Both the position numbers and the translations under genes were made by a program. Source: Clostridiales bacterium (GTDB lineage: Bacteria > Bacillota > Clostridia > Oscillospirales > CAG-272). From it: a stretch of DNA of 64,000 nucleotides. Under the pieces are notes generated by a model. It made no database searches and was not told the origin of the DNA. It was given only the letters and a program-made list of their open reading frames with translations. Positions 1 through 64,000 of this stretch are shown one piece after another. Position 1 is the stretch's first letter; every line of letters begins with the position of its first letter. The stretch is taken from the NCBI GenBank assembly GCA_022793655.1, contig JAAWDG010000010.1, positions 1-64,000 of the forward strand. The letters run 5' to 3'.

Positions 1-1321
1 GTGTTCCATAATATACGGTATCGCCCACCTTGGGATATCTGTCGGCGGTGAATACATAAACCGGGCCAGTAGACCCGTTCCACAAATAATAATCGTCGGA
101 CGCCTGCTTCGATTTCGGCACATACAGCCACTTTTCATAGTTGTGCCCGTTCTCTTCGGCTCCCGACACTTTTTTTATGTACAGCTTGTTTTCTTCGCCC
201 ACCGTCGGCAGACTTGTTACTGTTGTAACTGTAAAATTCTGTCCAGGGGCACCGGCTGGCCCCGGATCGCCTTGTTCACCTTTTGGCCCTTGCGGCCCTT
301 GTTCTCCTTGTAACCCCTGTTCGCCCTGCGGTCCTCGAATGCTGCCCGTGTTTTTCCAGCTTTTTTCTGTTTCGGACCATATATAGAGATCACTATTTAC
401 CAAATATGCATCGCCCGCTTCACCCTCACCATGTTCCGTCATAAGCGTTTCAGCATCGCTATAGCTTCCCAATATGACAAGCCCTTGTCCATCATTTCCT
501 TTGGGTCCTTGTGGACCCATTTCACCTTGCGGGCCAATCTCACCTCGTTCTCCTTTCGGTCCCTGCTCGCCTTTTTCTCCCTTCTCGCCTTGCGGGCCGG
601 TAAGTCCAATAGGACCCTGTGGGCCAATCTCTCCCTGCGGACCAACATTGCCCTTAAGTGAACTTGAAACATACACGCTTCCATTCCGATATGTGACGAT
701 TAATTGGCTATTTCCATTGAGTATAACTTTTTCAATCGAGGATTCATATGCTTTTTTTGCCTCTGACAGAGCGGTAAGGAGCGCTCCATATTCGTTTTCG
801 GATTCTGCATAGGGATTTGTTAGCACATAATAAGTCTCACGCTTCCATGCCGGCGCTGTATTCGCCATACTCGTTACATTCTTTAAAAATCCATTTTCAT
901 CTTTTGTATAATAAATTTTATAGTTTTGTTCCCAGTCATCCGGTTTTTCGTTTAATAGTATATAAATCGGAAATGATTCACGCCCCGTTACATCAATAGT
1001 AAATTCGGGACTTGCTATAATTTCTCGTTCACTTTGCAACACCAACTGACAATGGACATGACCCGCGCACTGCGTCATTTGCGTAGTAAGCACTGCCTCA
1101 ATTCCGTCAACCGTAATGTTACATTGATTCATCACTTTAGTACCGTCTGACTTCTCGGCATAGAGAATGGCGATATCCGCATCTGAAATATCTAATAATT
1201 CCGTCCCATTCGATAAGGTAAACAAAATAATACGCGAAGCCGTGTCCCCCTGGTATGCGTCAATCACCGCCTGGCGGCCTGAACGTGAAATATCTAAATT
1301 ATATCGCGATACAGCGTTCAT
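1..1321 (-). CDS. Phage baseplate/tail fibre protein with BppU-like N-terminus and collagen-like repeats (partial)
   Basis: The gene starts at an ATG at 1321 behind an AAAAGGAG site and stays open to the left edge, so the C-terminus is missing. Residues 1-110 ([15 protein letters not shown]...) resemble the BppU/tail-fibre N-terminal domain that attaches receptor-binding proteins to a baseplate. Two collagen-like Gly-X-Y stretches follow, at about residues 222-285 and 325-362, rich in GPQGE and GPKGE triplets. After them comes a sequence ([15 protein letters not shown]) typical of the globular inserts between such repeats. The likely role is a trimeric host-recognition fibre. It lies downstream of the giant virion gene on the same strand, separated by a terminator. 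The BppU assignment is from pattern memory; the Gly-X-Y repeats are direct. Confidence 0.75.
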
Positions 1322-1373
1322 CTTGATAATACTCCTTTTAAAGCTGGTTTTTGCTAAGCTGTTTCCCCTATAC

Positions 1374-1405
1374 TATATAAAAAAGAGCGGGGTTTTTCTA
1401 ACCCC
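1374..1405 (-). terminator. Rho-independent terminator after the giant virion gene
   Basis: Read leftward, a GGGGTT/AACCCC stem (arms 1400-1405 and 1389-1394) is followed by GCTCTTTTTT. It lies between the stop codon of the 8.2-kb gene and the start of the tail-fibre gene. Confidence 0.7.
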
Positions 1406-1414
1406 ACCCTAATA

Positions 1415-4400
1415 TTATTTTTCATTCTTTGCTTTTTTCCAGTCAGCAAGAGTGCCGGCTGGGCTCTTCACAACAAAGTATTTTCGGATATAGCTTAGCG
1501 CTGTTTGATCGTCAATGTCACCGGCAAGGTAAGCCTTTTTGCACTGCTCCTTCGCCTCATCACGGACATAACGCTCGGCTGCATCGCCCGTTTCATCGGT
1601 ATATCGTTTGTAACGGTCCATGGCTTGCGGAATCCCTTTTCCTGTCGCAAAGGCTTCATACAGTTCTTTTGTTTGCGAAAACTCCTCTTTCGGGTGCTCT
1701 TTCTTAAAGAGCCAGTTGTCCGTTTTTTTAGCAAGTTCAGCCTGTGACCATAGCCCCGTTTGCAAGAGTTCATTAGAAAGTGCCTGCCGCTCCCTTTCCT
1801 CCGCCTTCTGGTACTTGTCTTTGTAAAATTCGCTAACTTTCGCCTTTACAGAATCGATATCAAACTGAGAAGCCAGTTCTTTGATATATTCAACCGCCTC
1901 GTCGCTGCTCATATGCTTTGTATCAATTTCAGCCACTCTGGCAGCCATAGTCTCTTCGTATTTCCTCACCTTCAGATCATCGTGTCCCATCCAGCTTACC
2001 GCATTGTTCCAAAGAGCAATCACCTCTCTTGTCGCGTTCGCAAAAGGCACTCCCGTAAGGGAAGAAATGCCGGTCAGCATATCATAAATCGCTTTGTATG
2101 GCTCGCTCTCTCCTTGAAACGCACTCATAACCGTTTGTATGCCTGTCAACATCTCTGAAATAGCGGTCATGTCGTTGATCTTGGCAGAAGCCGCCTCTCC
2201 AATGCTTTTCCCCTGAATCAAATCGCAAGCCACCGACCACAAATCTGCAATATAGGGAATTTCAGATAAAAGAGGCATGTCGTCGAGAAGAGCCTGCGGG
2301 ATTTGCTCTTCCATCTTGGTCAAAAAATCCTTGTCCCTTTCGTCACGCCATCCGCCGGCCAGTGCGTCAGTCAGAGTTTCCAAAGCATAGGAAACAAACA
2401 TCACAGCCAGCGCTGTGCCGGCATTCGCCCAGGCTTCTTTAACGCCTACGCCCGCTTGCTGCGCGTCATGCACCTTCACAAGCGCGTCGTGCGCCACATT
2501 ATAAGAAACGGCTGCCTCGGACATATACGCAGTCATCATTTTCACGCTGTCTCTCTTGCTGCGCATCAGCTGTGACCTTGTCAAAACGGAATCGACTACC
2601 TGTGTCTTGTAAACCACCTCATCAAATCTGCGGTTTACCGCTTCATTAAACTCTTCGGTACCGCGGATAAAGCCCTGATCCTCGGCTTCAAGCCCTACAG
2701 CGGCCCATAATCTGCGCCATGTCCATTCATCCGCCTTCTCCGCCAGTGCCATGCTGCCATTCACCAGTTTTTCTCGCAAGGTTTCCTGCCCGGATATTAG
2801 ATCCTGTATATTACGGCTTACCGAAGCGTCGTAAAAGCCAAAAGATTTCCAGTTAGCAATTCCCGACTTTCCCATCATGTCGCTATTCTTCTTAAATGAT
2901 TGCTTATCAGTCATTGCCGCCGCCAAATACTTGGGGTTTATCACATAAGCCGCCCGTACATAGGAAAGTGGCTGTAATACCGCCACCTTCAAATTGCCAG
3001 CCACTTTCGTGGCTTTCGCGGTACTTAAAAACTTGCCGGTAAGTGATTTTGCGCCAAGATCGCCGCTATTTCCGTTCAGATCACTCATTAGGTTGCCAAA
3101 ATATCCAGTCATTTCTTTTCCGAGAAATGTTTCCACCTGTCTCTTCACACTGGAATCATCAATTTTTTTACCTTCTGCTGTGTAATCAACACGTTCCCAC
3201 CAGCGATTTGCATTTAATACAGCCGGTCCCAACGCATTTTGAGCGGCCATTTGATACATATGGTCGGCAAACACATCAAAGATATTACTAATAACAAGCG
3301 CATTATTCGCTCCTTTAGTTATCTTATTATTGAAAGAACGATTGAGCAGTCCGTATAAATTGCTGTGATTGCTTTCGGAGATAAAGACTTCCTCGGTCGT
3401 TTCAAGACTTCCTTTGTCCACCGTCATTGGAAAATAGTTTTCCTCCATAAAAAAGTGGATTCCCCAACGCTGCATAGAAATCTCGTTGCCCCATCTGGCT
3501 CCCACCTTAGACATATACTCCTGCAAAGCGTCAGCCATGGCTTTTTGCTCAGCGGTGAGCGTCCCGATAATCTTTTTCACATCCGCTTCACGCAGGCTCA
3601 CCCTTTCCATGGTTCCGCCCAGCTGCCCGTTTTTCTTGTATTTCTGCGTTCGGATACCTCCGTTTAGTGGGTCATAGAGGTGTCCTTTTGCGCTTTCCCG
3701 TTTGGATAAAGCATATAAGCTCATTATCTGTGCTGTGGTCATTTGAACGTGCTTACCGGAAGAAATGTCGATCCAATGCTCGTCTTGATTCCATGACTTT
3801 ACAGCCCGTTCTTTGCCTTTCATCACCTCTTCGGTAAAATCCAAAATTTCTCTGGTGTGCATGGCCAGCTTGTCAGCTCCGGCAGTCAGTTCTTCAAAAA
3901 TCGCCCGGCCGCCTTCTCCCAGCCGTTCAAAGAAATAGACCGGCGTCAGATTATCCACATTCAAGAAGGTATCTGCCGCATTCCGTCTCTTTCCGCTTCG
4001 CTTCTCAAGCCGCGCCAGCGTGTTCTTCGTATCTTTACGTGCATCGTCAATGTGCCGATATCTCGCCGCGTTCAATGCGTTATCATATCCCTTTGCCGCC
4101 TTGCGAATCACCTGCAACACCATATCCAGCTGTTTTAGCTGTTCCGCGCTCATCAGGTTCAGCGCATTTTCTCCCTGCTCAAGGGATTCCACATAGTAAC
4201 CGGTCAGATTCTCTAAACTGTGCGCCAAATCGTCCAGCATCCCGCCATATCCTTCCGGCAAATCGATGTCCGCCATCGTGAGACGCCCCTCATTGTCATA
4301 GAGTGCTCTGCGAATTTCCTCAATTTGTTCAGAAAGTGATCGTGAAATTTTGTTAGAGCCTTCAAGCGCCATGAAAAGATTTTGCACCGCCGGCTTTAAA

Positions 4401-7400
4401 GCGTCTGCAATATGGTCATTTTTAGAATTGCTCACCATCGCGCCCGCAATGCTTTTCATGCATTTTTTCACACGCCTCAGCACTTGTTCGCGGTTGTATT
4501 TTTCATTTTTAGCAGAGCGAAGTTTGTCTATCCTCTGCCGGTATTCCTCTTTCAGCGCCTCTATTTGTGCGTTTTTGTCGGCTGTGCGCTGCGTTAGCCG
4601 CTGCTGGTAATGCGCGCTTTGCTCATGGGCCAGCTTTTCATACTTTAAGCGTTGCTCGTAAAGTTTATGATACTGTTTACCCGCAAAGTTTTGCATCACT
4701 GGGTCAAGCAGTCTGCGCGCCACTTCCATTTCCACATCTGCCGCCAAAAGACGGCGGCTGTCTCCTAAGTGCCATATTTCAATTCCGTCAGAGACTTCAT
4801 AGAATCGATTGGCTTTAATCAAGTCAGACGCCACACGCAGCGCATAGGCCTGCGCTGTGTTGACCGCAATCGTTTCATTCGGGCTGGTACCTTCAATATT
4901 TGCCAAAATCTCATAAGCCTTTTTTAAATCGGCGCGGGCGGCAGCAAACCTTTCTTTCTTTGCAAAAATACGAAACGAACTTAAAACATCTCTCATATAT
5001 TTGCTCAGCAACTCGTCGCTCGGCACTTTTATCTTTTTTAATGTTAGTCCTTGTTTTAATAACGTGTTCTGCGCCTGCAAAGTCTCGTTTTGGTTCACCA
5101 ATTCCCGCATTTGCCGCTGTTCTTGGGTTTCGCTTGAACGCTGTTTCTTCACCTCGCCTTTCTTTCCCAGTGTATCATTTTTGTCTTTTTGCATATCATT
5201 ACTATTGACAGACGGTGCCTTTTGTGGTACAGTATTGTTAGACTGTGTTTCATGTCTATAGTCCATTGCATTTTGCGATTGGACTGTACTGGCACGGTCT
5301 TTTTTTATTTCTAAATTTGTTTGCATAAAATCGATAACATCATAGAGAACCATCTCTTTGTTAGATGTAAAACCGACAATCACTTTGGCAGAATAGTCAT
5401 TCTCGCCTACCCGAAGCAACACATCGCCTCGTGCAAACTCTTTGAAACTATCTTTACGCGCATGTTTTAAGTCCTCATTAATATAGTTAGTAGACGCAAG
5501 TACAATTTCGTCAAGCTGCCCCGCCGCTTTGAATTTGTCCTCGTAAACGGCAGACAAAACTCTCCTTGTTCTCTGTGTATATTTTGATCCCGTATATTCA
5601 TTTTGTGTTTTTCGGTTGACCTTAATCAAACGTCCACTCACAGGAATACCTTGCGAAAACTTACCAGCAATGGTGTTTTTTACAGTCCGCACCCATTCAG
5701 AGTGTGGCACACCTTTTAGTATATCCTCTTCCACTATGACAACAGGCTGATTTTGAGTAGTATAGGCAATCGAATATTTTACATTGCCACTTTGTACATC
5801 CTGTTGTGTATATTCCTTCCCCTCCACGCTTTCCAATAATTTCGCAAACCGCTTGTTGATCTTATCAAGCATAGCTTGGTCTTTCAGCAGCTCGTTTACA
5901 ATCGTGTCGTTCTGATGGGATACCGCATAAGACTGAATCGCCTTTTTCAGCATGTCGGACAGTTCAGTCAAGAAATCCTTGATTTTTTCAAGCACCCCTT
6001 TGTCCGCTTTGTGGCTGAAATCGTTTAAAAATTCGCCGTTTGAGAGCGCGTCAAAGCAAGCGTCCGCCGCCATTTCCTCGTGTAAATACTGTGTTTTTTT
6101 GGCCTCGGAGAGGCCTTTTGTTTCGCCCGCATACCGCTTGGCGAAATCTTTGTAAACCTTCTCATACAGCCCCTTTTCTTTGAGCCAGTCAATCACCTCT
6201 TTTTGCAAAAGTGCCGCCTGTTCAGGGTTGATGTTAGCTACATAGTGGAAAGTCTCGTGTCCCAGCGTGCGGGTTAAGGTGCCCTCGGAAATGTCAAGGG
6301 AAAGTAAAATCTTGTTGGTGCCGGTAATGTGGCAGCCGTCCACTCCCGCGGCAAGGGGAGCAAACAGCACCTCGGTCCCTGCCTTTTTCGCTACCTTGTC
6401 AATTAGGTCAATCACCTTGCCCGCATGCTTGCCAAGGCTTTTCCGGTAGGCCGCCTCGACCTGCTCCCGGCTGATTCCCTGCGCGTAAGATACGCCGGTC
6501 TTGTGCGGCCCCTTGCGGCCTGCGTCATAGGCAATTTGCTTAAAGTGTGGGGAGGCCTTCTTCATCGCACTGACAAGCGCTGCTCCGCCCTCAAAAACAT
6601 CTGCCTCGCTGTCCATCGCCATTCCGCTTTGCCCTAACCGGTAGTAGGCGCTGAATACCGCCGGCATCTGATCATACCGCAGCTTGGTCTCGGTGCTGGC
6701 CGCTCCAATAAAAGCATTCGCCGCCTGTACATCGTTCATATCAGCCGCCGCTTCAAACATGGCCCCCGCAAGGCCCGAACGATCGCTGATCTCTTCTGCC
6801 GTAATAGTGCGCTCACCAGCGCTCTGCCCTTTTTTGTCTTTCACGCTCACCGTCATACTGCCGTCTTCATGCAAGGCTGTAATTTCCTGCAAGCGGACCA
6901 CCTGCTGTCCCTGCTGATTAATAAGCGGGTGTGCAATCGCCTCTACTCCGCGCCCTGTTACGTGCTGGTATAGGTTCTCCGCTTCCTCTGCCGCCGCACT
7001 AAATGTTTTTTCCGATTGCTCATAAAAGAATTTCGCAAAAGAGCTGTTTGTATCCTCCCGCAGCTCTTTCACAATCGCCTGTGCCTCTTCACTTTTCTCG
7101 AAAAGCGCGCTCTCGTCCGCCGTCATCTCCTGCCCGGTTAACGCCTTGTAGGTCACACCCGTCAGCGTGTCGGCCTGATCCACACCTTGGTCAATGAGCT
7201 CCTGGCGGATCGCGTTTTTCTGCCCGGTTTTCACCGCTTCGTCCACCGCAGCAAAGCGTTGTTCGTTCACTGCCTTCATTAGCGTTCGGGTATCGCTTTT
7301 CGTCAAAGCCGGCGCATTTTCCGCCGTATACTTATGCGCAATTTGATAGGCTTTGCTGTCCTCTGGCAAAATGGACAAAGCCGTTTCTATCAAATTTTCC

Positions 7401-9613
7401 CCTTTGCCATTACGCAGTGCCGCCTTCGCGTCAGATCGGTTTTGCATGGCACCTGCCGCTTTACCTGTCACTTTAGAAGCACCTTGTTGTACAATCGCCG
7501 AGCCGCCAGAGATCATCATGCCCGATAATGCCCCAGCCACAAAAGCCGGCGCATCTTCGCTTACCAATTCACCCAGCGTTTGGCTAAGTGCTTCTTGCAA
7601 ACTCATACCGCTTTCCTGCTTATCGGCAATTCCCTGTAATAGCTCGCTCTCACGGCCGTCCAAAGCAGCATCAAATAGCCGCATTCCCCAGTTGCTTGCC
7701 ACTTCTTCGAGGCCCTCATTTTTAGCGGATTGAATCAGCATAGCCAGGATGCCCGTCTTATTACGATTTCGCACCGCGTCCATAATCTCACCTATGGAAT
7801 AGGTTTCGCTCAAACTCTCAACGGTGAAAGAGGCCATGGCATAAGTCAACGCTCTTTCGTTACTCTCGCCTGCCTGCAAACGTGAATACAGTTCGTTTGC
7901 CGCCCCTGTGCTGGCCATAATTACGCCTGTCAGTTTAGAGGCAGCTAAAGCGGCTCCCGCTTTTGCTCCACTCATTGCCCCGGCCGTTCCGCCGCCAACG
8001 CCACCAACAACTGATCCTACAGCAGCCCCAGCCAGAGTAGTTCCGCCAACCACAAGAACATTTTGTATAGCCGAGTTCACCGTTCCATACGTAAAGGCTG
8101 CTATATTACCAGCCTCTTCGCCAAAACGATCGGTATAGTAATTTCGTATGTTTTCAGTTAATTGTTCAGAAGAAACCTGCGCATTTCTTATTTTTTTAAA
8201 ACCATCATTATAGGTATAAGCCTTGTAGGCGTCTCCGTCAACGCCTTGCCAAAGTCCCCTGACTCCTTCAAAAATCGCCGCCGGCGTCCCTGCAATATTG
8301 TTTCCAATGTTAGCAAGGGTCTGCCCTGCTAATTCCAAGGCATTCATTTCGGCCGCTTTTTCCTTGGCCTGCATCGCCTCTTCTCTTGCCTTGTCCAGTG
8401 ACTGTATATTTTTGCGCCACTGTGCCAGCTCTTTGACATAGTCATCGCTCTTTCCCGCCAGCTTGCTTCCCAAGTTCTTGCGCAGTTCTTTCAAGTTTTT
8501 GGAATCATTATAGGTATCAAGATAAGCTAAAGTCTCTTCGTCAAGCGCCTCTACCCTCGCCCGCCATTCCTGCGGAATCGCTGAATCATTTAATTGTTCA
8601 GCCGCTTCGGTATAGTATTTTTCGCGTTTTAAAATATCTTCATAGCCCATCTCGTCCATTTGGCGTTCCAAATAGGCAAGCCTTTTCTCGGCCCACTCCG
8701 TTTCTTTGCCAGAATACTTCCCTTGATAATAATTCTCATCAATTTCTGCCCATTCATTATATATCGCATTAAATTCTTTTGAGCGAACAGAAGCTGCATC
8801 CTGCTTTAAGTAATCAAGTCTTGTGCCATGATCCTCATCAGTCGCATCAATCCCCGCATAGCCCGATAATAAATCATAGTCCTCTTGCGTCAAAATGCCA
8901 TCTAAATAATCTTGGTCTGCCTTTCGCATCACATCCGCATAAGATGATTCACCCACACCATATTTTTGACCGTATTTGACTGCAAGGAGTGTATTTGCCC
9001 GATCAATCTGATCTTGATAGATGTATTTGCCGGTGTCAATCTCTATATCCGCTGTAGCGGCGCCTAAAATTCTCTGATTTTCTTTCACGATCTTTTCAGT
9101 GCCCGCCGCTTTGCGTTCATCAATAAAGGCCTGTACATCCTCAATCGTCTTCAGCTTGCTGAATGTATCATATTCTTCCGCATCTTTGTACTGTCCGTAA
9201 ATATCCCGCAAATTGGCGCCAATCTGGTTTAAAGAACTGGTGTTCTTTAACCGATTTTGAGAACCAGAGTATTTCTGAGCATATCCCGAATCAGCAAAGG
9301 ACTGCATCTGCTGTACCTGGGACGTTAAGCTTCCCTTGTCCTGATCAGAAAGCGAAGAAAGGGGGAGCCACTTTAATAGCTGATCCCCCTGATTTAGAAA
9401 TGATTTGCGCTGTTCGTCCAGCGTGTCAAACTGCCCCGCTGGCGTGTACCCTGCCTGTGCGTTGGTATAGCCGGAAAGCATGGTTTGATAGTTTTGGTCA
9501 ATCGAAGAAATCTCCTTCGCCACTACCTCGTCGGCATGCTGTCTTAATACCTGTTCGATGGCTTGTCTCTGCTTTTCTTCCTGCTGCTTTCGCACCTCTG
9601 CTAAATTTGCCAT
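1415..9613 (-). CDS. Giant polyvalent phage virion protein (2,732 aa) with zinc metallopeptidase and BECR-like segments
   Basis: An uninterrupted 8.2-kb gene starting at an ATG behind AGAAAGGGC. Residues 1-430 are helical and charged. About 515-575 is a Gly/Ala-rich hydrophobic stretch that could enter a membrane. A zincin motif GHETFHYV sits near residue 1120, with HEEMAAD about 50 residues later as a candidate third ligand. About 1280-1430 (NEYTGSKYTQRTRR) resembles the barnase/EndoU/colicin/RelE-like nuclease domains found in phage large polyvalent proteins. After a Lys-rich linker come coiled coils (about 1535-1720) and a long helical C-terminus (about 2070-2620). Proteins of this kind are thought to be packaged and injected with the DNA, delivering several enzymes at once. 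Domain identities other than HExxH are inferences. The size is at the upper end for phage proteins. Confidence 0.75.
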   Translation of the reverse strand: MANLAEVRKQQEEKQRQAIEQVLRQHADEVVAKEISSIDQNYQTMLSGYTNAQAGYTPAGQFDTLDEQRKSFLNQGDQLLKWLPLSSLSDQDKGSLTSQVQQMQSFADSGYAQKYSGSQNRLKNTSSLNQIGANLRDIYGQYKDAEEYDTFSKLKTIEDVQAFIDERKAAGTEKIVKENQRILGAATADIEIDTGKYIYQDQIDRANTLLAVKYGQKYGVGESSYADVMRKADQDYLDGILTQEDYDLLSGYAGIDATDEDHGTRLDYLKQDAASVRSKEFNAIYNEWAEIDENYYQGKYSGKETEWAEKRLAYLERQMDEMGYEDILKREKYYTEAAEQLNDSAIPQEWRARVEALDEETLAYLDTYNDSKNLKELRKNLGSKLAGKSDDYVKELAQWRKNIQSLDKAREEAMQAKEKAAEMNALELAGQTLANIGNNIAGTPAAIFEGVRGLWQGVDGDAYKAYTYNDGFKKIRNAQVSSEQLTENIRNYYTDRFGEEAGNIAAFTYGTVNSAIQNVLVVGGTTLAGAAVGSVVGGVGGGTAGAMSGAKAGAALAASKLTGVIMASTGAANELYSRLQAGESNERALTYAMASFTVESLSETYSIGEIMDAVRNRNKTGILAMLIQSAKNEGLEEVASNWGMRLFDAALDGRESELLQGIADKQESGMSLQEALSQTLGELVSEDAPAFVAGALSGMMISGGSAIVQQGASKVTGKAAGAMQNRSDAKAALRNGKGENLIETALSILPEDSKAYQIAHKYTAENAPALTKSDTRTLMKAVNEQRFAAVDEAVKTGQKNAIRQELIDQGVDQADTLTGVTYKALTGQEMTADESALFEKSEEAQAIVKELREDTNSSFAKFFYEQSEKTFSAAAEEAENLYQHVTGRGVEAIAHPLINQQGQQVVRLQEITALHEDGSMTVSVKDKKGQSAGERTITAEEISDRSGLAGAMFEAAADMNDVQAANAFIGAASTETKLRYDQMPAVFSAYYRLGQSGMAMDSEADVFEGGAALVSAMKKASPHFKQIAYDAGRKGPHKTGVSYAQGISREQVEAAYRKSLGKHAGKVIDLIDKVAKKAGTEVLFAPLAAGVDGCHITGTNKILLSLDISEGTLTRTLGHETFHYVANINPEQAALLQKEVIDWLKEKGLYEKVYKDFAKRYAGETKGLSEAKKTQYLHEEMAADACFDALSNGEFLNDFSHKADKGVLEKIKDFLTELSDMLKKAIQSYAVSHQNDTIVNELLKDQAMLDKINKRFAKLLESVEGKEYTQQDVQSGNVKYSIAYTTQNQPVVIVEEDILKGVPHSEWVRTVKNTIAGKFSQGIPVSGRLIKVNRKTQNEYTGSKYTQRTRRVLSAVYEDKFKAAGQLDEIVLASTNYINEDLKHARKDSFKEFARGDVLLRVGENDYSAKVIVGFTSNKEMVLYDVIDFMQTNLEIKKDRASTVQSQNAMDYRHETQSNNTVPQKAPSVNSNDMQKDKNDTLGKKGEVKKQRSSETQEQRQMRELVNQNETLQAQNTLLKQGLTLKKIKVPSDELLSKYMRDVLSSFRIFAKKERFAAARADLKKAYEILANIEGTSPNETIAVNTAQAYALRVASDLIKANRFYEVSDGIEIWHLGDSRRLLAADVEMEVARRLLDPVMQNFAGKQYHKLYEQRLKYEKLAHEQSAHYQQRLTQRTADKNAQIEALKEEYRQRIDKLRSAKNEKYNREQVLRRVKKCMKSIAGAMVSNSKNDHIADALKPAVQNLFMALEGSNKISRSLSEQIEEIRRALYDNEGRLTMADIDLPEGYGGMLDDLAHSLENLTGYYVESLEQGENALNLMSAEQLKQLDMVLQVIRKAAKGYDNALNAARYRHIDDARKDTKNTLARLEKRSGKRRNAADTFLNVDNLTPVYFFERLGEGGRAIFEELTAGADKLAMHTREILDFTEEVMKGKERAVKSWNQDEHWIDISSGKHVQMTTAQIMSLYALSKRESAKGHLYDPLNGGIRTQKYKKNGQLGGTMERVSLREADVKKIIGTLTAEQKAMADALQEYMSKVGARWGNEISMQRWGIHFFMEENYFPMTVDKGSLETTEEVFISESNHSNLYGLLNRSFNNKITKGANNALVISNIFDVFADHMYQMAAQNALGPAVLNANRWWERVDYTAEGKKIDDSSVKRQVETFLGKEMTGYFGNLMSDLNGNSGDLGAKSLTGKFLSTAKATKVAGNLKVAVLQPLSYVRAAYVINPKYLAAAMTDKQSFKKNSDMMGKSGIANWKSFGFYDASVSRNIQDLISGQETLREKLVNGSMALAEKADEWTWRRLWAAVGLEAEDQGFIRGTEEFNEAVNRRFDEVVYKTQVVDSVLTRSQLMRSKRDSVKMMTAYMSEAAVSYNVAHDALVKVHDAQQAGVGVKEAWANAGTALAVMFVSYALETLTDALAGGWRDERDKDFLTKMEEQIPQALLDDMPLLSEIPYIADLWSVACDLIQGKSIGEAASAKINDMTAISEMLTGIQTVMSAFQGESEPYKAIYDMLTGISSLTGVPFANATREVIALWNNAVSWMGHDDLKVRKYEETMAARVAEIDTKHMSSDEAVEYIKELASQFDIDSVKAKVSEFYKDKYQKAEERERQALSNELLQTGLWSQAELAKKTDNWLFKKEHPKEEFSQTKELYEAFATGKGIPQAMDRYKRYTDETGDAAERYVRDEAKEQCKKAYLAGDIDDQTALSYIRKYFVVKSPAGTLADWKKAKNEK

Positions 9614-9652
9614 AATATAAGCCCTTTCTTATCATACGTGTTCATTTAGCCA

Positions 9653-9682
9653 ATTATAGCAAGGCGCCGCGCCCTTTTCTAA
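9653..9682 (-). promoter_or_regulatory. Candidate promoter of the giant virion gene
   Basis: Read leftward, an extended -10 TGCTATAAT (TATAAT at 9653-9658) lies 18 bp from a weak -35 TTAGAA (9677-9682). The spacer holds a near-palindromic GC-rich run (AAGGGCGCGGCGCCTT). It is about 40 bp before the 8.2-kb gene and may be a late promoter needing an activator. Confidence 0.4.
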
Positions 9683-9717
9683 CCCACAAAAATATAAATT
9701 TATGCGATTGATTCAGA

Positions 9718-9936
9718 TCATGTCTGCCCATATTTCTCATTCATCAGCATTTTATAAATCATACAGTCCTGATAAGCCGCATTGCAATAAACACTTTGAC
9801 ATCCTTTCTTGTCAGCTGCTCTTAAAAATATGGTGCTAAAGGTTGCCTGTTCGCTTGGTCCTTCACAATTAATCCGTGTGCTGCCTTCGCTAATATAAAA
9901 AGGGCACTTAACGTTCGCCGCGTTCCAGTCCGTCAC
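9718..9936 (-). CDS. Small cysteine-rich phage protein (72 aa)
   Basis: Starts at GTG (MTDWNAANVKC) eight bases after AAGGAGG. It has six Cys spread through the chain (VKCPF, INCEGP, GCQSVYC, YQDC) and ends in MLMNEKYGQT. Similar small Cys proteins of unknown function are common next to the sigma-like ArpU/DUF1492 genes of Firmicutes phages, and a remnant of such a gene lies directly upstream here. The Cys spacing suggests metal binding. It is the last gene of the early operon before the giant virion gene. Confidence 0.65.
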   Translation of the reverse strand: MTDWNAANVKCPFYISEGSTRINCEGPSEQATFSTIFLRAADKKGCQSVYCNAAYQDCMIYKMLMNEKYGQT

Positions 9937-9980
9937 ATGAACCTCCTTTTTAACTGCTGCAAATATTCTTTTGCCTTCAT
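9933..9980 (-). pseudogene. N-terminal remnant resembling an ArpU/DUF1492-type phage regulator (15 aa)
   Basis: The frame reads MKAKEYLQQLKRRFM and then stops; its TGA overlaps the GTG of the next gene. The first eight residues match the typical start of the sigma-like DUF1492/ArpU family of Firmicutes phages (MxAKEYLxQ). The rest of that protein, normally well over 100 residues, is missing, and the frame runs into the ribosome binding site of the Cys-rich gene. I read it as a deletion scar. It could instead be a translated coupling peptide. Confidence 0.4.
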
Positions 9981-10011
9981 GCCCATATTCCTTTCACACC
10001 TTGACTACCGA

Positions 10012-10143
10012 CTAAACCAATATACCGATCACAAAACCAATAACGAAAAAGATAATCGCTACAACAACCCAGGAAAGCACTACACGCTTGCCTACAGATG
10101 TTTTGCTGATTCGCCTTGCATAGCTCACTCTGTTTCTTTTCAT
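10012..10143 (-). CDS. Single-span membrane peptide (43 aa)
   Basis: ATG at 10143 with AGGAT just upstream, overlapping the end of the preceding zinc-ribbon gene. The protein begins with a basic stretch (MKRNRVSYARRISK) followed by a hydrophobic segment of about 22 residues (VVLSWVVVAIIFF...) that runs to the C-terminus. This predicts one membrane span with the N-terminus inside. I do not recognise a family. A small membrane role in lysis, exclusion or lysogeny is possible but not shown. Confidence 0.55.
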   Translation of the reverse strand: MKRNRVSYARRISKTSVGKRVVLSWVVVAIIFFVIGFVIGILV

Positions 10144-10150
10144 TTTTATC

Positions 10151-10450
10151 CTATTTTCCATTTACGTAATCCTTACAACAATTTTCTCTGTCATTTTGCC
10201 TCAAATCCATTAACGCCCCGCAGTGCGGGCAGTATCTCGTCTTGCTGTCCCAGTGTGTTTTACATACCGAACACCGATAGAATGATTTCAATGTATTCGA
10301 GAGCGGTATGACACATCTTTCCTCTTCCCATCGGCCATACTGTTCTTTTCGATATCCGGCCGTATAAATATCCTCTGCTGTCTCTTCTTCGTGATAGTTC
10401 CCGTCATGCACGATGTCTGTCAGTTCTTTTAATTGCTGTTCTCTTGTCAT
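10151..10450 (-). CDS. Small zinc-ribbon phage protein (99 aa)
   Basis: The N-terminal half is acidic and helical (MTREQQLKELTDIVHDG). Residues 59-75 carry two Cys pairs, CSVCKTHWDSKTRYCPHCG, a zinc ribbon. This family is frequent in early regions of Firmicutes phages with no assigned function; nucleic-acid or protein binding is the usual guess. It lies 22 bp after the MazG-like gene and its end overlaps the ribosome binding site of the membrane peptide gene. Confidence 0.65.
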   Translation of the reverse strand: MTREQQLKELTDIVHDGNYHEEETAEDIYTAGYRKEQYGRWEEERCVIPLSNTLKSFYRCSVCKTHWDSKTRYCPHCGALMDLRQNDRENCCKDYVNGK

Positions 10451-10472
10451 TTTTTAGTCCTCCCATTTTCAT

Positions 10473-10811
10473 TCAAATCCTTTTCCCACCATGCCGATAC
10501 GGTCGAGCTTTATTGTACTCATGTTTTCGCTTTAAAATCGCTTCGATGTCGACTCCTTCCTTGCCGCACCAATCCAATATTCGTATGATGCAGTCGGCAA
10601 GCTCAACGGCGATTCCTTCCGGCTTCTCATCCGGTTTCCATTGCTCCATGTCCGTTTTGTAATATGGATCATCGTTCTGGTCAAATGCCAGCGTGTAAGC
10701 GTTCGGCCTCTTGTTCCGGTATTCTTCCAGTGCTTCGGATAATTCCGAATGGCAAAGAGCGATTACCTCGCCCAATTTCTCGCAGTACGAGTTCTTTTTC
10801 TGCTTCTTCAT
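10473..10811 (-). CDS. MazG-like nucleotide pyrophosphohydrolase, apparently N-terminally shortened (112 aa)
   Basis: The helix LGEVIALCHSELSEALEEYR carries the EExxE-type metal site of the MazG/all-alpha NTP pyrophosphatases, and VELADCIIRILDWC carries the second (E..D). Such phage enzymes hydrolyse non-canonical or alarmone nucleotides. The start at 10811 (MKKQKKN...) is chosen as the nearest ATG. The usual N-terminal segment before the first metal helix is missing, and the first 44 codons overlap the upstream gene in another frame. This fits a deletion that fused the two genes out of frame. The catalytic helices remain intact. Confidence 0.65.
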   Translation of the reverse strand: MKKQKKNSYCEKLGEVIALCHSELSEALEEYRNKRPNAYTLAFDQNDDPYYKTDMEQWKPDEKPEGIAVELADCIIRILDWCGKEGVDIEAILKRKHEYNKARPYRHGGKRI

Positions 10812-11034
10812 ATGTAGTATAAAACCTGTCATATGCCATGATATTTGTACCGGAAACACCGTTTACACGCACTTCCAACATTATCTTATGTTTCTTTCCA
10901 ACGGTGCGAAAGTTGACTACAGTATATTCTGTGACTTTCGGACAATTCCTATATGGATACGTGACACGGTATAACTTTGTTCCCAATTTGCATGGCAATA
11001 TAATTACATCTGCAAATTTGTTTAAATTATTCAT
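10681..11034 (-). CDS. Phage hypothetical protein, C-terminus overlapping the MazG-like gene (117 aa)
   Basis: Starts MNNLNKFADVIILPC and overlaps the end of the upstream gene by eight bases. Residues 15-75 look like the small beta-rich phage proteins that end in a segment of the type FYTTYEEAEKEL. Here that natural ending is followed by 35 extra residues, from REIGRGNRSL onward, encoded in the other frame of the MazG-like gene. The tail therefore looks like read-through into foreign frame rather than real protein. Function unknown. Confidence 0.5.
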   Translation of the reverse strand: MNNLNKFADVIILPCKLGTKLYRVTYPYRNCPKVTEYTVVNFRTVGKKHKIMLEVRVNGVSGTNIMAYDRFYTTYEEAEKELVLREIGRGNRSLPFGIIRSTGRIPEQEAERLHAGI

Positions 11035-11389
11035 TGTTTTTCCTCCTATGTTTTATTGATTTTGCCAACTGATTATATTCCATAACCCACTCTAAGTTGA
11101 TATAACGTCCAGCCTGCGCATATCTAATAATGGCTTCCCCAAGGTCTGCGAACCTCTCTCTATCATGGACATACTTTGGCTTAACGCCAATTAGCGCTTT
11201 TCCTCCTTCCATCGATTCGGTGTACACAATATCCAGTCCTTCAACAGCATATTTTCCGTATCCTTCCAATGTGACATTGCATACACCATCCCCATAAAAG
11301 GGTTCAGATTTTACCGTCCAAATTTTGCCTATATTCGCTTCACTAACGTGATATCTATTGTTCATTATCACTTTGTCACCAATTTTCAT
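11027..11389 (-). CDS. Phage hypothetical protein with KOW/SH3-like N-terminus (120 aa)
   Basis: Begins MKIGDKVIMNNRYHVSEANIG and continues with a beta-rich stretch (WTVKSEPFYGDGVCNVTLEG) like small SH3/KOW barrels. The C-terminal third is helical and basic. It overlaps the upstream ASCH-like gene by four bases and the downstream gene by eight, so it is translationally coupled in the early operon. No function is known to me. Confidence 0.55.
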   Translation of the reverse strand: MKIGDKVIMNNRYHVSEANIGKIWTVKSEPFYGDGVCNVTLEGYGKYAVEGLDIVYTESMEGGKALIGVKPKYVHDRERFADLGEAIIRYAQAGRYINLEWVMEYNQLAKSIKHRRKNNE

Positions 11390-11940
11390 CTAAATTCCTC
11401 CACATAGCACCAACTCATCGGCGGGCGGGTCATTTTGCGCCTATTTAAGTATCTTTTGTAATCGTCTTTGGTATGGCTATGGTTCAAAGGTGTTTTTTTC
11501 ACCCACTCTTCAAAACTCCAATAATCGCATTTCATAAAATCCTCAAGTTTCCTCGGCTTATCGTAGATCACAAGGTCACTGATGTGCCAGCCGTAAATTA
11601 TTTTCCCCGCTGAATATCTTAGTATTTCGTTCAGAGACAGGCATGTATCACCCAAATCTGAAAAGTGATTAAACCTTATGCCCTTTTCTGTTGGCGTAAA
11701 TTTATTGATTTTATCACACACAAATCGTGCTCCAACCTTACCGATAAATGGTTTATATTTTTCCTGAAACTCTTTTGGAATCCGATTAAACGAACACATA
11801 TCCTTACTACAATAAAGTTCAACAATCCTATTCCAATCTGCGTTTTTCGGCACATTCTTGCCAACTTCTATCTGTTTCTTTCCCTCGCATATCAGATAAA
11901 ACCAATAAGGCTTTATACTTCTTAAAACTGATTTACTCAT
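11386..11940 (-). CDS. ASCH/PUA-like phage protein (184 aa)
   Basis: The start at 11940 (MSKSVLRSIKPYWFYLI) is preferred over an ATG 12 bases upstream because GGTGGAG lies at the right distance. The pattern SIKPYWFYLICEGKKQIEVGK followed by KVGARFVCDK is typical of ASCH domains, RNA-binding folds related to PUA that are common in phages. The C-terminal half (WSFEEWVKKTPL) is a family-specific extension. The usual guess is RNA or modified-nucleotide binding. It overlaps a short remnant ORF upstream. Confidence 0.6.
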   Translation of the reverse strand: MSKSVLRSIKPYWFYLICEGKKQIEVGKNVPKNADWNRIVELYCSKDMCSFNRIPKEFQEKYKPFIGKVGARFVCDKINKFTPTEKGIRFNHFSDLGDTCLSLNEILRYSAGKIIYGWHISDLVIYDKPRKLEDFMKCDYWSFEEWVKKTPLNHSHTKDDYKRYLNRRKMTRPPMSWCYVEEFR

Positions 11941-12049
11941 GTTGATCTCCACCTTCTCCTGTTAGCATTGGCAGCATAGCCAGTATCTTTTCAATTTCAA
12001 GCCGAGATAACTCGGAAGAAACATTCGTATTTTTAGCGTACTGTGCCAT
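11933..12049 (-). pseudogene. Short N-terminal remnant of a common phage protein (38 aa)
   Basis: Reads MAQYAKNTNVSSELSRLEIE and stops after 38 codons. The first 20 residues resemble the conserved start (MAxYAxxTxVSxExSRxEIE) of a phage protein that I recall as about 150 residues long, so this looks like a truncated copy. Its ATG overlaps the stop of the upstream Cys-rich gene (TAATG), and its end overlaps the start of the ASCH-like gene. It may still be translated as a coupling peptide. Confidence 0.4.
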
Positions 12050-12219
12050 TATTCGTCCTCCTCATACCCATAATCTTCTCTGTTGCAAGTATCTTGGTGC
12101 CGGCAAAATTCACAGTCATATTGAAATTGACATTGTATCTCGTCGCAGCCACAACCGTAATCACCATCATCACACTGATATTTTGAGCAACACTCGAATC
12201 CAACGCAATATTCATACAT
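12049..12219 (-). CDS. Cysteine- and acid-rich small protein (56 aa)
   Basis: ATG at 12219 follows AAAGGAGCGAGG, a strong site. The frame encodes MYEYCVGFECCSKYQCDDGD and on to GYEEDE, with ten Cys in 56 residues and many Asp/Glu. It is joined by TAATG overlaps to the genes on both sides, which favours this frame over a longer Cys-poor frame on the same DNA. A metal-binding role is suggested by composition only. I know no family. Confidence 0.55.
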   Translation of the reverse strand: MYEYCVGFECCSKYQCDDGDYGCGCDEIQCQFQYDCEFCRHQDTCNREDYGYEEDE

Positions 12220-12993
12220 TATACCTCGCTCCTTTCGTTCATTCGTTCAGCGAGCTGCCGGTAAAAGTCTCTGTTTGTTACAGAAAGCCCCTGCGCGACA
12301 CGCTCTTTTTCAAATTCAAAGCGAGTCTCCAGTTGAAACACACTCTTTCCCTCACCTTTGTACGGCCGGTCTGTTAGTCGTTGCTTTGCCCTCAATTCGT
12401 CCCATACCTCGGGAATATCAAAATAAATATTGCGTAGCTCTTTAAGGTTTTTAATGCGCAAAATTTACAGCTCACACGATCTAACTTTTCGTATAGTCCG
12501 TCCCAGGTAACCCCCGCTCGTAGCAACCTCTTAAGCATTCCGCTTCTGTAATGTCATTTTCAGCAAGAGGAAATCGTTTATAGAGTTTTCTCTCTTTTTG
12601 TAGCCGCGCCGTTTCATCTGCTGCTATCCCTATATAGACTATCGCATTCTGGCTCTCTATATATTTATCAAGCGCAACCAATTTTTCGCTTGTACCCCAA
12701 CGGCAACCTTTCAGCCCGCACCAGGAGTATCCGAAGTGCTGGCCGCCTCCACGCTCTTTTACTGGCTTATCTGCCATTAAATAATCAAAACTGTTTTTAG
12801 GTTTTAAGACTGTGAATTTTACGCTGTGGTTTTCAAAATAGACACGCATTTTTTCGATGTGTGCGTACATTTGCGGAAATTCCCAGCCAGTGTCAAACAT
12901 AACCACTTCATCGAGTGGATAGCCGTTTTCAATCAAATAAAATGCGAGATAAGTACTATCCTTTCCTCCACTGAACGATAATATATGTTTCAT
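12219..12993 (-). pseudogene. PP-loop (PAPS reductase family) gene broken by two single-base losses
   Basis: The first frame (12993 to 12481) begins MKHILSFSGGKDSTYLAFY, an N-type ATP pyrophosphatase PP-loop, and runs to CYERG, then drifts to a stop. A second frame continues VTWDGLYEKLDRVSCKFC, which carries the family CxxC. A third frame (from about 12461) continues NLKELRNIYFDIPEVWDEL to the end. Adding one G to the five-G tract near 12512 and one A to the five-A tract near 12452 joins all three into one protein of about 258 residues, the normal length for phage PAPS-reductase-like proteins. Either the gene has decayed or the assembly lost a base in two homopolymers. Relatives act in sulfur or modified-base chemistry. 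Confidence 0.7.
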
Positions 12994-13298
12994 TGTTCCC
13001 TTTCCCCTTCCGCCTCTTCCAAAGACAGGAACACATCTTTGCCAATATCCCCGATGGGTATGTCAGCCCCCTTGGTTTGCACGAGCACTCGTATTCCGGT
13101 CACCTCATGCGGCTGTATGCCTATATCAGTGCCCGCTTTGTATGTCCGATAATACACGGTGTCACCTACTTGGCAAGGTAGATTGATGTAATGAGACTTG
13201 TCCGCAAAGAAGCCGCATTCGGCCGAAAAGCTTCGACCGTATATCGCTTCATGAAATTTGCATATTTCACTGTGAATACATTTCTTACACGTTCCCAT
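12990..13298 (-). CDS. Cys-rich phage hypothetical protein (102 aa)
   Basis: The ATG at 13298 is preferred to the adjacent upstream GTG because it overlaps the stop of the previous short gene (TGATG). The start MGTCKKCIHSEICKFHE carries a Cys/His cluster, and a further Cys lies in SAECGFF. The middle (NLPCQVGDTVYYRTYKAG) is a beta-barrel-like segment found in many Clostridia phage proteins of unknown role. The stop overlaps the ATG of the PP-loop gene by four bases. Confidence 0.55.
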   Translation of the reverse strand: MGTCKKCIHSEICKFHEAIYGRSFSAECGFFADKSHYINLPCQVGDTVYYRTYKAGTDIGIQPHEVTGIRVLVQTKGADIPIGDIGKDVFLSLEEAEGEREQ

Positions 13299-13390
13299 CA
13301 CGCACCCCCGAAATAATAGCCCGCCACAAACGCGGTAAGCAACGCCACCAAGCCAATCATGAGCAGCGCATAGCCTTTGTCAATCTTCAT
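13298..13390 (-). CDS. Tiny membrane peptide (30 aa)
   Basis: MKIDKGYALLMIGLVALLTA and ten more residues to FGGA. One hydrophobic span covers most of the chain. It overlaps the upstream gene by 11 bases and its TGA overlaps the next ATG, an arrangement typical of genuine coupled phage genes. Function unknown; single-span peptides of this kind are common in early phage operons. Confidence 0.5.
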   Translation of the reverse strand: MKIDKGYALLMIGLVALLTAFVAGYYFGGA

Positions 13391-13832
13391 TCCGTACCTC
13401 TCTTTCCTGTACATAGACATACTTCCGCTTTGTTTCGTCAAATTCAACGAGCGGTAAATTCATCACATTTACTACATCCATCTGACTAACTTTAAAAGCA
13501 TCAAAACGCTTATTAAGCTCATCCACTGTTCCGCACAAATACCCAGTCCGTCCGTGCGTGACATATGTATGCTTATTATCTGAATGCGGGGGAGATTGTG
13601 TAAAGAAATCCTCACCACCGATCGTGATTTTTTTACCTTGCTTACGGGCACGTCCATTTCCGCCGTCAATCGCTCTTACGGCAATATAATATTCTTCCTG
13701 ATACTCTGGAGCATTTGAATACGTTTCAGTACTAAGACAATATCCGTCATCATCTAATTCGATCATACAAGCTGTACAGATATTGCCGTTTAGATATCTG
13801 CATTCTGTGTTTCCGCATAATATTTCAGTCAT
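13380..13832 (-). CDS. Phage hypothetical protein with Cys-rich N-terminus (150 aa)
   Basis: MTEILCGNTECRYLNGNICT begins with a CxxxxC...C pattern resembling the small DUF1540-type Cys motifs of Firmicutes. The middle is polar and basic (GGNGRARKQGKKITIGG) and the end acidic. No enzymatic motif is visible. It is an ordinary member of the leftward early operon, 12 bp after the resolvase gene. Confidence 0.5.
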   Translation of the reverse strand: MTEILCGNTECRYLNGNICTACMIELDDDGYCLSTETYSNAPEYQEEYYIAVRAIDGGNGRARKQGKKITIGGEDFFTQSPPHSDNKHTYVTHGRTGYLCGTVDELNKRFDAFKVSQMDVVNVMNLPLVEFDETKRKYVYVQEREVRNED

Positions 13833-13844
13833 CTTCTTTCCCCC

Positions 13845-14291
13845 TCAATAATGCCGCTTGCCGTAGAGGGCAATCAGCAGCGCCTCGGCCATGCCGTCAT
13901 GATCGGTGGTGCACCGCTCGCTGGCTTTTAGACTTACGCCCGGAAACAGCTTGCGAGCCGTCTCAATGGACTGCTTCTTGTCTCTGCCCAGGCTGTATTC
14001 CTTCTTCCATTTCTGGGGCGGTATCTCCTGATACGGAATCCCAAAAGCTTCCAATACCCCGCATATGTAGCCGTACCCCTTGCCAAATTCAAATGTACTC
14101 TTCACTCCCTGCTTGGGCATGGAGTGAACTCGCTCTAAGCAGATAAACAGCTGGCCGGTGCCGGCATATGATCGGCACAGGTCAATGAGTGCCTCGGCGC
14201 TGTACGGAAACACATCGGTTCCATCTGGATACAGCACCGCTATGCCGCCTTTTTTACCTGGGTCTATCCCGCAAATGATTCTATTCTCCAT
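13845..14291 (-). CDS. RuvC-like Holliday junction resolvase (148 aa)
   Basis: The first strand carries the RNase H-fold catalytic Asp in IICGIDPGKKGGIAVL. The second acidic site is LERVHSMPKQG, and the last is DHDGMAEALLIALYG, giving the D..E..D/D arrangement of RuvC-like nucleases. Length fits phage RuvC homologues. It would cleave four-way junctions during phage recombination or before packaging. It overlaps the replication initiator gene by 11 bases. Confidence 0.8.
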   Translation of the reverse strand: MENRIICGIDPGKKGGIAVLYPDGTDVFPYSAEALIDLCRSYAGTGQLFICLERVHSMPKQGVKSTFEFGKGYGYICGVLEAFGIPYQEIPPQKWKKEYSLGRDKKQSIETARKLFPGVSLKASERCTTDHDGMAEALLIALYGKRHY

Positions 14292-15081
14292 GTTCTTCCA
14301 GCCTCCTTAATCCTTTTTCCAGCGCCGCTTTAAAAAATTCATCGGTATCAAAGCTCGAATCCTTGCCATCGCTGTCCTTTGCTGAAATATTCGCATTCAA
14401 ATATCCCTCAAATTTGCTGCCGAACAAGGTTTCCGGCCGTAAATACTTGGCATAGTCCGTCCCCAACCATTCGGCACACTTTTTCTGAATTACGGTCTTG
14501 AAATCGTCCACCGTGTAGCCTTCTGCCAATCGAGCGCGGATATGCTTCTTGGTTGCCTCAGCTGACGCCCGATAGTTTGTCCCGGCCGTTTGGTTCAAAA
14601 AGAGAACCACCGCTTCGATTTGCTCTTTATCTGCGCTGTCTTTTTTGTCTTTTGTCTTTATGTCTTTAGTCTTATTATTATTTAATATCTCTATAGGAGT
14701 ACTATATAGTCCCCCCGCTTGCACACCAATTTGCGTACCAACTTGCACACCAACTTGCGTACTCGCTTGCACACTATCTTGCACACCAACTTGCGTACTA
14801 TTTGCTATAAGCGAGTGCAAAATATATACCGTTGATTTGGTTCCGTTTGCTTTAAAATCAATATATCCCATCTGTTTCAGGGTGTTTCTCGCTTTCAGGA
14901 TTCCTGAACGAGACAGGCCAGTCAAAGATTGCAATACTAAATTTGGCGCGGAAAACTCGTTCGACCAAAAGTGCCGGCTGTTTAGGTACATAAGCGCGTG
15001 CCATAAAGCAGCAACACTTGTTGACACTTGGTTTATCTCTGCCCGATTGTAGAATGCGTTAATCTCATCGATCCATCTCAT
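14281..15081 (-). CDS. Phage replication initiator with winged-helix N-terminus (266 aa)
   Basis: Residues 1-95 (MRWIDEINAFYNRAEINQV...) look like the winged-helix DNA-binding domain of phage replication initiators. Residues 155-240 contain the conserved C-terminal domain of DnaD-like/phage replisome organisers (YRASAEATKKHIRARLAEGY, with KCAEWLGTDYAKYLRPETLF). Between them lies a repeated xxxQ linker (TQVGVQ, VGTQIGVQ) encoded by tandem 12-bp repeats that look like iterons. It would bind the phage origin and load the host helicase. It sits just downstream of ssb. Confidence 0.75.
   Translation of the reverse strand: MRWIDEINAFYNRAEINQVSTSVAALWHALMYLNSRHFWSNEFSAPNLVLQSLTGLSRSGILKARNTLKQMGYIDFKANGTKSTVYILHSLIANSTQVGVQDSVQASTQVGVQVGTQIGVQAGGLYSTPIEILNNNKTKDIKTKDKKDSADKEQIEAVVLFLNQTAGTNYRASAEATKKHIRARLAEGYTVDDFKTVIQKKCAEWLGTDYAKYLRPETLFGSKFEGYLNANISAKDSDGKDSSFDTDEFFKAALEKGLRRLEEHGE
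14665..14820 (-). other. Candidate phage replication origin: seven 12-bp tandem repeats plus AT-rich tract inside the initiator gene
   Basis: Positions 14719-14802 hold seven adjacent 12-bp units alternating TTGCACACCAAC-like and TTGCGTACCAAC-like sequences (plus-strand reading). An inverted partial copy (GCGAGTGCAA) lies at 14811-14820. An AT-rich stretch of about 45 bp at 14665-14710 flanks one side. Iterons inside the initiator gene next to an AT-rich unwinding region is the lambda O arrangement. The assignment is inferred from layout only. Confidence 0.55.
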
Positions 15082-15102
15082 TGTGTTTTCTTGCCTTTCT
15101 GC

Positions 15103-15516
15103 TTAAAACGGTAAATCTTCATCGTCTGCAAGCGTTTCCATGTTCGCTTCACCTATCCCGGCAAAGCTGCCTTGCGCACTCTGCTCCGCCTTGCTGTCTA
15201 CAAAGTACACCTCGCTTGCCACTACATCGACAGCGCTTCGTGTCTCGCCATTTTGGTTCTGCCATTTGCGGGTTTGTATGGATCCCTCTAAGCAAATGCT
15301 ACTGCCTTTGCGAAAGTATTTGCACACAAACTCGGCCGTTTTGCGCCACGCGACAATGTTGATAAAGTCGGTTGCCGGCTCTTCCTGCGATGCATATTTG
15401 CGGTTCACTGCGATGGAAAATGAGGTCACCGCCACCCCGCTGCTTGTCTTTTTTAGCACAGGATCGGCCGTCAGCCGCCCGCCCAAAATGACCTTGTTCA
15501 GATTAAAATTGGCCAT
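15103..15516 (-). CDS. ssb: Single-stranded DNA-binding protein
   Basis: MANFNLNKVILGGRLTADPV is the standard SSB start. The OB fold runs through residues 1-105 (NIVAWRKTAEFVCKYFRKGS, LEGSIQTRKWQ). After a short linker the protein ends in the acidic tip DDEDLPF used to recruit replication and repair partners. Its 137-residue length is usual for phage SSBs. It is encoded between the HNH-like gene and the replication initiator and would protect single strands for both replication and the annealing protein upstream. Confidence 0.92.
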   Translation of the reverse strand: MANFNLNKVILGGRLTADPVLKKTSSGVAVTSFSIAVNRKYASQEEPATDFINIVAWRKTAEFVCKYFRKGSSICLEGSIQTRKWQNQNGETRSAVDVVASEVYFVDSKAEQSAQGSFAGIGEANMETLADDEDLPF

Positions 15517-15555
15517 ATTTATCCTTTTCCTTCTTTTTTATTATATGAGTGCTTA

Positions 15556-15843
15556 TTACAGATAACTTTTTCCGAATGTCTCTACAAACATCTCGTGTCC
15601 GTAGATTCTTTCAAAGCGCCGCTGACAGGTCTGTTTTAGCATTCGGTCAAGATCATTCCCTTTTCTGCCATGAACGCCATAGTCGGACATGTTGTGCAGG
15701 TCCGACCGGAGCCACACCCAGCAACCGTATTGCTCTGACTTCGATCGGTTAGCTGTGCCCTCAAAGATGTGGTGCTTGTGCAAGCTTTGCGTGCTGTGGG
15801 TGATATAACACCGCTTGGTCTTTTGCATGATACTGGCCGCCAT
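15556..15843 (-). CDS. HNH-like phage protein (95 aa)
   Basis: The start at 15843 (MAASIMQKTKRCYITHS) is chosen because its ATG overlaps the upstream TAA. The segment LHKHHIFEGTANRSKSEQYG followed by CWVWLRSDLHN and later RFERIYGHEMF matches small HNH-fold proteins common beside ssb and recombination genes in Firmicutes phages. They may process recombination intermediates, as lambda NinG does. The HH-x-H arrangement is visible; catalytic activity is inferred. Confidence 0.6.
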   Translation of the reverse strand: MAASIMQKTKRCYITHSTQSLHKHHIFEGTANRSKSEQYGCWVWLRSDLHNMSDYGVHGRKGNDLDRMLKQTCQRRFERIYGHEMFVETFGKSYL

Positions 15844-16385
15844 TATGGCTCCTTGGGCGCTTCCCCCCACAGGGCTTTCAGCTTCGCGATCTCGTTTGGT
15901 GTTTTGGTGGGGATCCCCACCGCCTCACAGTCCTGCACGATGTTGTCAATTAACCGGCTCATTTGTTTGGTGTTGTAGGTACTGCTGCCGTAGTATAGAT
16001 TCACCAGCACAAAGCCCTCATGCTGGGTGTAGTCTACCCGTTCCGCAATCCAGCCAATCCCATTCAGTCCCCAGCTGTGCTTCAGCGTGTCCTCGGCCTC
16101 TTCATTGATCTCCACCTGCCGATATACTCCTACCGCCCGGACATGATGCCGGTACACCTCTTCTTTTTCGATCCCTTGGTTCTCGGCCAGCCTGCCCATC
16201 AGCTCCCAAGCATAGGCATTAGCATTCAAGCTACGCTTTTGCCGGTGCTCCTTGATGATGATTTCATAAGCGCCCTTGCCCAGCGCCTCCACCGCTTTCA
16301 GTACCAGCGGCAGCTTGCTCAAAAAGTTCTCTTTTGTGAAGCAGATCGGTTCGCTTATGGTTGTTATTACTTTCACTCCGGCCAC
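15843..16385 (-). CDS. NinB-like recombination protein (180 aa)
   Basis: Starts at GTG, with its first bases overlapping the end of the exonuclease gene. The segment EHRQKRSLNANAYAWELMGR followed by EKEEVYRHHVRAVG is the hallmark region of NinB/YbcN-type ssDNA-binding recombination proteins of phages. The C-terminal part (NTKQMSRLIDNIVQDCEAVG) also fits that family. It would work with the annealing protein and exonuclease encoded just upstream. Confidence 0.65.
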   Translation of the reverse strand: MAGVKVITTISEPICFTKENFLSKLPLVLKAVEALGKGAYEIIIKEHRQKRSLNANAYAWELMGRLAENQGIEKEEVYRHHVRAVGVYRQVEINEEAEDTLKHSWGLNGIGWIAERVDYTQHEGFVLVNLYYGSSTYNTKQMSRLIDNIVQDCEAVGIPTKTPNEIAKLKALWGEAPKEP

Positions 16386-16942
16386 GCTCCCTTTTGTAAA
16401 CAGTCATGAAGATGGTGCAGCTTCGGCAAAAATGTGTTTTCGATAAAATCGCCGTTGTATTCCACCACAGTCTCCCCCCGCCGGTCTGAATCCACTGGTA
16501 GAAAGTAGTTGTGATAATCTTCATCAACAAGTCCATAGTCAATGATCTTACCATACGCCCCACAAGAAAGTCCCGTCTCTCGGGCTGCAAACAGCTGCGC
16601 CCACACCTGCTGGTAATATTTCTTGGGACATCGAAAGGGCTTGTCCGCCCCGTGGGTCTTACATTCGTAAATGGTGTCAGATGTGTTCCCGTCCAGATTC
16701 ACCCGTAAGGACAGATCGGGGATCAGAATCTGCCGGTCAAATTCCATCGGCAAGCCCAGGCTGTCTAACACACGATGCTCCCAGTGGGTACCCGCATTCA
16801 TGGCGATGCTCTCAAAGTGGTTTTCAGCTACCCCCAGCTTAACCAGCCACCAGTCGGCAAAGCTTTTGGTTTTCCAATTACCAACGATATACCCAACGTC
16901 CGAAGCCCCGAACCACCCAGACCGGTCATGTGAGGCGATCAT
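16373..16942 (-). CDS. YqaJ/lambda-exonuclease-like PD-(D/E)XK nuclease (189 aa)
   Basis: The order of motifs is that of YqaJ-type viral exonucleases: GASDVGYIVGN, then AMNAGTHWEHRVLDSLG (active-site Glu), then VNLDGNTSDTIYECKTHG (D...ExK), then YYQQVWAQLFAARETG. Such enzymes resect double-stranded ends 5' to 3' to give the single strands used by a partner annealase. The partner gene lies immediately upstream, overlapping by four bases. Length is typical. Confidence 0.8.
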   Translation of the reverse strand: MIASHDRSGWFGASDVGYIVGNWKTKSFADWWLVKLGVAENHFESIAMNAGTHWEHRVLDSLGLPMEFDRQILIPDLSLRVNLDGNTSDTIYECKTHGADKPFRCPKKYYQQVWAQLFAARETGLSCGAYGKIIDYGLVDEDYHNYFLPVDSDRRGETVVEYNGDFIENTFLPKLHHLHDCLQKGAWPE

Positions 16943-17598
16943 CCATGAACCTTCGGATCATAAGCGGCACTGTCAGCTGTTTCTTTGATTAACTGGATCA
17001 TCTTTTTCTCTGTGCGATCAAGTGTTAAAAAATAGGTTTTGTACACTTTAAACTCATCCTCACTTACACCCAAAGCGGTTGTAATAGCCTCCGTTGTCAT
17101 ACCCCTTTGCAAAAGTGTAGTGTACTCTTCGTTAAACCTTCGTTGTATCGCTCCAAGTGAATGAAAAGACAGATCATTCTGCGGCTTTTTCAAATCCTCC
17201 CGGTCTTGCTTTTGCCACAGCTTAAGCCCTAACCCCCAGTTGGTGGCAACGCACTTGACCATCGCCCGCTGGGTTGCATTATGTACGTCTGATTGCGCGA
17301 TTTTGTCCATTTGGACGTCACGTGAACCGTCTATCACCGGATAAGTAATCTCGCGGCGGTCGCCATCAATCTCTACGAACACATGCACCTCTGGCAGTTT
17401 GTCGGCCGACAAAAAGAGAGAATGCCCATCCGGCCCATAGAGATTTCCATAAATGACCTTTTCAGCGCCATTCTCATACAGCAAATACAGCGTGTCCGAC
17501 CAAGCGACATAGTCGCAGCTAAACTTCTGATTTCCTTTTTGGCTGATATATGGATCAATATCCAGATTATACAGTTCTTTGAATGATTTTAATGCCAT
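16939..17598 (-). CDS. Sak3/DUF1071-type single-strand annealing protein (219 aa)
   Basis: Residues 15-145 fit the Sak3 (DUF1071) annealase family: KFSCDYVAWSDTLYLLYE, then KLPEVHVFVEIDGD, then SDVHNATQRAMVKCVATNWG. The start at 17598 follows AGGAGGA. The C-terminal third is variable and helical, as usual. The protein would coat and anneal complementary single strands made by the adjacent exonuclease, giving the phage its own recombination pathway. Confidence 0.8.
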   Translation of the reverse strand: MALKSFKELYNLDIDPYISQKGNQKFSCDYVAWSDTLYLLYENGAEKVIYGNLYGPDGHSLFLSADKLPEVHVFVEIDGDRREITYPVIDGSRDVQMDKIAQSDVHNATQRAMVKCVATNWGLGLKLWQKQDREDLKKPQNDLSFHSLGAIQRRFNEEYTTLLQRGMTTEAITTALGVSEDEFKVYKTYFLTLDRTEKKMIQLIKETADSAAYDPKVHG

Positions 17599-17866
17599 CT
17601 ATCTTTCCTCCTGCCTTTTTTAGTGCTTCTACTTTGCGCTCTAAGCGGCGTATCACCTCGCTCTGCTGGTTGATGAGCTGCACCATCTCTTCTGGATCCG
17701 TTTCTTCGCAGTCCCTGCCGCAGCGGGGGCAAACGGGTATCTGGGTCTCGGTATAAATCGATACGCCGTGGCATTCCCCCAAGCGTTCTTCTATCTCTCG
17801 CACATTTACGTCCTCTTCTGCATAGGCCTGATCACAGTGGGCGCAATAATAATATTCTGTATACAT
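17567..17866 (-). CDS. Zinc-ribbon and coiled-coil phage protein (99 aa)
   Basis: The N-terminus MYTEYYYCAHCDQAY has one Cys pair and VCPRCGRDCEET supplies the second, forming a rubredoxin-like knuckle. Residues 58-90 form a coiled coil (QLINQQSEVIRRLERKVEAL). Its end overlaps the annealase start by 32 bases. No specific function is known; it is typical of Firmicutes phage early operons. Confidence 0.55.
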   Translation of the reverse strand: MYTEYYYCAHCDQAYAEEDVNVREIEERLGECHGVSIYTETQIPVCPRCGRDCEETDPEEMVQLINQQSEVIRRLERKVEALKKAGGKIDGIKIIQRTV

Positions 17867-17868
17867 AG

Positions 17869-18078
17869 TTACACCCTCGCTGGCACGCAGCAGGTTTTCT
17901 CGAAGCCCTTTGACTTGTACTCTTTATTATTTACGATTTGCATAACCTGATTGGTTTCTAAATCAAAATTTAGCCGCTGCTTAAGTTTTTGATTCTCTTG
18001 TTTTAACTCCCTGTTTTCCGCTTGTAGTTTCCGAATCAGTTTTCCTTGCTCATTCAGCGTCTTTTGGTTCAAATCCAT
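17869..18078 (-). CDS. Short coiled-coil phage protein (69 aa)
   Basis: Residues 5-40 form a leucine-rich coiled coil (LIRKLQAENRELKQENQKL) with heptad spacing. The C-terminal 25 residues are basic and end in KTCCVPARV. It lies two bases before the zinc-ribbon gene. I do not recognise a family; a small scaffold or regulator is plausible. Confidence 0.5.
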   Translation of the reverse strand: MDLNQKTLNEQGKLIRKLQAENRELKQENQKLKQRLNFDLETNQVMQIVNNKEYKSKGFEKTCCVPARV

Positions 18079-18136
18079 TTGTATTCCCTGCTTTCTTCGT
18101 TGTTCATTTTACTGCTTCTCTTTCGCTTCCATGCAT

Positions 18137-18466
18137 TCAAACGTCCACAGCAAAATCCGTCTTGATCAGATTTTTCTGCTTAAGCCGCTGAATTTTAATC
18201 AGACGATTTTCCAAATCACCCACGTCGATGCCCCATGCTTCAAAAGCAGTCGCCGTATCAACGCATGCAAAACCGCGACATTCTACCCCTTTTTCGTCCA
18301 TCCGCTGACGTGCTATTTTTTTATACCGCGCCAGCGTCGCTGTTCCGCTCAAGCCAAACAACGCCGCAATCTCTTTGTTCCCGATCTCTGGGTAATTCCA
18401 GTAGATGTACAACGCCGTTTCCATGTTCTTCACCGGCCTGATTTTCGTTTTGACAATCGATTCCAT
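18137..18466 (-). CDS. Helix-turn-helix phage protein (109 aa)
   Basis: Residues 22-55 (YIYWNYPEIGNKEIAALFGLSGTATLARYKK) read as a helix-turn-helix. The second half is mixed and ends in a basic helix (IKIQRLKQKNLIKTD). A DNA-binding regulator or excision-type factor is possible. It is the second gene of the leftward early operon, behind the Cro-like gene. Confidence 0.5.
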   Translation of the reverse strand: MESIVKTKIRPVKNMETALYIYWNYPEIGNKEIAALFGLSGTATLARYKKIARQRMDEKGVECRGFACVDTATAFEAWGIDVGDLENRLIKIQRLKQKNLIKTDFAVDV

Positions 18467-18492
18467 GTCTTCTCCTTATTTCTCGTCTTTTC

Positions 18493-18684
18493 TTACTTTA
18501 ATAGTTCTTCAAGTGGGCATTCCAGCAATCGGGCGATTTCTGCTCCGATTTGTAATGACGGATTTTTCGTTCCCCGCTCAATTTGGCACAGCATCGCTTG
18601 TGAAATGCCAGCATTTTCGGCCACATAGGCTTGTGTCATGTTCTTTTGTTCGCGAATCTTACGAATGTTTTCACCTACACTCAC
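18493..18684 (-). CDS. Cro-like XRE-family regulator (63 aa)
   Basis: Starts at GTG behind TTGGAGGTGG. The whole protein is one HTH_3 domain: MSVGENIRKIREQKNMTQAY, then AENAGISQAMLCQIERGTKN, then LECPLEELLK. It heads the leftward early operon, which is where a Cro-type switch protein would lie. Its target sites are not clear in the flanking DNA. Confidence 0.75.
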   Translation of the reverse strand: MSVGENIRKIREQKNMTQAYVAENAGISQAMLCQIERGTKNPSLQIGAEIARLLECPLEELLK

Positions 18685-18749
18685 TTATTCCACCTCCAAA
18701 ATGTTATGTATAGATAAACTTGTTTTTTCCATTTTTTGGTACCTCTTTC

Positions 18750-18778
18750 TTGTATTTTGTCATTTTCTATGGTATTAT
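18750..18778 (+). promoter_or_regulatory. Candidate promoter for the 18,832 gene
   Basis: TTGTAT (18750-18755), a 17-bp spacer and TATTAT (18773-18778), about 55 bases before the start codon of the rightward gene. It is divergent from the Cro-like gene. Confidence 0.5.
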
Positions 18779-18831
18779 TAGGGTGTAATCCTTAACGCGG
18801 TTAAATTATTTCAGCTGAAAGGAAATAATTA

Positions 18832-19041
18832 ATGAAAGACTACAGTCAATTCATCACATATTTATCAGAGCATTCGTCCGAGTTTGCATATGACATCCTC
18901 AATGATATACATGAGGTGCCAGAAGATAAGAGACATCTAAGCGCAGAAGAATGGAGGCTTATTACTGAATTTGTCGCTCATTATCAGAGTTCGCTGCTTC
19001 GCCAGTATCATAACTGGATGAAGGATGCTGAATCAGATTAA
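18832..19041 (+). CDS. Prophage hypothetical protein (69 aa)
   Basis: ATG follows GAAAGGAAATAATT. The product (MKDYSQFITYLSEHSSEFAY) is acidic and helical with no membrane span or Cys. It is transcribed rightward, against the early operon, so it may be expressed in the lysogen. No family recognised. Confidence 0.5.
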   Translation: MKDYSQFITYLSEHSSEFAYDILNDIHEVPEDKRHLSAEEWRLITEFVAHYQSSLLRQYHNWMKDAESD

Positions 19042-19092
19042 TAGCAATTCTAATAAATAACAAAAATTCTATCGCATTGAAAGTGTGTACAA

Positions 19093-19419
19093 ATGTACTA
19101 TTTGTCTAAAAAGGCTCGCAAAGCCCTCAAAGTTTTAAATTCAGCTGACCATTTTGAAGAATATTCGCTTCCTAAAAAATGCGACCACTTCCGCGCTGAT
19201 TCTCTGGTGAGGCAGGGTTTGGCCGAATGGTTTCAGCTTGTTCCAAAAGGCAAAGAAGATTTTCCATATGGTCTGCGCGGCTTACGAATTACGCCAGAAG
19301 GAGAAGACGCCTTGCGCAACTTCTTTGTTCAGTCTTTGCTGACCTGCATACCGATCATACTTTCTATTGCATCGTTCGGTTTCTCTGTATTTACTTTTGT
19401 GTATACGCGTTTGGGCTGA
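19093..19419 (+). CDS. Winged-helix-like protein with C-terminal membrane anchor (108 aa)
   Basis: Residues 1-80 read like a small winged helix (MYYLSKKARKALKVL ... LRITPEGEDALRNFF). Residues 85-105 form one hydrophobic span (CIPIILSIASFGFSVFTFV). The ribosome binding site is weak. Its last 30 codons overlap, on the opposite strand, the end of the 19,329-19,625 gene. It forms a rightward pair with the 69-residue gene before it. A membrane-tethered sensor or exclusion role is speculation. Confidence 0.5.
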   Translation: MYYLSKKARKALKVLNSADHFEEYSLPKKCDHFRADSLVRQGLAEWFQLVPKGKEDFPYGLRGLRITPEGEDALRNFFVQSLLTCIPIILSIASFGFSVFTFVYTRLG

Positions 19420-19625
19420 AAATCGCCGCATAATCGTCGGCCACATAGAGTAATCACATGGTTAGTCGCAACATTTAGAAACTTTGTTTCGTAATCACAA
19501 TACTGGCATGCGTGGCCAAGCCATCCGCCCGATTGTAAATGTAAGATTTGTTCTTCGAGTGTTTCATTTTGCGCTTTGAGCAACTTAATTTGATGTTTAA
19601 GCTCTGTTATTTTTTCTTGCTTCAT
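19329..19625 (-). CDS. Coiled-coil/Cys-pair phage protein from the leftward immunity promoter (98 aa)
   Basis: ATG at 19625 follows GAAGGGGGAAAG. Residues 3-33 are a coiled coil (ITELKHQIKLLKAQNETLEE). Two Cys pairs follow (CQYC and CGRRLCGDFQPK). The gene starts about 30 bases downstream of the perfect leftward promoter at 19,660-19,688, which carries a repressor-operator half-site. Its C-terminal 30 codons overlap the convergent membrane-protein gene. Function unknown. Confidence 0.55.
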   Translation of the reverse strand: MKQEKITELKHQIKLLKAQNETLEEQILHLQSGGWLGHACQYCDYETKFLNVATNHVITLCGRRLCGDFQPKRVYTKVNTEKPNDAIESMIGMQVSKD

Positions 19626-19659
19626 CTTTCCCCCTTCCCTTGGCGATTTGCTTGGTTAT

Positions 19660-19688
19660 AGTATATCCTACATTTGTAAGAATGTCAA
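19660..19688 (-). promoter_or_regulatory. Leftward immunity-region promoter
   Basis: Consensus TTGACA (19683-19688), a 17-bp spacer and TATACT (19660-19665), read leftward. The spacer contains one half of the inverted repeat described at 19,672-19,706, so repressor binding would block it. Confidence 0.75.
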
Positions 19689-19706
19689 TGAATAAATCTT
19701 ACAAAT
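19672..19706. promoter_or_regulatory. Candidate operator of the phage repressor
   Basis: A 10-bp inverted repeat, ATTTGTAAGA at 19672-19681 and TCTTACAAAT at 19697-19706, with 15 bp between the arms. One arm lies in the spacer of the leftward promoter and the other about 40 bases before the repressor start, so it could serve both repression and autoregulation. Confidence 0.65.
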
Positions 19707-19745
19707 GATAGATTTTCTGTTTTGTATAAAAAGGAGGTGATTTAT

Positions 19746-20111
19746 TTGGTAAACATAGACAAAATCAAATCGTTAGCAAAAGAAAAAGGCATAAGTATCG
19801 CATTTATTTGCTCCAAAATTGGACAACAACGCGGTTATCTAAACGATGTAAAACAAGGCAAAACATCTATTGCGCCGGATCGCTTGCAAATCATTGCAGA
19901 TATCCTGAATACTACGCCTGAATATCTCAAAGATGAAACCGACATAAAAGAAAAGCCCGTCCATGCAGAGATGGACGAGCCAGGGCAGGATTTAATTGTA
20001 GTTCATCGGAATGGACAAAGAATCGTGTATCACATTACCGATGAAAAGCTAAAAGCGTTAGAACCGCTTCTAAAAGAGTTAGAGGCTAACAGCGACGATA
20101 TCGATCTTTAA
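19746..20111 (+). CDS. CI-like XRE-family phage repressor (121 aa)
   Basis: The TTG at 19746 is the chosen start because AAGGAGGTGA ends six bases upstream; the longer frame would start inside the leader. Residues 1-65 form an XRE helix-turn-helix (IKSLAKEKGISIAFICSKIG ... ILNTTPEYLKD). The C-terminus is short and acidic and lacks the LexA-type Ser-Lys peptidase, so induction is likely through another protein. The ImmA-like peptidase encoded convergently next to it is the obvious candidate. Confidence 0.75.
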   Translation: MVNIDKIKSLAKEKGISIAFICSKIGQQRGYLNDVKQGKTSIAPDRLQIIADILNTTPEYLKDETDIKEKPVHAEMDEPGQDLIVVHRNGQRIVYHITDEKLKALEPLLKELEANSDDIDL

Positions 20112-20727
20112 CCTGTTCAATAAAAGGAAGGAATTGATGGTATACTGCCCTCTCCTTTGGCGAAAGCAAAAAGCAGGACTTGCCGCGGGTGGCGATAAAC
20201 TCTTTTTCCCGCGCATAGAGCAGTTCCATACGCTTAGCCCGCCATTTGGCAGATTCCAGGCTGATATCGCATAAGGACGCGATATCCTCTGCCGCATGAA
20301 TATCAAGCGCCCACAAAACACAAGCTGGCGCTAAAATGCGGGAAGCGATGATGTTCGCCTGCGTTTCGATGTCGCCGTCTTTTTCGCTTGGTTCCCTGTT
20401 GCGGAAAGTCGGCGTTTCACTTACGTCACCCCGGAGAATATGGCCGTATTCATGCAGAATGGTAAAGCGGGAGCGTTGCGGCGTGCATGTTTCATCATAA
20501 AATATGTAGCATGTTTGCCCTATACGCACCGAAAAACCATCGTTATTGGCCATGCTTTGCATAAGCCCCATTTCGGTAAGCAAATCCCGCCCCTGGGCGT
20601 AGGAGCGCAAAAGAATCCCTTCCTTTTTCACTAACATACTGGCTTTCACCGGCAAAGACCGTATGTTCTGTTTGATTAGCGTTTCCCAGCCGGTGTCTCT
20701 TGATTGCTGATACTTTTTGTAATTCAT
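20086..20727 (-). CDS. ImmA/IrrE-family metallopeptidase (213 aa)
   Basis: The zinc motif HEYGH lies in RFTILHEYGHILRGD at about residues 91-95, followed by ETQANIIASRILAP, the usual helix with the third ligand. The family cleaves XRE repressors such as ImmR to switch prophages and mobile elements on. Unusually the gene converges on the repressor gene (26-base overlap at the ends) instead of sharing its operon. Start at 20727 follows CGGAGGTTG. Confidence 0.8.
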   Translation of the reverse strand: MNYKKYQQSRDTGWETLIKQNIRSLPVKASMLVKKEGILLRSYAQGRDLLTEMGLMQSMANNDGFSVRIGQTCYIFYDETCTPQRSRFTILHEYGHILRGDVSETPTFRNREPSEKDGDIETQANIIASRILAPACVLWALDIHAAEDIASLCDISLESAKWRAKRMELLYAREKEFIATRGKSCFLLSPKERAVYHQFLPFIEQVKDRYRRC

Positions 20728-20915
20728 CGTTTTTCAACCTCCGATCTATAAGTCAATTATAGTCGAAGAATGTCGATAAGACTATTGTAAAATACTGGTA
20801 AGTAATTCAAGCAATCATTTGGTTTACAGTCATACCAAGGCCGAACAGCACTTTAAAGCAAACTATATTTATTTTTGAGTTAAATTCAAGGAATTGTTGA
20901 AAAGGACAAAAACGC

Positions 20916-22139
20916 ATGAATACCAAAGTCAAAAAAACAGTAGTAACCATTTTCAGAATTATTTCGGCGTTTTGTGACGCTGCATGCATCAATTATCTCT
21001 TAACTTACATATTTGATCTATGCCACCCCAGCCACAGCGGATTTTCACCAACCAACATATATTTAGCTTTTATCGTCTCACTGGCCATTGTGATTGGATT
21101 GTATAAAGAAAAATTCATACTATGGCGCTATTGTACATACGGTGCTATTTTATTTTTATATATTATTTTGGCCTCAGCAAATATATCCATTCCTGTTGCG
21201 CTTTGGTTTACAATCATGAACTGCATCTACCTTCTGCCTGGTATCGCGATAACTATTGGTATAAAGATATCAACTAAGAAAAAAATACAAGCTGAAAACA
21301 ACTCTGTCAAACCGCAAATAGATATTGATTCCGTAAAAAATGATGAAAATGGTAAAGAAGAGCCACTTAGCACACCAGAGTCCTCCTTATGTGACACAAT
21401 GAATGAAAAAGCTGATTTAGAAAATATAGAACAAAAGGAAGGAATAGTACCAATGGCTGCTCCCAAATCAACAAAGCGTTTTTGTAAACAATGCGGCAGT
21501 GAGATTGATTCCAACACAAAAATATGCGCAGGGTGTGGTAAACACTATTTCAGAACAAAAAATGTGCTCAAGAAAATACCTGTCATTGTCTTATCACTCC
21601 TTCTTTGTGTTTCTATTGCCGTCAATGTTCTTTCGATTATGGAATATAAAAAACAATTATCGTCCATTCAAATATATGAAACGCGAATCTCTTCACTAAA
21701 AAAATTAGTATCTGAATACCAAGATAAAGCAAATAAGCTGCAAAAAGAAATAGACAAAGCAACAGCGACAACAGAATCCACTCCCACTAGCCGTGAAGGA
21801 CTGGCTGATTCGGGTGAATTTGATACAGTTTCTGCTTTTAAAACAGCCGTCGAAAGAAATCCAACCACAATGAAAAATACGATTGTAACTGTAAATTGTT
21901 ACATCGTTAGAACCAGTTCTGTTATATGTGGCGTGGACAGAGATGATATAGATACGGCTTCACGATGGATGTTAACAAGTGGAGATATTCCACCACTATT
22001 AGCGCCCTCCATATCCATAACAATGAGAGATGATACGCAAAATCGCGTAGTAGACGAAGACTATGTAAAGTTAACCGGCATTTACACAGGCGGAAAAATC
22101 ATTGACGCTACCTACGAAATGATTGAGGCAGCCGATTAA
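20916..22139 (+). CDS. Multi-span membrane protein with zinc ribbon and OB-like C-terminus (407 aa)
   Basis: Residues 8-125 contain four or five hydrophobic spans. An acidic linker follows (about 125-185), then a zinc ribbon at about 190-210 (CKQCGSEIDSNTKICAGCGK), one more span (about 218-240), a coiled coil (about 245-280) and a C-terminal beta-rich domain (from DTVSAFKTAVERN) that resembles the tRNA_anti-like OB domain of Firmicutes membrane proteins. It lies between the immunity genes and the integrase, where prophages often carry lysogeny-expressed cargo such as exclusion or defence genes. Function is unknown. A terminator follows. Confidence 0.6.
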   Translation: MNTKVKKTVVTIFRIISAFCDAACINYLLTYIFDLCHPSHSGFSPTNIYLAFIVSLAIVIGLYKEKFILWRYCTYGAILFLYIILASANISIPVALWFTIMNCIYLLPGIAITIGIKISTKKKIQAENNSVKPQIDIDSVKNDENGKEEPLSTPESSLCDTMNEKADLENIEQKEGIVPMAAPKSTKRFCKQCGSEIDSNTKICAGCGKHYFRTKNVLKKIPVIVLSLLLCVSIAVNVLSIMEYKKQLSSIQIYETRISSLKKLVSEYQDKANKLQKEIDKATATTESTPTSREGLADSGEFDTVSAFKTAVERNPTTMKNTIVTVNCYIVRTSSVICGVDRDDIDTASRWMLTSGDIPPLLAPSISITMRDDTQNRVVDEDYVKLTGIYTGGKIIDATYEMIEAAD

Positions 22140-22247
22140 AATCCCAAGGCTTCCGTCGGGCGTATAAATGGTACGGGAAAGAATAAAAAGAAAGCCGGCG
22201 AAACATTGACATAAAAACATTATTATTATACAATAAAATAAAAACAC

Positions 22248-22276
22248 AAAAGCCCCGCTTTATGCAGGGCTTTTTT
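22248..22276 (+). terminator. Terminator between the membrane-protein gene and the integrase
   Basis: AAAAGCCC...GGGCTTTT hairpin with a short TTTAT loop and a run of six T. The integrase ribosome binding site (TTAGGAG) begins directly after the T run. Confidence 0.75.
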
Positions 22277-22287
22277 AGGAGAAATTT

Positions 22288-23418
22288 ATGCCTATTTATA
22301 AAATGCAGGGAAAAAAGGACGGCCTTCAAAAATATCGGGTTCGCATCAACTATACCACCGCACTTGGTGAGGCAAAACAAATCGACCGGGTTGCCTATGG
22401 ACTGGAAGAAGCCAAAGAACTGGAAAGACGGCTAAATTATGAAATCCACAACCAAGGCGTCCCCCAAAAAATGACCTTGCAGACATTGTTTGAAGAATAT
22501 GTCAAGGCAAAATCCCGTGAGCTGCGAGAAAGCACACTGGATAAAAGCAAGCGTATTGTCAACCAGCATATTCTTCCTACCTTGGGCAACATATCCTTAG
22601 ATAAGCTTACCCGGCCTGTCCTACAAAAATGGAAAATAGAGATCGAAGATAAGAATTTAGCTCTCAAAACCCGACAAAATACTTATACGGCTCTTCGTTC
22701 ACTGCTCAACTATGCGGTCAGTATGGAATACATTCCTAAAAACCCTCTGGTCAGTCTTGGGAATTTTAAAGACGCGAACGCCACCCGTCCCGAAATAAAT
22801 TACTACACGCCGGAAGAATTTATTCAATTTATCGAAGCTGCCCGTACGTGCGCACAGGAAAAAGGGATTGCAGAGTGGGATTACTATGTATTCTTTAACA
22901 TTGCCTTTTATACCGGCCTAAGAAAAGGCGAAATTTACGCGTTAACGTGGAACGACATACAGCAAGATTCATTGGAAGTAAAACGCAGTATAACGCAAAA
23001 ATTAAAGGGTGCGGATCGGGAAACTCCACCTAAAAATAAATCCTCTTATCGTACCCTCCAGCTTCCCAAACCATTGATAACGGTATTAGACGAACATAAA
23101 AAGCGCTGTAAAAAAGTTTCGGGTTTTAAAAACAGTGACAAAATATGCGGCGGCAAACGTTGTATCCGGGATACCAGCCTACAAAATAAAAACAAGCACT
23201 ACGCCGAGCTGGCCGGCGTAAAAACTATACGGATCCATGATTTCAGACACAGCCACGCCTCCTTGCTGGCCAATGAGGGGATTAATATACAGGAGATCGC
23301 CAGACGGTTAGGACACGCTAAAATTGAAATGACCTGGAATACCTATTCCCATTTGTACCCCCGGGAAGAGGAAAGAGCCGTCAATATTTTAAACAAAATT
23401 GAAACAAACACAAGATAA
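22288..23418 (+). CDS. Tyrosine-family phage integrase (376 aa)
   Basis: N-terminal arm-binding domain at about 1-55 (MPIYKMQGKKDGLQKYRVRI), SAM-like core-binding domain at about 60-165, catalytic domain from about 175. Catalytic residues are visible: Arg in FYTGLRKGEIYALTW, His-x-x-Arg in IHDFRHSHASLL, His in RRLGHAKIEMT, and the Tyr nucleophile in NTYSHLY. The gene ends about 65 bases from the 3' end of the tmRNA gene, which is the evident attachment site. Direct repeats AACGTGTAA at 23420 and 23431 after the stop may be arm-type binding sites. Confidence 0.92.
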   Translation: MPIYKMQGKKDGLQKYRVRINYTTALGEAKQIDRVAYGLEEAKELERRLNYEIHNQGVPQKMTLQTLFEEYVKAKSRELRESTLDKSKRIVNQHILPTLGNISLDKLTRPVLQKWKIEIEDKNLALKTRQNTYTALRSLLNYAVSMEYIPKNPLVSLGNFKDANATRPEINYYTPEEFIQFIEAARTCAQEKGIAEWDYYVFFNIAFYTGLRKGEIYALTWNDIQQDSLEVKRSITQKLKGADRETPPKNKSSYRTLQLPKPLITVLDEHKKRCKKVSGFKNSDKICGGKRCIRDTSLQNKNKHYAELAGVKTIRIHDFRHSHASLLANEGINIQEIARRLGHAKIEMTWNTYSHLYPREEERAVNILNKIETNTR

Positions 23419-23419
23419 A

Positions 23420-23439
23420 AACGTGTAAAAAACGTGTAA
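23420..23439 (+). repeat. Paired 9-bp direct repeats next to the attachment site
   Basis: AACGTGTAA occurs at 23420-23428 and 23431-23439, just after the integrase stop codon and about 45 bp from the tmRNA 3' end. Position and spacing are those of integrase arm-type sites; the role is inferred. Confidence 0.35.
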
Positions 23440-23446
23440 GCAAAAT

Positions 23447-23475
23447 AAAAAAGCCTTGATTTTCAAGACTTTTTT
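23447..23475. terminator. Bidirectional terminator between integrase and tmRNA
   Basis: AAAAAAG, CTTGA, TTT loop, TCAAG, CTTTTTT: a hairpin with one mismatch and A/T runs on both sides. It can end the rightward integrase transcript and the leftward tmRNA transcript. Confidence 0.6.
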
Positions 23476-23482
23476 ATCATAA

Positions 23483-23833
23483 TGGTGGAGACGAGGGGAG
23501 TTGAACCCCTGTCCGCACATTCTTCCTCAAGACCTTCTCCCGGTACAGTCAGTCTATTGTATTTCCCTTGATGCCGCGGGCTGACACGCCGCGCATTTCG
23601 GTATTTCGCTAAGGTGTGACGGGGCCGCGAAAAAACCTCCGTTCACATTTACCGCGTTTCTAACACCCGCTTATCCGTCCGCGGTATACGGGGCGGATGC
23701 GCATGCCCTTAGGCTGCGAGAGCTACTTTATTATCGTTAGCGTTTAATTTTAAGGTTGGGACTTTTCAGAGATTTCCCAGCTCTACCGGCTTATATCCTG
23801 ATTCTTAATACACGTCGAAACCCTTACGTCCCC
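23483..23833 (-). ncRNA. ssrA: Transfer-messenger RNA (tmRNA)
   Basis: Read leftward, the 5' end GGGGACG (23833) pairs with CGTCTCC before ACCA at the 3' end (23483), including the G3-U pair that specifies alanine. The T arm GGTTCAACTCC is intact. The tag frame at 23741-23709 reads ANDNKVALAA then TAA, so the tag is (A)ANDNKVALAA. tmRNA rescues stalled ribosomes with SmpB. Its 3' end is the prophage integration site, and integration has left a complete gene at this junction. Confidence 0.95.
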
Positions 23834-23894
23834 TTACGTGAGAGTGTTATTCTACCACACATCTTTACAAAAATCAAGGGGAATTTTCTGGCAC

Positions 23895-24311
23895 TTATTT
23901 TGCCTTTGATTCGCAATATATACAGCGATATAACCCTTGTTCTCTGTCGGTTAATTTAAAAACGTGCGGCAATGCCTGCTCGACCGAAGTAATACAACGT
24001 GGATTTTTGCAGCGAATGATACCCGTCACCTTCTCTGGCAGCGAAAGATGCTTTCGTTCAGATACTTTGCCGTCTTTAATAATATTAACCGTAATGCCTG
24101 GATCCAAATATCCTAAAATATCAAGATCCAAATCAATCACTTCAAAAACCTTTAAAATGTCTTTTTTCCCATGCTTTTGGCTGTCTGCATTTTTTATCAC
24201 CGCCACCGTACATGCCAAATCCGCTAATCCTAACGCATCATAAATTTCCATGCATTTTCCTGCGGTAATATGATCGAGCACAATGCCGTTCTTAATCTGT
24301 CCCACAATCAT
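23895..24311 (-). CDS. pyrI: Aspartate carbamoyltransferase regulatory chain
   Basis: N-terminal allosteric domain ([20 protein letters not shown]) and C-terminal zinc domain with four Cys (CKNPRCIT ... YRCIYC). It binds PyrB and lets CTP or ATP tune the enzyme. Length (138) is slightly below the usual 150. Its ATG overlaps the pyrB stop (ATGA). It is the last gene of the pyr operon, and its end is 61 bases from the 5' end of ssrA. Confidence 0.93.
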
Positions 24312-25237
24312 TTTCTGCCCTCCAAAGAAAGCCCTAAAAGCTTCATAATCAATGCCATACGAATATACTTTCCGTTTTTAGCCTGTCTGAAATACGCGGC
24401 TCTTGGATCTTCGTCTACCTCGACCGAAATTTCATTCACTCTTGGCAAAGGATGCAACACGCGCAGTCCAGACCCTGCTAATGCCATTTTTTCTTTTGTA
24501 AGCACATAGCTGTCTTTGAGCCTAATATAATCCTGTTCGTTGAAAAACCGTTCTCTTTGCACACGAGTCATATAAAGCACATCCAAGCTCGGCAAAGCGC
24601 TTTCTAAATTGGTTGTTTCTTCAAAGTCAAGCCCTTTTTTGATCAGTAGTTCTTTACGCAGATATTCCGGCACACGCAGTTCCTCTGGCGAAATAAGAAC
24701 AAATTTAATATTTTGATAACGCGCCATCGCATGAAGAAGAGAATGCACCGTGCGGCCGAATTTCAAATCGCCGCAGCAGCCAATGGTAAGATCATCCAAT
24801 CGGCCAAACTCCTTATGAATTGTCAATAGATCTGTTAGCGTTTGGGTAGGATGATTATGTCCCCCATCACCAGCATTGATCAAAGGCACCTCGCTATACA
24901 TAGAGGCCACTAATGGCGCCCCTTCTTTGGGATGGCGCATAGCAATAATATCCGCATAAGCGCTGACAACTCGAACTGTATCGGCAACACTCTCTCCTTT
25001 AGCGGCCGACGAACTAGCCGCCTCTGAGAAACCAAGCACATGCCCGCCCAACTCATACATAGCGGCTTCAAAACTAAGTCTTGTTCGAGTAGAAGGCTCA
25101 AAAAAAAGCGTAGCCAATTTTTTATTCCGACATACCTGCGCATAGGCGGACGGCTCTTCCATGATTTCTTTTGCTGTGTTTATTAAATCTTCAATTTCGT
25201 TTGGCGTCAGATCCAGCACATCAATTAAATGTTTCAT
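24308..25237 (-). CDS. pyrB: Aspartate carbamoyltransferase catalytic chain
   Basis: Makes carbamoyl-aspartate, the first committed pyrimidine step. The carbamoyl-phosphate motif [15 protein letters not shown] is clear, as are [11 protein letters not shown], the [13 protein letters not shown] region and [11 protein letters not shown] near the end. The start at 25237 ([14 protein letters not shown]) is chosen because GGAG lies eight bases upstream; this gives the usual 309 residues. Coupled to pyrI by ATGA. Confidence 0.95.
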
Positions 25238-25383
25238 TCTATTCTCCATTTTCTGCGGCGATATCAGCCCCAACGAATCGCTTATCATCCGCTACCTACT
25301 GTATTTGATTACTTCTTTCAAAATAAAGCCGCTTACACTTTTATCTTAAACAACCGTTCTATTAAACAAATACTGTACTACCG

Positions 25384-26016
25384 TTATTGGCTGATCCAAC
25401 TTTCATCCGACGGATTGTCGCGAAATTTCTTTAAACGCTCCACATCCTCTGGTTTTATATACCCGGTTTCGGCCGCTACTTCAGCAATGACATCAAAACA
25501 AGTCAGCGAAACATTGCGCACACCTTCACTCTCCAATGCATGTAATCCCTTTTGCATGCCATAGGTAAAAATGCTCACAATGCCAAGAACCTCGGCCCCT
25601 GCTTCTCTTAATACACGCACCACTTCAATAACCGAACCGCCAGTCGAAATTAAATCTTCTACCACAACCACTTTTGTGCCTGGAGCCATCCGCCCTTCAA
25701 TCTGATTTTGCCGACCGTGGTCTTTGGCACCGGATCGTACATAGCCCATCGGCAAGCCTAAACGATGCGCTGCAATAGCGGCATGAGGAATGCCGGCGGT
25801 GCTGGTTCCCATCAGCATTTCACAGTCTTTGTATTCCCGCGTTACTGTATCGGCAATTGCCTTTTCAACTAAATCACGTTCTGCCGGTGACGACAAGATC
25901 AATCTGTTATCACAATAAACTGGGCTTTTAATACCACTGGCCCATGTAAAAGGTTCATCTGGTCTAAAAAATACAGCACCTATAGCAAGAAGCGCTTTCG
26001 CAATCATTTTTTCCAT
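25384..26016 (-). CDS. pyrE: Orotate phosphoribosyltransferase
   Basis: Converts orotate and PRPP to OMP. The PRPP loop VVVVEDLISTGGS lies near residues 118-130, and the start region (FFRPDEPFTWASGIKSPVYC) is that of PyrE. 210 residues is normal. Its end is about 150 bases from pyrB; that gap shows no clear terminator, so one transcript is likely. Confidence 0.95.
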   Translation of the reverse strand: MEKMIAKALLAIGAVFFRPDEPFTWASGIKSPVYCDNRLILSSPAERDLVEKAIADTVTREYKDCEMLMGTSTAGIPHAAIAAHRLGLPMGYVRSGAKDHGRQNQIEGRMAPGTKVVVVEDLISTGGSVIEVVRVLREAGAEVLGIVSIFTYGMQKGLHALESEGVRNVSLTCFDVIAEVAAETGYIKPEDVERLKKFRDNPSDESWISQ

Positions 26017-26085
26017 TTATCTTCATCCTCTTCTCAAACAATTTGATATTTTATATAAACATCTTTCGTTTTTAGCCGCATATGA

Positions 26086-26784
26086 TTAGCCAACAAAGTC
26101 AGCCACACAACGCTCGTAAGCAGCTATGGGATCTGCGGCCGCCGTAATAGGCCGGCCCACCACAATATAGTCGCTGCCTATCTTTTTAGCGTCTGCCGGC
26201 GAAGTAACACGCGCTTGATCTCCCTTTTCCCCTTCCGGAAAACGAACGCCAGGCGTTACCGTTAAAAATTGATGGCCGCAGACCTTATGCACTTGTCCTG
26301 CCTCAAGGGGTGAACAAACGACACCGTCCAAACCCGCCTCTTTCGCACATATTGCATAATGCTGTACCACTTCTTCCAAAGGACGATCAATCAACAAATC
26401 ATGACGCATGCGTTCTTCATTGGTCGAGGTGAGCTGTGTCACAGCAATCAATAGCGGCCGGCTGCCGTCTGGTCTGGTCAGCCCCTCAAGCGCCGCCTCC
26501 ATCATCGCTTTTGTTCCGCCTGCATGCAAGTTGCACATATCAATGTCTAAATTTGACAACACCCGCATTGCCTTCATCACCGTGTTTGGGATATCATGCA
26601 ATTTCAAATCCAGAAAAATAGGATGCCCCTTTTCTTTTATTTTTTTAACCATGTCCGGTCCGGCACTGTAAAAAAGTTCCATTCCTATTTTGACATAAGG
26701 CTTTCGCCCCGTAAAATGAGACAAAAAATCAAGACATTCCCCTGCCGATGAAAAATCGCAGGCAATAATGACATCTTTACCCAT
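26086..26784 (-). CDS. pyrF: Orotidine 5'-phosphate decarboxylase
   Basis: Final step to UMP. The catalytic array K..D..K..D is in FLDLKLHDIPNTVMKAM, and the phosphate-binding end (DYIVVGRPITAAADP) is intact. 232 residues fits the short bacterial form. Its ATG lies inside the end of pyrD, with GGAGGGG as ribosome binding site. Confidence 0.95.
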   Translation of the reverse strand: MGKDVIIACDFSSAGECLDFLSHFTGRKPYVKIGMELFYSAGPDMVKKIKEKGHPIFLDLKLHDIPNTVMKAMRVLSNLDIDMCNLHAGGTKAMMEAALEGLTRPDGSRPLLIAVTQLTSTNEERMRHDLLIDRPLEEVVQHYAICAKEAGLDGVVCSPLEAGQVHKVCGHQFLTVTPGVRFPEGEKGDQARVTSPADAKKIGSDYIVVGRPITAAADPIAAYERCVADFVG

Positions 26785-27694
26785 GATGCGCCCCTCCTAT
26801 AATCTCCTCTAAATTTTCAATTCTATATTTTGCCATCGCGGCCGGCAAAGCCTCAATGATTTCTTTACATGCATAAGGATTTACCAAATTGGCCGCACCG
26901 ATTTGAACGGCAGAAGCACCAGCCAACATCATTTCAATCACATCACTTGCACTTTGCACCCCTCCCATACCAATAATAGGAATCTGCACTGCTTCATAAA
27001 CCTGATAGACCATGCGCAAAGCGACTGGAAAAATCGCCGGTCCCGAAAAACCACCCATGGTATTAGCAATGGCGGAACGCCTGGTTTTCAAATCAATTCG
27101 CATGCCCATTAACGTATTAATTAATGAGAGACCGTCCGCGCCAGCCTCTTCACATGCTTTGGCAATTTCAGTGATATCCGTTACATTGGGCGTCAATTTA
27201 ATGAAAACAGGTTTTTTCGTGACCGCCTTTACCGCTTTTGTTACTTGTGCAGCGCTCTTAGCTGTAGTACCAAAACTCATGCCGCCGCCATGTACATTCG
27301 GACAACTCACATTGATCTCAAGAATACCCACTTGCTCCTCTTGATCCATCTTTTCGCTGCAATATACATAATCCTCTAGCGAAAAGCCGCTGATATTTGC
27401 AATGACCTTTTTTTGATAACATTTTTTAAGCTTAGGCAGTTCTTCGTCAATGACTGTCTGCACACCTGGATTTTGCAGCCCCACCGAATTAATGAGCCCC
27501 GCCGTACATTCTGCAATACGCGGTAATGGATTGCCATAGCGCGCTTCTCTCGTCGTTCCTTTTAGTGACAAGCTGCCTAACAAATTAATGTCATACAAAT
27601 CGGCAAATTCATAACCAAAACCAAATGTACCGCTGGCTGGAATTATTGGATTCTCTAACTCCCATCCGCTAATACAAACCTTTGTATTCACCAT
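26777..27694 (-). CDS. pyrD: Dihydroorotate dehydrogenase, class 1B catalytic subunit
   Basis: The start at 27694 (MVNTKVCISG) overlaps the end of pyrK and gives 305 residues, the normal length. The active-site loop ending in NVSCPNVHGGGMSFG carries the catalytic Cys of class 1 enzymes. FMN-binding segments (IIGMGGVQSASD) follow. The adjacent pyrK shows it is the NAD-linked 1B form, a heterotetramer suited to anaerobic cells. Confidence 0.94.
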   Translation of the reverse strand: MVNTKVCISGWELENPIIPASGTFGFGYEFADLYDINLLGSLSLKGTTREARYGNPLPRIAECTAGLINSVGLQNPGVQTVIDEELPKLKKCYQKKVIANISGFSLEDYVYCSEKMDQEEQVGILEINVSCPNVHGGGMSFGTTAKSAAQVTKAVKAVTKKPVFIKLTPNVTDITEIAKACEEAGADGLSLINTLMGMRIDLKTRRSAIANTMGGFSGPAIFPVALRMVYQVYEAVQIPIIGMGGVQSASDVIEMMLAGASAVQIGAANLVNPYACKEIIEALPAAMAKYRIENLEEIIGGAHHG

Positions 27695-28416
27695 ACTACC
27701 TCTTCTCTTTCTAATACAGGCCCTTCTTTGCAAATTCGTTTTGCGCCCTGTTTTGTTTGGCAAGAACAGCCCATGCAGGCGCCAAACCCGCAACCCATCT
27801 TTTCTTCAAAGGAATACTGTCCACCGCCTTTAGCAATTTTCTCAATAGCCCTAAACATGGGCATGGGTCCGCAGGCGTAAAAATATGTATAATCCATTTC
27901 GGCAAGCGGATTAGTCACAAACCCTTTTCTCCCCATGCTGCCATCTGCCGTAGTCACCGTCACCTCGCAAAAACGGCTAAACTCTTCTACCAAAAACACC
28001 TCTGTAGCTGTTTGAAAACCAAGAACGGCCATAGGCTTCTTTCCCTCGTTTTTTAATTGTTTAGCCAGCGCATAAAGCGGGGGCACTCCCACGCCGCCGC
28101 CAAGAAGCACCGGTCGCTCTCCACTCTTAGCCGTATCATACCCATTGCCCAGCCCTGTTAAAGCATCCATTGTGTCGCCTGGCAATAACTGAGCCATTTT
28201 TTCGGTACCAGTACCAACGATTTTATAGATAATCTGCAATGAGTCTTTATCCCAATCGCATACAGAAATAGGTCTGCGCAAATAACAATCATTAACTTTT
28301 AAATTTACAAACTGCCCAGGACGCGTAATCGCGCCGGTATCACCGAGCAAAGTCATTTGATAAATTTTGTCGGCTATTTGTTTATTTTCTTTAATTTCAT
28401 AGACTACATTTTTCAT
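27688..28416 (-). CDS. pyrK: Dihydroorotate dehydrogenase electron transfer subunit
   Basis: FAD-binding motif RRPISVCDW and NAD-binding segment LLGGGVGVPPLYALA precede the [2Fe-2S] cluster motif CGFGACMGCSCQTKQ with a later Cys in RICKEG. It passes electrons from PyrD to NAD. It overlaps both pyrC and pyrD, so the three are translationally coupled. Confidence 0.94.
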   Translation of the reverse strand: MKNVVYEIKENKQIADKIYQMTLLGDTGAITRPGQFVNLKVNDCYLRRPISVCDWDKDSLQIIYKIVGTGTEKMAQLLPGDTMDALTGLGNGYDTAKSGERPVLLGGGVGVPPLYALAKQLKNEGKKPMAVLGFQTATEVFLVEEFSRFCEVTVTTADGSMGRKGFVTNPLAEMDYTYFYACGPMPMFRAIEKIAKGGGQYSFEEKMGCGFGACMGCSCQTKQGAKRICKEGPVLEREEVVW

Positions 28417-29650
28417 AGACTACCTTCCCTTCCATGACAGTCAGCAAACATTCTCCATACACTCGTTTCCCAGCAAAAGGCGTGGCTTTTCCCTTGGAAA
28501 GAAACATAGATGGATCAATCGTATATTCTTTTGAAAGATCAAAAACCGTAAATGTTGCTTTTTCGCCGACAACCGGATCTTGACCAATACCAAACCTTTT
28601 TTTAGGATTTTCATAGAGCAGTTCAATCAATTTTTCAAGCGTGATCACACCTGCTTTGACAAGTTCGGTATAACAAACCGCAAAAGCAGTCTCGAGTCCA
28701 GAAATCCCCATTAAACTGCCTTTTAACCCTTTTGTTTTCTCTTCCTCGGCATGGGGCGCATGATCGGTAGCAATCATGTCAACGGTCCCATCCTGAATCC
28801 CTTCAATGAGCGCCTGCTTGTCCGCTGCAGCACGCAAAGGCGGGTTCATTTTAAAACGTCCTTCCTCTTTGAGGTCAGCGTCACAAAGAGTTAAATAATG
28901 CGGCGCCGTCTCACAAGTAACCGATATCCCCTGCCTTTTCGCCTCTCGAATAAGCTGCACGCTTTCTTTGGCCGAAACATGACATACATGATAGGCGCAG
29001 CCTGTTTCGCGTGCCAACACAAGATCTCTCTTAATCGGTCCCCATTCTGATTCAGAAGGAATGCCAAGATGGCCATGGCAAGCAGCGTATTCCCCCTCAT
29101 GAACATACCCTCCGTGCAGGAGACTTTCATCTTCACAATGGGCACACAAAACCTTGTCTAAAGCGGCTATACGCTGCATCGCTTCTTTCATAAGATCAGA
29201 GCGTTGCACCCCTTTTCCATCATCAGAAAAAGCAATGACATGAGGGGCCAGTTCCTCCAATGCAGCTATTTTCTCGCCCTTTTCCCCTACAGTAAGCGCA
29301 CCATAGGGATGCACCTGTACAAGTGCGTCCCGTTCAATCAAAACCTGTTGTTCCCTCAAATGAGATAAGCAATCTGGAACGGGATTCAGATTTGGCATCG
29401 CACAAAGATGTACATAACCACCACGCGCACCGGCCGCACTGCCCGAAGCAATCGTTTCCTTATAAGAAAAACCCGGCTCACGCAGATGAACATGTACATC
29501 TGCGAAACCGGGAAAAATATATACATTTTCTAAAGTAATGGAAACTGCACCTTTGAAAGAAGAAAAAAGAATACCGTCTGAGAAAAAATAATCTCCCTTT
29601 ACAAACTGGCCGTGCTGATAAAAATAAGCATCTTTTAAATAATAGGTCAT
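28397..29650 (-). CDS. pyrC: Dihydroorotase
   Basis: Zinc motif HVHLREPG at the start of the barrel and ATDHAPH near the end mark the class I dihydroorotase/amidohydrolase. 417 residues is usual. It is the first gene of the pyr operon, starting only about 30 bases from the predicted transcription start, with AAAAAGGAATTTGCA before the ATG. Confidence 0.94.
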   Translation of the reverse strand: MTYYLKDAYFYQHGQFVKGDYFFSDGILFSSFKGAVSITLENVYIFPGFADVHVHLREPGFSYKETIASGSAAGARGGYVHLCAMPNLNPVPDCLSHLREQQVLIERDALVQVHPYGALTVGEKGEKIAALEELAPHVIAFSDDGKGVQRSDLMKEAMQRIAALDKVLCAHCEDESLLHGGYVHEGEYAACHGHLGIPSESEWGPIKRDLVLARETGCAYHVCHVSAKESVQLIREAKRQGISVTCETAPHYLTLCDADLKEEGRFKMNPPLRAAADKQALIEGIQDGTVDMIATDHAPHAEEEKTKGLKGSLMGISGLETAFAVCYTELVKAGVITLEKLIELLYENPKKRFGIGQDPVVGEKATFTVFDLSKEYTIDPSMFLSKGKATPFAGKRVYGECLLTVMEGKVVYEKCSL

Positions 29651-29685
29651 TGCAAATTCCTTTTTACTCTTCCATAATTTTTTCT

Positions 29686-29714
29686 ATTATACCTCACGGG
29701 CTTGCCCTTGTCAA
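29686..29714 (-). promoter_or_regulatory. Consensus promoter of the pyr operon
   Basis: Read leftward: TTGACA (29709-29714), a 17-bp spacer, TATAAT (29686-29691), a perfect match in all three elements. The spacer holds the inverted repeat GGGC-AA-GCCC. The leader to the pyrC ATG is about 30 bases, too short for a PyrR-type attenuator. Confidence 0.85.
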
Positions 29715-29777
29715 GTCTCAAATTCTCTTTATTTTATAAAAAATCAGTTTCTTAATTTTTATTACAAACAGTCCAGA

Positions 29778-30287
29778 TTATATACCAAATGCTTCATCAT
29801 ATTCGATAAATCCATTGAATATATCGGCGTGTTCGTTAAAACATATAGCCATAAAATTTTCATCTTCTACCGGAAAAGGCGCTTTAATACCATATGTGCT
29901 TGCCGGAATATAGCCAGCTTTAGTATAATACATTGCATGCCCTAAAACAACAGAATACCTATACCCCAGTTCGTACGCTATGTTATGTCCATAATGTATT
30001 AACGACAACCCTATGCCCCTGTTTTGATATTCAGGTAAAACGGAAAGCGGCGCCAATGCAAGCACTTTGACATCGTTAACAAACGCCTTTGTAAAAAGAA
30101 TATGCCCTACAATCTGATTATCATCAACCGCAACAAGTGACAACTCCGGAATAAATGATTTGCTGTTTCGTAATGCAATAACTAAATCCTGTTCAGTTCC
30201 CTCACTATGTTCGGCACTTTTGAATGCTTCTTTTACAACTCGATAAACCGCATCGTAATCTACCGGCTGTTCCTGTCTTATATTCAA
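29778..30287 (-). CDS. GNAT-family N-acetyltransferase, YhbS-like (169 aa)
   Basis: A TTG at 30287 is chosen as start: GGAGGGG lies seven bases upstream and the product begins MNIRQEQPVDYDAVYRVVKE, the usual start of this group. The acetyl-CoA motif is in LAPLSVLPEYQNRGIGLSLI, and VVLGHAMYYTKAGYIPAS follows, as in YhbS-type acetyltransferases. The substrate cannot be told. It lies upstream of the pyr promoter and is not part of that operon. Confidence 0.75.
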   Translation of the reverse strand: MNIRQEQPVDYDAVYRVVKEAFKSAEHSEGTEQDLVIALRNSKSFIPELSLVAVDDNQIVGHILFTKAFVNDVKVLALAPLSVLPEYQNRGIGLSLIHYGHNIAYELGYRYSVVLGHAMYYTKAGYIPASTYGIKAPFPVEDENFMAICFNEHADIFNGFIEYDEAFGI

Positions 30288-30426
30288 AACAGTCCCCTCC
30301 ATCATTTATAATTAGCCGATCTGATAAAATCACCACAATTGTCACTTCAAATCTGCAACCGGCGCTCAATTTGATATGAAGACAAAATACATTCAAAAAA
30401 GGCGAGCTATTACAGTTTATTTGCAT

Positions 30427-31509
30427 TTACTGAGCACAAGCCGCGTAGTAATCCTGCATGACCTGGTCTACCCTTTCAAACACCTGATTGATGCACTCCT
30501 CATGACCATATACCTGCGAAAGCGGCACAGTAGACATGGCCACCACTACATAGGCATTCTCTCCACGCACTACAATCCCTGCATCGTGATATCCATATTC
30601 ATCCGAGCCGGACTTATGTGCAATCACATCAGCCCCTTGCACCGATTCGCTGATTTCATTATATAGATTATTGGTTAATTCCTGCCATAACAACTGTGAT
30701 TCAGGGGAACCGGTTTCTTTATAGGCCCAAATTTCCTGCCAGATCAGCCCTAAATCCAAAGGACGCATATAGGTCCACAATTCTTGCCTTTCCTCAAGAG
30801 GAATGCCCAGTTCTTCTGCCAAAATAACATAATCACCAGAACCCAACAACCTCCAAAGGGCTTTATACGCCGCATTGTCACTATTATAAAGCAGATAATG
30901 AAGCAGTTCACGAATCGTATAGGAACGATATCCATTCCGTATGAGTGTACCCGCCCCCGGCATATAATCGGACCCATCGTAAAAATAAGTATCTGTCAGA
31001 CGCAAACACGGTTCATCAGACGCTGCCAATCGATTTTTCTCTAACTTTTTATACCACACAAGTGCAAAGCCTGCCTTGCGTGTACAAGCTGGGCTAAAAT
31101 ACTGATCAGCTGCATAACCAAAGGACATTTGCGTCTTGAGATCTAATACGTAAAAAGCCGTTTTATAATAACGATACCTGTCTTCCATAATCCAAAGAAG
31201 CGCCTGTTCATCATCCGGCAAAAGAGAGTAATCAGAATGATTCACTGTTACTGCGTTCGGTAAAAAAACATCATAACGATTTTCAATAGGTTCTTGATTC
31301 TCCACCCCATCGGTATTTGACGATGGATTAGAGATTTCACCAAAAACCGGCTGTGCATCCGTTAAATCTGTATTTTGCTCAAAGTCTATCAAAAATTCGC
31401 CAGTTATCGCTCTATTCACCGCACCAATCATAGAGAAATCTTTTTGCTGTTTGCAACCAACCAACAACAAAAAGCCACATAAGGTTAACACGAAAGCTTG
31501 TTGTTTCAT
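30427..31509 (-). CDS. Class A beta-lactamase-like lipoprotein with Cys at the nucleophile position (360 aa)
   Basis: The start at 31509 (MKQQAFVLTLCGFLLLVGC) gives a signal peptide with lipobox LLVGC, so the protein should be anchored outside the membrane. Residues 140-340 follow the class A beta-lactamase/serine hydrolase order. The nucleophile motif is PACTRK at 140-145 (usual PASTxK), SDN is at 210-212 and HKSG stands for KTG. Residue 142 is Cys (TGT) where the family has Ser. Substrate is unknown; relatives in Clostridia are annotated as serine hydrolases. It lies downstream of purL after a large palindrome. Confidence 0.7.
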   Translation of the reverse strand: MKQQAFVLTLCGFLLLVGCKQQKDFSMIGAVNRAITGEFLIDFEQNTDLTDAQPVFGEISNPSSNTDGVENQEPIENRYDVFLPNAVTVNHSDYSLLPDDEQALLWIMEDRYRYYKTAFYVLDLKTQMSFGYAADQYFSPACTRKAGFALVWYKKLEKNRLAASDEPCLRLTDTYFYDGSDYMPGAGTLIRNGYRSYTIRELLHYLLYNSDNAAYKALWRLLGSGDYVILAEELGIPLEERQELWTYMRPLDLGLIWQEIWAYKETGSPESQLLWQELTNNLYNEISESVQGADVIAHKSGSDEYGYHDAGIVVRGENAYVVVAMSTVPLSQVYGHEECINQVFERVDQVMQDYYAACAQ

Positions 31510-31538
31510 CGCAGATCCTTTCAAAAAGTCCAATCCTC

Positions 31539-31571
31539 CAGCAGTAACGCCGTTTAACGGCGTTACTGCTG
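31539..31571. repeat. Perfect 33-bp palindrome between purL and the lipoprotein gene
   Basis: Two 16-bp arms (CAGCAGTAACGCCGTT and its complement) surround a single central T. No T run follows on either side, so it is not a standard terminator. It could be a processing hairpin, a protein-binding site or a small mobile palindrome. Confidence 0.8.
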
Positions 31572-31661
31572 CCTCTGTGTTTGTCATTCAAAACAAAATT
31601 CCTATTGGTTCCCACACTGCGCCCTATAAATCAGTCTTCTTAATTCAATTGTATAATACTG

Positions 31662-34600
31662 TCATCCCTTAAAATACTTCACTGCCGATTCAAAAAGTTT
31701 CATATCATAAAGTCCTGGTACATTTTTATATAATCCCTTGCCAATACGCTCCGAATGGCCCATTTTACCGAACACTCGTCCATCGGGTGAGGTAATGCCC
31801 TCTATCGCACAGACTGAATTATTAGGATTAAAATGAACATCATCGGTAACAGCGCCGGCAAGATCTACATACTGCGTAGCAATCTGCCCGCCCGCGGCTA
31901 ATTTTTGAACCCACTCGTCAGAGCAAAGGAATCGACCTTCTCCATGCGAAATCGGCACAGTGAAGATGTCTCCTGGCTGAACGCCCGAAAGCCACGGAGA
32001 AAGGTTGGAAGCTACGCGGGTTCTCACTAAACGCGATTGGTGACGGCCAATCGTATTAAACGTTAGTGTGGGCGCCCGTTCGTCTGCCTCTCGAATCTCA
32101 CCGAATGGAACAAGCCCTAACTTAATTAACGCCTGAAATCCGTTACAGATGCCCGCCATCAAACCATCTCGGTTCTTGAGCAATTCATGCACCTGCTCTT
32201 TAATTGCCTCATTGCGGAAAAAAGCAGTAATAAATTTACCAGAGCCATCCGGTTCATCACCGCCTGAAAATCCACCGGGAACAAAGATGATTTGTGCTTG
32301 CTTGATCTTATCTGCAAAATACTGCACACTTTTAGCAACCTGTTCTTTTGTACCATTTTGAATCACAAATATTTCAGGTTCCGCACCGGCATCATAAAAA
32401 GCCTTTGCCGTGTCGTATTCACAGTTGGTTCCTGGAAATACCGGAATCAGCACTCTTGGCCTTGCGACCAAAGCTTTCGGCGTTGCTATTGTTTCTGTCT
32501 TATACATAAAGGCTTGCAGTGCACCGCTATTTTGCTCAATATTACAGGGGAAAACACTTTCTAAACGATTTTCGTATAATGAAAGCAGTGTTTCAAGAGC
32601 AATTTCCTCGCCATTCATATTGAGTGCTGCTTTTTCGGTCGTAACACCTAATAGCGTACCTGAAACTGGCTCTGTTACCTCCAAAATAAAGGAACCATAA
32701 CCATAGCCAAAGAGGGTATCCATTGACAAATTCTCAAATGCAAAACCAAAGCCATTACCAAAGCACATTTTCATAATCGCCTCGGCCACGCCGCCATATG
32801 TCGGTGTATAAGCGGCTACTACCTTCCCTTCACGCATGAGAGAGGTCACTTTGGAAAACAAAGCTAACAGACTTTCCGCTTTAGGCAAGCCATCTTCATT
32901 ATATTCCGGTGTCAAAAGTACTACCTGGTGGCCGGCGGCTTTAAATTCAGGCGATAAAATATGATCAGCCTTTTCGGTTGTAACCGCAAACGAAACTAAG
33001 GTCGGCGGCACATCTAACTGTTCAAATGAGCCAGACATAGAGTCCTTGCCCCCAATGGAAGCCACGCCTAAATCTTTTTGTGCCGCATAAGCGCCAAGCA
33101 AGGCAGCTAAGGGTTTGCCCCAGCGCCGAGGATCTTTTAACATTTTTTCAAAATACTCTTGAAAAGTCAGATAAACTTGTGTAAAAGAAGCGCCCGTCGC
33201 CACACACTTGGCAATCGACTCAACGACCGCTAAATACGCACCATGATAAGGACTCTTTTCCATAATAAATGGATTGTAGCCCCAAGCCATCACCGAGCAG
33301 TCTTGCGTATGCCCTTTTTCTACTGAAATTTTATTTACCATCGCCTGAATCGGCGTGAGCTGATAACGGCCACCAAACGGCATCAGCACAGTCCCGGCAC
33401 CGATAGTAGAATCGAACCGTTCCGAAAGTCCCCGCTTGGAACATACATTCAAATCAGCTGCTAACACTTGATAACCGGCAATAAAATCGGTTGGCAATTC
33501 TTTATGATAATCGCCCTGCGCCCCTGCTACCACATGAATATGCTTTTCAGCCCCATTTGAATTCAAAAAATCGCGTGAAAGATCAACGATAGTTTCGCCG
33601 TTCCAACTCATGCGCAAACGTGCTTCTTCTTTCACCACGGCCACAACGGTCGCCTCTAAGTTTTCCTTGGCCGCTAACGCAAAGAAATGCTCTTTCTCTG
33701 CTGCCTCAATGACCACAGCCATTCTCTCCTGGCTCTCCGAAATGGCAAGTTCTGTACCATCAAGTCCTTCATATTTTTTTGGCACTTGATTCAAATCAAT
33801 TTCCAAGCCATCAGCCAATTCACCAATAGCAACAGAAACGCCGCCGGCGCCAAAATCATTGCATCGTTTAATTAACTTGGATGCCTCAGGATTTCGGAAA
33901 AGGCGCTGTAATTTTCTCTCTTCCGGCGCATTACCCTTTTGTACTTCGGCACCGCAATTTTCCAAAGAATCAAGCGTGTGACTTTTCGATGAGCCGGTTG
34001 CACCGCCGCAGCCATCCCGTCCGGTGCGGCCACCCAAAAGAACCACAAGATCGCCCGGTAATGGTTTTTCGCGCCGTACATGGCTCGCCGGCACTGCCGC
34101 AACAACTGCGCCAATTTCCATACGCTTTGCCGCGTAGCCCGGATGATAAATCTCATCCACTTGCCCTGTGGCAAGACCAATCTGGTTGCCATAAGAAGAA
34201 TAACCGGCTGCCGCCGTCGTTACAATTTTACGCTGTGGCAGTTTGCCCTGCATAGTCTCGGCCACCGGCAGAGTTGGATCAGCCGCGCCTGTAACACGCA
34301 TCGCCGCATATACATAACCCCGTCCCGATAGGGGATCGCGGATCGCACCGCCAATACAAGTAGCAGCGCCGCCAAAAGGCTCAATCTCTGTCGGGTGGTT
34401 ATGTGTTTCATTCTTAAACAGCAACAACCAATCTTGCTCCTCACCATCCACCGTTACTTTGATTTTAACTGTACAAGCATTGATTTCTTCTGATTCATCT
34501 AAATGGGCAAGCCGTCCTTCGCTCTTTAAATATTTAGCTGCGATCGTTGCAAGATCCATCAAGGTGACAGGACCCTGTCGGCCCACTAATTTGCGCACCG

Positions 34601-35348
34601 AAAGGTAATCTTCATAGACTGCTTTCAACCGCTCATCTTCAAACACAACATCATCAATTTGCGTCAAAAAAGTCGTATGGCGACAATGATCTGACCAATA
34701 GGTATCAATCATACGAATTTCAGTGATGGTCGGCTCCCGTCCTTCTTCTTTAAAATAGCGTTGACAAAAAGCAAGATCATCAGCATCCATCGCTAAGCCC
34801 TTTTCATCGAGAAAAGCTTTCAAATCTTGTTCGGTAAAAGCCGTAAACCCTTGGATCGTCTCCACCTGGCTTGGAATATCGTAGTTTTGCACAATTGTGT
34901 CAGGTAAAGCAAGTGAAGTCTCTTTAGCTTCCACTGGGTTAATCACATATTTTTTGATCGCGGCAATCTCATCCTCCTGCAAATCGCCATAAAGTTTATA
35001 GACCTTTGCACTGCGCACCAACGGACGAGCGCCCTTCGATATAATCTGTATACACTGGGCAGCCGAATCAGCACGCTGGTCGAATTGGCCCGGCAAAAAT
35101 GACACCGCAAAAGTAACCGCGTCATCCTCTTCTAACGTATCATATACAACGTCAAGCTGCGGCTCAGAGAATACTGTATTTACTGCATAATCGAACAGTT
35201 CTTTCGAGATTTCTTCTACATCATAACGATTGATAAGGCGCAAATCCACTAAATTTTCAATACCCAAAAATTCATTAATTTCCGCCCGAAGCGATTTGGC
35301 TTCGTTTGCCAGTTCCTTTTTCTTTTCTACATAAATTCTATATACCAC
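31662..35348 (-). CDS. purL: Phosphoribosylformylglycinamidine synthase, single-chain form (1,228 aa)
   Basis: One chain holds the PurS-like N-terminus, the synthetase core and the glutaminase. Core motifs are FKNETHNHPTEIEPFGGAA and GGKDSMSGSFEQ. The glutaminase near the C-terminus has IPVFPGTNCEYDTAKAF and the nucleophile in AGICNGFQALIKLG, with GHSERIGK at the end. It starts at GTG (35348), six bases after AGGGGG, and overlaps purD. It converts FGAR to FGAM and is last in the pur operon. Confidence 0.95.
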   Translation of the reverse strand: MVYRIYVEKKKELANEAKSLRAEINEFLGIENLVDLRLINRYDVEEISKELFDYAVNTVFSEPQLDVVYDTLEEDDAVTFAVSFLPGQFDQRADSAAQCIQIISKGARPLVRSAKVYKLYGDLQEDEIAAIKKYVINPVEAKETSLALPDTIVQNYDIPSQVETIQGFTAFTEQDLKAFLDEKGLAMDADDLAFCQRYFKEEGREPTITEIRMIDTYWSDHCRHTTFLTQIDDVVFEDERLKAVYEDYLSVRKLVGRQGPVTLMDLATIAAKYLKSEGRLAHLDESEEINACTVKIKVTVDGEEQDWLLLFKNETHNHPTEIEPFGGAATCIGGAIRDPLSGRGYVYAAMRVTGAADPTLPVAETMQGKLPQRKIVTTAAAGYSSYGNQIGLATGQVDEIYHPGYAAKRMEIGAVVAAVPASHVRREKPLPGDLVVLLGGRTGRDGCGGATGSSKSHTLDSLENCGAEVQKGNAPEERKLQRLFRNPEASKLIKRCNDFGAGGVSVAIGELADGLEIDLNQVPKKYEGLDGTELAISESQERMAVVIEAAEKEHFFALAAKENLEATVVAVVKEEARLRMSWNGETIVDLSRDFLNSNGAEKHIHVVAGAQGDYHKELPTDFIAGYQVLAADLNVCSKRGLSERFDSTIGAGTVLMPFGGRYQLTPIQAMVNKISVEKGHTQDCSVMAWGYNPFIMEKSPYHGAYLAVVESIAKCVATGASFTQVYLTFQEYFEKMLKDPRRWGKPLAALLGAYAAQKDLGVASIGGKDSMSGSFEQLDVPPTLVSFAVTTEKADHILSPEFKAAGHQVVLLTPEYNEDGLPKAESLLALFSKVTSLMREGKVVAAYTPTYGGVAEAIMKMCFGNGFGFAFENLSMDTLFGYGYGSFILEVTEPVSGTLLGVTTEKAALNMNGEEIALETLLSLYENRLESVFPCNIEQNSGALQAFMYKTETIATPKALVARPRVLIPVFPGTNCEYDTAKAFYDAGAEPEIFVIQNGTKEQVAKSVQYFADKIKQAQIIFVPGGFSGGDEPDGSGKFITAFFRNEAIKEQVHELLKNRDGLMAGICNGFQALIKLGLVPFGEIREADERAPTLTFNTIGRHQSRLVRTRVASNLSPWLSGVQPGDIFTVPISHGEGRFLCSDEWVQKLAAGGQIATQYVDLAGAVTDDVHFNPNNSVCAIEGITSPDGRVFGKMGHSERIGKGLYKNVPGLYDMKLFESAVKYFKG

Positions 35349-36624
35349 GTGCGTCCCCCTCGCCGGCCGCCTTCAGCGCCTTCGCCCCAATATCTTTGCG
35401 ATAAAAAGAGTGATCAAATCGTATTTTTTCTACCCGTTCATACGCGGTCTGTATCGCGTTTTGCAAACTGTCAGCTACTGCACTAATACCTAAAACACGA
35501 CCGCCCGCACTGACTAATTTGCCATCTTTATGCGCCGCACCAGCCACATAGACATAGGGTGCAACATCATCTGGTATGTCAATGGTATGCCCCTTTTCAT
35601 AAGCAACCGGATAGCCATCAGCCGCCATAATCACGCAACAGGCAGTCCCCTTTGCAAACACAACCGGCGTCTTGCCAAGCGTGCCTGCCCTTACCGCCTG
35701 CATAATCTCAAAAAGGTCACTCTGCAAAAGCGGCAGCACCACCTGTGCTTCGGGATCACCAAAACGACAATTGTATTCAATTACCTTTGGACCGTTTGGT
35801 GTAAGCATCAAACCAAAATACAGACATCCTTTAAAAGGCCGCCCCTCTTTTTTCATGGCCTCAATTGTGGGTACAAAAATCGTTTCCATACATTCGGAAG
35901 CAATGTTTTCGGTATAATATGGATTCGGTGCAATGGTACCCATGCCGCCGGTATTTAAGCCTTGATCGCCGTCAAATGCACGCTTATGATCCATGGAAGA
36001 CACCATCGGCACGACCACATTGCCATCTGTAAAGGAAAGCACAGACACTTCAGGACCGGTTAAGTATTCTTCAATGACAATCTGGGCGCCTGAATCACCA
36101 AACACTCGATCAGCCATGATGCTGCGAATACCCGCAAAAGCCTCTTCCCTTGTCATTGCAATGATAACACCTTTGCCAAGCGCCAAACCGTCAGCCTTGA
36201 TCACTGTCGGCACCGGCGCGGTTTCCATATACGAAAGCGCTTCTTCAAGTGTAGTAAACACCTCGTATGCTGCTGTAGGAATGCCGTATTTCTTCATCAG
36301 ATTTTTAGCAAACACCTTGCTGCCTTCTATCATCGCCGCCGCCCGATTCGGGCCAAAGCAAGGAACCCCGGCTGCCTCAAGCGCGTCAACCGCGCCTAAC
36401 ACCAATGGATCATCCGGCGCTACCACCGCAAAATCAATTTTATTCTCTGTCGCAAAAGCAACCAAACCTTCAATATCCTTGGCGTCAATAGAGACACATT
36501 TGGCGTCTGCCCCAATGCCTCCATTACCCGGCAAAGCATAAAGCGTATCAATTGTTTTATTTTCTTTTAATTTTTTTATAATGGCATGCTCTCGTCCGCC
36601 GCCGCCTACAACCATCACTTTCAT
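35338..36624 (-). CDS. purD: Phosphoribosylamine-glycine ligase
   Basis: ATP-grasp ligase making GAR. MKVMVVGGGGREHAI is the typical start (36624, after GGAGTG). The ATP loop GLALGKGVIIA and the EYNCRFGDPEAQ site are intact. 428 residues is normal. It overlaps the purL start by 11 bases. Confidence 0.95.
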   Translation of the reverse strand: MKVMVVGGGGREHAIIKKLKENKTIDTLYALPGNGGIGADAKCVSIDAKDIEGLVAFATENKIDFAVVAPDDPLVLGAVDALEAAGVPCFGPNRAAAMIEGSKVFAKNLMKKYGIPTAAYEVFTTLEEALSYMETAPVPTVIKADGLALGKGVIIAMTREEAFAGIRSIMADRVFGDSGAQIVIEEYLTGPEVSVLSFTDGNVVVPMVSSMDHKRAFDGDQGLNTGGMGTIAPNPYYTENIASECMETIFVPTIEAMKKEGRPFKGCLYFGLMLTPNGPKVIEYNCRFGDPEAQVVLPLLQSDLFEIMQAVRAGTLGKTPVVFAKGTACCVIMAADGYPVAYEKGHTIDIPDDVAPYVYVAGAAHKDGKLVSAGGRVLGISAVADSLQNAIQTAYERVEKIRFDHSFYRKDIGAKALKAAGEGDARGI

Positions 36625-36645
36625 GGTCAGCACTCCGTTCTCTAA

Positions 36646-37881
36646 TTATCCGTAAATAGGGAATTTTTCGCAAAGCGCACCAACCGCACTTGCCACCGTC
36701 TCTTTTTTGGCTTCAAAATCTTGAATCACATCAGCAATCCAGCCAGCAATCAGTGCCATTTCAGACTCTTTAAAGCCGCGGCTTGTCACAGCCGGTGTAC
36801 CAATACGAAGACCGCTTGTCACAAAAGGAGACAACGGCTCATTGGGCACGGTGTTTTTATTGGCTGTAATATGCACCTCATCTAAACGATGCTCTAACTC
36901 CTTGCCGGTCACACCGGTGTCACGCAAATCAATTAACATTAAATGATTGTCGGTACCACCGGAAACTAACTTCACGCCTTTATCGAGCAATCCTTCTGAA
37001 AGCGCTTTAGCATTTGTAACAATCTGGTGCTGATAAGCTTTATATTCAGGGCGCAGCGCCTCACCAAACGCAACAGCTTTGGCCGCAATGATATGCATAA
37101 GCGGGCCGCCTTGTGTACCTGGGAAAACAGCCTTATTAATTTTAGTAGCCAATTCTTCATCATTGCATAGAATGAGACCGCCTCTCGGCCCGCGCAAAGT
37201 CTTATGAGTAGTGGACGTCACAATATCCGCATAAGGCATAGGCGAGGGATGTTCACCAGCTGCAACGAGTCCGGCAATATGCGCCATATCAACCATGAGC
37301 GCTGCGCCGACTTCATCGGCCGCTTCCCTAAACTTAGCAAAATCAATTACACGCGAATAAGCGCTGGCGCCGGCAATGATTACCTTCGGTTTGCACTCTC
37401 TCGCAATGCGCTTCATTTCCTCATAGTCAATAAAACCATTATCATCAACACCATAAGGAACTATATTAAAATATTTACCCGAAATATTCACAGGTGAACC
37501 ATGAGAAAGATGGCCGCCATGCGCTAAATTCATTCCCATAACCGTATCGCCCGGCACGCAAAGCGCAAACAGAGCCGCCAAGTTTGCATTTGCCCCGCTG
37601 TGCGGCTGTACATTTGCAAAATTCGCACCAAAAAGCTTTTTCACCCGTTCTCTGGCGATTTCTTCGACGACATCTACATATTCACAACCGCCATAATAAC
37701 GCTTGCCTGGATAACCCTCTGCATATTTATTGGTTAAAACGCTTCCAGCTGCTAACAGCACCGCTTCAGACACAATATTCTCAGAAGCGATCAATTCAAT
37801 ATTGTGCTGCTGTCTTTGCAGCTCATCAGCACACGCGTCAAATACTTCTTTATCAAGGGATTCTAATTTATCATAAAACAT
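36646..37881 (-). CDS. glyA: Serine hydroxymethyltransferase
   Basis: PLP enzyme making glycine and methylene-tetrahydrofolate from serine. The PLP lysine is in [15 protein letters not shown], and [15 protein letters not shown] is also typical. 411 residues. Its place inside the pur operon makes sense, because PurD needs glycine and PurN and the AICAR formyltransferase need formyl-folate. Start follows TTAGGAGGC. Confidence 0.95.
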
Positions 37882-37900
37882 TTCTTATTGCCTCCTAAAA

Positions 37901-39085
37901 TTAATGATGGAAAAGACGCATACCGGTAAACGCCATGACCATATCATAACGATCACAAGTTTCAATTACCTGATCATCCCGCACGGAACCGCCTGGCTGC
38001 ACCACATAATTGACGCCGCTGCGGCGGGCTCTTTCGATATTATCACCAAACGGGAAAAATGCATCTGAAGCTAAGCTTACGCCCTGAATGCCCGCTAAAT
38101 AGCTCTCTTTTTCTTCTTTAGTAAACGGTTCCGGCTTTACTGTGAAATAATTCGCCCAAACATCGTCGCCCAAGACATCCTCTGCCTGATCAGAAATATA
38201 AACATCGATGCAGTTATCCCGATCCGGACGGCCAAGGCCCTCTTTAAATGGCAAGTTTAACACCTTTTCATGCTGTCTTAGATGCCAAATGTCCGCCTTG
38301 TTGCCGGCAAGTCTGGTACAATGAATCCGCGACTGCTGACCGGCGCCCACGCCAATAGCCTGTCCATCAACCGCATAGCAAACTGAATTAGACTGGGTAT
38401 ATTTCAAAGTGATCAGCGCAATAATCATATCTTCTTTCGCCGTGTCCGGCAATTCTTTGTTGGCTGTCACTACCTTCTCAAGCAGTGTCTGATCAATTTT
38501 ATATTCATTGCGTCCCTGCTCAAAAGTAATACCGTACACCTGCTTAGTTTCAATCGGCGCCGGGACATAAGAAGAATCAATTTGAATAATATTATAAGCG
38601 CCTTTACGCTTGCTTTTCAAAATCGCTAATGCTTCTTCGGTGTAACCGGGCGCAATGATACCGTCTGAAACCTCTCTTTGAATGATCTTCGCTGTTGTTG
38701 CATCACACACATCGGAAAGAGCAATAAAATCGCCAAAACTACTCATGCGATCAGTTCCTCTGGCTCTTGCGTACGCACAAGCAAGCGGCGAATCGTCTAA
38801 CCCCTCAATATCGTCTACAAACACCGCTTTTTTTAATTTCGCGCTAAGCGGCCGTCCGATAGCGGCAGAAGTTGGACTTACATGTTTAAAAGAGGTAGCG
38901 GCAGGCATGCCAAGCGCCTCTTTAATCTCTTTCACCAACTGCCATGCATTGAGCGCATCGAGAAAATTGATATAGCCTGGGCGGCCATTTAAAATCTCAA
39001 TTGGCAGTTCTTCGCCATTCTCCATATAAATTTTAGCCGGCTTTTGATTGGGATTGCACCCATATTTTAGTTCAAACTCTTTCAT
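37901..39085 (-). CDS. purH: Stand-alone AICAR formyltransferase (394 aa)
   Basis: Transfers formyl to AICAR, the ninth step of purine synthesis. MKEFELKYGCNPNQKPAKIY and the catalytic region SFKHVSPTSAAIGRP identify the AICARFT domain. The N-terminal IMP cyclohydrolase domain of classical PurH (about 200 residues) is absent; that step is supplied by the PurO-type gene directly upstream, whose stop overlaps this start (ATGA). Confidence 0.9.
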   Translation of the reverse strand: MKEFELKYGCNPNQKPAKIYMENGEELPIEILNGRPGYINFLDALNAWQLVKEIKEALGMPAATSFKHVSPTSAAIGRPLSAKLKKAVFVDDIEGLDDSPLACAYARARGTDRMSSFGDFIALSDVCDATTAKIIQREVSDGIIAPGYTEEALAILKSKRKGAYNIIQIDSSYVPAPIETKQVYGITFEQGRNEYKIDQTLLEKVVTANKELPDTAKEDMIIALITLKYTQSNSVCYAVDGQAIGVGAGQQSRIHCTRLAGNKADIWHLRQHEKVLNLPFKEGLGRPDRDNCIDVYISDQAEDVLGDDVWANYFTVKPEPFTKEEKESYLAGIQGVSLASDAFFPFGDNIERARRSGVNYVVQPGGSVRDDQVIETCDRYDMVMAFTGMRLFHH

Positions 39086-39825
39086 TTGCTCTCTTCCTTT
39101 ACGCAAAACTTATTCATTAAGCGGCAATCTGCCTCTCTGGTTTCGATATCAATATAGCGAACCGCAAGCGATATTTTGTTATCCGCATTTAATCCTTCCC
39201 AAATTTCCTTGGTAAACTGGTCAATATCATCAGAAATCACAATGCGTTCCGGCTCGCCAGTAAACGTGGGAATCGGATTACCGTCATGATTATAAGTATG
39301 AATAAAATGACCTGTGCCAGCCATAGGCGCGTAGTTAAATGTATATCGGTTACAGCCGCTGCCAGCCTCATCAGCGCTCTTTAAAATGCTCATTTTATAG
39401 CTGGTAGCCTTGCCTTGAATAGAATAGGCCAAGCTAATTCGCGGTGTAAAGTTAGGCGCATCTGGCTCAAAAGCCCGGCTTTCTAACGCCTCTTCAAAAC
39501 TTTTCCCATTCTGTACATATTCGCAAATAGTATCGGTCTGGTCACCGTTTGTTACAATCAACAAATCTTCTCTTGCCCATTTGATAGCCGAATAAATAAT
39601 CAAAGAAGGATCCTGCACCTTGCTTTCATCATATGGCGCTGTAATCATACTGCCGTCTGAACGTTCTTCAAAAACACGATTACGGCTGTTCTCGCTGCGT
39701 CCCATAATGAAATACGCAATCACCGCCTTTTTCCCATCAGACGTCATGCCGGCCACAATGCCCCGGCCCGGATAAGTGTTCCCCTCTAATAATGCGCCAA
39801 GAGACGCTCTGTCATATACGCTCAT
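39082..39825 (-). CDS. purO: PurO-type IMP cyclohydrolase (247 aa)
   Basis: MSVYDRASLGALLEGNTYPG, GRGIVAGMTSDGKKAVIAYF and a later FNYAPMAGTGHFIHTY match the PurO-like IMP cyclohydrolases that replace the PurH cyclohydrolase domain in archaea and many Clostridia. It closes FAICAR to IMP. Its position between purN and the formyltransferase gene, with overlaps on both sides, supports the role. Confidence 0.88.
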   Translation of the reverse strand: MSVYDRASLGALLEGNTYPGRGIVAGMTSDGKKAVIAYFIMGRSENSRNRVFEERSDGSMITAPYDESKVQDPSLIIYSAIKWAREDLLIVTNGDQTDTICEYVQNGKSFEEALESRAFEPDAPNFTPRISLAYSIQGKATSYKMSILKSADEAGSGCNRYTFNYAPMAGTGHFIHTYNHDGNPIPTFTGEPERIVISDDIDQFTKEIWEGLNADNKISLAVRYIDIETREADCRLMNKFCVKEESK

Positions 39826-40423
39826 TGATAATCTCCTTTGCTACTTTTTCGGCCGCCGCCGGTAAAAGTTTCCACTCGGCCTCTTCCATGACACGTCTTT
39901 GCAAAATCTCAGGCGTGTCTCCCTCTTTCACCGCTACTGCCTTTTGCATAATAATTTCACCGCCATCAGTAACTTCATTAACAAAATGCACCGTAGCGCC
40001 TGTCAACTTGACGCCGTAATCCAAAACCGCTTTATGTACCCGCAGTCCATAAAACCCATCGCCGCAAAAGGCGGGAATTAAGGAAGGATGCACGTTTAAC
40101 ATTCGTCTTGGAAACTGCTTGACAAAATCTTCGCTTAAAATCATCATAAGGCCCGCCAAGATAACAAGATCAACCTGTTTTTCTTTTAACAGTGCCAACA
40201 TGCATTCTTCCACTCGCGCTCTTGTGCCGCAAGACTCGGTCGTAAATACGGCCGTTTCAATGCCGGCTTCTTTGGCACGGGTCAAAGCATAGGCTTCCGC
40301 TTTATTTGAAATGACAAGCACAATTTCCCCGCTTGTTAAAATTCCACTTTTCTGCGCGTCAATCAACGCCTGCAAATTGGTTCCGCCGCCCGAAACCAGC
40401 ACGGCGATTCTTGCTTTTAGCAT
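39812..40423 (-). CDS. purN: Phosphoribosylglycinamide formyltransferase
   Basis: Folate-dependent GAR formylation. RIAVLVSGGGTNLQALID at the start and NVHPSLIPAFCGDGFYGLRV with the catalytic Asn-His are intact, and GATVHFVNEVTDGG follows. 203 residues is usual. Overlaps purM at its start and purO at its end. Confidence 0.94.
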   Translation of the reverse strand: MLKARIAVLVSGGGTNLQALIDAQKSGILTSGEIVLVISNKAEAYALTRAKEAGIETAVFTTESCGTRARVEECMLALLKEKQVDLVILAGLMMILSEDFVKQFPRRMLNVHPSLIPAFCGDGFYGLRVHKAVLDYGVKLTGATVHFVNEVTDGGEIIMQKAVAVKEGDTPEILQRRVMEEAEWKLLPAAAEKVAKEIINERI

Positions 40424-41451
40424 AGTTCTACGCCCTCAGTCTTTGTAATCTCGCCCATAACAAAGGCATTCTCGCCTGCATCTTTTAAAATGGTGAGTGC
40501 CTTGTCTGCCTCTTCCGGCGCAACAACCAACGTCATACCTACACCCATATTGAACGTATTGAACATATCTCGTTTATCAATATTTCCCTCTTGCATAAGA
40601 AGAGAAAAGATGGGCAGTTTAGGCAGCGCGTTCTCTTCAATTTTCACACCATAACCTTCGGGCAGGCTACGCGGGATATTTTCATAAAAGCCACCGCCGG
40701 TTATATGAGAAACAGCCTTCACGCTCACCTGTCCAAAAAGAGCCAGCATAGGCGCCACATAAATTTTAGTCGGCGTCAGCAGTGTTTCGCCTAACGACTT
40801 ACCATTTAATACATCAAGCGGTTTTGTGATATCTCGATTTTCAAGATCAAACACTTTGCGCACCAGCGAAAAACCATTGGAATGAACGCCGCTGGAAGGA
40901 AGCCCAATCATGACATCGCCTGCACAAACAGTGCGATTATCCAAGATGCGCTCTTTATCCACCACACCAACTGAAAAACCGGCTAAATCATATTCATTTT
41001 CGGGATAAAAACCGGGCATTTCCGCTGTTTCGCCGCCCACTAAGGCACAGCCGGCCTGCACACAGCCCTCAGCAACACCCGCTACAATGGAGGCTATTTT
41101 TTCCGGCACATTCTTACCGCATGCAATATAATCTAAAAACAGAAGGGGCTTTGCGCCGCAGCAAAGAATATCATTGACACACATGGCCACACAATCAATA
41201 CCCACGGTATCATGTTTGTCCATCATAAAAGCGATTTTTAGTTTTGTGCCTACACCATCGGTACCCGAAACTAAAACCGGATTTTTAGTTTGTGATAAAT
41301 CAAGTGCAAACAAACCACCGAAACCGCCAATGCCTGAAACAACCCCTTCGGTCATGGTTCTGGCAATGTGCGTTTTCATCAGTTCAACTGCTTTGTAACC
41401 CGCTGTAATATCAACGCCCGCCGCTTTATAACTTTCCGAAAAGCTTTTCAT
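40417..41451 (-). CDS. purM: Phosphoribosylformylglycinamidine cyclo-ligase
   Basis: Makes AIR from FGAM. GIGGFGGLFALDL, LVSGTDGVGTKLKIAF and LVGGETAEMPGFYP are the standard AIR synthetase motifs. 344 residues. Its ATG overlaps the purF stop and its end overlaps purN. Confidence 0.95.
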   Translation of the reverse strand: MKSFSESYKAAGVDITAGYKAVELMKTHIARTMTEGVVSGIGGFGGLFALDLSQTKNPVLVSGTDGVGTKLKIAFMMDKHDTVGIDCVAMCVNDILCCGAKPLLFLDYIACGKNVPEKIASIVAGVAEGCVQAGCALVGGETAEMPGFYPENEYDLAGFSVGVVDKERILDNRTVCAGDVMIGLPSSGVHSNGFSLVRKVFDLENRDITKPLDVLNGKSLGETLLTPTKIYVAPMLALFGQVSVKAVSHITGGGFYENIPRSLPEGYGVKIEENALPKLPIFSLLMQEGNIDKRDMFNTFNMGVGMTLVVAPEEADKALTILKDAGENAFVMGEITKTEGVELC

Positions 41452-42905
41452 GATTGTGTCTCCTCTTCTGTTACTTTACATTTTGCTGAAATTTTTTGCT
41501 CAAATCGATTTTTCTTTGTTACAGTGGGCTTTGCTGTAGGATAACATTCATCAAAGCATGCCGTACAATATTCCTCACATTTATTAGCACCCGCTAACAA
41601 ACGAGTGTTTTCTACCGATAAATAGCCCAAAGAATCGACGCCAATTTCCTTTTCAATCTCTGACAAGGTATACCGACAGGCAATCAGCCGTTCTTTTGAA
41701 TCAATATCGGTTCCGTAATAGCAAGGTGCAATAAAAGGCGGTGCTGACACTCGCATATGGACCTCTTTAGCGCCGGCCTCCCGCAGTAATTTGACAATTC
41801 TGGCGCTGGTTGTACCCCGTACAATTGAATCGTCTATCAAAACAACCCGTCGATCCTTTACTACAGATGCAATGGGATTCAACTTTATTTTCACCTTATT
41901 CTCTCTGGATTTTTGACCAGGGGAAATAAAAGTGCGTCCTATATATTTATTCTTAATAAAACCAATACTGTATGGAATACCCGATTCTCTTGAATAACCA
42001 ATTGCCGCATCAAGACCCGAATCAGGCACGCCAATCACAATATCCGCATCTACCGGATGCTCTTGCGCTAAAAAGCGGCCTGCCTGCACGCGTGCCTCGT
42101 GTACACAAACACCGTCGATAACTGAATCAGGTCTTGCAAAATAGATATATTCAAAAACGCAAAATGAAGGTTTGCGTTTACCGCAATGATCTTGGATTGA
42201 ACGCACACCATTCTGATCAAAAACCAAAATCTCACCCGGCGCCAAATCCCGCTCAAAGGCAGCACCCACGGCGTCTAATGCGCACGTTTCACTGGCCACA
42301 ACATAGCCGCCGTCAGGCAAACGTCCGTAGCAAAGCGGTCTAAAACCATTTTCATCTCTTGCTGCAATCAATTTAGAGGGCGACATCACCACCAGCGAAT
42401 AAGCGCCGTCAATTCGATGCATAGCACGATTCAAGGCCTCTTCAATCGATGGCGCCGAAAGCCGTTCTTTTGTAATAATATAAGAAATAACCTCAGTATC
42501 ACTGGTTGTATGAAAAATACTGCCCTGATTCTCTAACTCTTCTCTAAGTGCCGAAGAATTAACGACATTACCATTGTGCGCAAGCGCCATACGTCCTTTT
42601 ACGTGATTCACAACAATCGGCTGGGTATTATGCCGGTCGGTTGCGCCGGTTGTACCATACCGAACATGACCAATCGCCATATTGCCCTGCCCCAGCATTT
42701 CCATAGCATTATGATCGAATACATCATTGACAAGCCCTAAGTCTTTGTGACGACGAAAAATGCCATCATCGTTCACCACAATACCGCAAGATTCTTGCCC
42801 TCTATGCTGCAAAGCGTATAAGCCATAATAAGTGCTGGAAGCCACATCAGTTGTTTGACTTGCAAAAATACCAAATACACCGCACTCTTCTCTTAGTTTT
42901 CCCAT
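41448..42905 (-). CDS. purF: Amidophosphoribosyltransferase, Fe-S type
   Basis: First step of purine synthesis. The N-terminal nucleophile Cys is in EECGVFGIF, exposed after removal of a short propeptide. The PRPP loop is RRVVLIDDSIVRGTTSARI. EEYCTACFDECYPT near the C-terminus supplies the Cys pair of the [4Fe-4S] cluster found in Bacillus-type PurF. 485 residues. Confidence 0.95.
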   Translation of the reverse strand: MGKLREECGVFGIFASQTTDVASSTYYGLYALQHRGQESCGIVVNDDGIFRRHKDLGLVNDVFDHNAMEMLGQGNMAIGHVRYGTTGATDRHNTQPIVVNHVKGRMALAHNGNVVNSSALREELENQGSIFHTTSDTEVISYIITKERLSAPSIEEALNRAMHRIDGAYSLVVMSPSKLIAARDENGFRPLCYGRLPDGGYVVASETCALDAVGAAFERDLAPGEILVFDQNGVRSIQDHCGKRKPSFCVFEYIYFARPDSVIDGVCVHEARVQAGRFLAQEHPVDADIVIGVPDSGLDAAIGYSRESGIPYSIGFIKNKYIGRTFISPGQKSRENKVKIKLNPIASVVKDRRVVLIDDSIVRGTTSARIVKLLREAGAKEVHMRVSAPPFIAPCYYGTDIDSKERLIACRYTLSEIEKEIGVDSLGYLSVENTRLLAGANKCEEYCTACFDECYPTAKPTVTKKNRFEQKISAKCKVTEEETQS

Positions 42906-42967
42906 ATTATATGATTTCCTTTGCCATAATTCCTTTTTATCTGCTACAAGTTGCTTGTCTAAGTTCT

Positions 42968-43678
42968 TTATTCACCAAAGATTCTTCTCATCATCTCTTG
43001 ATAAGCATCTTCTACATTGCCTAAATCCCGACGGAACCGGTCTTTATCCAACTTTTCATGGGTAGTTGCATCCCAAAACCGACAAGTATCAGGTGAAATC
43101 TCATCAGCCAGCAGAATCGTGCCATCCGCTGTTTTACCAAATTCAATTTTAAAATCGATTAAATCAACATTTACTTTGGCAAAAAACTCCCGCAAAAAAT
43201 CGTTGATACGGAAAGTCAGCGCTGTGATTTCATCAATCTCCTCCTGCGTAGCCCACCCGCAAGCTACGATATGATATTCGTTGCACATCGGGTCGTCAAG
43301 CTCATCGCATTTATAGCAAAACTCAAGCGTTGGCCGCAAAAGTTTTGTCCCCTCTGCCACACCAAAGCGTTTGGAAAAAGAGCCGGCTGCTGTATTGCGG
43401 ATAATCACTTCAAGCGGTACAATATCAACCTTTTTGACAACCGTTTCTCGATCTGAAATTTCCTTGACAAAATGAGTAGGAATACCCATTTTTTCCATTT
43501 CACTCATAAGATAATTAGACATCTTGTTATTGACAACACCTTTGCCATCAATGGTTCCCTTTTTCTTTCCGTTGAAAGCCGTTGCATCATCCTTGTATGA
43601 TACAATGCAAAGCGCCGGATCATCGGTTGCAAAAACTTTTTTTGCTTTACCTTCATACATCTGTTCAAGCTTTTCCAT
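42968..43678 (-). CDS. purC: SAICAR synthetase
   Basis: Joins CAIR and aspartate. The start at 43678 ([16 protein letters not shown]) follows AAAGGGGTG; the longer upstream frame has no site. [17 protein letters not shown] and [11 protein letters not shown] are family motifs. 236 residues is normal. Lies between purE and purF. Confidence 0.95.
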
Positions 43679-43749
43679 AATAAAGCACCCCTTTATGTAC
43701 ATAAATTTAGTTTTGAAAACAAGAAACTGCCGCTTATGGCGGCAGTGCC

Positions 43750-44244
43750 TTAATGATGATAACGTTGTGATACAGCTTGGTCTTTTGTCAATACCTGTGC
43801 GCAAGAAACCGCCCTTGCTTTGTCTAACTTTTCAGCAAGAGAAGCGTCAGATACAGAAAGAATTTGCACAGCTAACAATGCCGCATTTGCAGCGCCGTCA
43901 ATTGCAACCGTTGCCACAGGAATACCTGACGGCATCTGCACAGTTGATAAAAGAGCGTCTAACCCATCAAGCGTGCTGCTTTTCACCGGAATACCAATCA
44001 CCGGCAACGTCGTATTCGCAGCCAAGGCTCCTGCTAAATGCGCCGCTTTGCCGGCCGCAGCAATAATGACACCAAATTCATTCTCACGTGCATTCACAGA
44101 AAACGATTTGGCTGCCTCTGGTGTACGGTGCGCCGAATACACATGCACTTCGTAAGAAACACCATACTCTTCTAAAACAGCAAATGCTTTTTCCACAACG
44201 GGTAAATCTGAATCTGACCCCATAATAATGGCAACTTTTTTCAT
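43750..44244 (-). CDS. purE: N5-CAIR mutase
   Basis: First gene of the pur operon. [19 protein letters not shown] and [16 protein letters not shown] are class I PurE motifs. The start at 44244 follows GGAG. No purK is seen in the window, so the cell may use CO2-driven carboxylation or have purK elsewhere. The gene is preceded by a leader of about 265 bases with several hairpins. Confidence 0.94.
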
Positions 44245-44313
44245 GATTTTCTCCATTTCACGCATACAGCGCTCTTGATTTTACAGGGCTCATAACGCAA
44301 AAAAGCATGACCC

Positions 44314-44346
44314 TAAAAAAGTATTGATTGTCTTTTATCAATCAAT
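44314..44346 (-). terminator. Second attenuator-like hairpin in the purE leader
   Basis: Read leftward, the stem ATTGATTG/CAATCAAT (44339-44346 and 44323-44330) is followed by ACTTTTTT. It lies about 70 bases before purE and beyond the first terminator, so the leader has two possible stop points. Confidence 0.55.
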
Positions 44347-44390
44347 TGCCCCTAAGCAACGATTATTTTTTACGAAATCATTTATTTCTT

Positions 44391-44430
44391 ACGAAATAAA
44401 GGCAGTTTAACCCATTCGAATTAAACTGCC
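44391..44430 (-). terminator. Attenuator hairpin overlapping the riboswitch-like element
   Basis: Perfect 10-bp stem GGCAGTTTAA/TTAAACTGCC (44421-44430 and 44401-44410) followed by TTTATTTC, read leftward. The first arm includes the GGGCA at the end of the aptamer-like region, so folding of one would disrupt the other. Confidence 0.7.
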
Positions 44431-44512
44431 CAAACGGTGGACTCTTAAAGGCCCCGCCTCTTTATGAAAATTTCTTATCTGCATTGAAATTTTCAAGTCA
44501 GTTGCAGTACCT
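44421..44512 (-). promoter_or_regulatory. ZTP-riboswitch-like leader of the pur operon
   Basis: Read leftward from the predicted transcript start: GGTACT (possible P1 with AGTCC), CAACTGAC (compare TGACTGGC of ZTP aptamers), a strong hairpin GAAAATTTC/GAAATTTTC, then GCGGGGCC and CCGTTTGGGCA (compare CCGCCTGGGCA). ZTP riboswitches sense a folate-stress purine intermediate and often control pur genes. The match is partial, so the class is a proposal; a structured attenuated leader is much surer. The rest of the gap (44,245-44,390) holds further hairpins and no gene. Confidence 0.5.
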
Positions 44513-44516
44513 ATTT

Positions 44517-44545
44517 ATTATAAAATTTCGTTCCTTTAAAGTCAA
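44517..44545 (-). promoter_or_regulatory. Promoter of the pur operon
   Basis: Read leftward: TTGACT (44540-44545), 17-bp spacer, TATAAT (44517-44522). Transcription would start near 44510, leaving a leader of about 265 bases. Confidence 0.75.
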
Positions 44546-44590
44546 GTCATTTTCAGTTTTTCAGCATTTTCTACAAATCACGCATTTACT

Positions 44591-45019
44591 TTACAAATAA
44601 TTGCGTAAATCTACCGAAAGTCGTTCTTCTATATTCACCAAACGGCGAGCCATTTTTTTCGTTTGTTCGTCAGCATTTGGATATTGATTTATATATTTAT
44701 GCACACTTTTGACACCCATATTACAGCCGTCTACAATCAGGTCTGCAATTTTTTTATCATCATCCATCACTAAAACAAATTCTGATTTCACTCTGGCCAT
44801 TCCTTTGGTAAACAGATTAGGTTCGGGTGCTTCAGCATCCATATGCTCAAGCAAAGTTTTTGCCTCATCAAACAAGCGTTCGTGTTCTTCCTTAGAGTCC
44901 TTTAACAGCAAAGCCATGCTTTCGTCCTCTACATTTTCTTCCACATTTTCAATGGTCGAAATGCCCATTTGAATGCCCGAGGCACATTCTTTTAATAAAC
45001 ATAAGGTATCTTCGCTCAT
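44591..45019 (-). CDS. Ferritin-like helical protein of unknown function (142 aa)
   Basis: MSEDTLCLLKECASGIQMGI and KEEHERLFDEAKTLLEHMDA suggest a four-helix bundle of the DUF2383/ferritin-like type, with an ExxH pair. The end (QTKKMARRLVNIEERLSVDL) is amphipathic. It overlaps the PepSY lipoprotein gene by four bases, so the two are co-translated. No function can be given. Confidence 0.55.
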   Translation of the reverse strand: MSEDTLCLLKECASGIQMGISTIENVEENVEDESMALLLKDSKEEHERLFDEAKTLLEHMDAEAPEPNLFTKGMARVKSEFVLVMDDDKKIADLIVDGCNMGVKSVHKYINQYPNADEQTKKMARRLVNIEERLSVDLRNYL

Positions 45020-45672
45020 TGCAGGCTCTCCTGCTCTTTTGCAATGACACGGCCTGTATATGCATCGATTTTATAATCATATTCAGACCCTGCCGCATTA
45101 AACTCCACGGCATAATATTCTCTGCCATTTTCATTTTCAAGATAGCATTTTAAAAACGTGGCTTCTTTCGCTGGTTGTCCGGCATCGCTTAAAGCCGCTT
45201 GCTTTGCTTCCTCTAAGTTCAGTCTCGCCTCAGCGGCCGTGCCAATCGACTTGTCATTTTGGTCGCTATTACCCGTTTGATTGCTGCCATTTGTCGTTTC
45301 AGTATTACCTTCGGCTAATTGATTGTTATCATCCTTAACATCGCCAATAATGTTTTTGCCCATATCCTTGGCCTCTTCTGCGCCTTTTTCGACGCCATTT
45401 TTAATGTCGTCCCCTACATCTTCGGCTTTGTCTTTGACATCATTGCCAATATCCTCGGCACCATCTTTCACATCGTTGCCAATGTCTTCCGCTTTATCTT
45501 TCACGTCGTCTTTGACGTCGTTAACATCATCTTTTATATTGTCACTTGCTTGATTCATTTCTTCATCGCTGCCGATAAAACCATCTTCATCAGTCACCTT
45601 GCCATTACCGCAGGCACAAAGACAAAATGTCAATGCAAGAGTTAAAATGAACGTAATAATAAGTTTTTTCAT
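45016..45672 (-). CDS. PepSY lipoprotein with 11-residue amphipathic repeats (218 aa)
   Basis: Start at 45672 after AAAGGAG. Signal peptide with lipobox LCAC (MKKLIITFILTLALTFCLCA). About residues 45-115 are tandem 11-mers of the type VKDKAEDIGND / VKDGAEDIGND / VKDKAEDVGDD, like LEA-type helices. The C-terminus (150-218) is a PepSY domain (RLNLEEAKQAALSDAG ... YKIDAYTGRVIAKE). A surface-anchored stress or peptidase-modulating role is possible. The DNA repeats of 33 bp may vary in number between strains. Confidence 0.75.
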   Translation of the reverse strand: MKKLIITFILTLALTFCLCACGNGKVTDEDGFIGSDEEMNQASDNIKDDVNDVKDDVKDKAEDIGNDVKDGAEDIGNDVKDKAEDVGDDIKNGVEKGAEEAKDMGKNIIGDVKDDNNQLAEGNTETTNGSNQTGNSDQNDKSIGTAAEARLNLEEAKQAALSDAGQPAKEATFLKCYLENENGREYYAVEFNAAGSEYDYKIDAYTGRVIAKEQESLQ

Positions 45673-45801
45673 TTTACATTCTCCTTTCATTGTTATTATC
45701 CGCGTTTCAAATGCCAATCATACCTGAATCCTTTTCATATTTTGGAAAAATTTATTTTAGATACCTATTTCCAAATATCACCAATTCAATCTCAAAACAA
45801 C

Positions 45802-45830
45802 AAAAAAAGCAGTCCTATACAGAACTACTT
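45802..45830 (-). terminator. Terminator of the ABC transporter operon
   Basis: Read leftward, a nine-pair stem AAGTAGTTC/GGACTGCTT with loop TGTATA and a run of seven T. It lies about 20 bases after the ATPase stop. Confidence 0.75.
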
Positions 45831-45851
45831 TTTATTTCTCACTTGCTTTAT

Positions 45852-46421
45852 TCAAGAATCGCCAATTAAAATGACTGGTGCCGAAAACGCAGCCGCCTCA
45901 TCAGCATCATGGGTAATGATAATACCCGTCTTCATATATTTTTTTACGCATTGTATCGTATCGTACTTTAACTCTTCATTCAGCCCCTTAAACGGCTCGT
46001 CAAATAAAATCAACTCACGTTTGCAAGCCAGCGCGCGGGCAATTGCCACCCGCTGCTGCATACCGCCTGACAGAACATCTGCTTTCTTATCAAGCGCATC
46101 ACCCAATTGCAAATCAATGAGTATTTGCTCTGCTATTTTTTCATTTGACACACAGCTCACATTTTCCAGCGCGCTCATATGCAAAAAAAGCCTTGGCTCT
46201 TGAAACACCATGCCCACTTTATCTGGCACACCTGTAATTTGTCCGCGATCAGGTTTTTCAAGTCCCGCTATCATGCGAAGAAGCGTTGTCTTGCCGCTGC
46301 CCGAAGGTCCCATGATCGCCACCATATCATGCTCACCAAAAGTTATCGTACAAGAAAAGTTATCAAAAACTTTTGTATCACCGTAAAATTTATCAATCTG
46401 CTCAACGCGAATCAAAGCCAA
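45852..46421 (-). CDS. ABC transporter ATPase, SsuB/TauB-like short form (189 aa)
   Basis: Walker A GPSGSGKTTLLR, signature DVLSGGMQQRVAIARAL, Walker B ELILFDEPFKG and the switch His in GIIITHDADEA are all present. The protein is about 50 residues shorter than typical nitrate/sulfonate/taurine transporters and ends soon after the switch region. It powers uptake with the permease and binding protein of the same operon and overlaps the permease gene by 20 bases. Confidence 0.88.
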   Translation of the reverse strand: MALIRVEQIDKFYGDTKVFDNFSCTITFGEHDMVAIMGPSGSGKTTLLRMIAGLEKPDRGQITGVPDKVGMVFQEPRLFLHMSALENVSCVSNEKIAEQILIDLQLGDALDKKADVLSGGMQQRVAIARALACKRELILFDEPFKGLNEELKYDTIQCVKKYMKTGIIITHDADEAAAFSAPVILIGDS

Positions 46422-47148
46422 CTCTCCTCATCATAGTACAAAATACTTTTTCAATCAACACGCTGAAAATGACTACCACCGCTGTCCAAGCAAACAAATC
46501 AGCCGTTTCCAAATAGCTTTTGGATAAAAAAATTTCATTTCCAATCGACTTCGCCGGTCGACAAAGAACCTCGGCTGCGATGCCTGCTTTCCATGAAAGC
46601 CCAAGCGCCGTAATACAACCGGCTGCATAATAGGGCAGCACAGCGGGAAGATATAATACGCTCATTTTCTTGAAAAATGAAAATTGATAAACAGTTGTTA
46701 CCTCAAAAAGCAGCGGATTCACCTCATCTATTCCCTTTTTCACGTTGCCCCACACAATAGGAATCACCATAATACAGGCGGCAAAGGCCGGCACTTGTTC
46801 GCGGTCCATGAAATACCAGGTCAATATAATAAATGAAGCAACCGGCACACAACGAATCACCGTCATCAAGGGAGAAATCAGCCTATGCAAATAACGATTT
46901 AAAGAGAGAATGCCGCATACTGTTCCAAAAACCATGCCGGCCAAAAAGCCGATAAAGATACGAGCCAGCGAGTAAAAACAACTTTGCCAAAAGGCCATCG
47001 TTTGCCCCAGCGCAAAGAGCCGGCGCAAGGCAGCGGCTGGACTCACAAAGATAAGTTCTTTATCAATCAGCATAGCCGCTGCCTGCCACACAAGAAGCCA
47101 AAATAAGAGGACGGATATCCCTATGAAAAATTTTTTCAGCTTACTCAT
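46402..47148 (-). CDS. ABC transporter permease, SsuC/TauC-like (248 aa)
   Basis: Six hydrophobic spans. The coupling EAA-type loop is in ALGLSWKAGIAAEVLCRP, as in the SsuC/TauC/ThiX family. The start at 47148 (MSKLKKFFIGISVLL) overlaps the binding-protein stop. Substrate cannot be told from sequence; the family takes up sulfonates, nitrate, taurine or thiamine precursors. Confidence 0.87.
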   Translation of the reverse strand: MSKLKKFFIGISVLLFWLLVWQAAAMLIDKELIFVSPAAALRRLFALGQTMAFWQSCFYSLARIFIGFLAGMVFGTVCGILSLNRYLHRLISPLMTVIRCVPVASFIILTWYFMDREQVPAFAACIMVIPIVWGNVKKGIDEVNPLLFEVTTVYQFSFFKKMSVLYLPAVLPYYAAGCITALGLSWKAGIAAEVLCRPAKSIGNEIFLSKSYLETADLFAWTAVVVIFSVLIEKVFCTMMRRVGFDSR

Positions 47149-48154
47149 ACCAGAAGCCATCATCCGGCATCTTGCCGCCTACGCTGGCTGCATTCGCTTC
47201 GTACAACACTTGCAGAAAAGCGCTAAGCTGCTCTTTCATCTGCGCGCCATCCTGATAAACAATATGACAATTCGGATAAGCCTTAGCCGCAATGGCCGCT
47301 TTAGGCAAGATTGCATATGTTTCACACAGAGCAGCTGCTGTTTCGAGATTATTCTCAATAAAATCTACTGATTCTTTATATTCATTCAAAAATGCATCAA
47401 CCGCTGCATGATTTTCCGCAGCAAATTCTTTATTCACGACAATGCAGCCCTGCATAACCGTGCTTTTTTCATCAATCTTTTCCCATTCTTTGGTCATATC
47501 CAACGCCACGCGCACCTTTTCTTTGCCATTTATCAAAACAGCGCTTACTTTCGGTTCGGGCAGCATAGCAATTTCAATATCACCGCTTACCAAGCCAGCC
47601 GATACCGTATCTGCATCTGCAAATTCAACTGTCACATTTTCCCCTGGCGTCAATCCATTTTTAGTCAGCACATAATTTAAAATATATTCGGGCGTAGAAC
47701 CCTGATTGGTTGCATAAATAGTTTTGCCCTCTAAATCGCTCACCTCGTTGATTTCGACACCGCTTGTCAGCATGTACAGCACGCCTAGTGTATTCACCGC
47801 TGCTGTTTGAATTTTACCGGCTGTTTTTTGATAAAGCACCGCCGCTAAATTGGTGGGTACGCAAGCAATCTGGAATTCTCCATTCACCAAAGAAGCGGTA
47901 ATCTCATCTGGCGAAGCCGCCACAGTGAACTGGTAATTATTCGCTGTTTCACCATTGGCCGCCATATCCATTAACTTCGCAGCCCCCATACCGGTTGGCC
48001 CCGAGAGCACCGCTGCTTTTATATCAATTTTTGCAGCTGTTGGTTCGCTTGCTGATGGTGTGGGGGTTGTATCCTCACCCTCTGGTTTGCCGCCGCAAGC
48101 TGCCAATGTGATAACAAGCGCCGCCAGCAGCAAAAGTGAAATAATCTTTTTCAT
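47141..48154 (-). CDS. ABC transporter substrate-binding lipoprotein, NMT1/SsuA-like (337 aa)
   Basis: Lipoprotein signal MKKIISLLLLAALVITLAAC. The mature part has the family features AAVLSGPTGMGAAKLMDMA, a central VSDLEGKTIYATNQGSTPEY and FADADTVSAGLVSGDIEIAM, as in periplasmic-type proteins for aliphatic sulfonates or related small solutes. A Ser/Thr/Pro linker follows the lipobox. It lies 21 bases after the Crp/Fnr-like gene, so the regulator probably controls its own transport operon. Confidence 0.85.
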   Translation of the reverse strand: MKKIISLLLLAALVITLAACGGKPEGEDTTPTPSASEPTAAKIDIKAAVLSGPTGMGAAKLMDMAANGETANNYQFTVAASPDEITASLVNGEFQIACVPTNLAAVLYQKTAGKIQTAAVNTLGVLYMLTSGVEINEVSDLEGKTIYATNQGSTPEYILNYVLTKNGLTPGENVTVEFADADTVSAGLVSGDIEIAMLPEPKVSAVLINGKEKVRVALDMTKEWEKIDEKSTVMQGCIVVNKEFAAENHAAVDAFLNEYKESVDFIENNLETAAALCETYAILPKAAIAAKAYPNCHIVYQDGAQMKEQLSAFLQVLYEANAASVGGKMPDDGFWYE

Positions 48155-48175
48155 TTAATGTTTCCTTTCCTCACT

Positions 48176-48814
48176 TTATTCAATATTTATTATCTGAAAA
48201 CCGTTTTCGGTTTTCAAAATTTTACCGTTTTCAATTAAATCATCAACCGCACGATATAAAGATGCCCGCCCCATATTGAGTTGCTCGGACAACTCTTTCA
48301 AGCTGAGACGCAAACGGACGGTGCCGTTTTCATCCGCCTGGCGAAGCAAATATTCATACACTTTATCCTTGGTACCGCCGGCTGTAAAAAAATCAATCTT
48401 TTCGTTTAAATATCTCACCTTCTCCGAAAGAAAAAGAATGTAATTCATCGCCGCTAACGGCTCAGATAAAAGCAAATCTTTGACATAATCCTGCGGTAAA
48501 AACACAACAGAACTTTGTGCACGCGCGGTAATCACGGTAACATACGCATCGCCACCAAATAGAGAAGCCGCCCCAAAAACTCCGCCCTTTTGCATCTGAC
48601 GCAAAGGGACGCTCTTATGATCCGCCTTTTTTTCAATACGCACTGTTCCCTTGACAATCAGCCCTAAACAAGGCAAATATTGAGCAGAAGGAGAAACCGT
48701 CTCTCCCCTTTCAAAACTTCTTTCAAAAATACGTTCATCTTCAAGCCACATTTTCACTCGCTCTCTATCCAATCCACGAAATAAAAACAGGCTTTGCAGC
48801 AAAGATTTGTCCAT
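48176..48814 (-). CDS. Crp/Fnr-family transcription regulator (212 aa)
   Basis: The start at 48814 (MDKSLLQSLFLFRGL) follows GAGGTG. Residues 1-120 form the cyclic-nucleotide-binding-type beta barrel (VKGTVRIEKKADHKSVPLRQ, GGVFGAASLFGG). Residues 145-212 hold the Crp helix-turn-helix (LSLKELSEQLNMGRASLYRA). There is no N-terminal Cys cluster, so it is not an oxygen-sensing FNR. A 24-bp palindrome overlaps its own transcription start, suggesting negative autoregulation. It heads the ABC uptake operon. Confidence 0.85.
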   Translation of the reverse strand: MDKSLLQSLFLFRGLDRERVKMWLEDERIFERSFERGETVSPSAQYLPCLGLIVKGTVRIEKKADHKSVPLRQMQKGGVFGAASLFGGDAYVTVITARAQSSVVFLPQDYVKDLLLSEPLAAMNYILFLSEKVRYLNEKIDFFTAGGTKDKVYEYLLRQADENGTVRLRLSLKELSEQLNMGRASLYRAVDDLIENGKILKTENGFQIINIE

Positions 48815-48826
48815 ATATAGCACCTC

Positions 48827-48850
48827 AAAGTGTATCATATGATACACTTT
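48827..48850. promoter_or_regulatory. 24-bp perfect palindromic operator of the Crp/Fnr-like gene
   Basis: AAAGTGTATCAT directly followed by its complement. The core TGTATC-N4-GATACA resembles Crp/Fnr half-sites. It covers the predicted transcription start and lies 12 bases before the start codon. Confidence 0.75.
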
Positions 48851-48854
48851 TAAC

Positions 48855-48883
48855 AGTATACCCGTTTGCGAAACTTTTGTCAA
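48855..48883 (-). promoter_or_regulatory. Promoter of the Crp/Fnr-like and ABC transporter operon
   Basis: Read leftward: TTGACA (48878-48883), 17-bp spacer, TATACT (48855-48860). The palindrome begins five bases beyond the -10, in the initial transcribed region, a position that favours repression. Confidence 0.8.
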
Positions 48884-49102
48884 GAGTCTATCCCTCCCTT
48901 TTTCATCCTAAATTGCAAAGTCCCCCTTTGCTTTCATCATTTTCAAATTGCAGCGCAGAGTAATTCATGCTATAATCAGAACAAATTAGAAGCTGCCCAT
49001 TTCTCATGTAATGAAAACGAGCATATTTGACAATTATGATTGGTAGAACTTGTCTTTCTCACCGTATATAATATCTCTATTAAATGATAAGGAGAAACAA
49101 CA

Positions 49103-49558
49103 ATGAATTTAGGCAATGGTTTATTTCAAGCAAGGAAAAAATGTGGGCTTTCCCAGGAAGAGGTAGCTGAAAAATTAGGAATAAGCAGACAAACCGTCTC
49201 AAAATGGGAGACCGATGAAACAGTTCCTGATATTAGGCAATCAAAGAAAATGGCGGTACTGTATAATGTGTCTTTGGATGAACTAATTGACTTTGATATT
49301 GATATCAAAGAAATCCAAGAAGCCATTGACAAAACAAGTGAAGAGGTCCAAGAAAAAATTGACTGGGCAAATGCTTGGGGAAAAAAATATCCGATTCTCC
49401 TTACCTATCAAGCAAACGTAAATATACCGAATTACGCCTATAGAATTAACATCTTGTTAGATGAGCTAAAAAAAGAATATCAGTTTAATGAACAGGATGC
49501 CATGTTGGTTCTTAAAGATATTTTGTACAACGTCTGGAAAAATCGCAAGAGCAAATAA
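49103..49558 (+). CDS. XRE-family regulator with helical C-terminal domain (151 aa)
   Basis: Residues 8-62 form an HTH_3 domain (FQARKKCGLSQEEVAEKLGI, RQTVSKWETDETVPD). After LDELIDFDIDIKE comes a coiled segment and a helical domain with no known enzyme motif. ATG follows AAGGAGAAAC. It stands alone, divergent from the Crp-like operon, and is followed by a terminator. Targets are unknown. Confidence 0.75.
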   Translation: MNLGNGLFQARKKCGLSQEEVAEKLGISRQTVSKWETDETVPDIRQSKKMAVLYNVSLDELIDFDIDIKEIQEAIDKTSEEVQEKIDWANAWGKKYPILLTYQANVNIPNYAYRINILLDELKKEYQFNEQDAMLVLKDILYNVWKNRKSK

Positions 49559-49576
49559 ATTTAACAACTACCTTTT

Positions 49577-49615
49577 TATCCGGCAGTTCCCCCTATTTGA
49601 GGCAACTGCCGGATA
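49577..49615 (+). terminator. Terminator after the XRE regulator
   Basis: A 12-bp stem TATCCGGCAGTT/AACTGCCGGATA with a 15-base loop. A-rich DNA precedes the 5' arm less strongly than AAATATTTT follows the 3' arm. The T run is short. Confidence 0.55.
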
Positions 49616-49696
49616 AATATTTTGATGAGATATTTCAACAATAGGCTTTCAGCGATTTTAAAAATAAAAGAAAGTTGCATGAACATAAGGCAACCA

Positions 49697-49725
49697 TTGC
49701 TAAAACAGATGGAATATGCTAAAAT
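49697..49725 (+). promoter_or_regulatory. Candidate promoter of rlmD
   Basis: TTGCTA (49697-49702), 17-bp spacer ending in TGC, TAAAAT (49720-49725), an extended -10 type promoter about 75 bases before the start codon. Confidence 0.5.
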
Positions 49726-49796
49726 AAAGCAGATTAACGATAGAATCCTTTCGCTAAATTACTGAATATATTCACAAAAACACGAATTCAACAATT

Positions 49797-51137
49797 ATGT
49801 TACAAAAAAATCAAACCATCACAGTCAAAATAGAAGATATGAATGCCCTTGGCCACGGTGTATGCCGCATAGAGGGCCTTATTGTATTTGTGCGGGGCGG
49901 TGTGACGGGCGACGAACTAAAAATCAAAATCATTAAGGTTTTAAAAAAATATGCGATAGCAATTATCGAAGAAATGATAAATCCCTCGCCCTATCGTATC
50001 GAACAGCCCTGCCCTCTCTACTCTTCCTGTGGTGGATGCGCCTTTTCTCATATCGATTATGATTATGAAAAAGAATTAAAACAAAAATTCGTGCAGGCTG
50101 AATTTGCCAAAGCGGGTCTTTCTCATATGCTGGTACATCCTGTGACCAGCGGTTCGTCGTGTGAAGGCTATCGAAACAAGGTCCAGCTTCCGCTGACCTC
50201 CGATTACCGTTTCGGCTATTATGCGCCAAAAAGCCACCGCATCATTCCTTGTACCAAGGGCTGTCAACTGCATCCGGAAATATTTGACCAAATTGCGCAA
50301 ACCGTTTGCGCATTTGCCAAACAATATCAAATATCAATCTATGATGAAGCCACCGGTCTTGGCCTTTTGCGCCATCTCTATCTGCGTGTAGGTAAAGAAA
50401 CAGATGAGATCATGGTTTGTCCTGTGATCAACGGGACTAAGCTGCCCTACCAAGAGCAACTGGTCAGTCAGCTTGCCGCTCAATATAGCAACATTCAAAC
50501 CATTTTGCTCAACATCAATCAAAAAAACACAAATGTTATTTTAGGTCCGCAAAACAAAATCTTATATGGCAGCGGAACGATTACCGACCGTTTGTGCGGC
50601 AATATCTTTGAAATTTCGCCCCATTCGTTTTATCAAATCAATCATGACACCGCAGAGCTGCTCTACCAAAAGGCACTGCAGCTCGCCGATATCACAAAAG
50701 TAAACAAAGCGGCTGATTTATACTGCGGCATTGGTACCATCGGCATTACAGCGGCCAAAGGTGCACCGAATACGCAAATAATCGGCGTTGAAATCGTGCC
50801 CGAAGCCATCCAAAATGCCAAAAAAAATGCAAAGTTAAATCAGGTTGATAATATAGCGTTTTATCAGGGCGACGCGAACGATCCGCACATAGCCGATTGT
50901 CAGCTTCTCATTGTTGATCCGCCGCGCAAAGGGCTTTCCGAAGACCTGATCCAAACCATATACAAAAATGCGCCGGATAAAGTAGTTTATATCTCCTGCT
51001 CACCCGATACCCTCGCCCGTGACTGTCGCCGGCTCTTCGACGTCGGGTATCAAGCTCATGAAGTTTTTCCTTTCGATATGTTTCCGCGTACTGGCCATGT
51101 GGAGTGCATAGTATTGTTGACTAAAGTACATAAGTAA
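49797..51137 (+). CDS. rlmD: 23S rRNA (uracil-5-)-methyltransferase, RlmD/TrmA family (446 aa)
   Basis: A TRAM domain (residues 1-58) is followed by the [4Fe-4S] motif CPLYSSCGGCAF with a distal Cys. The SAM site is AADLYCGIGTIGITAAKG, LLIVDPPRKGL is motif IV, and the catalytic Cys is in VVYISCSPDTLARD. 446 residues is normal for Firmicutes RlmD/RlmCD. It methylates a uracil in 23S rRNA. The exact target base (one or two sites) cannot be told. Confidence 0.88.
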   Translation: MLQKNQTITVKIEDMNALGHGVCRIEGLIVFVRGGVTGDELKIKIIKVLKKYAIAIIEEMINPSPYRIEQPCPLYSSCGGCAFSHIDYDYEKELKQKFVQAEFAKAGLSHMLVHPVTSGSSCEGYRNKVQLPLTSDYRFGYYAPKSHRIIPCTKGCQLHPEIFDQIAQTVCAFAKQYQISIYDEATGLGLLRHLYLRVGKETDEIMVCPVINGTKLPYQEQLVSQLAAQYSNIQTILLNINQKNTNVILGPQNKILYGSGTITDRLCGNIFEISPHSFYQINHDTAELLYQKALQLADITKVNKAADLYCGIGTIGITAAKGAPNTQIIGVEIVPEAIQNAKKNAKLNQVDNIAFYQGDANDPHIADCQLLIVDPPRKGLSEDLIQTIYKNAPDKVVYISCSPDTLARDCRRLFDVGYQAHEVFPFDMFPRTGHVECIVLLTKVHK

Positions 51138-51267
51138 AAGTATGAAAATGGGACTGAAACAATTACAATAAGTGTAATAAAGTATTATGTTCTAAGATAA
51201 ATGAAAAGTAATATAGCAACTTTAAAGTTTTATAAATTATTGAATATGAAAGAGAGGATTATTATAA

Positions 51268-52032
51268 ATGAAATATAATGATATGATTTTCAAAATTCCT
51301 GTTGAGTCTAGCACTTATAGAGAAGATTCTGAATTTGTTATTAAGAAAATTACAAGTATTTTAGATGAAAGGAAAAAGGTTAATGATAATAAAATAATCA
51401 TTAACACAAATTTAAAGATGGGACTTCCATTAGAAAATATCAACAAAATTGCTGGACCAATGATTGAAGCTTGGGCAGGTGAGGTTTTCTCGGGTATTCG
51501 TGATGATATGAATAATCCTTACAGCTTAATCAATGTTGAAGCACAAGAGAGACTCGGAATGGCAGATATTATTCTACAGTTCCGAAAAGGTAATAGCGTT
51601 GTGACGGGAAATGTTGATGTCAAAGCAACAGCAAACGATATTCCAAACAGTGGTAAAGGTCCAAATATTACTTCGTTTTCTCGTATTCGTACTGCATATG
51701 TAACGGATCCTGATTATATGTTTATTATTTTGTCCATAAAGCATAGAGTGTATTCTGAAAGAAACAAGAATACTGCTCTTATGGATGGAATTATGGAAGT
51801 TGTGGATTTTAATGCATATGATTTGAAATTCATCAGTGATGCGGATATAAGCTATAACCCTGCTTTGGGAACTGGTCAGATACAAATAAAAGATATTCAC
51901 TATGTATCATATCAGTATAGAACAACATGGGAAATGTGTCAGTTATTAGATACTAAGTATCTACGTAGTTCCAGAAGAACTATAGAAGATTTTTACAGAG
52001 AGGCTCAAAAAAATAAATGGATAAAGAATTAA
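51268..52032 (+). CDS. Type II restriction endonuclease (254 aa)
   Basis: The active site looks like PD-(D/E)XK: Asp in LGMADIILQF and D-x-K in GNVDVKATAN about 20 residues later. The gene overlaps the methyltransferase gene by 16 bases, the usual arrangement for a restriction-modification pair. Its DNA is clearly more AT-rich than the flanking genes, pointing to transfer. I do not recognise the recognition sequence. Identification rests on the active-site pattern plus context. Confidence 0.75.
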   Translation: MKYNDMIFKIPVESSTYREDSEFVIKKITSILDERKKVNDNKIIINTNLKMGLPLENINKIAGPMIEAWAGEVFSGIRDDMNNPYSLINVEAQERLGMADIILQFRKGNSVVTGNVDVKATANDIPNSGKGPNITSFSRIRTAYVTDPDYMFIILSIKHRVYSERNKNTALMDGIMEVVDFNAYDLKFISDADISYNPALGTGQIQIKDIHYVSYQYRTTWEMCQLLDTKYLRSSRRTIEDFYREAQKNKWIKN

Positions 52033-52973
52033 ATTTAATCTGTGGTGATGCTATATTAGAATTACAAAAGTTACCAGATAGCAGTATTCGTCTTATTGTA
52101 ACTGACCCGCCATATAATTTGAATAAAGATTATGGTAACAACCAAGATAATTTTGAATTTCAAGAATATCTTGATTTTTCTAGACAGTGGCTAAAAGAAG
52201 CATATCGAGTTTTAACAGACGATGGAACAATATATGTGTTTATGGGAATGAGATATATTTCATATATCTATTCTATTCTTGAGCAAGAATTAAGTATGCA
52301 CTTTAATTCTTGGATTACTTGGTATTACACACAAGGTGTTGGAAAAACAAAGGGTTTTTCTCCTCGTCATGATGATATTTTGATGTTTACAAAACATCCT
52401 AAGAAATTTGTTTTTAACCTTGATGATATTAGAGTCCCACAAAAATATTATAGGTCTGTTAATAATATGCGTGGCGCTAATCCTGGTAATGTATGGGAAT
52501 TCTCTCATATGCATTACTGTAATAAAAATCGCAAAAGTCATCCGACTCAAAAACCAGAGGGTTTATATGAGAGAATGATTTTGTCGTCTTCAAATGAAGG
52601 AGATACAGTACTTGACCCATTTTCAGGAAGTGGTACTCTACTTAGAGTATGTCAACAAACTAATAGAAATGGTATAGGTATTGAAGTGAATCCTGATTAT
52701 ATTGAAATGACATATGAGCGTTTATCTGAACCGTTTAATGGATTTGATAGTATTGATGAACGAATGAAAAGAGTACCTAATGATCTTAATGATCCCGATA
52801 TTAGAATTAAGTATATAGAAAATCATATCAACTGGTTCCTGAAAAATCACCCTGATGCTATTAATGATTTTATAGATGAAGTTATTACAAAATATGAAAG
52901 CAAACTTATTGAAAGTTGGCAAATTTCACTTGTTGAACAAATGAGAATAAAAACAGTTTTAAGTAATAGTTGA
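52017..52973 (+). CDS. Type II DNA methyltransferase, beta class (318 aa)
   Basis: The catalytic motif IV (TDPPYNLNKDYGN) comes first, near residue 32. The SAM-binding motif I (VLDPFSGSGTLL) is near residue 200. This order and SHPTQKPEGLYERM mark beta-class N6-adenine or N4-cytosine methyltransferases. The C-terminal 80 residues are an acidic extension. It protects the host against the endonuclease encoded just before it. AT-rich like its partner. Confidence 0.9.
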   Translation: MDKELNLICGDAILELQKLPDSSIRLIVTDPPYNLNKDYGNNQDNFEFQEYLDFSRQWLKEAYRVLTDDGTIYVFMGMRYISYIYSILEQELSMHFNSWITWYYTQGVGKTKGFSPRHDDILMFTKHPKKFVFNLDDIRVPQKYYRSVNNMRGANPGNVWEFSHMHYCNKNRKSHPTQKPEGLYERMILSSSNEGDTVLDPFSGSGTLLRVCQQTNRNGIGIEVNPDYIEMTYERLSEPFNGFDSIDERMKRVPNDLNDPDIRIKYIENHINWFLKNHPDAINDFIDEVITKYESKLIESWQISLVEQMRIKTVLSNS

Positions 52974-53169
52974 TTTATTTTACATCCACCGCAACTATAA
53001 AAATCAACTATGGCGTACAGATAAACAAGAAAAAAGATAAAAGATGATTTAAAAGTAGGTATGAACTATTTACTATAACAATAGGTTAAAAATCAAATTT
53101 TCCATATAGGGTCGAGCCACGTTGAGAGTGTGGTGTTGATGCCAAAGGTAAAAGAGAAATTAGATTGAA

Positions 53170-54462
53170 ATGAAAGTTGCAATAAAAGAACTTAGGTCAT
53201 TCAATTTTGCTTTGTTTGCAGCACTGTGTGCGCTGTCAATAGTGCCTGCCATTTATCAAACACTCAAAACATTCTTAATTTCTTCAAACGTCAACTTTGC
53301 GTTTGATATCATCGGACAAATGGAGTGGTTTGACCTTATCAACGAGACCTTGCAAGCCTTTTTAATTATACCTCTTTATTCGGTATTAAATAAAATTTTA
53401 AATAAGGAGCCAGAGCACTTTGCGGAAAATGTTTTCAAAACCGGAATTTTAACTTTTTGTCTCTATGGCGTTTTTTCAGTCGGTGTATTTATTTATGGCA
53501 TAAACCTTGTTTCCGTAATGAATCCGGCGGAATTTGACCTTACCGTTACAGTCAACTATCTGAGGCTGGAGACAGTAGCATTTATGGCCGGCATCATTGT
53601 TAGTTTTGTCAATGTTATTTTCGTTGTGGTCGGTAAAGTCAAGAATGTCTATCTATTTCTTGTCACTCGCACGGTTTTATCGGTGATTGTCGATTTTCTG
53701 CTGATACCTAAAATGGGTGTGTATGGTGTAGCTGTTTCAAATATTATTGTCAATGGCATTCTTGCCATTACATCCGTTATACTTCTCTATCTGCAAAAGC
53801 AGATAAGCCCCTGTAAATTTTGCACAAGAGACCATTTGATGTTAAAGGAATGGGCAAAAACCGGTGTTTTCTCGGGTCTGCAACAGTTTGTCGACAATTG
53901 GGTTTATGCCATCATGATTTGCAAAATGGTCAACATAGTTGCGGAGCAAGGAAATTATTGGATTGCCAATAACTTTATCTGGGGATGGCTTCTTATACCG
54001 ATTACCGCACTCACCGAAGTTATACGGAAAGACGGTGAAAACTACCGCATAAAACACAGCAAATTCAATTATTGCTTTATTGCTGCTTGTACCATCGTGT
54101 TGTGGATGCTCACAATTCCTCTTTGGAAACCATTTTTTATTCATGCGGAACATTTACGTAACGCCAATGAGGTATTTAATATTGTGATAAAACTCGTCCC
54201 CTTCTATATTGCTTATGCAGGTTGTGCTATCATTGATAATATTTTCATAAGTCTCGGAAAAACAATATACCCTGCGATCAACTCATTAATTATAAATGTG
54301 GGATACTATGGCATTTTTTATTTGTTATATTTGAATCATACCATTGATTTTTCAATGAATGTTATTATCGTAATGTTCGGCTTTGGTATGGTTGTACATC
54401 TAATCATTTCAATCATAGAAGAAAAAATATTTCTCAAAAAAGCTAAAAACACTGATTTTTGA
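53170..54462 (+). CDS. MATE-family-like multidrug/solute exporter (430 aa)
   Basis: Twelve predicted spans with the two-repeat MATE layout. Typical segments are IIPLYSVLNKILNKEPEHFA and LLIPKMGVYGVAVSNIIVNG between halves. Such proteins export drugs or metabolites using sodium or protons. The start is preceded by a weak site and about 190 bases of DNA with no gene. It lies after the restriction-modification pair on the same strand but is less AT-rich. Confidence 0.75.
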   Translation: MKVAIKELRSFNFALFAALCALSIVPAIYQTLKTFLISSNVNFAFDIIGQMEWFDLINETLQAFLIIPLYSVLNKILNKEPEHFAENVFKTGILTFCLYGVFSVGVFIYGINLVSVMNPAEFDLTVTVNYLRLETVAFMAGIIVSFVNVIFVVVGKVKNVYLFLVTRTVLSVIVDFLLIPKMGVYGVAVSNIIVNGILAITSVILLYLQKQISPCKFCTRDHLMLKEWAKTGVFSGLQQFVDNWVYAIMICKMVNIVAEQGNYWIANNFIWGWLLIPITALTEVIRKDGENYRIKHSKFNYCFIAACTIVLWMLTIPLWKPFFIHAEHLRNANEVFNIVIKLVPFYIAYAGCAIIDNIFISLGKTIYPAINSLIINVGYYGIFYLLYLNHTIDFSMNVIIVMFGFGMVVHLIISIIEEKIFLKKAKNTDF

Positions 54463-54508
54463 TATATTCCCGCAAGCACGCAGACAAATATCATAATCAA
54501 TGCACTAA

Positions 54509-54536
54509 AACATGTAAAGTACGTGACTTTGATGTT
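54509..54536 (+). other. Imperfect hairpin between the exporter and the NSS transporter
   Basis: AACATGTAAAGT and ACTTTGATGTT form an interrupted stem around ACGTG. A T6 run follows about ten bases later (54544-54549), so it may be a weak terminator for the exporter gene. Confidence 0.3.
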
Positions 54537-54609
54537 AAGATCACTTTTTTAAGTAAAAATGAAAGATTGGCCATCAATCAGGTAACTTTAAATAATGGAG
54601 GTTAAACAT

Positions 54610-55947
54610 ATGGAGAAAAAAGCAAAATTTTCGAGCCGTTTAGGATTTGTCCTTGCGGCGGCAGGCTCAGCAGTGGGGCTGGGCAATATTTGGAGATTCC
54701 CCTACCTTGCGGCTAAATACGGCGGCGGAATTTTTTTGTTGGTATATCTTTTGCTTGCAGTGACCTTTGGATTTGCGCTGATGATCACCGAAATTGCAAT
54801 CGGCAGAAAAACGGGTAAAAGCGCAATTGAGGCGTATAAAATCATCAACAAGAAGTTCTCATTCTTGGGCTATTTAGCTTCTCTTGTACCGATTATCATT
54901 TTCCCTTACTATTGTGTTATCGGCGGATGGGTAGTGAAATTTTTGGGCGTGTATCTTTCTGGACAAGGTCATATCGCAACAGGTGCAGATTACTTCTCAG
55001 GGTTTATTGGAAGCACAGCTGAGCCTCTTCTTTGCCTGGCGATTTTTCTCATCATCACTTCGTTAGTGGTCATTATGGGTGTTCAAAAAGGTATTGAAAA
55101 GGTGAGCAAAATTTTAATGCCTCTGCTTATTTTGATGTCACTTGGAACTGCGCTTTATAGTCTTACCATAGACGGTGCAATTGATGGTCTTATTTACTAT
55201 ATCAAGCCTAATTTCAGCGAATTTTCAATCAAAACCGTGGTCGCGGCTATGGGTCAGCTTTTCTACTCCATGTCGCTTGCTATGGGAATTATGGTAACTT
55301 ATGGCTCATACATGCGAAAGAATGATGACCTTGAAAGTTCGGTGAGAAACATTGAAATTTTTGACACGGGTATTGCGTTTTTGTCGGGACTTATGATCGT
55401 TCCCGCGGTGTTTGCTTTCTCAGGCGGCAATAAGGACGCTCTGCAGGCAGGCCCCACGCTGATGTTTATCACACTTCCCAATGTTTTTGATTCCATGAAA
55501 GGCGGGCATATTTTCGGGCTTGCGTTTTTCCTGCTTGTTCTTTTTGCAGCGCTCACATCGGCTATTTCCCTTATGGAAACGATCGTGTCATTCGTGGATG
55601 ACAAGTTTGGATTTTCAAGAGTCAAAACCTGCATCGGGGTTATGATTGTAGCGTTTATTATCGCTGTGCCCTCTTCACTGGGCTTTGGCATATTATCGGG
55701 AATTACAATTTTCGGATATTCGATACTCGACTTTTTCGATTTCATAAGCAACAACATTCTGATGCCAATCGTTGCCCTGATCACAGCTGTGCTCATTGGC
55801 TTTGCTGCTAAGCCTGACTACGTTTCCAAAGAAGTAAAAGCATCAGGAAAATTCAAGTCCGAGAAGTTATATAAGATCATGATAAAATATGTAGTGCCTG
55901 TTTGTATGGTGGTTATTCTGATATCCTCGCTGGTAGGATACGTTTAA
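54610..55947 (+). CDS. Sodium:neurotransmitter symporter (NSS/SNF) family transporter (445 aa)
   Basis: MEKKAKFSSRLGFVLAAAGS, then AVGLGNIWRFPYLAAKYGGG is the NSS TM1 signature, with sodium and substrate-binding residues. Eleven or twelve spans follow. The start at 54610 is used because GGAGG lies upstream; a longer start is unlikely. Bacterial relatives (LeuT, Tyt1, MhsT) import hydrophobic or aromatic amino acids with sodium. It lies 1.2 kb from tyrA, so tyrosine is an attractive but unproved substrate. Confidence 0.9.
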   Translation: MEKKAKFSSRLGFVLAAAGSAVGLGNIWRFPYLAAKYGGGIFLLVYLLLAVTFGFALMITEIAIGRKTGKSAIEAYKIINKKFSFLGYLASLVPIIIFPYYCVIGGWVVKFLGVYLSGQGHIATGADYFSGFIGSTAEPLLCLAIFLIITSLVVIMGVQKGIEKVSKILMPLLILMSLGTALYSLTIDGAIDGLIYYIKPNFSEFSIKTVVAAMGQLFYSMSLAMGIMVTYGSYMRKNDDLESSVRNIEIFDTGIAFLSGLMIVPAVFAFSGGNKDALQAGPTLMFITLPNVFDSMKGGHIFGLAFFLLVLFAALTSAISLMETIVSFVDDKFGFSRVKTCIGVMIVAFIIAVPSSLGFGILSGITIFGYSILDFFDFISNNILMPIVALITAVLIGFAAKPDYVSKEVKASGKFKSEKLYKIMIKYVVPVCMVVILISSLVGYV

Positions 55948-56051
55948 TTAGGATATAAGGTGCAGTTCTGCCTATGCAGCGCCTGCTGTTTTCACCCGAA
56001 TTATTATGCTGCGTGAAAATAAATTTATCAATTTACAAAAGGATATTGACA

Positions 56052-56900
56052 ATGAATGTAAATGAAGCCTTATTAGAAGTAGTCAATGCTCTCGCTCCTT
56101 ATATACCGTATGCAATTTTGATTCTCGCTTCCATATTTACTATTGAATTCGCTCAATTGTTTTATCGATACCGCATTCGTCCAAAGATACGGGGAAACTT
56201 GGGTGAAACCAAAGTGAATAAAATTCTTTCCAAACTGCCGGAGGATATCTATAAAACAGTCAATAATGTCATGGTCAAAAGTAAGAATGGAACCACCCAA
56301 ATTGATCATATTGTGGTATCTGTTTATGGTATTTTCGTTATTGAAACTAAGAATTACAGTGGCTGGATCAGTGGCAGTGAGTACAGCGAATATTGGACGC
56401 AATCCATGAACAAAAACAGCAAAGAAACATTTTATAATCCAATTCGTCAAAACTATGGTCATATTAAGGCGCTTGAAAAACTGCTGTCCATTCCCATGTC
56501 CTCTTTCATCTCCATTATTGTATTCACCGATGAGCATGCAGTTCTCAAAATAAACACTAAAAAAGCGATTGTGATTCAATGCAATGAATTATATCAAACA
56601 ATTCGTGCACACACCAATCGCTTACTGACATATAAAGAAACTCTCGAAATAGTTCCTATTCTACAAAACGCAAATATCATTGACACAGAACAAAGAAAAA
56701 AACATACACAAAAAATACAAGAACGAAAGCATAGTAAAACAAACTATTCAGATGCCAAAATCTGCCCGCGTTGTTCCGGAAAATTAGTTCAAAAAGCAGG
56801 AAAATATGGTATGTTTCTTGGCTGCAGTCAATTCCCCAAATGCAGATACACAGCCTCCATCGACAAACATACAACTAAAAACCTTGATTTTTCGACTTGA
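56052..56900 (+). CDS. Membrane-anchored NERD-domain protein with topoisomerase zinc finger (282 aa)
   Basis: Start at 56052 (MNVNEALLEVVNAL) after AAAAGGA. One N-terminal span (about 15-38) precedes a NERD domain with the nuclease core QIDHIVVSVYGIFVIETKNY (D..ExK). The C-terminus is a topoisomerase-type zinc ribbon (CPRCSGKLVQKAGKYGMFLG, CSQFPKCRY). It looks like a DNA-processing nuclease held at the membrane. Function in the cell is unknown. Confidence 0.85.
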   Translation: MNVNEALLEVVNALAPYIPYAILILASIFTIEFAQLFYRYRIRPKIRGNLGETKVNKILSKLPEDIYKTVNNVMVKSKNGTTQIDHIVVSVYGIFVIETKNYSGWISGSEYSEYWTQSMNKNSKETFYNPIRQNYGHIKALEKLLSIPMSSFISIIVFTDEHAVLKINTKKAIVIQCNELYQTIRAHTNRLLTYKETLEIVPILQNANIIDTEQRKKHTQKIQERKHSKTNYSDAKICPRCSGKLVQKAGKYGMFLGCSQFPKCRYTASIDKHTTKNLDFST

Positions 56901-56926
56901 ACAATTGCTTTTGTCACGCTGTCTGC

Positions 56927-56956
56927 TTGACAAAACAAAAAAGATTATGCTATAAT
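56927..56956 (+). promoter_or_regulatory. Promoter of the tyrA leader
   Basis: TTGACA (56927-56932), 18-bp spacer, TATAAT (56951-56956) with an extended TGC. Transcription should start near 56963, about 28 bases before the leader peptide. Confidence 0.8.
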
Positions 56957-56990
56957 TATTTTAGTTTAAATTTAGATAGGAATTTTAAAA

Positions 56991-57050
56991 ATGATTTGTT
57001 TTGCAGTCAACTTAGATACTTATTATTGCTATTACTTAACTAAAAAGTAA
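56991..57050 (+). CDS. Tyrosine-rich leader peptide of the tyrA attenuator (19 aa)
   Basis: ATG with ATAGGA ten bases upstream. The peptide is MICFAVNLDTYYCYYLTKK; codons 11-15 are TAT TAT TGC TAT TAC, four Tyr of five residues. It lies between a strong promoter and a terminator ahead of tyrA. Ribosome stalling at these codons when Tyr-tRNA is scarce would change the folding of the RNA downstream, as in the trp and pheA leaders of enteric bacteria. Confidence 0.8.
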   Translation: MICFAVNLDTYYCYYLTKK

Positions 57051-57124
57051 TAGTGGTTTTTGCTGCATTTAATTCATTTGTTTTTCAGTTCCGCAGTTTA
57101 AATCACTGCGGAACTTTTATTTTT
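57029..57124 (+). promoter_or_regulatory. Transcription attenuator of tyrA (1:2, 2:3 and 3:4 hairpins)
   Basis: Hairpin 1:2 is a perfect nine-pair stem (57029-57037 with 57045-57053) that includes the last Tyr codons. The antiterminator 2:3 pairs 57052-57066 (AGTGGTTTTTGCTGC) with 57093-57107 (GCAGTTTAAATCACT), 13 of 15 positions. Terminator 3:4 is a perfect ten-pair stem (57088-57097 with 57105-57114) followed by TTTTATTTTT. A ribosome stalled at Tyr codons would free segment 2 and favour read-through. A ribosome at the stop codon would cover it and favour termination. Confidence 0.8.
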
Positions 57125-57142
57125 GCAAAGAGGTGATAAAAT

Positions 57143-57973
57143 ATGGTTATTGGAATTGTAGGACTGGGACTCATCGGCGGTTCATTGGCAAAGGCTTCTA
57201 AAAAATATGGCAACTATACGGTATATGCATACGATATCCAAGAAACTTCCCTACAAAAAGCGCTAGAGGACAAAGCCATCGACAGTCCCCTGACTGAAAA
57301 GAACATTTCAGCCTGTGATTATATTTTCATCTCGCTCTATCCAAAGGCTGTCATTGAATTTGTTGAAAAACATGCTGCGCTTTTTCAAAAAGACGCAGTC
57401 GTTATTGACTGTGCCGGTGTAAAAAGAAGCGTATGTGAACCTTGTTTTCGCATAGCCGAACAACATGGTTTTACCTTCATCGGCGGACATCCCATGGCTG
57501 GCACACAGTTTTCCGGCTATGAACATGCTAAAGACACTATGTTTTGGAACGCGCCCTTTGTACTGACGCCAAAACAAAATGAAGACGTACTTGTCTTAGC
57601 GAAGGCAAGAGAGGTAATCATTTCGCTTGGCTTTGGCCGTGTTTCAGTTATGACGCCTGAACGGCATGATAAATTAATTGCATTTACGTCACAGTTAGCC
57701 CATGTCGTCTCAAACGCTTATGTCAAAAGTCCCAGCGCACCTGAGCGCAAAGGCATTTCAGCAGGCAGCTATAAAGACTTAACCCGCGTTGCTTATCTTA
57801 ATGAAACCATGTGGGCCGAGCTTTTCTTGGATAACCACGATCATTTAACCGCAGAAATTGACCATCTAATTGTTGAACTGCAAAAATACAGTCAAGCCAT
57901 GAAAACCAACGATTTCGACACACTGCGCGAGCTTTTAAAAGAAGGAAAAATCGCCAAAGAACAAGCTGATTAA
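57143..57973 (+). CDS. tyrA: Prephenate (or arogenate) dehydrogenase
   Basis: Makes the last dedicated precursor of tyrosine. Rossmann motif GIVGLGLIGGSLAKASKK at the N-terminus, the conserved GGHPMAGTQFSGYEHA with the catalytic His region, and SQLAHVVSNAYV in the helical C-terminal domain. At 276 residues it lacks an ACT domain, so feedback by tyrosine may rest on the transcription attenuator upstream. It is not clustered with other aro genes. Start follows AAAGAGGTG. Confidence 0.9.
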   Translation: MVIGIVGLGLIGGSLAKASKKYGNYTVYAYDIQETSLQKALEDKAIDSPLTEKNISACDYIFISLYPKAVIEFVEKHAALFQKDAVVIDCAGVKRSVCEPCFRIAEQHGFTFIGGHPMAGTQFSGYEHAKDTMFWNAPFVLTPKQNEDVLVLAKAREVIISLGFGRVSVMTPERHDKLIAFTSQLAHVVSNAYVKSPSAPERKGISAGSYKDLTRVAYLNETMWAELFLDNHDHLTAEIDHLIVELQKYSQAMKTNDFDTLRELLKEGKIAKEQAD

Positions 57974-58027
57974 CACGGCAAAAATCAATTGATATTATGA
58001 CTTGTAAAGATGCTTTTTGCGTGTTAA
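57970..58027. repeat. Inverted repeat after tyrA
   Basis: TTAACACG-G-CAAAAA (57970-57984) and TTTTTGCGTGTTAA (58014-58027) form a 14-pair stem with one bulge and a 29-base loop. No T run follows rightward. It may be a processing or weak termination structure. Confidence 0.5.
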
Positions 58028-58113
58028 AATAAAAACAATGAACTATTGATTGTATCTTATTGATTCATGCAAATAAATGCAGCATCAAAATCATGAAAAG
58101 AGGTGAAACGTGC

Positions 58114-58200
58114 ATGGAAGCCGGCACAAACGGCAACGATAACAGCGGGCAACAAAACGTCGGCCTTCCTGCAAAGGCCGCCATCCTTGTTCCCGCCTGA
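58114..58200 (+). CDS. Upstream leader ORF of mgtE (28 aa)
   Basis: ATG eight bases after AGAGGTGA. The peptide reads MEAGTNGNDNSGQQNVGLPA then KAAILVPA. Its stop codon ends 24 bases before the mgtE start and lies inside the 5' arm of a hairpin that holds part of the mgtE ribosome binding site. Translation of this ORF would open that hairpin, so it probably couples or regulates mgtE translation. No known magnesium riboswitch (M-box) pattern is visible. The peptide has no family I know. Confidence 0.6.
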   Translation: MEAGTNGNDNSGQQNVGLPAKAAILVPA

Positions 58201-58217
58201 AACCAATTTTCAGGAGG
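58196..58217 (+). promoter_or_regulatory. Hairpin masking the mgtE ribosome binding site
   Basis: CCTGAAA (58196-58202) pairs with TTTCAGG (58208-58214) around CCAAT. The 3' arm includes the first bases of CAGGAGG (58211-58217), the mgtE site. The 5' arm includes the TGA of the leader ORF. Confidence 0.65.
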
Positions 58218-58224
58218 AATCAAC

Positions 58225-59586
58225 ATGAAAGAAACCATTACGGGCTTACTTAAAGAAAAACAAATCACCAAGCTCTATCATCTTTTTGAAGATATGGCTC
58301 CCGCTGATATAGCGGAAGAATTAAAAAAGTTTGAAGACGAAAAACTGCCTGTCCTCTACCGGCTCTTACCGAAAGACATGGCAGCTGAAGTATTTGTCGA
58401 AATGGATGGCGATGAACAAGAATTTTTGATTCAATCTTTTACCGATAAAGAACTGCGCGAAGTCATGAATGATCTTTATTTAGATGACGCTGTTGATATC
58501 ATTGAAGAAATGCCTGCCTCGGTAGTAAGCCGCATTCTGCGCAACACAAAACCATCCGACCGCAAAATCATCAATGATCTGTTAAACTATCCCAAAGACT
58601 CAGCCGGCAGCATCATGACGACCGAGTATGTGGATCTTAAATCCTACATGACCGTAAAAGAAGCGTTTCATCGCATTCGACAGATAGGTTTAGATAAAGA
58701 AACAGTTTATACCTGTTATGTTGTTGATCAAGCGCGCAAATTGCTTGGCATTGTGACTGTCCGTGAAATGCTGTTTGCCGATGAAAACACAAAGATAGAA
58801 AGCATTATGGACACCAATATCATTTTTGCCGCTACTTCGGACGATAAAGAAGACGTAGTGAACAAAATGAAAAAATATGATTTTTTGGCGCTGCCCATCG
58901 TTGACGCTGAAGCGCGCTTAGTCGGCATTGTCACCATTGACGACGCAATAGACGTATTAGAAGAAGAGGCCACCGAAGATATCGAAAAAATGGCAGCTAT
59001 TACGCCAACAAAAGAGGATGTCCCCTACCTTAAACTCAGCGTATTTTCACTGTTTAAGGCCAGAATTCCCTGGCAGCTCTTACTCATGATTTCAGCCACA
59101 TTTACCGGCATTATTATTACAAGTTTTGAAAAAAAGTTAGCGGCGCTCACCATTTTAACCGCCTTTATCCCTATGCTTATGGATACCGGCGGCAACACAG
59201 GCAGCCAATCGTCGGTTACCATCATTCGCGCCATTTCTCTCAAAGAAATTGAGTTTCATGATATATTTAAAATTATATGGAAAGAAATTAGAGTCGCTGT
59301 CTTATGCGGATTTACGCTGGCCTTTATCAATTTCTTTAAAATTCTGCTTTTTGATGGATGGCTCATGGGTAATGAAAGCATTACACCAGTCATTGCCGCC
59401 GTCATTTGCATTACTTTAGTTTTAACCGTTTTCTGCGCTAAATTTGTCGGCTGTATTCTGCCATTGGTTTCCCATAAATTAGGGTTTGACCCTGCAGTTA
59501 TGTCCAGTCCGTTCATTACCACCATTGTCGACGCGATTTCCCTATTAATCTATTTTCAAACCGCGTCCTTATTGCTGCATATTTAA
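58225..59586 (+). CDS. mgtE: Magnesium transporter MgtE
   Basis: N-terminal MgtE_N domain (about 1-125, acidic), two CBS domains (about 130-255, e.g. LLGIVTVREMLFADEN) and five C-terminal spans. The pore motif PMLMDTGGNTGSQSS is intact. The channel imports Mg2+ and closes when the CBS region binds Mg2+. 453 residues is normal. Expression is likely controlled through the leader ORF and hairpin just upstream. Confidence 0.93.
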   Translation: MKETITGLLKEKQITKLYHLFEDMAPADIAEELKKFEDEKLPVLYRLLPKDMAAEVFVEMDGDEQEFLIQSFTDKELREVMNDLYLDDAVDIIEEMPASVVSRILRNTKPSDRKIINDLLNYPKDSAGSIMTTEYVDLKSYMTVKEAFHRIRQIGLDKETVYTCYVVDQARKLLGIVTVREMLFADENTKIESIMDTNIIFAATSDDKEDVVNKMKKYDFLALPIVDAEARLVGIVTIDDAIDVLEEEATEDIEKMAAITPTKEDVPYLKLSVFSLFKARIPWQLLLMISATFTGIIITSFEKKLAALTILTAFIPMLMDTGGNTGSQSSVTIIRAISLKEIEFHDIFKIIWKEIRVAVLCGFTLAFINFFKILLFDGWLMGNESITPVIAAVICITLVLTVFCAKFVGCILPLVSHKLGFDPAVMSSPFITTIVDAISLLIYFQTASLLLHI

Positions 59587-59691
59587 AAAACAGACTGTCT
59601 ATCCTAATACTGTAAAACGATCAGTCTTTCAATCAATTTTTACCAGATACAGAATCCGCGCCAAAAATATTCGCGGTTAGAATGGAGTTTT

Positions 59692-60342
59692 ATGAAACCT
59701 GTTTGCTATATCGTCGGGGCCAGCCCCGAGGCCGGCCCTGAAATTAAATTTACGCCCAGTGATGACGACTTTGTCGTTGCCGCCGACGGTGGTTTTTCCC
59801 ATTTAGAAAAACAAAAAATACGCTGTGATTTAGTGGTGGGCGATTTTGATTCATCGGCACGTCCCAATTTTTCCACAATCATTCAGCTCAATCCGCAAAA
59901 AGATGATACCGATACTCTTTTCGCTGTACGAGAAGGATTAAAAAGAGGCTATACCTGTTTTATATTATACGGTGTATTGGGTGGCGCTCTTCCCCATACA
60001 ATCTCAGCTTTGCAGACATTAACTTTTCTGTTAGATCACGGTGCCAAAGGATTGCTTATCGGTAAAAATATCTGCGCGACGTCCATCCGCAATGACCGCA
60101 TTGATTTTCGTGCCGGATGCAAAGGCTTTTTTTCTGTTTTTTCTTTTGATGAAATTTCAAGAGGTGTTTTTATAGAAGGCGCTAAATACCCGCTAAATGA
60201 CTATACCATGACAAATGGCTTTCCCATTGGTGTGAGTAATGAGTTTATGGACCGCCCAGTAAGTATCTCAGTAAATAATGGCACCCTACATATCCTATTT
60301 GAAGCAAACGGCGAACCAGAAAAAGCACTTTACCAATTTTAG
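59692..60342 (+). CDS. thiN: Thiamine pyrophosphokinase
   Basis: Converts thiamine to thiamine diphosphate. The family motifs VVAADGGFSHLEKQ, CDLVVGDFDSS and QKDDTDTLFAVREGLKRG are present, and the C-terminal beta domain ends in YTMTNGFPIGVSNEF. 216 residues is usual. The normal GxxGGRxDH region is degenerate here (GVLGGALPHT), a substitution worth noting. Follows AATGGAG. Confidence 0.88.
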   Translation: MKPVCYIVGASPEAGPEIKFTPSDDDFVVAADGGFSHLEKQKIRCDLVVGDFDSSARPNFSTIIQLNPQKDDTDTLFAVREGLKRGYTCFILYGVLGGALPHTISALQTLTFLLDHGAKGLLIGKNICATSIRNDRIDFRAGCKGFFSVFSFDEISRGVFIEGAKYPLNDYTMTNGFPIGVSNEFMDRPVSISVNNGTLHILFEANGEPEKALYQF

Positions 60343-60417
60343 TCTGCTTACCTGCACAGCAAATTAACTTCATTCAAATCAGTTTATGGAAACATGTGTA
60401 TGACAGAGAGGGAAAAA

Positions 60418-61698
60418 ATGACCAATCAAAATCAAGACCTTTTTACCTTTATCGAAAAAAGCCCTACCGCTTTTCATGCAGCAGCCAATATCGCTGCACG
60501 CTTAAGCTCCGCTGGTTTTACCCAATTATATGAAGAGGAAGAGTGGCACCTTAAAGAAGGCGGCTTTTTTGTCTTGCGAAATGATGCCAGCATTATTGCG
60601 TTCCGCATAAATTCCTCTGCCCAAGGCTTTAATGTTATAGCTTCTCACACAGACAGCCCCGCTTTTAAACTGAAAACCAACCCTTCTCTTTCGTCTGGAT
60701 CTGTATACACAAAATTAAACACCGAAAAATATGGCGGCATGATCTATTCTTCTTGGTTTGACCGCCCGCTTTCTATCGCCGGACGAATCATCAAAGAAAC
60801 GCCTGAAGGAATTCAAAGCGAACTCATTCATATAGACCAAAACCTTTGCATGATCCCAAATGTTGCCATTCATATGCAAAGAGAACAAAATGATAACAAA
60901 AAGGTGAATCCTCAAATTGATACTTTGCCGCTGCTCAGCATAACCGGTAAACAGTTAGACGATATCATCGATATGAAAAATGTACTATCCGCCGATTTAT
61001 ATGTATATAATCGAGATAAAGGATTTCTTTTCGGTGCTGACCAAGAATTAATCGGCGCGCCAAGACTTGATGATCTGCAATGCGTATTTGGCACGCTGCA
61101 AGGATTTATAGACGCCGCACCAAGTGCTTCCATGCCCCTGTTCTGTGCTTTTGACAGCGAAGAAATCGGCTCGGCGACCAGACAAGGTGCCGATTCTACT
61201 TTTTTAACCGATGTACTAAAACGAATTTGTTTATCGATGAAAATAAGCGAAGAGCAAGCTTTGCGCATGTATGCCAATTCCTTCATCCTATCGGCCGATA
61301 ATGCACATGCGATTCATCCAAATCATCCTGAACTGCACGACAAAGGCAACTATCCAGTTATGAACGGCGGCATTGTCATTAAACACAACGCGGCCATGAA
61401 TTACACCAGCGATTCGCTCTCCAGCGCGATTGTTCAAAAAATTTGTTCTCTTGCCGGTGTACCTTACCAGCACTTCTCTTTTCGTTCCGATCAGCGCAGT
61501 TCGCACACATTAGGCCCTTTGGCCGTGACTCATTTATCGATTCCTGCGGCCGATATTGGATTGGCGCAGCTGGCCATGCACTCGGCTTTGGAAACAGCAG
61601 GCGCTTTAGATACTGCTTATTTAGCCCAATTGGCGAAGCAATTTTACAACGTTTCTTTTCGTGTTGTAAAGGATAAGTCACTCCATATTCAATGCTAA
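60418..61698 (+). CDS. apeB: M18-family aminopeptidase
   Basis: Zinc-binding residues are visible in order: NVIASHTDSPAFKLK (His-x-Asp), FCAFDSEEIGS (Glu-Glu), SADNAHAIHPNHPELHD (Asp-x-x-His) and a late THLSIPAADIG. This is the aspartyl/M18 aminopeptidase set. The start at 60418 follows GAGAGGG; 426 residues fits. A cytosolic, dodecameric peptidase trimming peptides is the usual role. The next gene is another aminopeptidase. Confidence 0.9.
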   Translation: MTNQNQDLFTFIEKSPTAFHAAANIAARLSSAGFTQLYEEEEWHLKEGGFFVLRNDASIIAFRINSSAQGFNVIASHTDSPAFKLKTNPSLSSGSVYTKLNTEKYGGMIYSSWFDRPLSIAGRIIKETPEGIQSELIHIDQNLCMIPNVAIHMQREQNDNKKVNPQIDTLPLLSITGKQLDDIIDMKNVLSADLYVYNRDKGFLFGADQELIGAPRLDDLQCVFGTLQGFIDAAPSASMPLFCAFDSEEIGSATRQGADSTFLTDVLKRICLSMKISEEQALRMYANSFILSADNAHAIHPNHPELHDKGNYPVMNGGIVIKHNAAMNYTSDSLSSAIVQKICSLAGVPYQHFSFRSDQRSSHTLGPLAVTHLSIPAADIGLAQLAMHSALETAGALDTAYLAQLAKQFYNVSFRVVKDKSLHIQC

Positions 61699-61764
61699 AA
61701 ATAATTGAATAGACAGACACACAAAGTAAGCGCTTCACTTGAAACAATAAGAAAGGTTTTAATC

Positions 61765-62997
61765 ATGATAAAAAAAGGATTGCTGCGAAAATATGCACAA
61801 CTAATTGTTAAGGTCGGCGTTAATTTGCAAAAGGGTCAAAGCGCTGTTATTTTGGCAGAAGCAGATCAGCATGAATTTGTCACTTATGTAGTGGACGAAT
61901 GTTATAAAGCCGGTGCCGCTGAGGTACGTGTAGAATGGTCTTTCCAACCCATCACCAAACTCCACTACCGCCATCAAAGCGTGAAAACACTTTCTCACGT
62001 GCCCGATTGGGTAGAAGCAAAACACAAAGAAAATGCTGACAGGCTTCCCTGCATGATTCATATATTATCCGAGGATCCAGATGGACTAAATGGCATAAAT
62101 CGCAGCAAGCTGCAAAAAAGCCAGCAAGCCAGGTATCAGGTGCTAAAGCCATACCGCGACGCGATGGAAAACAAATATCCGTGGACTATTGCGGCTGTTC
62201 CTTCTGCCAAATGGGCGAAAAAAGTATTTCCTGGCTGCCGCACCTCGACAGCTATTGAAAAGCTGTATAACGCGATCTTTGAAACGGTGCATATTACCGA
62301 GCAAAACGATCCGATCGCTGCGTGGGGCTCGCATAACCAAACCTTCAAAGAGCGCTGCGATAAGTTAAATGCGCTTCATTTAGACCGCCTAACCTACAAA
62401 AGCGCAAACGGAACTGATTTCACCGTCTGGCTCATTCCACAAGCGAAATGGGAAGGCGGCGGAGAAACCACTCTTTCGGGTCATTATTTTAATCCTAACA
62501 TGCCAACCGAAGAAATCTTCACAGCACCCATGGCCGGCAAGGCTGAAGGCACCTTGGTAGCCACCAAGCCACTCTCCTACTATGGCGAAATTATTGATGA
62601 TTTTGCCATCACCTTTACCAATGGAGAGGCCAGCAGCTGGACCGCTAAAACAGGCGCCGATGCCTTAACCAAAATGATTGAATCTGACGAAGGCGCAAAA
62701 CGTTTGGGCGAAGTAGCGCTTGTTCCCTTTAACAGTCCGATCAACAATCAAAATCTGCTTTACTATAATACGTTATTTGATGAAAATGCCAGCTGCCACT
62801 TCGCCTTAGGTGACGGGTACACCAATCTTATTCAAGGCTATGAGAATATGACCAAAGAGGAACTCCGTGATATTGGCGTCAATGAATCCATGATTCATGT
62901 GGACTTTATGGTAGGCGCTGCCGACCTGACAATTACCGGTTACACCAAAGAAAACACGGCTGTACCCATCTTCAAACAAGGTAATTTTTGTCTGTAA
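61765..62997 (+). CDS. M29-family thermophilic-type aminopeptidase (410 aa)
   Basis: The start at 61765 (MIKKGLLRKYAQLIVKVGVN) follows GAAAGG and gives the standard 410 residues. LSGHYFNPNMPTEEIFTAPM with the metal-binding Glu, LGEVALVPFNSPIN and HFALGDGYTNL are the M29 (aminopeptidase T/AmpS) motifs. It is a cytosolic metallo-aminopeptidase. It lies 66 bases after the M18 gene, so the two probably share a transcript and supply amino acids from peptides. Confidence 0.92.
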   Translation: MIKKGLLRKYAQLIVKVGVNLQKGQSAVILAEADQHEFVTYVVDECYKAGAAEVRVEWSFQPITKLHYRHQSVKTLSHVPDWVEAKHKENADRLPCMIHILSEDPDGLNGINRSKLQKSQQARYQVLKPYRDAMENKYPWTIAAVPSAKWAKKVFPGCRTSTAIEKLYNAIFETVHITEQNDPIAAWGSHNQTFKERCDKLNALHLDRLTYKSANGTDFTVWLIPQAKWEGGGETTLSGHYFNPNMPTEEIFTAPMAGKAEGTLVATKPLSYYGEIIDDFAITFTNGEASSWTAKTGADALTKMIESDEGAKRLGEVALVPFNSPINNQNLLYYNTLFDENASCHFALGDGYTNLIQGYENMTKEELRDIGVNESMIHVDFMVGAADLTITGYTKENTAVPIFKQGNFCL

Positions 62998-63090
62998 AAT
63001 ATATTGACCTTTACTATGCTATCAATATTTTACTGTAATACACCAAAAAAGAGAATACGAGATAAAGCACTAAAAATATATCGCTAAGAA

Positions 63091-63123
63091 AAAAGCCCTT
63101 TACTATATAGCAAAGGGCTTTTG
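63091..63123 (+). terminator. Terminator after the aminopeptidase genes
   Basis: AAAAGCCCTTT...AAAGGGCTTTT stem with a ten-base loop. The T run is short but the stem is strong. It can also serve the convergent gene at 63,154-63,612. Confidence 0.8.
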
Positions 63124-63153
63124 TTATTTATTAAGTATGAAGGCACCAACATA

Positions 63154-63612
63154 CTACGCTTCTGTAAGCACAATTTCAATCGAATCAGAGATTTTTTTAA
63201 GATGAAAGACAAATACTCGTCGCAAATTATTATTATCATCTGGTTGTACATTTTGGTGAGTTTCTGTCAACTGATATTCGCCAATAAAACAATAGTTTCC
63301 TTTTCTTTTTTCAAACAGCAAAAGGGGCTTATTTTGCTGTTTATGAGACATAACTGCCACATTCAAATCGTAAGAATAATTCTGTATGCTGTCTTGATGA
63401 CCCGTCCTACCGATTCCTGTATACAGACAATAATCATAAAAGCCTTTGGGGTAAAAAAAGTCCTCATAAAGCTCTTCCTCGTTCTTAAACAAGAGGATAG
63501 CCTTCGCCTTAGTTGCCATCGTAATACCACTTTGCCAATTCCCACCTAACAAGTTGTGGATAGCAGCTCGATTCAAAAATTCTTGACCGTGCTTTAATTC
63601 AATACAAGCCAT
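63154..63612 (-). CDS. Stand-alone SRA-like (ScoMcrA-type) domain protein (152 aa)
   Basis: The order LNRAAIHNLLGGNWQSGITM, FYDYCLYTGIGRTGHQDSIQ, LLLFEKRKGNYCFIGEYQ and DNNNLRRVFVFHL matches the SRA-like domain of ScoMcrA-type restriction enzymes, which recognise modified DNA. The nuclease (HNH) domain that usually follows is absent; the protein ends after the domain. It may be a modified-base sensor, a remnant, or work with another enzyme. The family call is from pattern memory. Confidence 0.6.
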   Translation of the reverse strand: MACIELKHGQEFLNRAAIHNLLGGNWQSGITMATKAKAILLFKNEEELYEDFFYPKGFYDYCLYTGIGRTGHQDSIQNYSYDLNVAVMSHKQQNKPLLLFEKRKGNYCFIGEYQLTETHQNVQPDDNNNLRRVFVFHLKKISDSIEIVLTEA

Positions 63613-63740
63613 CGCGTTCCCCCATCTTAATCATCAAAAAATATTTTCTGCAACGAAATATTTATATTAGTATTGATTTTATATTTTTCATTTGGTTATG
63701 AACGGTCCAACCAAATCATTCATAAGTATACTAAAGAAAT

Positions 63741-63780
63741 CAAGAAAAAAGAAACAGAGTCATCCTATCAGATAACTCTG
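63741..63780 (-). terminator. Terminator of the tRNA operon
   Basis: Read leftward, CAGAGT/ACTCTG stem extended by ATC/GAT, followed by TTTCTTTTTTC. It lies just past the tRNA-fMet 3' end. Confidence 0.8.
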
Positions 63781-63784
63781 CTGT

Positions 63785-63860
<76 letters not shown>

Positions 63861-63880
63861 ATATATCTTGATTCAATCAA

Positions 63881-63967
63881 TGGTGCCGCTGACCGGACTT
63901 GAACCGGTACGGTATTGCTACCGAGGGATTTTAAGTCCCTTGCGTCTGCCAATTCCGCCACAGCGGC
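63881..63967 (-). tRNA. tRNA-Leu (anticodon TAA)
   Basis: Acceptor GCCGCTG/CAGCGGC with encoded CCA, anticodon loop CTTAAAA and a long variable arm (CGGTAGCAATACCG), as expected for a class II leucine tRNA. 87 bases. Confidence 0.95.
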
Positions 63968-64000
63968 ATTCCTGACCGCTTTGTAAGTATAGCATACCAA

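What the first reader, a model, noticed from the sequence alone, without database searches (positions are those of the whole stretch)
56927..57143. Complete tyrosine-specific leader-peptide attenuator upstream of tyrA
A consensus promoter is followed by a 19-codon ORF with Tyr-Tyr-Cys-Tyr-Tyr. Three mutually exclusive hairpins follow: a 9-pair 1:2 stem over the last Tyr codons, a 13-of-15 antiterminator, and a 10-pair terminator with U run. All coordinates fit the trp-type logic. Tyrosine genes in Firmicutes are usually controlled by T-boxes, and no T-box sequence is present. Ribosome-mediated attenuation for tyrosine in a Clostridia-type genome would be unusual and, to my knowledge, not well described.
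Basis: partly seen in the sequence, partly recalled or inferred. Interest (0 to 1): 0.85.

Follow-up and report, generated by a model that had tools for sequence, protein, structure and literature searches.

The report
Tyrosine-sensing leader peptide upstream of tyrA
The DNA just before the tyrosine-synthesis gene tyrA encodes a tiny tyrosine-rich peptide and a pair of competing RNA hairpins that very probably turn the gene on only when tyrosine runs short, and it is one branch of an apparently unnamed control system that sits before aromatic amino-acid genes in dozens of families of gut-type clostridia.

Summary
Promoter, leader ORF (MICFAVNLDTYYCYYLTKK), protector stem, antiterminator and terminator all check out; the terminator has 11 pairs, not 10, and there is an additional conserved outer protector stem. 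Two relatives keep Tyr-run leaders (AYYYYY, YYYCYY) with compensatory changes in the terminator; one relative lost the leader entirely.

In the family (56 of 63 regions), the order (34 of 44) and part of the class (17 of 40), the DAHP-synthase gene aroF, which heads the aroF-tyrA operon in the family, carries a homologous leader with mixed Phe/Tyr runs (e.g. FAFAYYYFYFIK). No Rfam family matches it. T-boxes occupy this position in at least two other families. The window's lineage lost aroF, so the leader now abuts tyrA and its codon run is Tyr only.

The closest described systems are predicted ones: uORFC-13-1 (Acholeplasma aroF) and His leaders in Firmicutes. I rate this a new variant of a known kind: an apparently undescribed, widespread clostridial Phe/Tyr attenuator, here narrowed to tyrosine. 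Nothing has been tested in cells.

The parts
56927..56956 (+). promoter: TTGACA, 18-nt spacer with TG before TATAAT
   Evidence: 12 of 12 match; the -35 box is conserved in G001 and L036
56978..56981 (+). Shine-Dalgarno of leader ORF (AGGA)
   Evidence: sequence; kept in G001 and, as AGGAG, in L036
56991..57050 (+). leader peptide ORF MICFAVNLDTYYCYYLTKK* with Tyr codons at 57021-57026 and 57030-57035
   Evidence: conserved ORF with a Tyr run in G001 and L036
57002..57007 (+). 5' arm of outer protector stem (UGCAGU), pairs with 57062-57067
   Evidence: fold; 100% paired in 3 tyrA leaders, 90% paired with compensatory changes in all 6 pairs in 37 fitted matches
57025..57037 (+). strand 1 of 1:2 stem over the Tyr codons (9 canonical pairs from 57029, 13 with the extension)
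57045..57057 (+). strand 2 of 1:2 stem (contains the ORF stop codon 57048-57050)
57052..57066 (+). 5' strand of antiterminator (AGTGGTTTTTGCTGC), 13 of 15 pairs with 57093-57107
   Evidence: 0 of 200 shuffles as good; conserved in G001 and L036
57062..57067 (+). 3' arm of outer protector stem (GCUGCA), overlaps the antiterminator strand
57093..57107 (+). 3' strand of antiterminator (GCAGTTTAAATCACT), overlapping the terminator 5' arm and loop
57087..57115 (+). intrinsic terminator hairpin, 11 pairs, 7-nt loop
   Evidence: compensatory changes in L036
57116..57125 (+). U-rich tail of the terminator
57129..57135 (+). Shine-Dalgarno region of tyrA (AGAGGTG)
57143..57973 (+). tyrA, prephenate dehydrogenase, the regulated gene
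   Evidence: PF02153/PF20463

Best explanation
A ribosome-mediated transcription attenuator that senses charged tRNA-Tyr. RNA polymerase starts at 56927-56956 and a ribosome translates the 19-codon leader behind it. If Tyr-tRNA is scarce, the ribosome stalls on the TAT TAT TGC TAT TAC run, melting the 1:2 stem (and the outer stem). Strand 57052-57066 then pairs with 57093-57107, the terminator cannot form, and tyrA is transcribed. If Tyr-tRNA is plentiful, the ribosome runs to the stop codon inside strand 2 and covers the antiterminator strand. If the leader is not translated, the inner and outer stems trap that strand. In both cases the 57087-57115 terminator forms. Evolutionarily it is a tyrosine-only derivative of a Phe/Tyr leader that precedes aroF(-tyrA) in many clostridial families; in this lineage aroF was lost and the leader now abuts tyrA. 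Shown: ORF, stems, conservation, covariation, homology, context. Inferred: coupling, stalling, response to tyrosine, history.
For: The anatomy is complete. Tyr-run leaders occur in G001 and L036 with 100% of pairs kept and 6 terminator pairs compensated on both sides. A covariance model from window + G001 finds L036 (E 8e-12) and leaders at the head of aroF-tyrA operons (E 1e-4 to 7e-4), and other families' aroF leaders at E 4e-7 and 1e-6. Of 63 aroF upstream regions, 56 have an SD-preceded ORF with at least 5 of 8 residues Tyr/Phe, against 0.7% of shuffles and 1 of 63 reverse complements; a terminator lies in the last 220 nt in 73% against 8%. Antiterminator pairing beats shuffles (p<=0.05) in 33 of 48. 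In 37 fitted matches all 30 pairs show compensatory change, 161 double-change cells against 38 in shuffles, and slid controls collapse. G000 has no homologue of that aroF; its DAHP synthase lies behind ackA. The TyrA tree places the window clade among aroF-linked TyrA proteins.
Against: No expression data. The alignment behind one search was fitted to the structure, and only three tyrA-type leaders are known, two of them close. Thermodynamically the terminator (-17 kcal/mol) outweighs an antiterminator hairpin that has a 26-nt loop, so the switch must act kinetically (normal for such systems). One sister genome (L035) has tyrA without any leader, so the control is dispensable. A Cys codon sits inside the run.
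Confidence: 0.9

Rival explanations
1. The leader senses a broader signal (Phe plus Tyr, Cys, or general slowing of translation) rather than tyrosine alone.
For: Homologous aroF leaders carry both Phe and Tyr codons (mean 4.1 Tyr and 5.0 Phe per peptide); the window run contains a Cys codon and the ORF a Phe codon at position 4; L036 has a Phe just after its run.
Against: In the window and G001 the codons at which a stalled ribosome would open the 1:2 stem are Tyr only, plus one Cys that is Tyr in G001; the Phe at position 4 lies in the outer-stem strand, too early to expose strand 2.
Confidence: 0.12
2. A nascent-peptide arrest (TnaC-like) switch in which the peptide itself binds free tyrosine and stalls the ribosome.
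For: A weakly conserved FA-A motif precedes the aromatic run in many leaders.
Against: Peptide residues outside the aromatic run vary freely, the number and order of Tyr/Phe vary, and the FA codons coincide with an RNA pairing strand; stalling at high tyrosine would turn the gene on when it is not needed.
Confidence: 0.03
3. Fixed partial terminator (constitutive damping of tyrA) with a fortuitous Tyr-rich ORF.
For: Terminators are common and the ORF is short.
Against: Tyr-run ORF, antiterminator and 1:2 pairing are conserved across genomes far beyond shuffles and reverse-complement controls.
Confidence: 0.03
4. T-box or other known RNA regulator missed by eye.
For: T-boxes are common in this genome.
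Against: No Rfam family reaches its threshold in the window leader; the best sub-threshold match is far below its cut-off; there is no T-box antiterminator sequence.
Confidence: 0.01

Closest known systems
uORFC-13-1 motif upstream of aroF in Acholeplasma (PMC8632094)
   Same: Predicted uORF with Phe codon(s) upstream of aroF next to an intrinsic terminator; same regulated gene as the relatives of this leader
   Different: Described only from Acholeplasma and environmental sequences (24 sequences), Phe only in the description, no Tyr run mentioned, not on tyrA; homology to this leader was not testable here
Histidine leader-peptide attenuators of Firmicutes (PMC9413887; PMC2965389)
   Same: Leader peptide with codon run, antiterminator and terminator in Gram-positives, in place of T-boxes
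   Different: His codons, his operon, hisZ/hisS genes; Bacillus cereus group, Peptostreptococcaceae, Erysipelotrichales
E. coli pheL / trpL attenuators (general knowledge; Rfam Phe_leader, Trp_leader)
   Same: Same logic: codon run, 1:2 protector, 2:3 antiterminator, 3:4 terminator
   Different: No sequence relation detected; different genes and amino-acid specificity; Proteobacteria
T-box control of aromatic genes in Firmicutes
   Same: Same job at the same position (T-boxes lie in the region before aroF in families f47 and f51)
   Different: Binds uncharged tRNA directly; no leader peptide; none here

Membership tests
Ribosome-mediated (trp-type) transcription attenuator | Translated short ORF with a run of codons for the regulated pathway's product | tested here: met
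   Four Tyr codons of five, SD present, run conserved in G001 and L036; translation itself not measured
Ribosome-mediated (trp-type) transcription attenuator | Mutually exclusive antiterminator and terminator, terminator followed by U run | tested here: met
   13/15 antiterminator overlaps the 11-pair terminator; covariation
Ribosome-mediated (trp-type) transcription attenuator | Protector 1:2 stem over the codon run, with stop codon placed so that a finishing ribosome covers strand 2 | tested here: met
   Stem over Tyr codons; a footprint at the stop overlaps the antiterminator strand here and in 67 of 86 leaders
Ribosome-mediated (trp-type) transcription attenuator | Read-through responds to starvation for the cognate amino acid | not testable with these tools
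   needs an experiment
T-box riboswitch (RF00230) | Match to the covariance model / T-box sequence | tested here: not met
   no match in the leader; T-boxes are found elsewhere in the genome
Rfam Phe_leader / Trp_leader and other listed leaders | Match to the Rfam model | tested here: not met
   none at gathering score or up to E 10 in the window; none in 12 aroF leaders up to E 1
uORFC-13-1 (Acholeplasma aroF uORF) | Sequence/structure homology to the published consensus | not tested
   no alignment of that motif was available; only its description was read
Clostridial Phe/Tyr aroF leader (defined here) | Homologous leader found by a covariance model built on the tyrA leaders | tested here: met
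   R1 matches aroF leaders at E 4e-7 to 7e-4

The most novel reading that the evidence does not exclude
An undescribed, old family of Phe/Tyr leader-peptide attenuators controls the entry into aromatic amino-acid synthesis across many families of Clostridia, is replaced by T-boxes in others, and has been re-tuned to tyrosine alone when its operon shrank to tyrA.
Probability: 0.6. Interest if true: 0.7.

Novelty: new variant of a known kind. Interest (0 to 1): 0.63.

Why it matters
Leader-peptide attenuation is textbook for Proteobacteria and regarded as exceptional in Firmicutes, where T-boxes dominate. A conserved Phe/Tyr leader on aroF in dozens of families of mostly uncultured clostridia, and a tyrosine-only version on tyrA, would make it the default control of aromatic synthesis in much of that class, show that leader specificity can be re-tuned as an operon changes, and give a mapped leader-versus-T-box contrast at one gene in which to ask why one mechanism replaces the other. 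It is also absent from Rfam release 15, so these leaders are likely to go unannotated.

Tried and rejected
Viral contigs hold no relative. A leader before the genome's own DAHP synthase: rejected, since it follows ackA closely with no room for one. A claim that Phe loss is unique to the tyrA split: rejected, because a few aroF leaders are also Tyr-only or nearly so (L012, L091, L103). The idea that tyrA anywhere carries such leaders: rejected, since other tyrA genes not behind aroF (L014, L015, L018, L022, L023, L027, L033) have none. The stalled-ribosome geometry count of 86 of 86 is partly built into how the strands were chosen and is not used as evidence. MAFFT misaligned the L036 terminator arm; the model-fitted alignment was used instead.

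Full report
What is in the window. A perfect sigma-70-type promoter (56927-56956) precedes a 19-codon ORF, MICFAVNLDTYYCYYLTKK (56991-57050), with an AGGA ribosome-binding site. Codons 11-15 are TAT TAT TGC TAT TAC. Downstream lie a 9-pair stem (13 with G-U extension) over the last Tyr codons, a 13-of-15 antiterminator 57052-57066/57093-57107 and an 11-pair terminator 57087-57115 with a U-rich tail, then an SD and tyrA 57143-57973. tyrA is followed by mgtE after a gap of about 250 nt and is taken as monocistronic. An additional stem, UGCAGU 57002-57007 with GCUGCA 57062-57067, closes over the 1:2 hairpin in the fold and would hold the antiterminator strand when the leader is not translated. 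Nothing in Rfam matches.

Close relatives. G001 (tyrA 95% identical) has MVDFAVNLYAYYYYYLIKK; L036, a sheep-colon MAG (tyrA 71%), has MTKSFAAISYYYCYYFENR; both have the full set of stems. Across the three, all 90 pair cells are standard pairs and six terminator pairs changed on both sides. The upper four terminator pairs (CAGU/ACUG), which the antiterminator also uses, do not vary, as expected for a strand that must fit two partners. The length difference inside the ORF is a multiple of three. A sister genome, L035, has tyrA directly behind its promoter with no leader.

The wider family. A covariance model from window and G001 (R1) matched not only L036 (E 8e-12) but also sequences about 1.1 kb upstream of tyrA in relatives where tyrA lies behind aroF (DAHP synthase), at the head of that operon (E 1e-4 to 7e-4). 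Reading these showed leaders such as MMQNVFAFAYYYFYFIK (L009) and MAAVFFAAAYVFYFYFYFICDK... (L038). Over 63 aroF upstream regions, mainly of the window's family, 56 have an SD-preceded short ORF with at least five of eight residues Tyr or Phe (33 have at least seven), against 0.7% of dinucleotide shuffles and 1 of 63 reverse complements. A terminator is found in the last 220 nt in 73% against 8% of shuffles. The strand between the codon run and the terminator pairs with the terminator's 5' arm better than shuffles (p<=0.05) in 33 of 48 cases (this set includes the three tyrA leaders).

Range. In 44 aroF upstream regions from other families of the order, 34 have such an ORF; in 40 from other orders of the class, 17 do, chiefly those whose aroF is most similar. 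Those two analyses allowed ORFs up to 45 residues, so their chance rate is a little higher than 0.7%. In families f47 and f51 a T-box lies in the region before aroF instead. Named relatives are MAGs of Clostridia, Clostridiales and Oscillospiraceae. Fitting 37 matches to R1 gives 93% standard pairs, compensatory change in all 30 pairs, and 161 double-change cells against 38 in shuffles; slid partners fall to 35-51% paired. That alignment was fitted to the structure (and one of its rows is a reverse-strand match of L105), so the independent duplex test is the more neutral support.

History. G000 has no homologue of the aroF found in the relatives; its single DAHP synthase is of a different type and follows ackA. 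In a TyrA tree the window clade (G000, G001, L035, L036) is well supported and joins the aroF-linked TyrA proteins, though the exact branching there is unresolved. Other tyrA genes not behind aroF have no leader. The simplest reading is that aroF was lost from the operon in this lineage, leaving the old leader on tyrA, where the codon run is now Tyr with no Phe in window and G001. A few aroF leaders are also Tyr-only, so this re-tuning is not unique.

Mechanism. As in trp-type systems, stalling on the Tyr run would open the 1:2 stem and allow the antiterminator; completing the ORF puts the ribosome at a stop codon inside strand 2, covering the antiterminator strand. Leaders in other families end either at the same place or some codons past it, reading through strand 2 in frame (67 of 86 stop footprints overlap the strand). 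The steps of coupling, stalling and tyrosine response are inferred from anatomy and from the known logic of such systems.

Coexistence with T-boxes. The same genome has about ten T-box matches, on genes including a leuA-like gene, gatA, a trpB-like gene, pheST and a cysE-cysS pair (gene names from reading the sequences). Leader peptide and T-box are thus used side by side.

Prior knowledge. The library has no paper found on tyrosine leader attenuators or on this aroF leader in Clostridia (searches; subscription journals are mostly not held). Nearest are uORFC-13-1 before aroF in Acholeplasma (PMC8632094), predicted His leaders in Firmicutes (PMC9413887; PMC2965389), and a leucine-rich attenuator peptide in Staphylococcus aureus (PMC5794164, title and start of abstract only). 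The kind of mechanism is therefore known, in Firmicutes too; the specificity, the gene, the breadth and the derivation appear new.

Verdict. Observation confirmed, interpretation supported and extended; new variant of a known kind.

Noticed in passing
L035 (JAFXCQ010000013.1) around 1560-1710: A sister genome has tyrA directly behind a promoter and SD with no leader: a natural leader loss within the tyrA-leader clade.
   Followed up: partly
G000:C22:148631-149527 (L072, L082): The genome's only DAHP synthase is of a different type from the relatives' aroF and sits directly behind acetate kinase, with no leader.
   Followed up: partly
G000 C1, C7, C15, C18, C24 (L073-L080): About ten T-box leaders on other genes in the same genome, including two about 2.7 kb apart on C15, each before a protein that begins with an XRE-like helix-turn-helix.
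   Followed up: partly
L218 and L222: T-boxes in the region upstream of aroF in other families of the class, where the leader peptide is absent.
   Followed up: partly
L170 435-589: glmS ribozyme (RF00234) close to aroF in a family f11 genome, presumably of the neighbouring gene.
   Followed up: no
window 23483-23833 (-), 63788-63967 (-): tmRNA gene and two tRNA genes.
   Followed up: no
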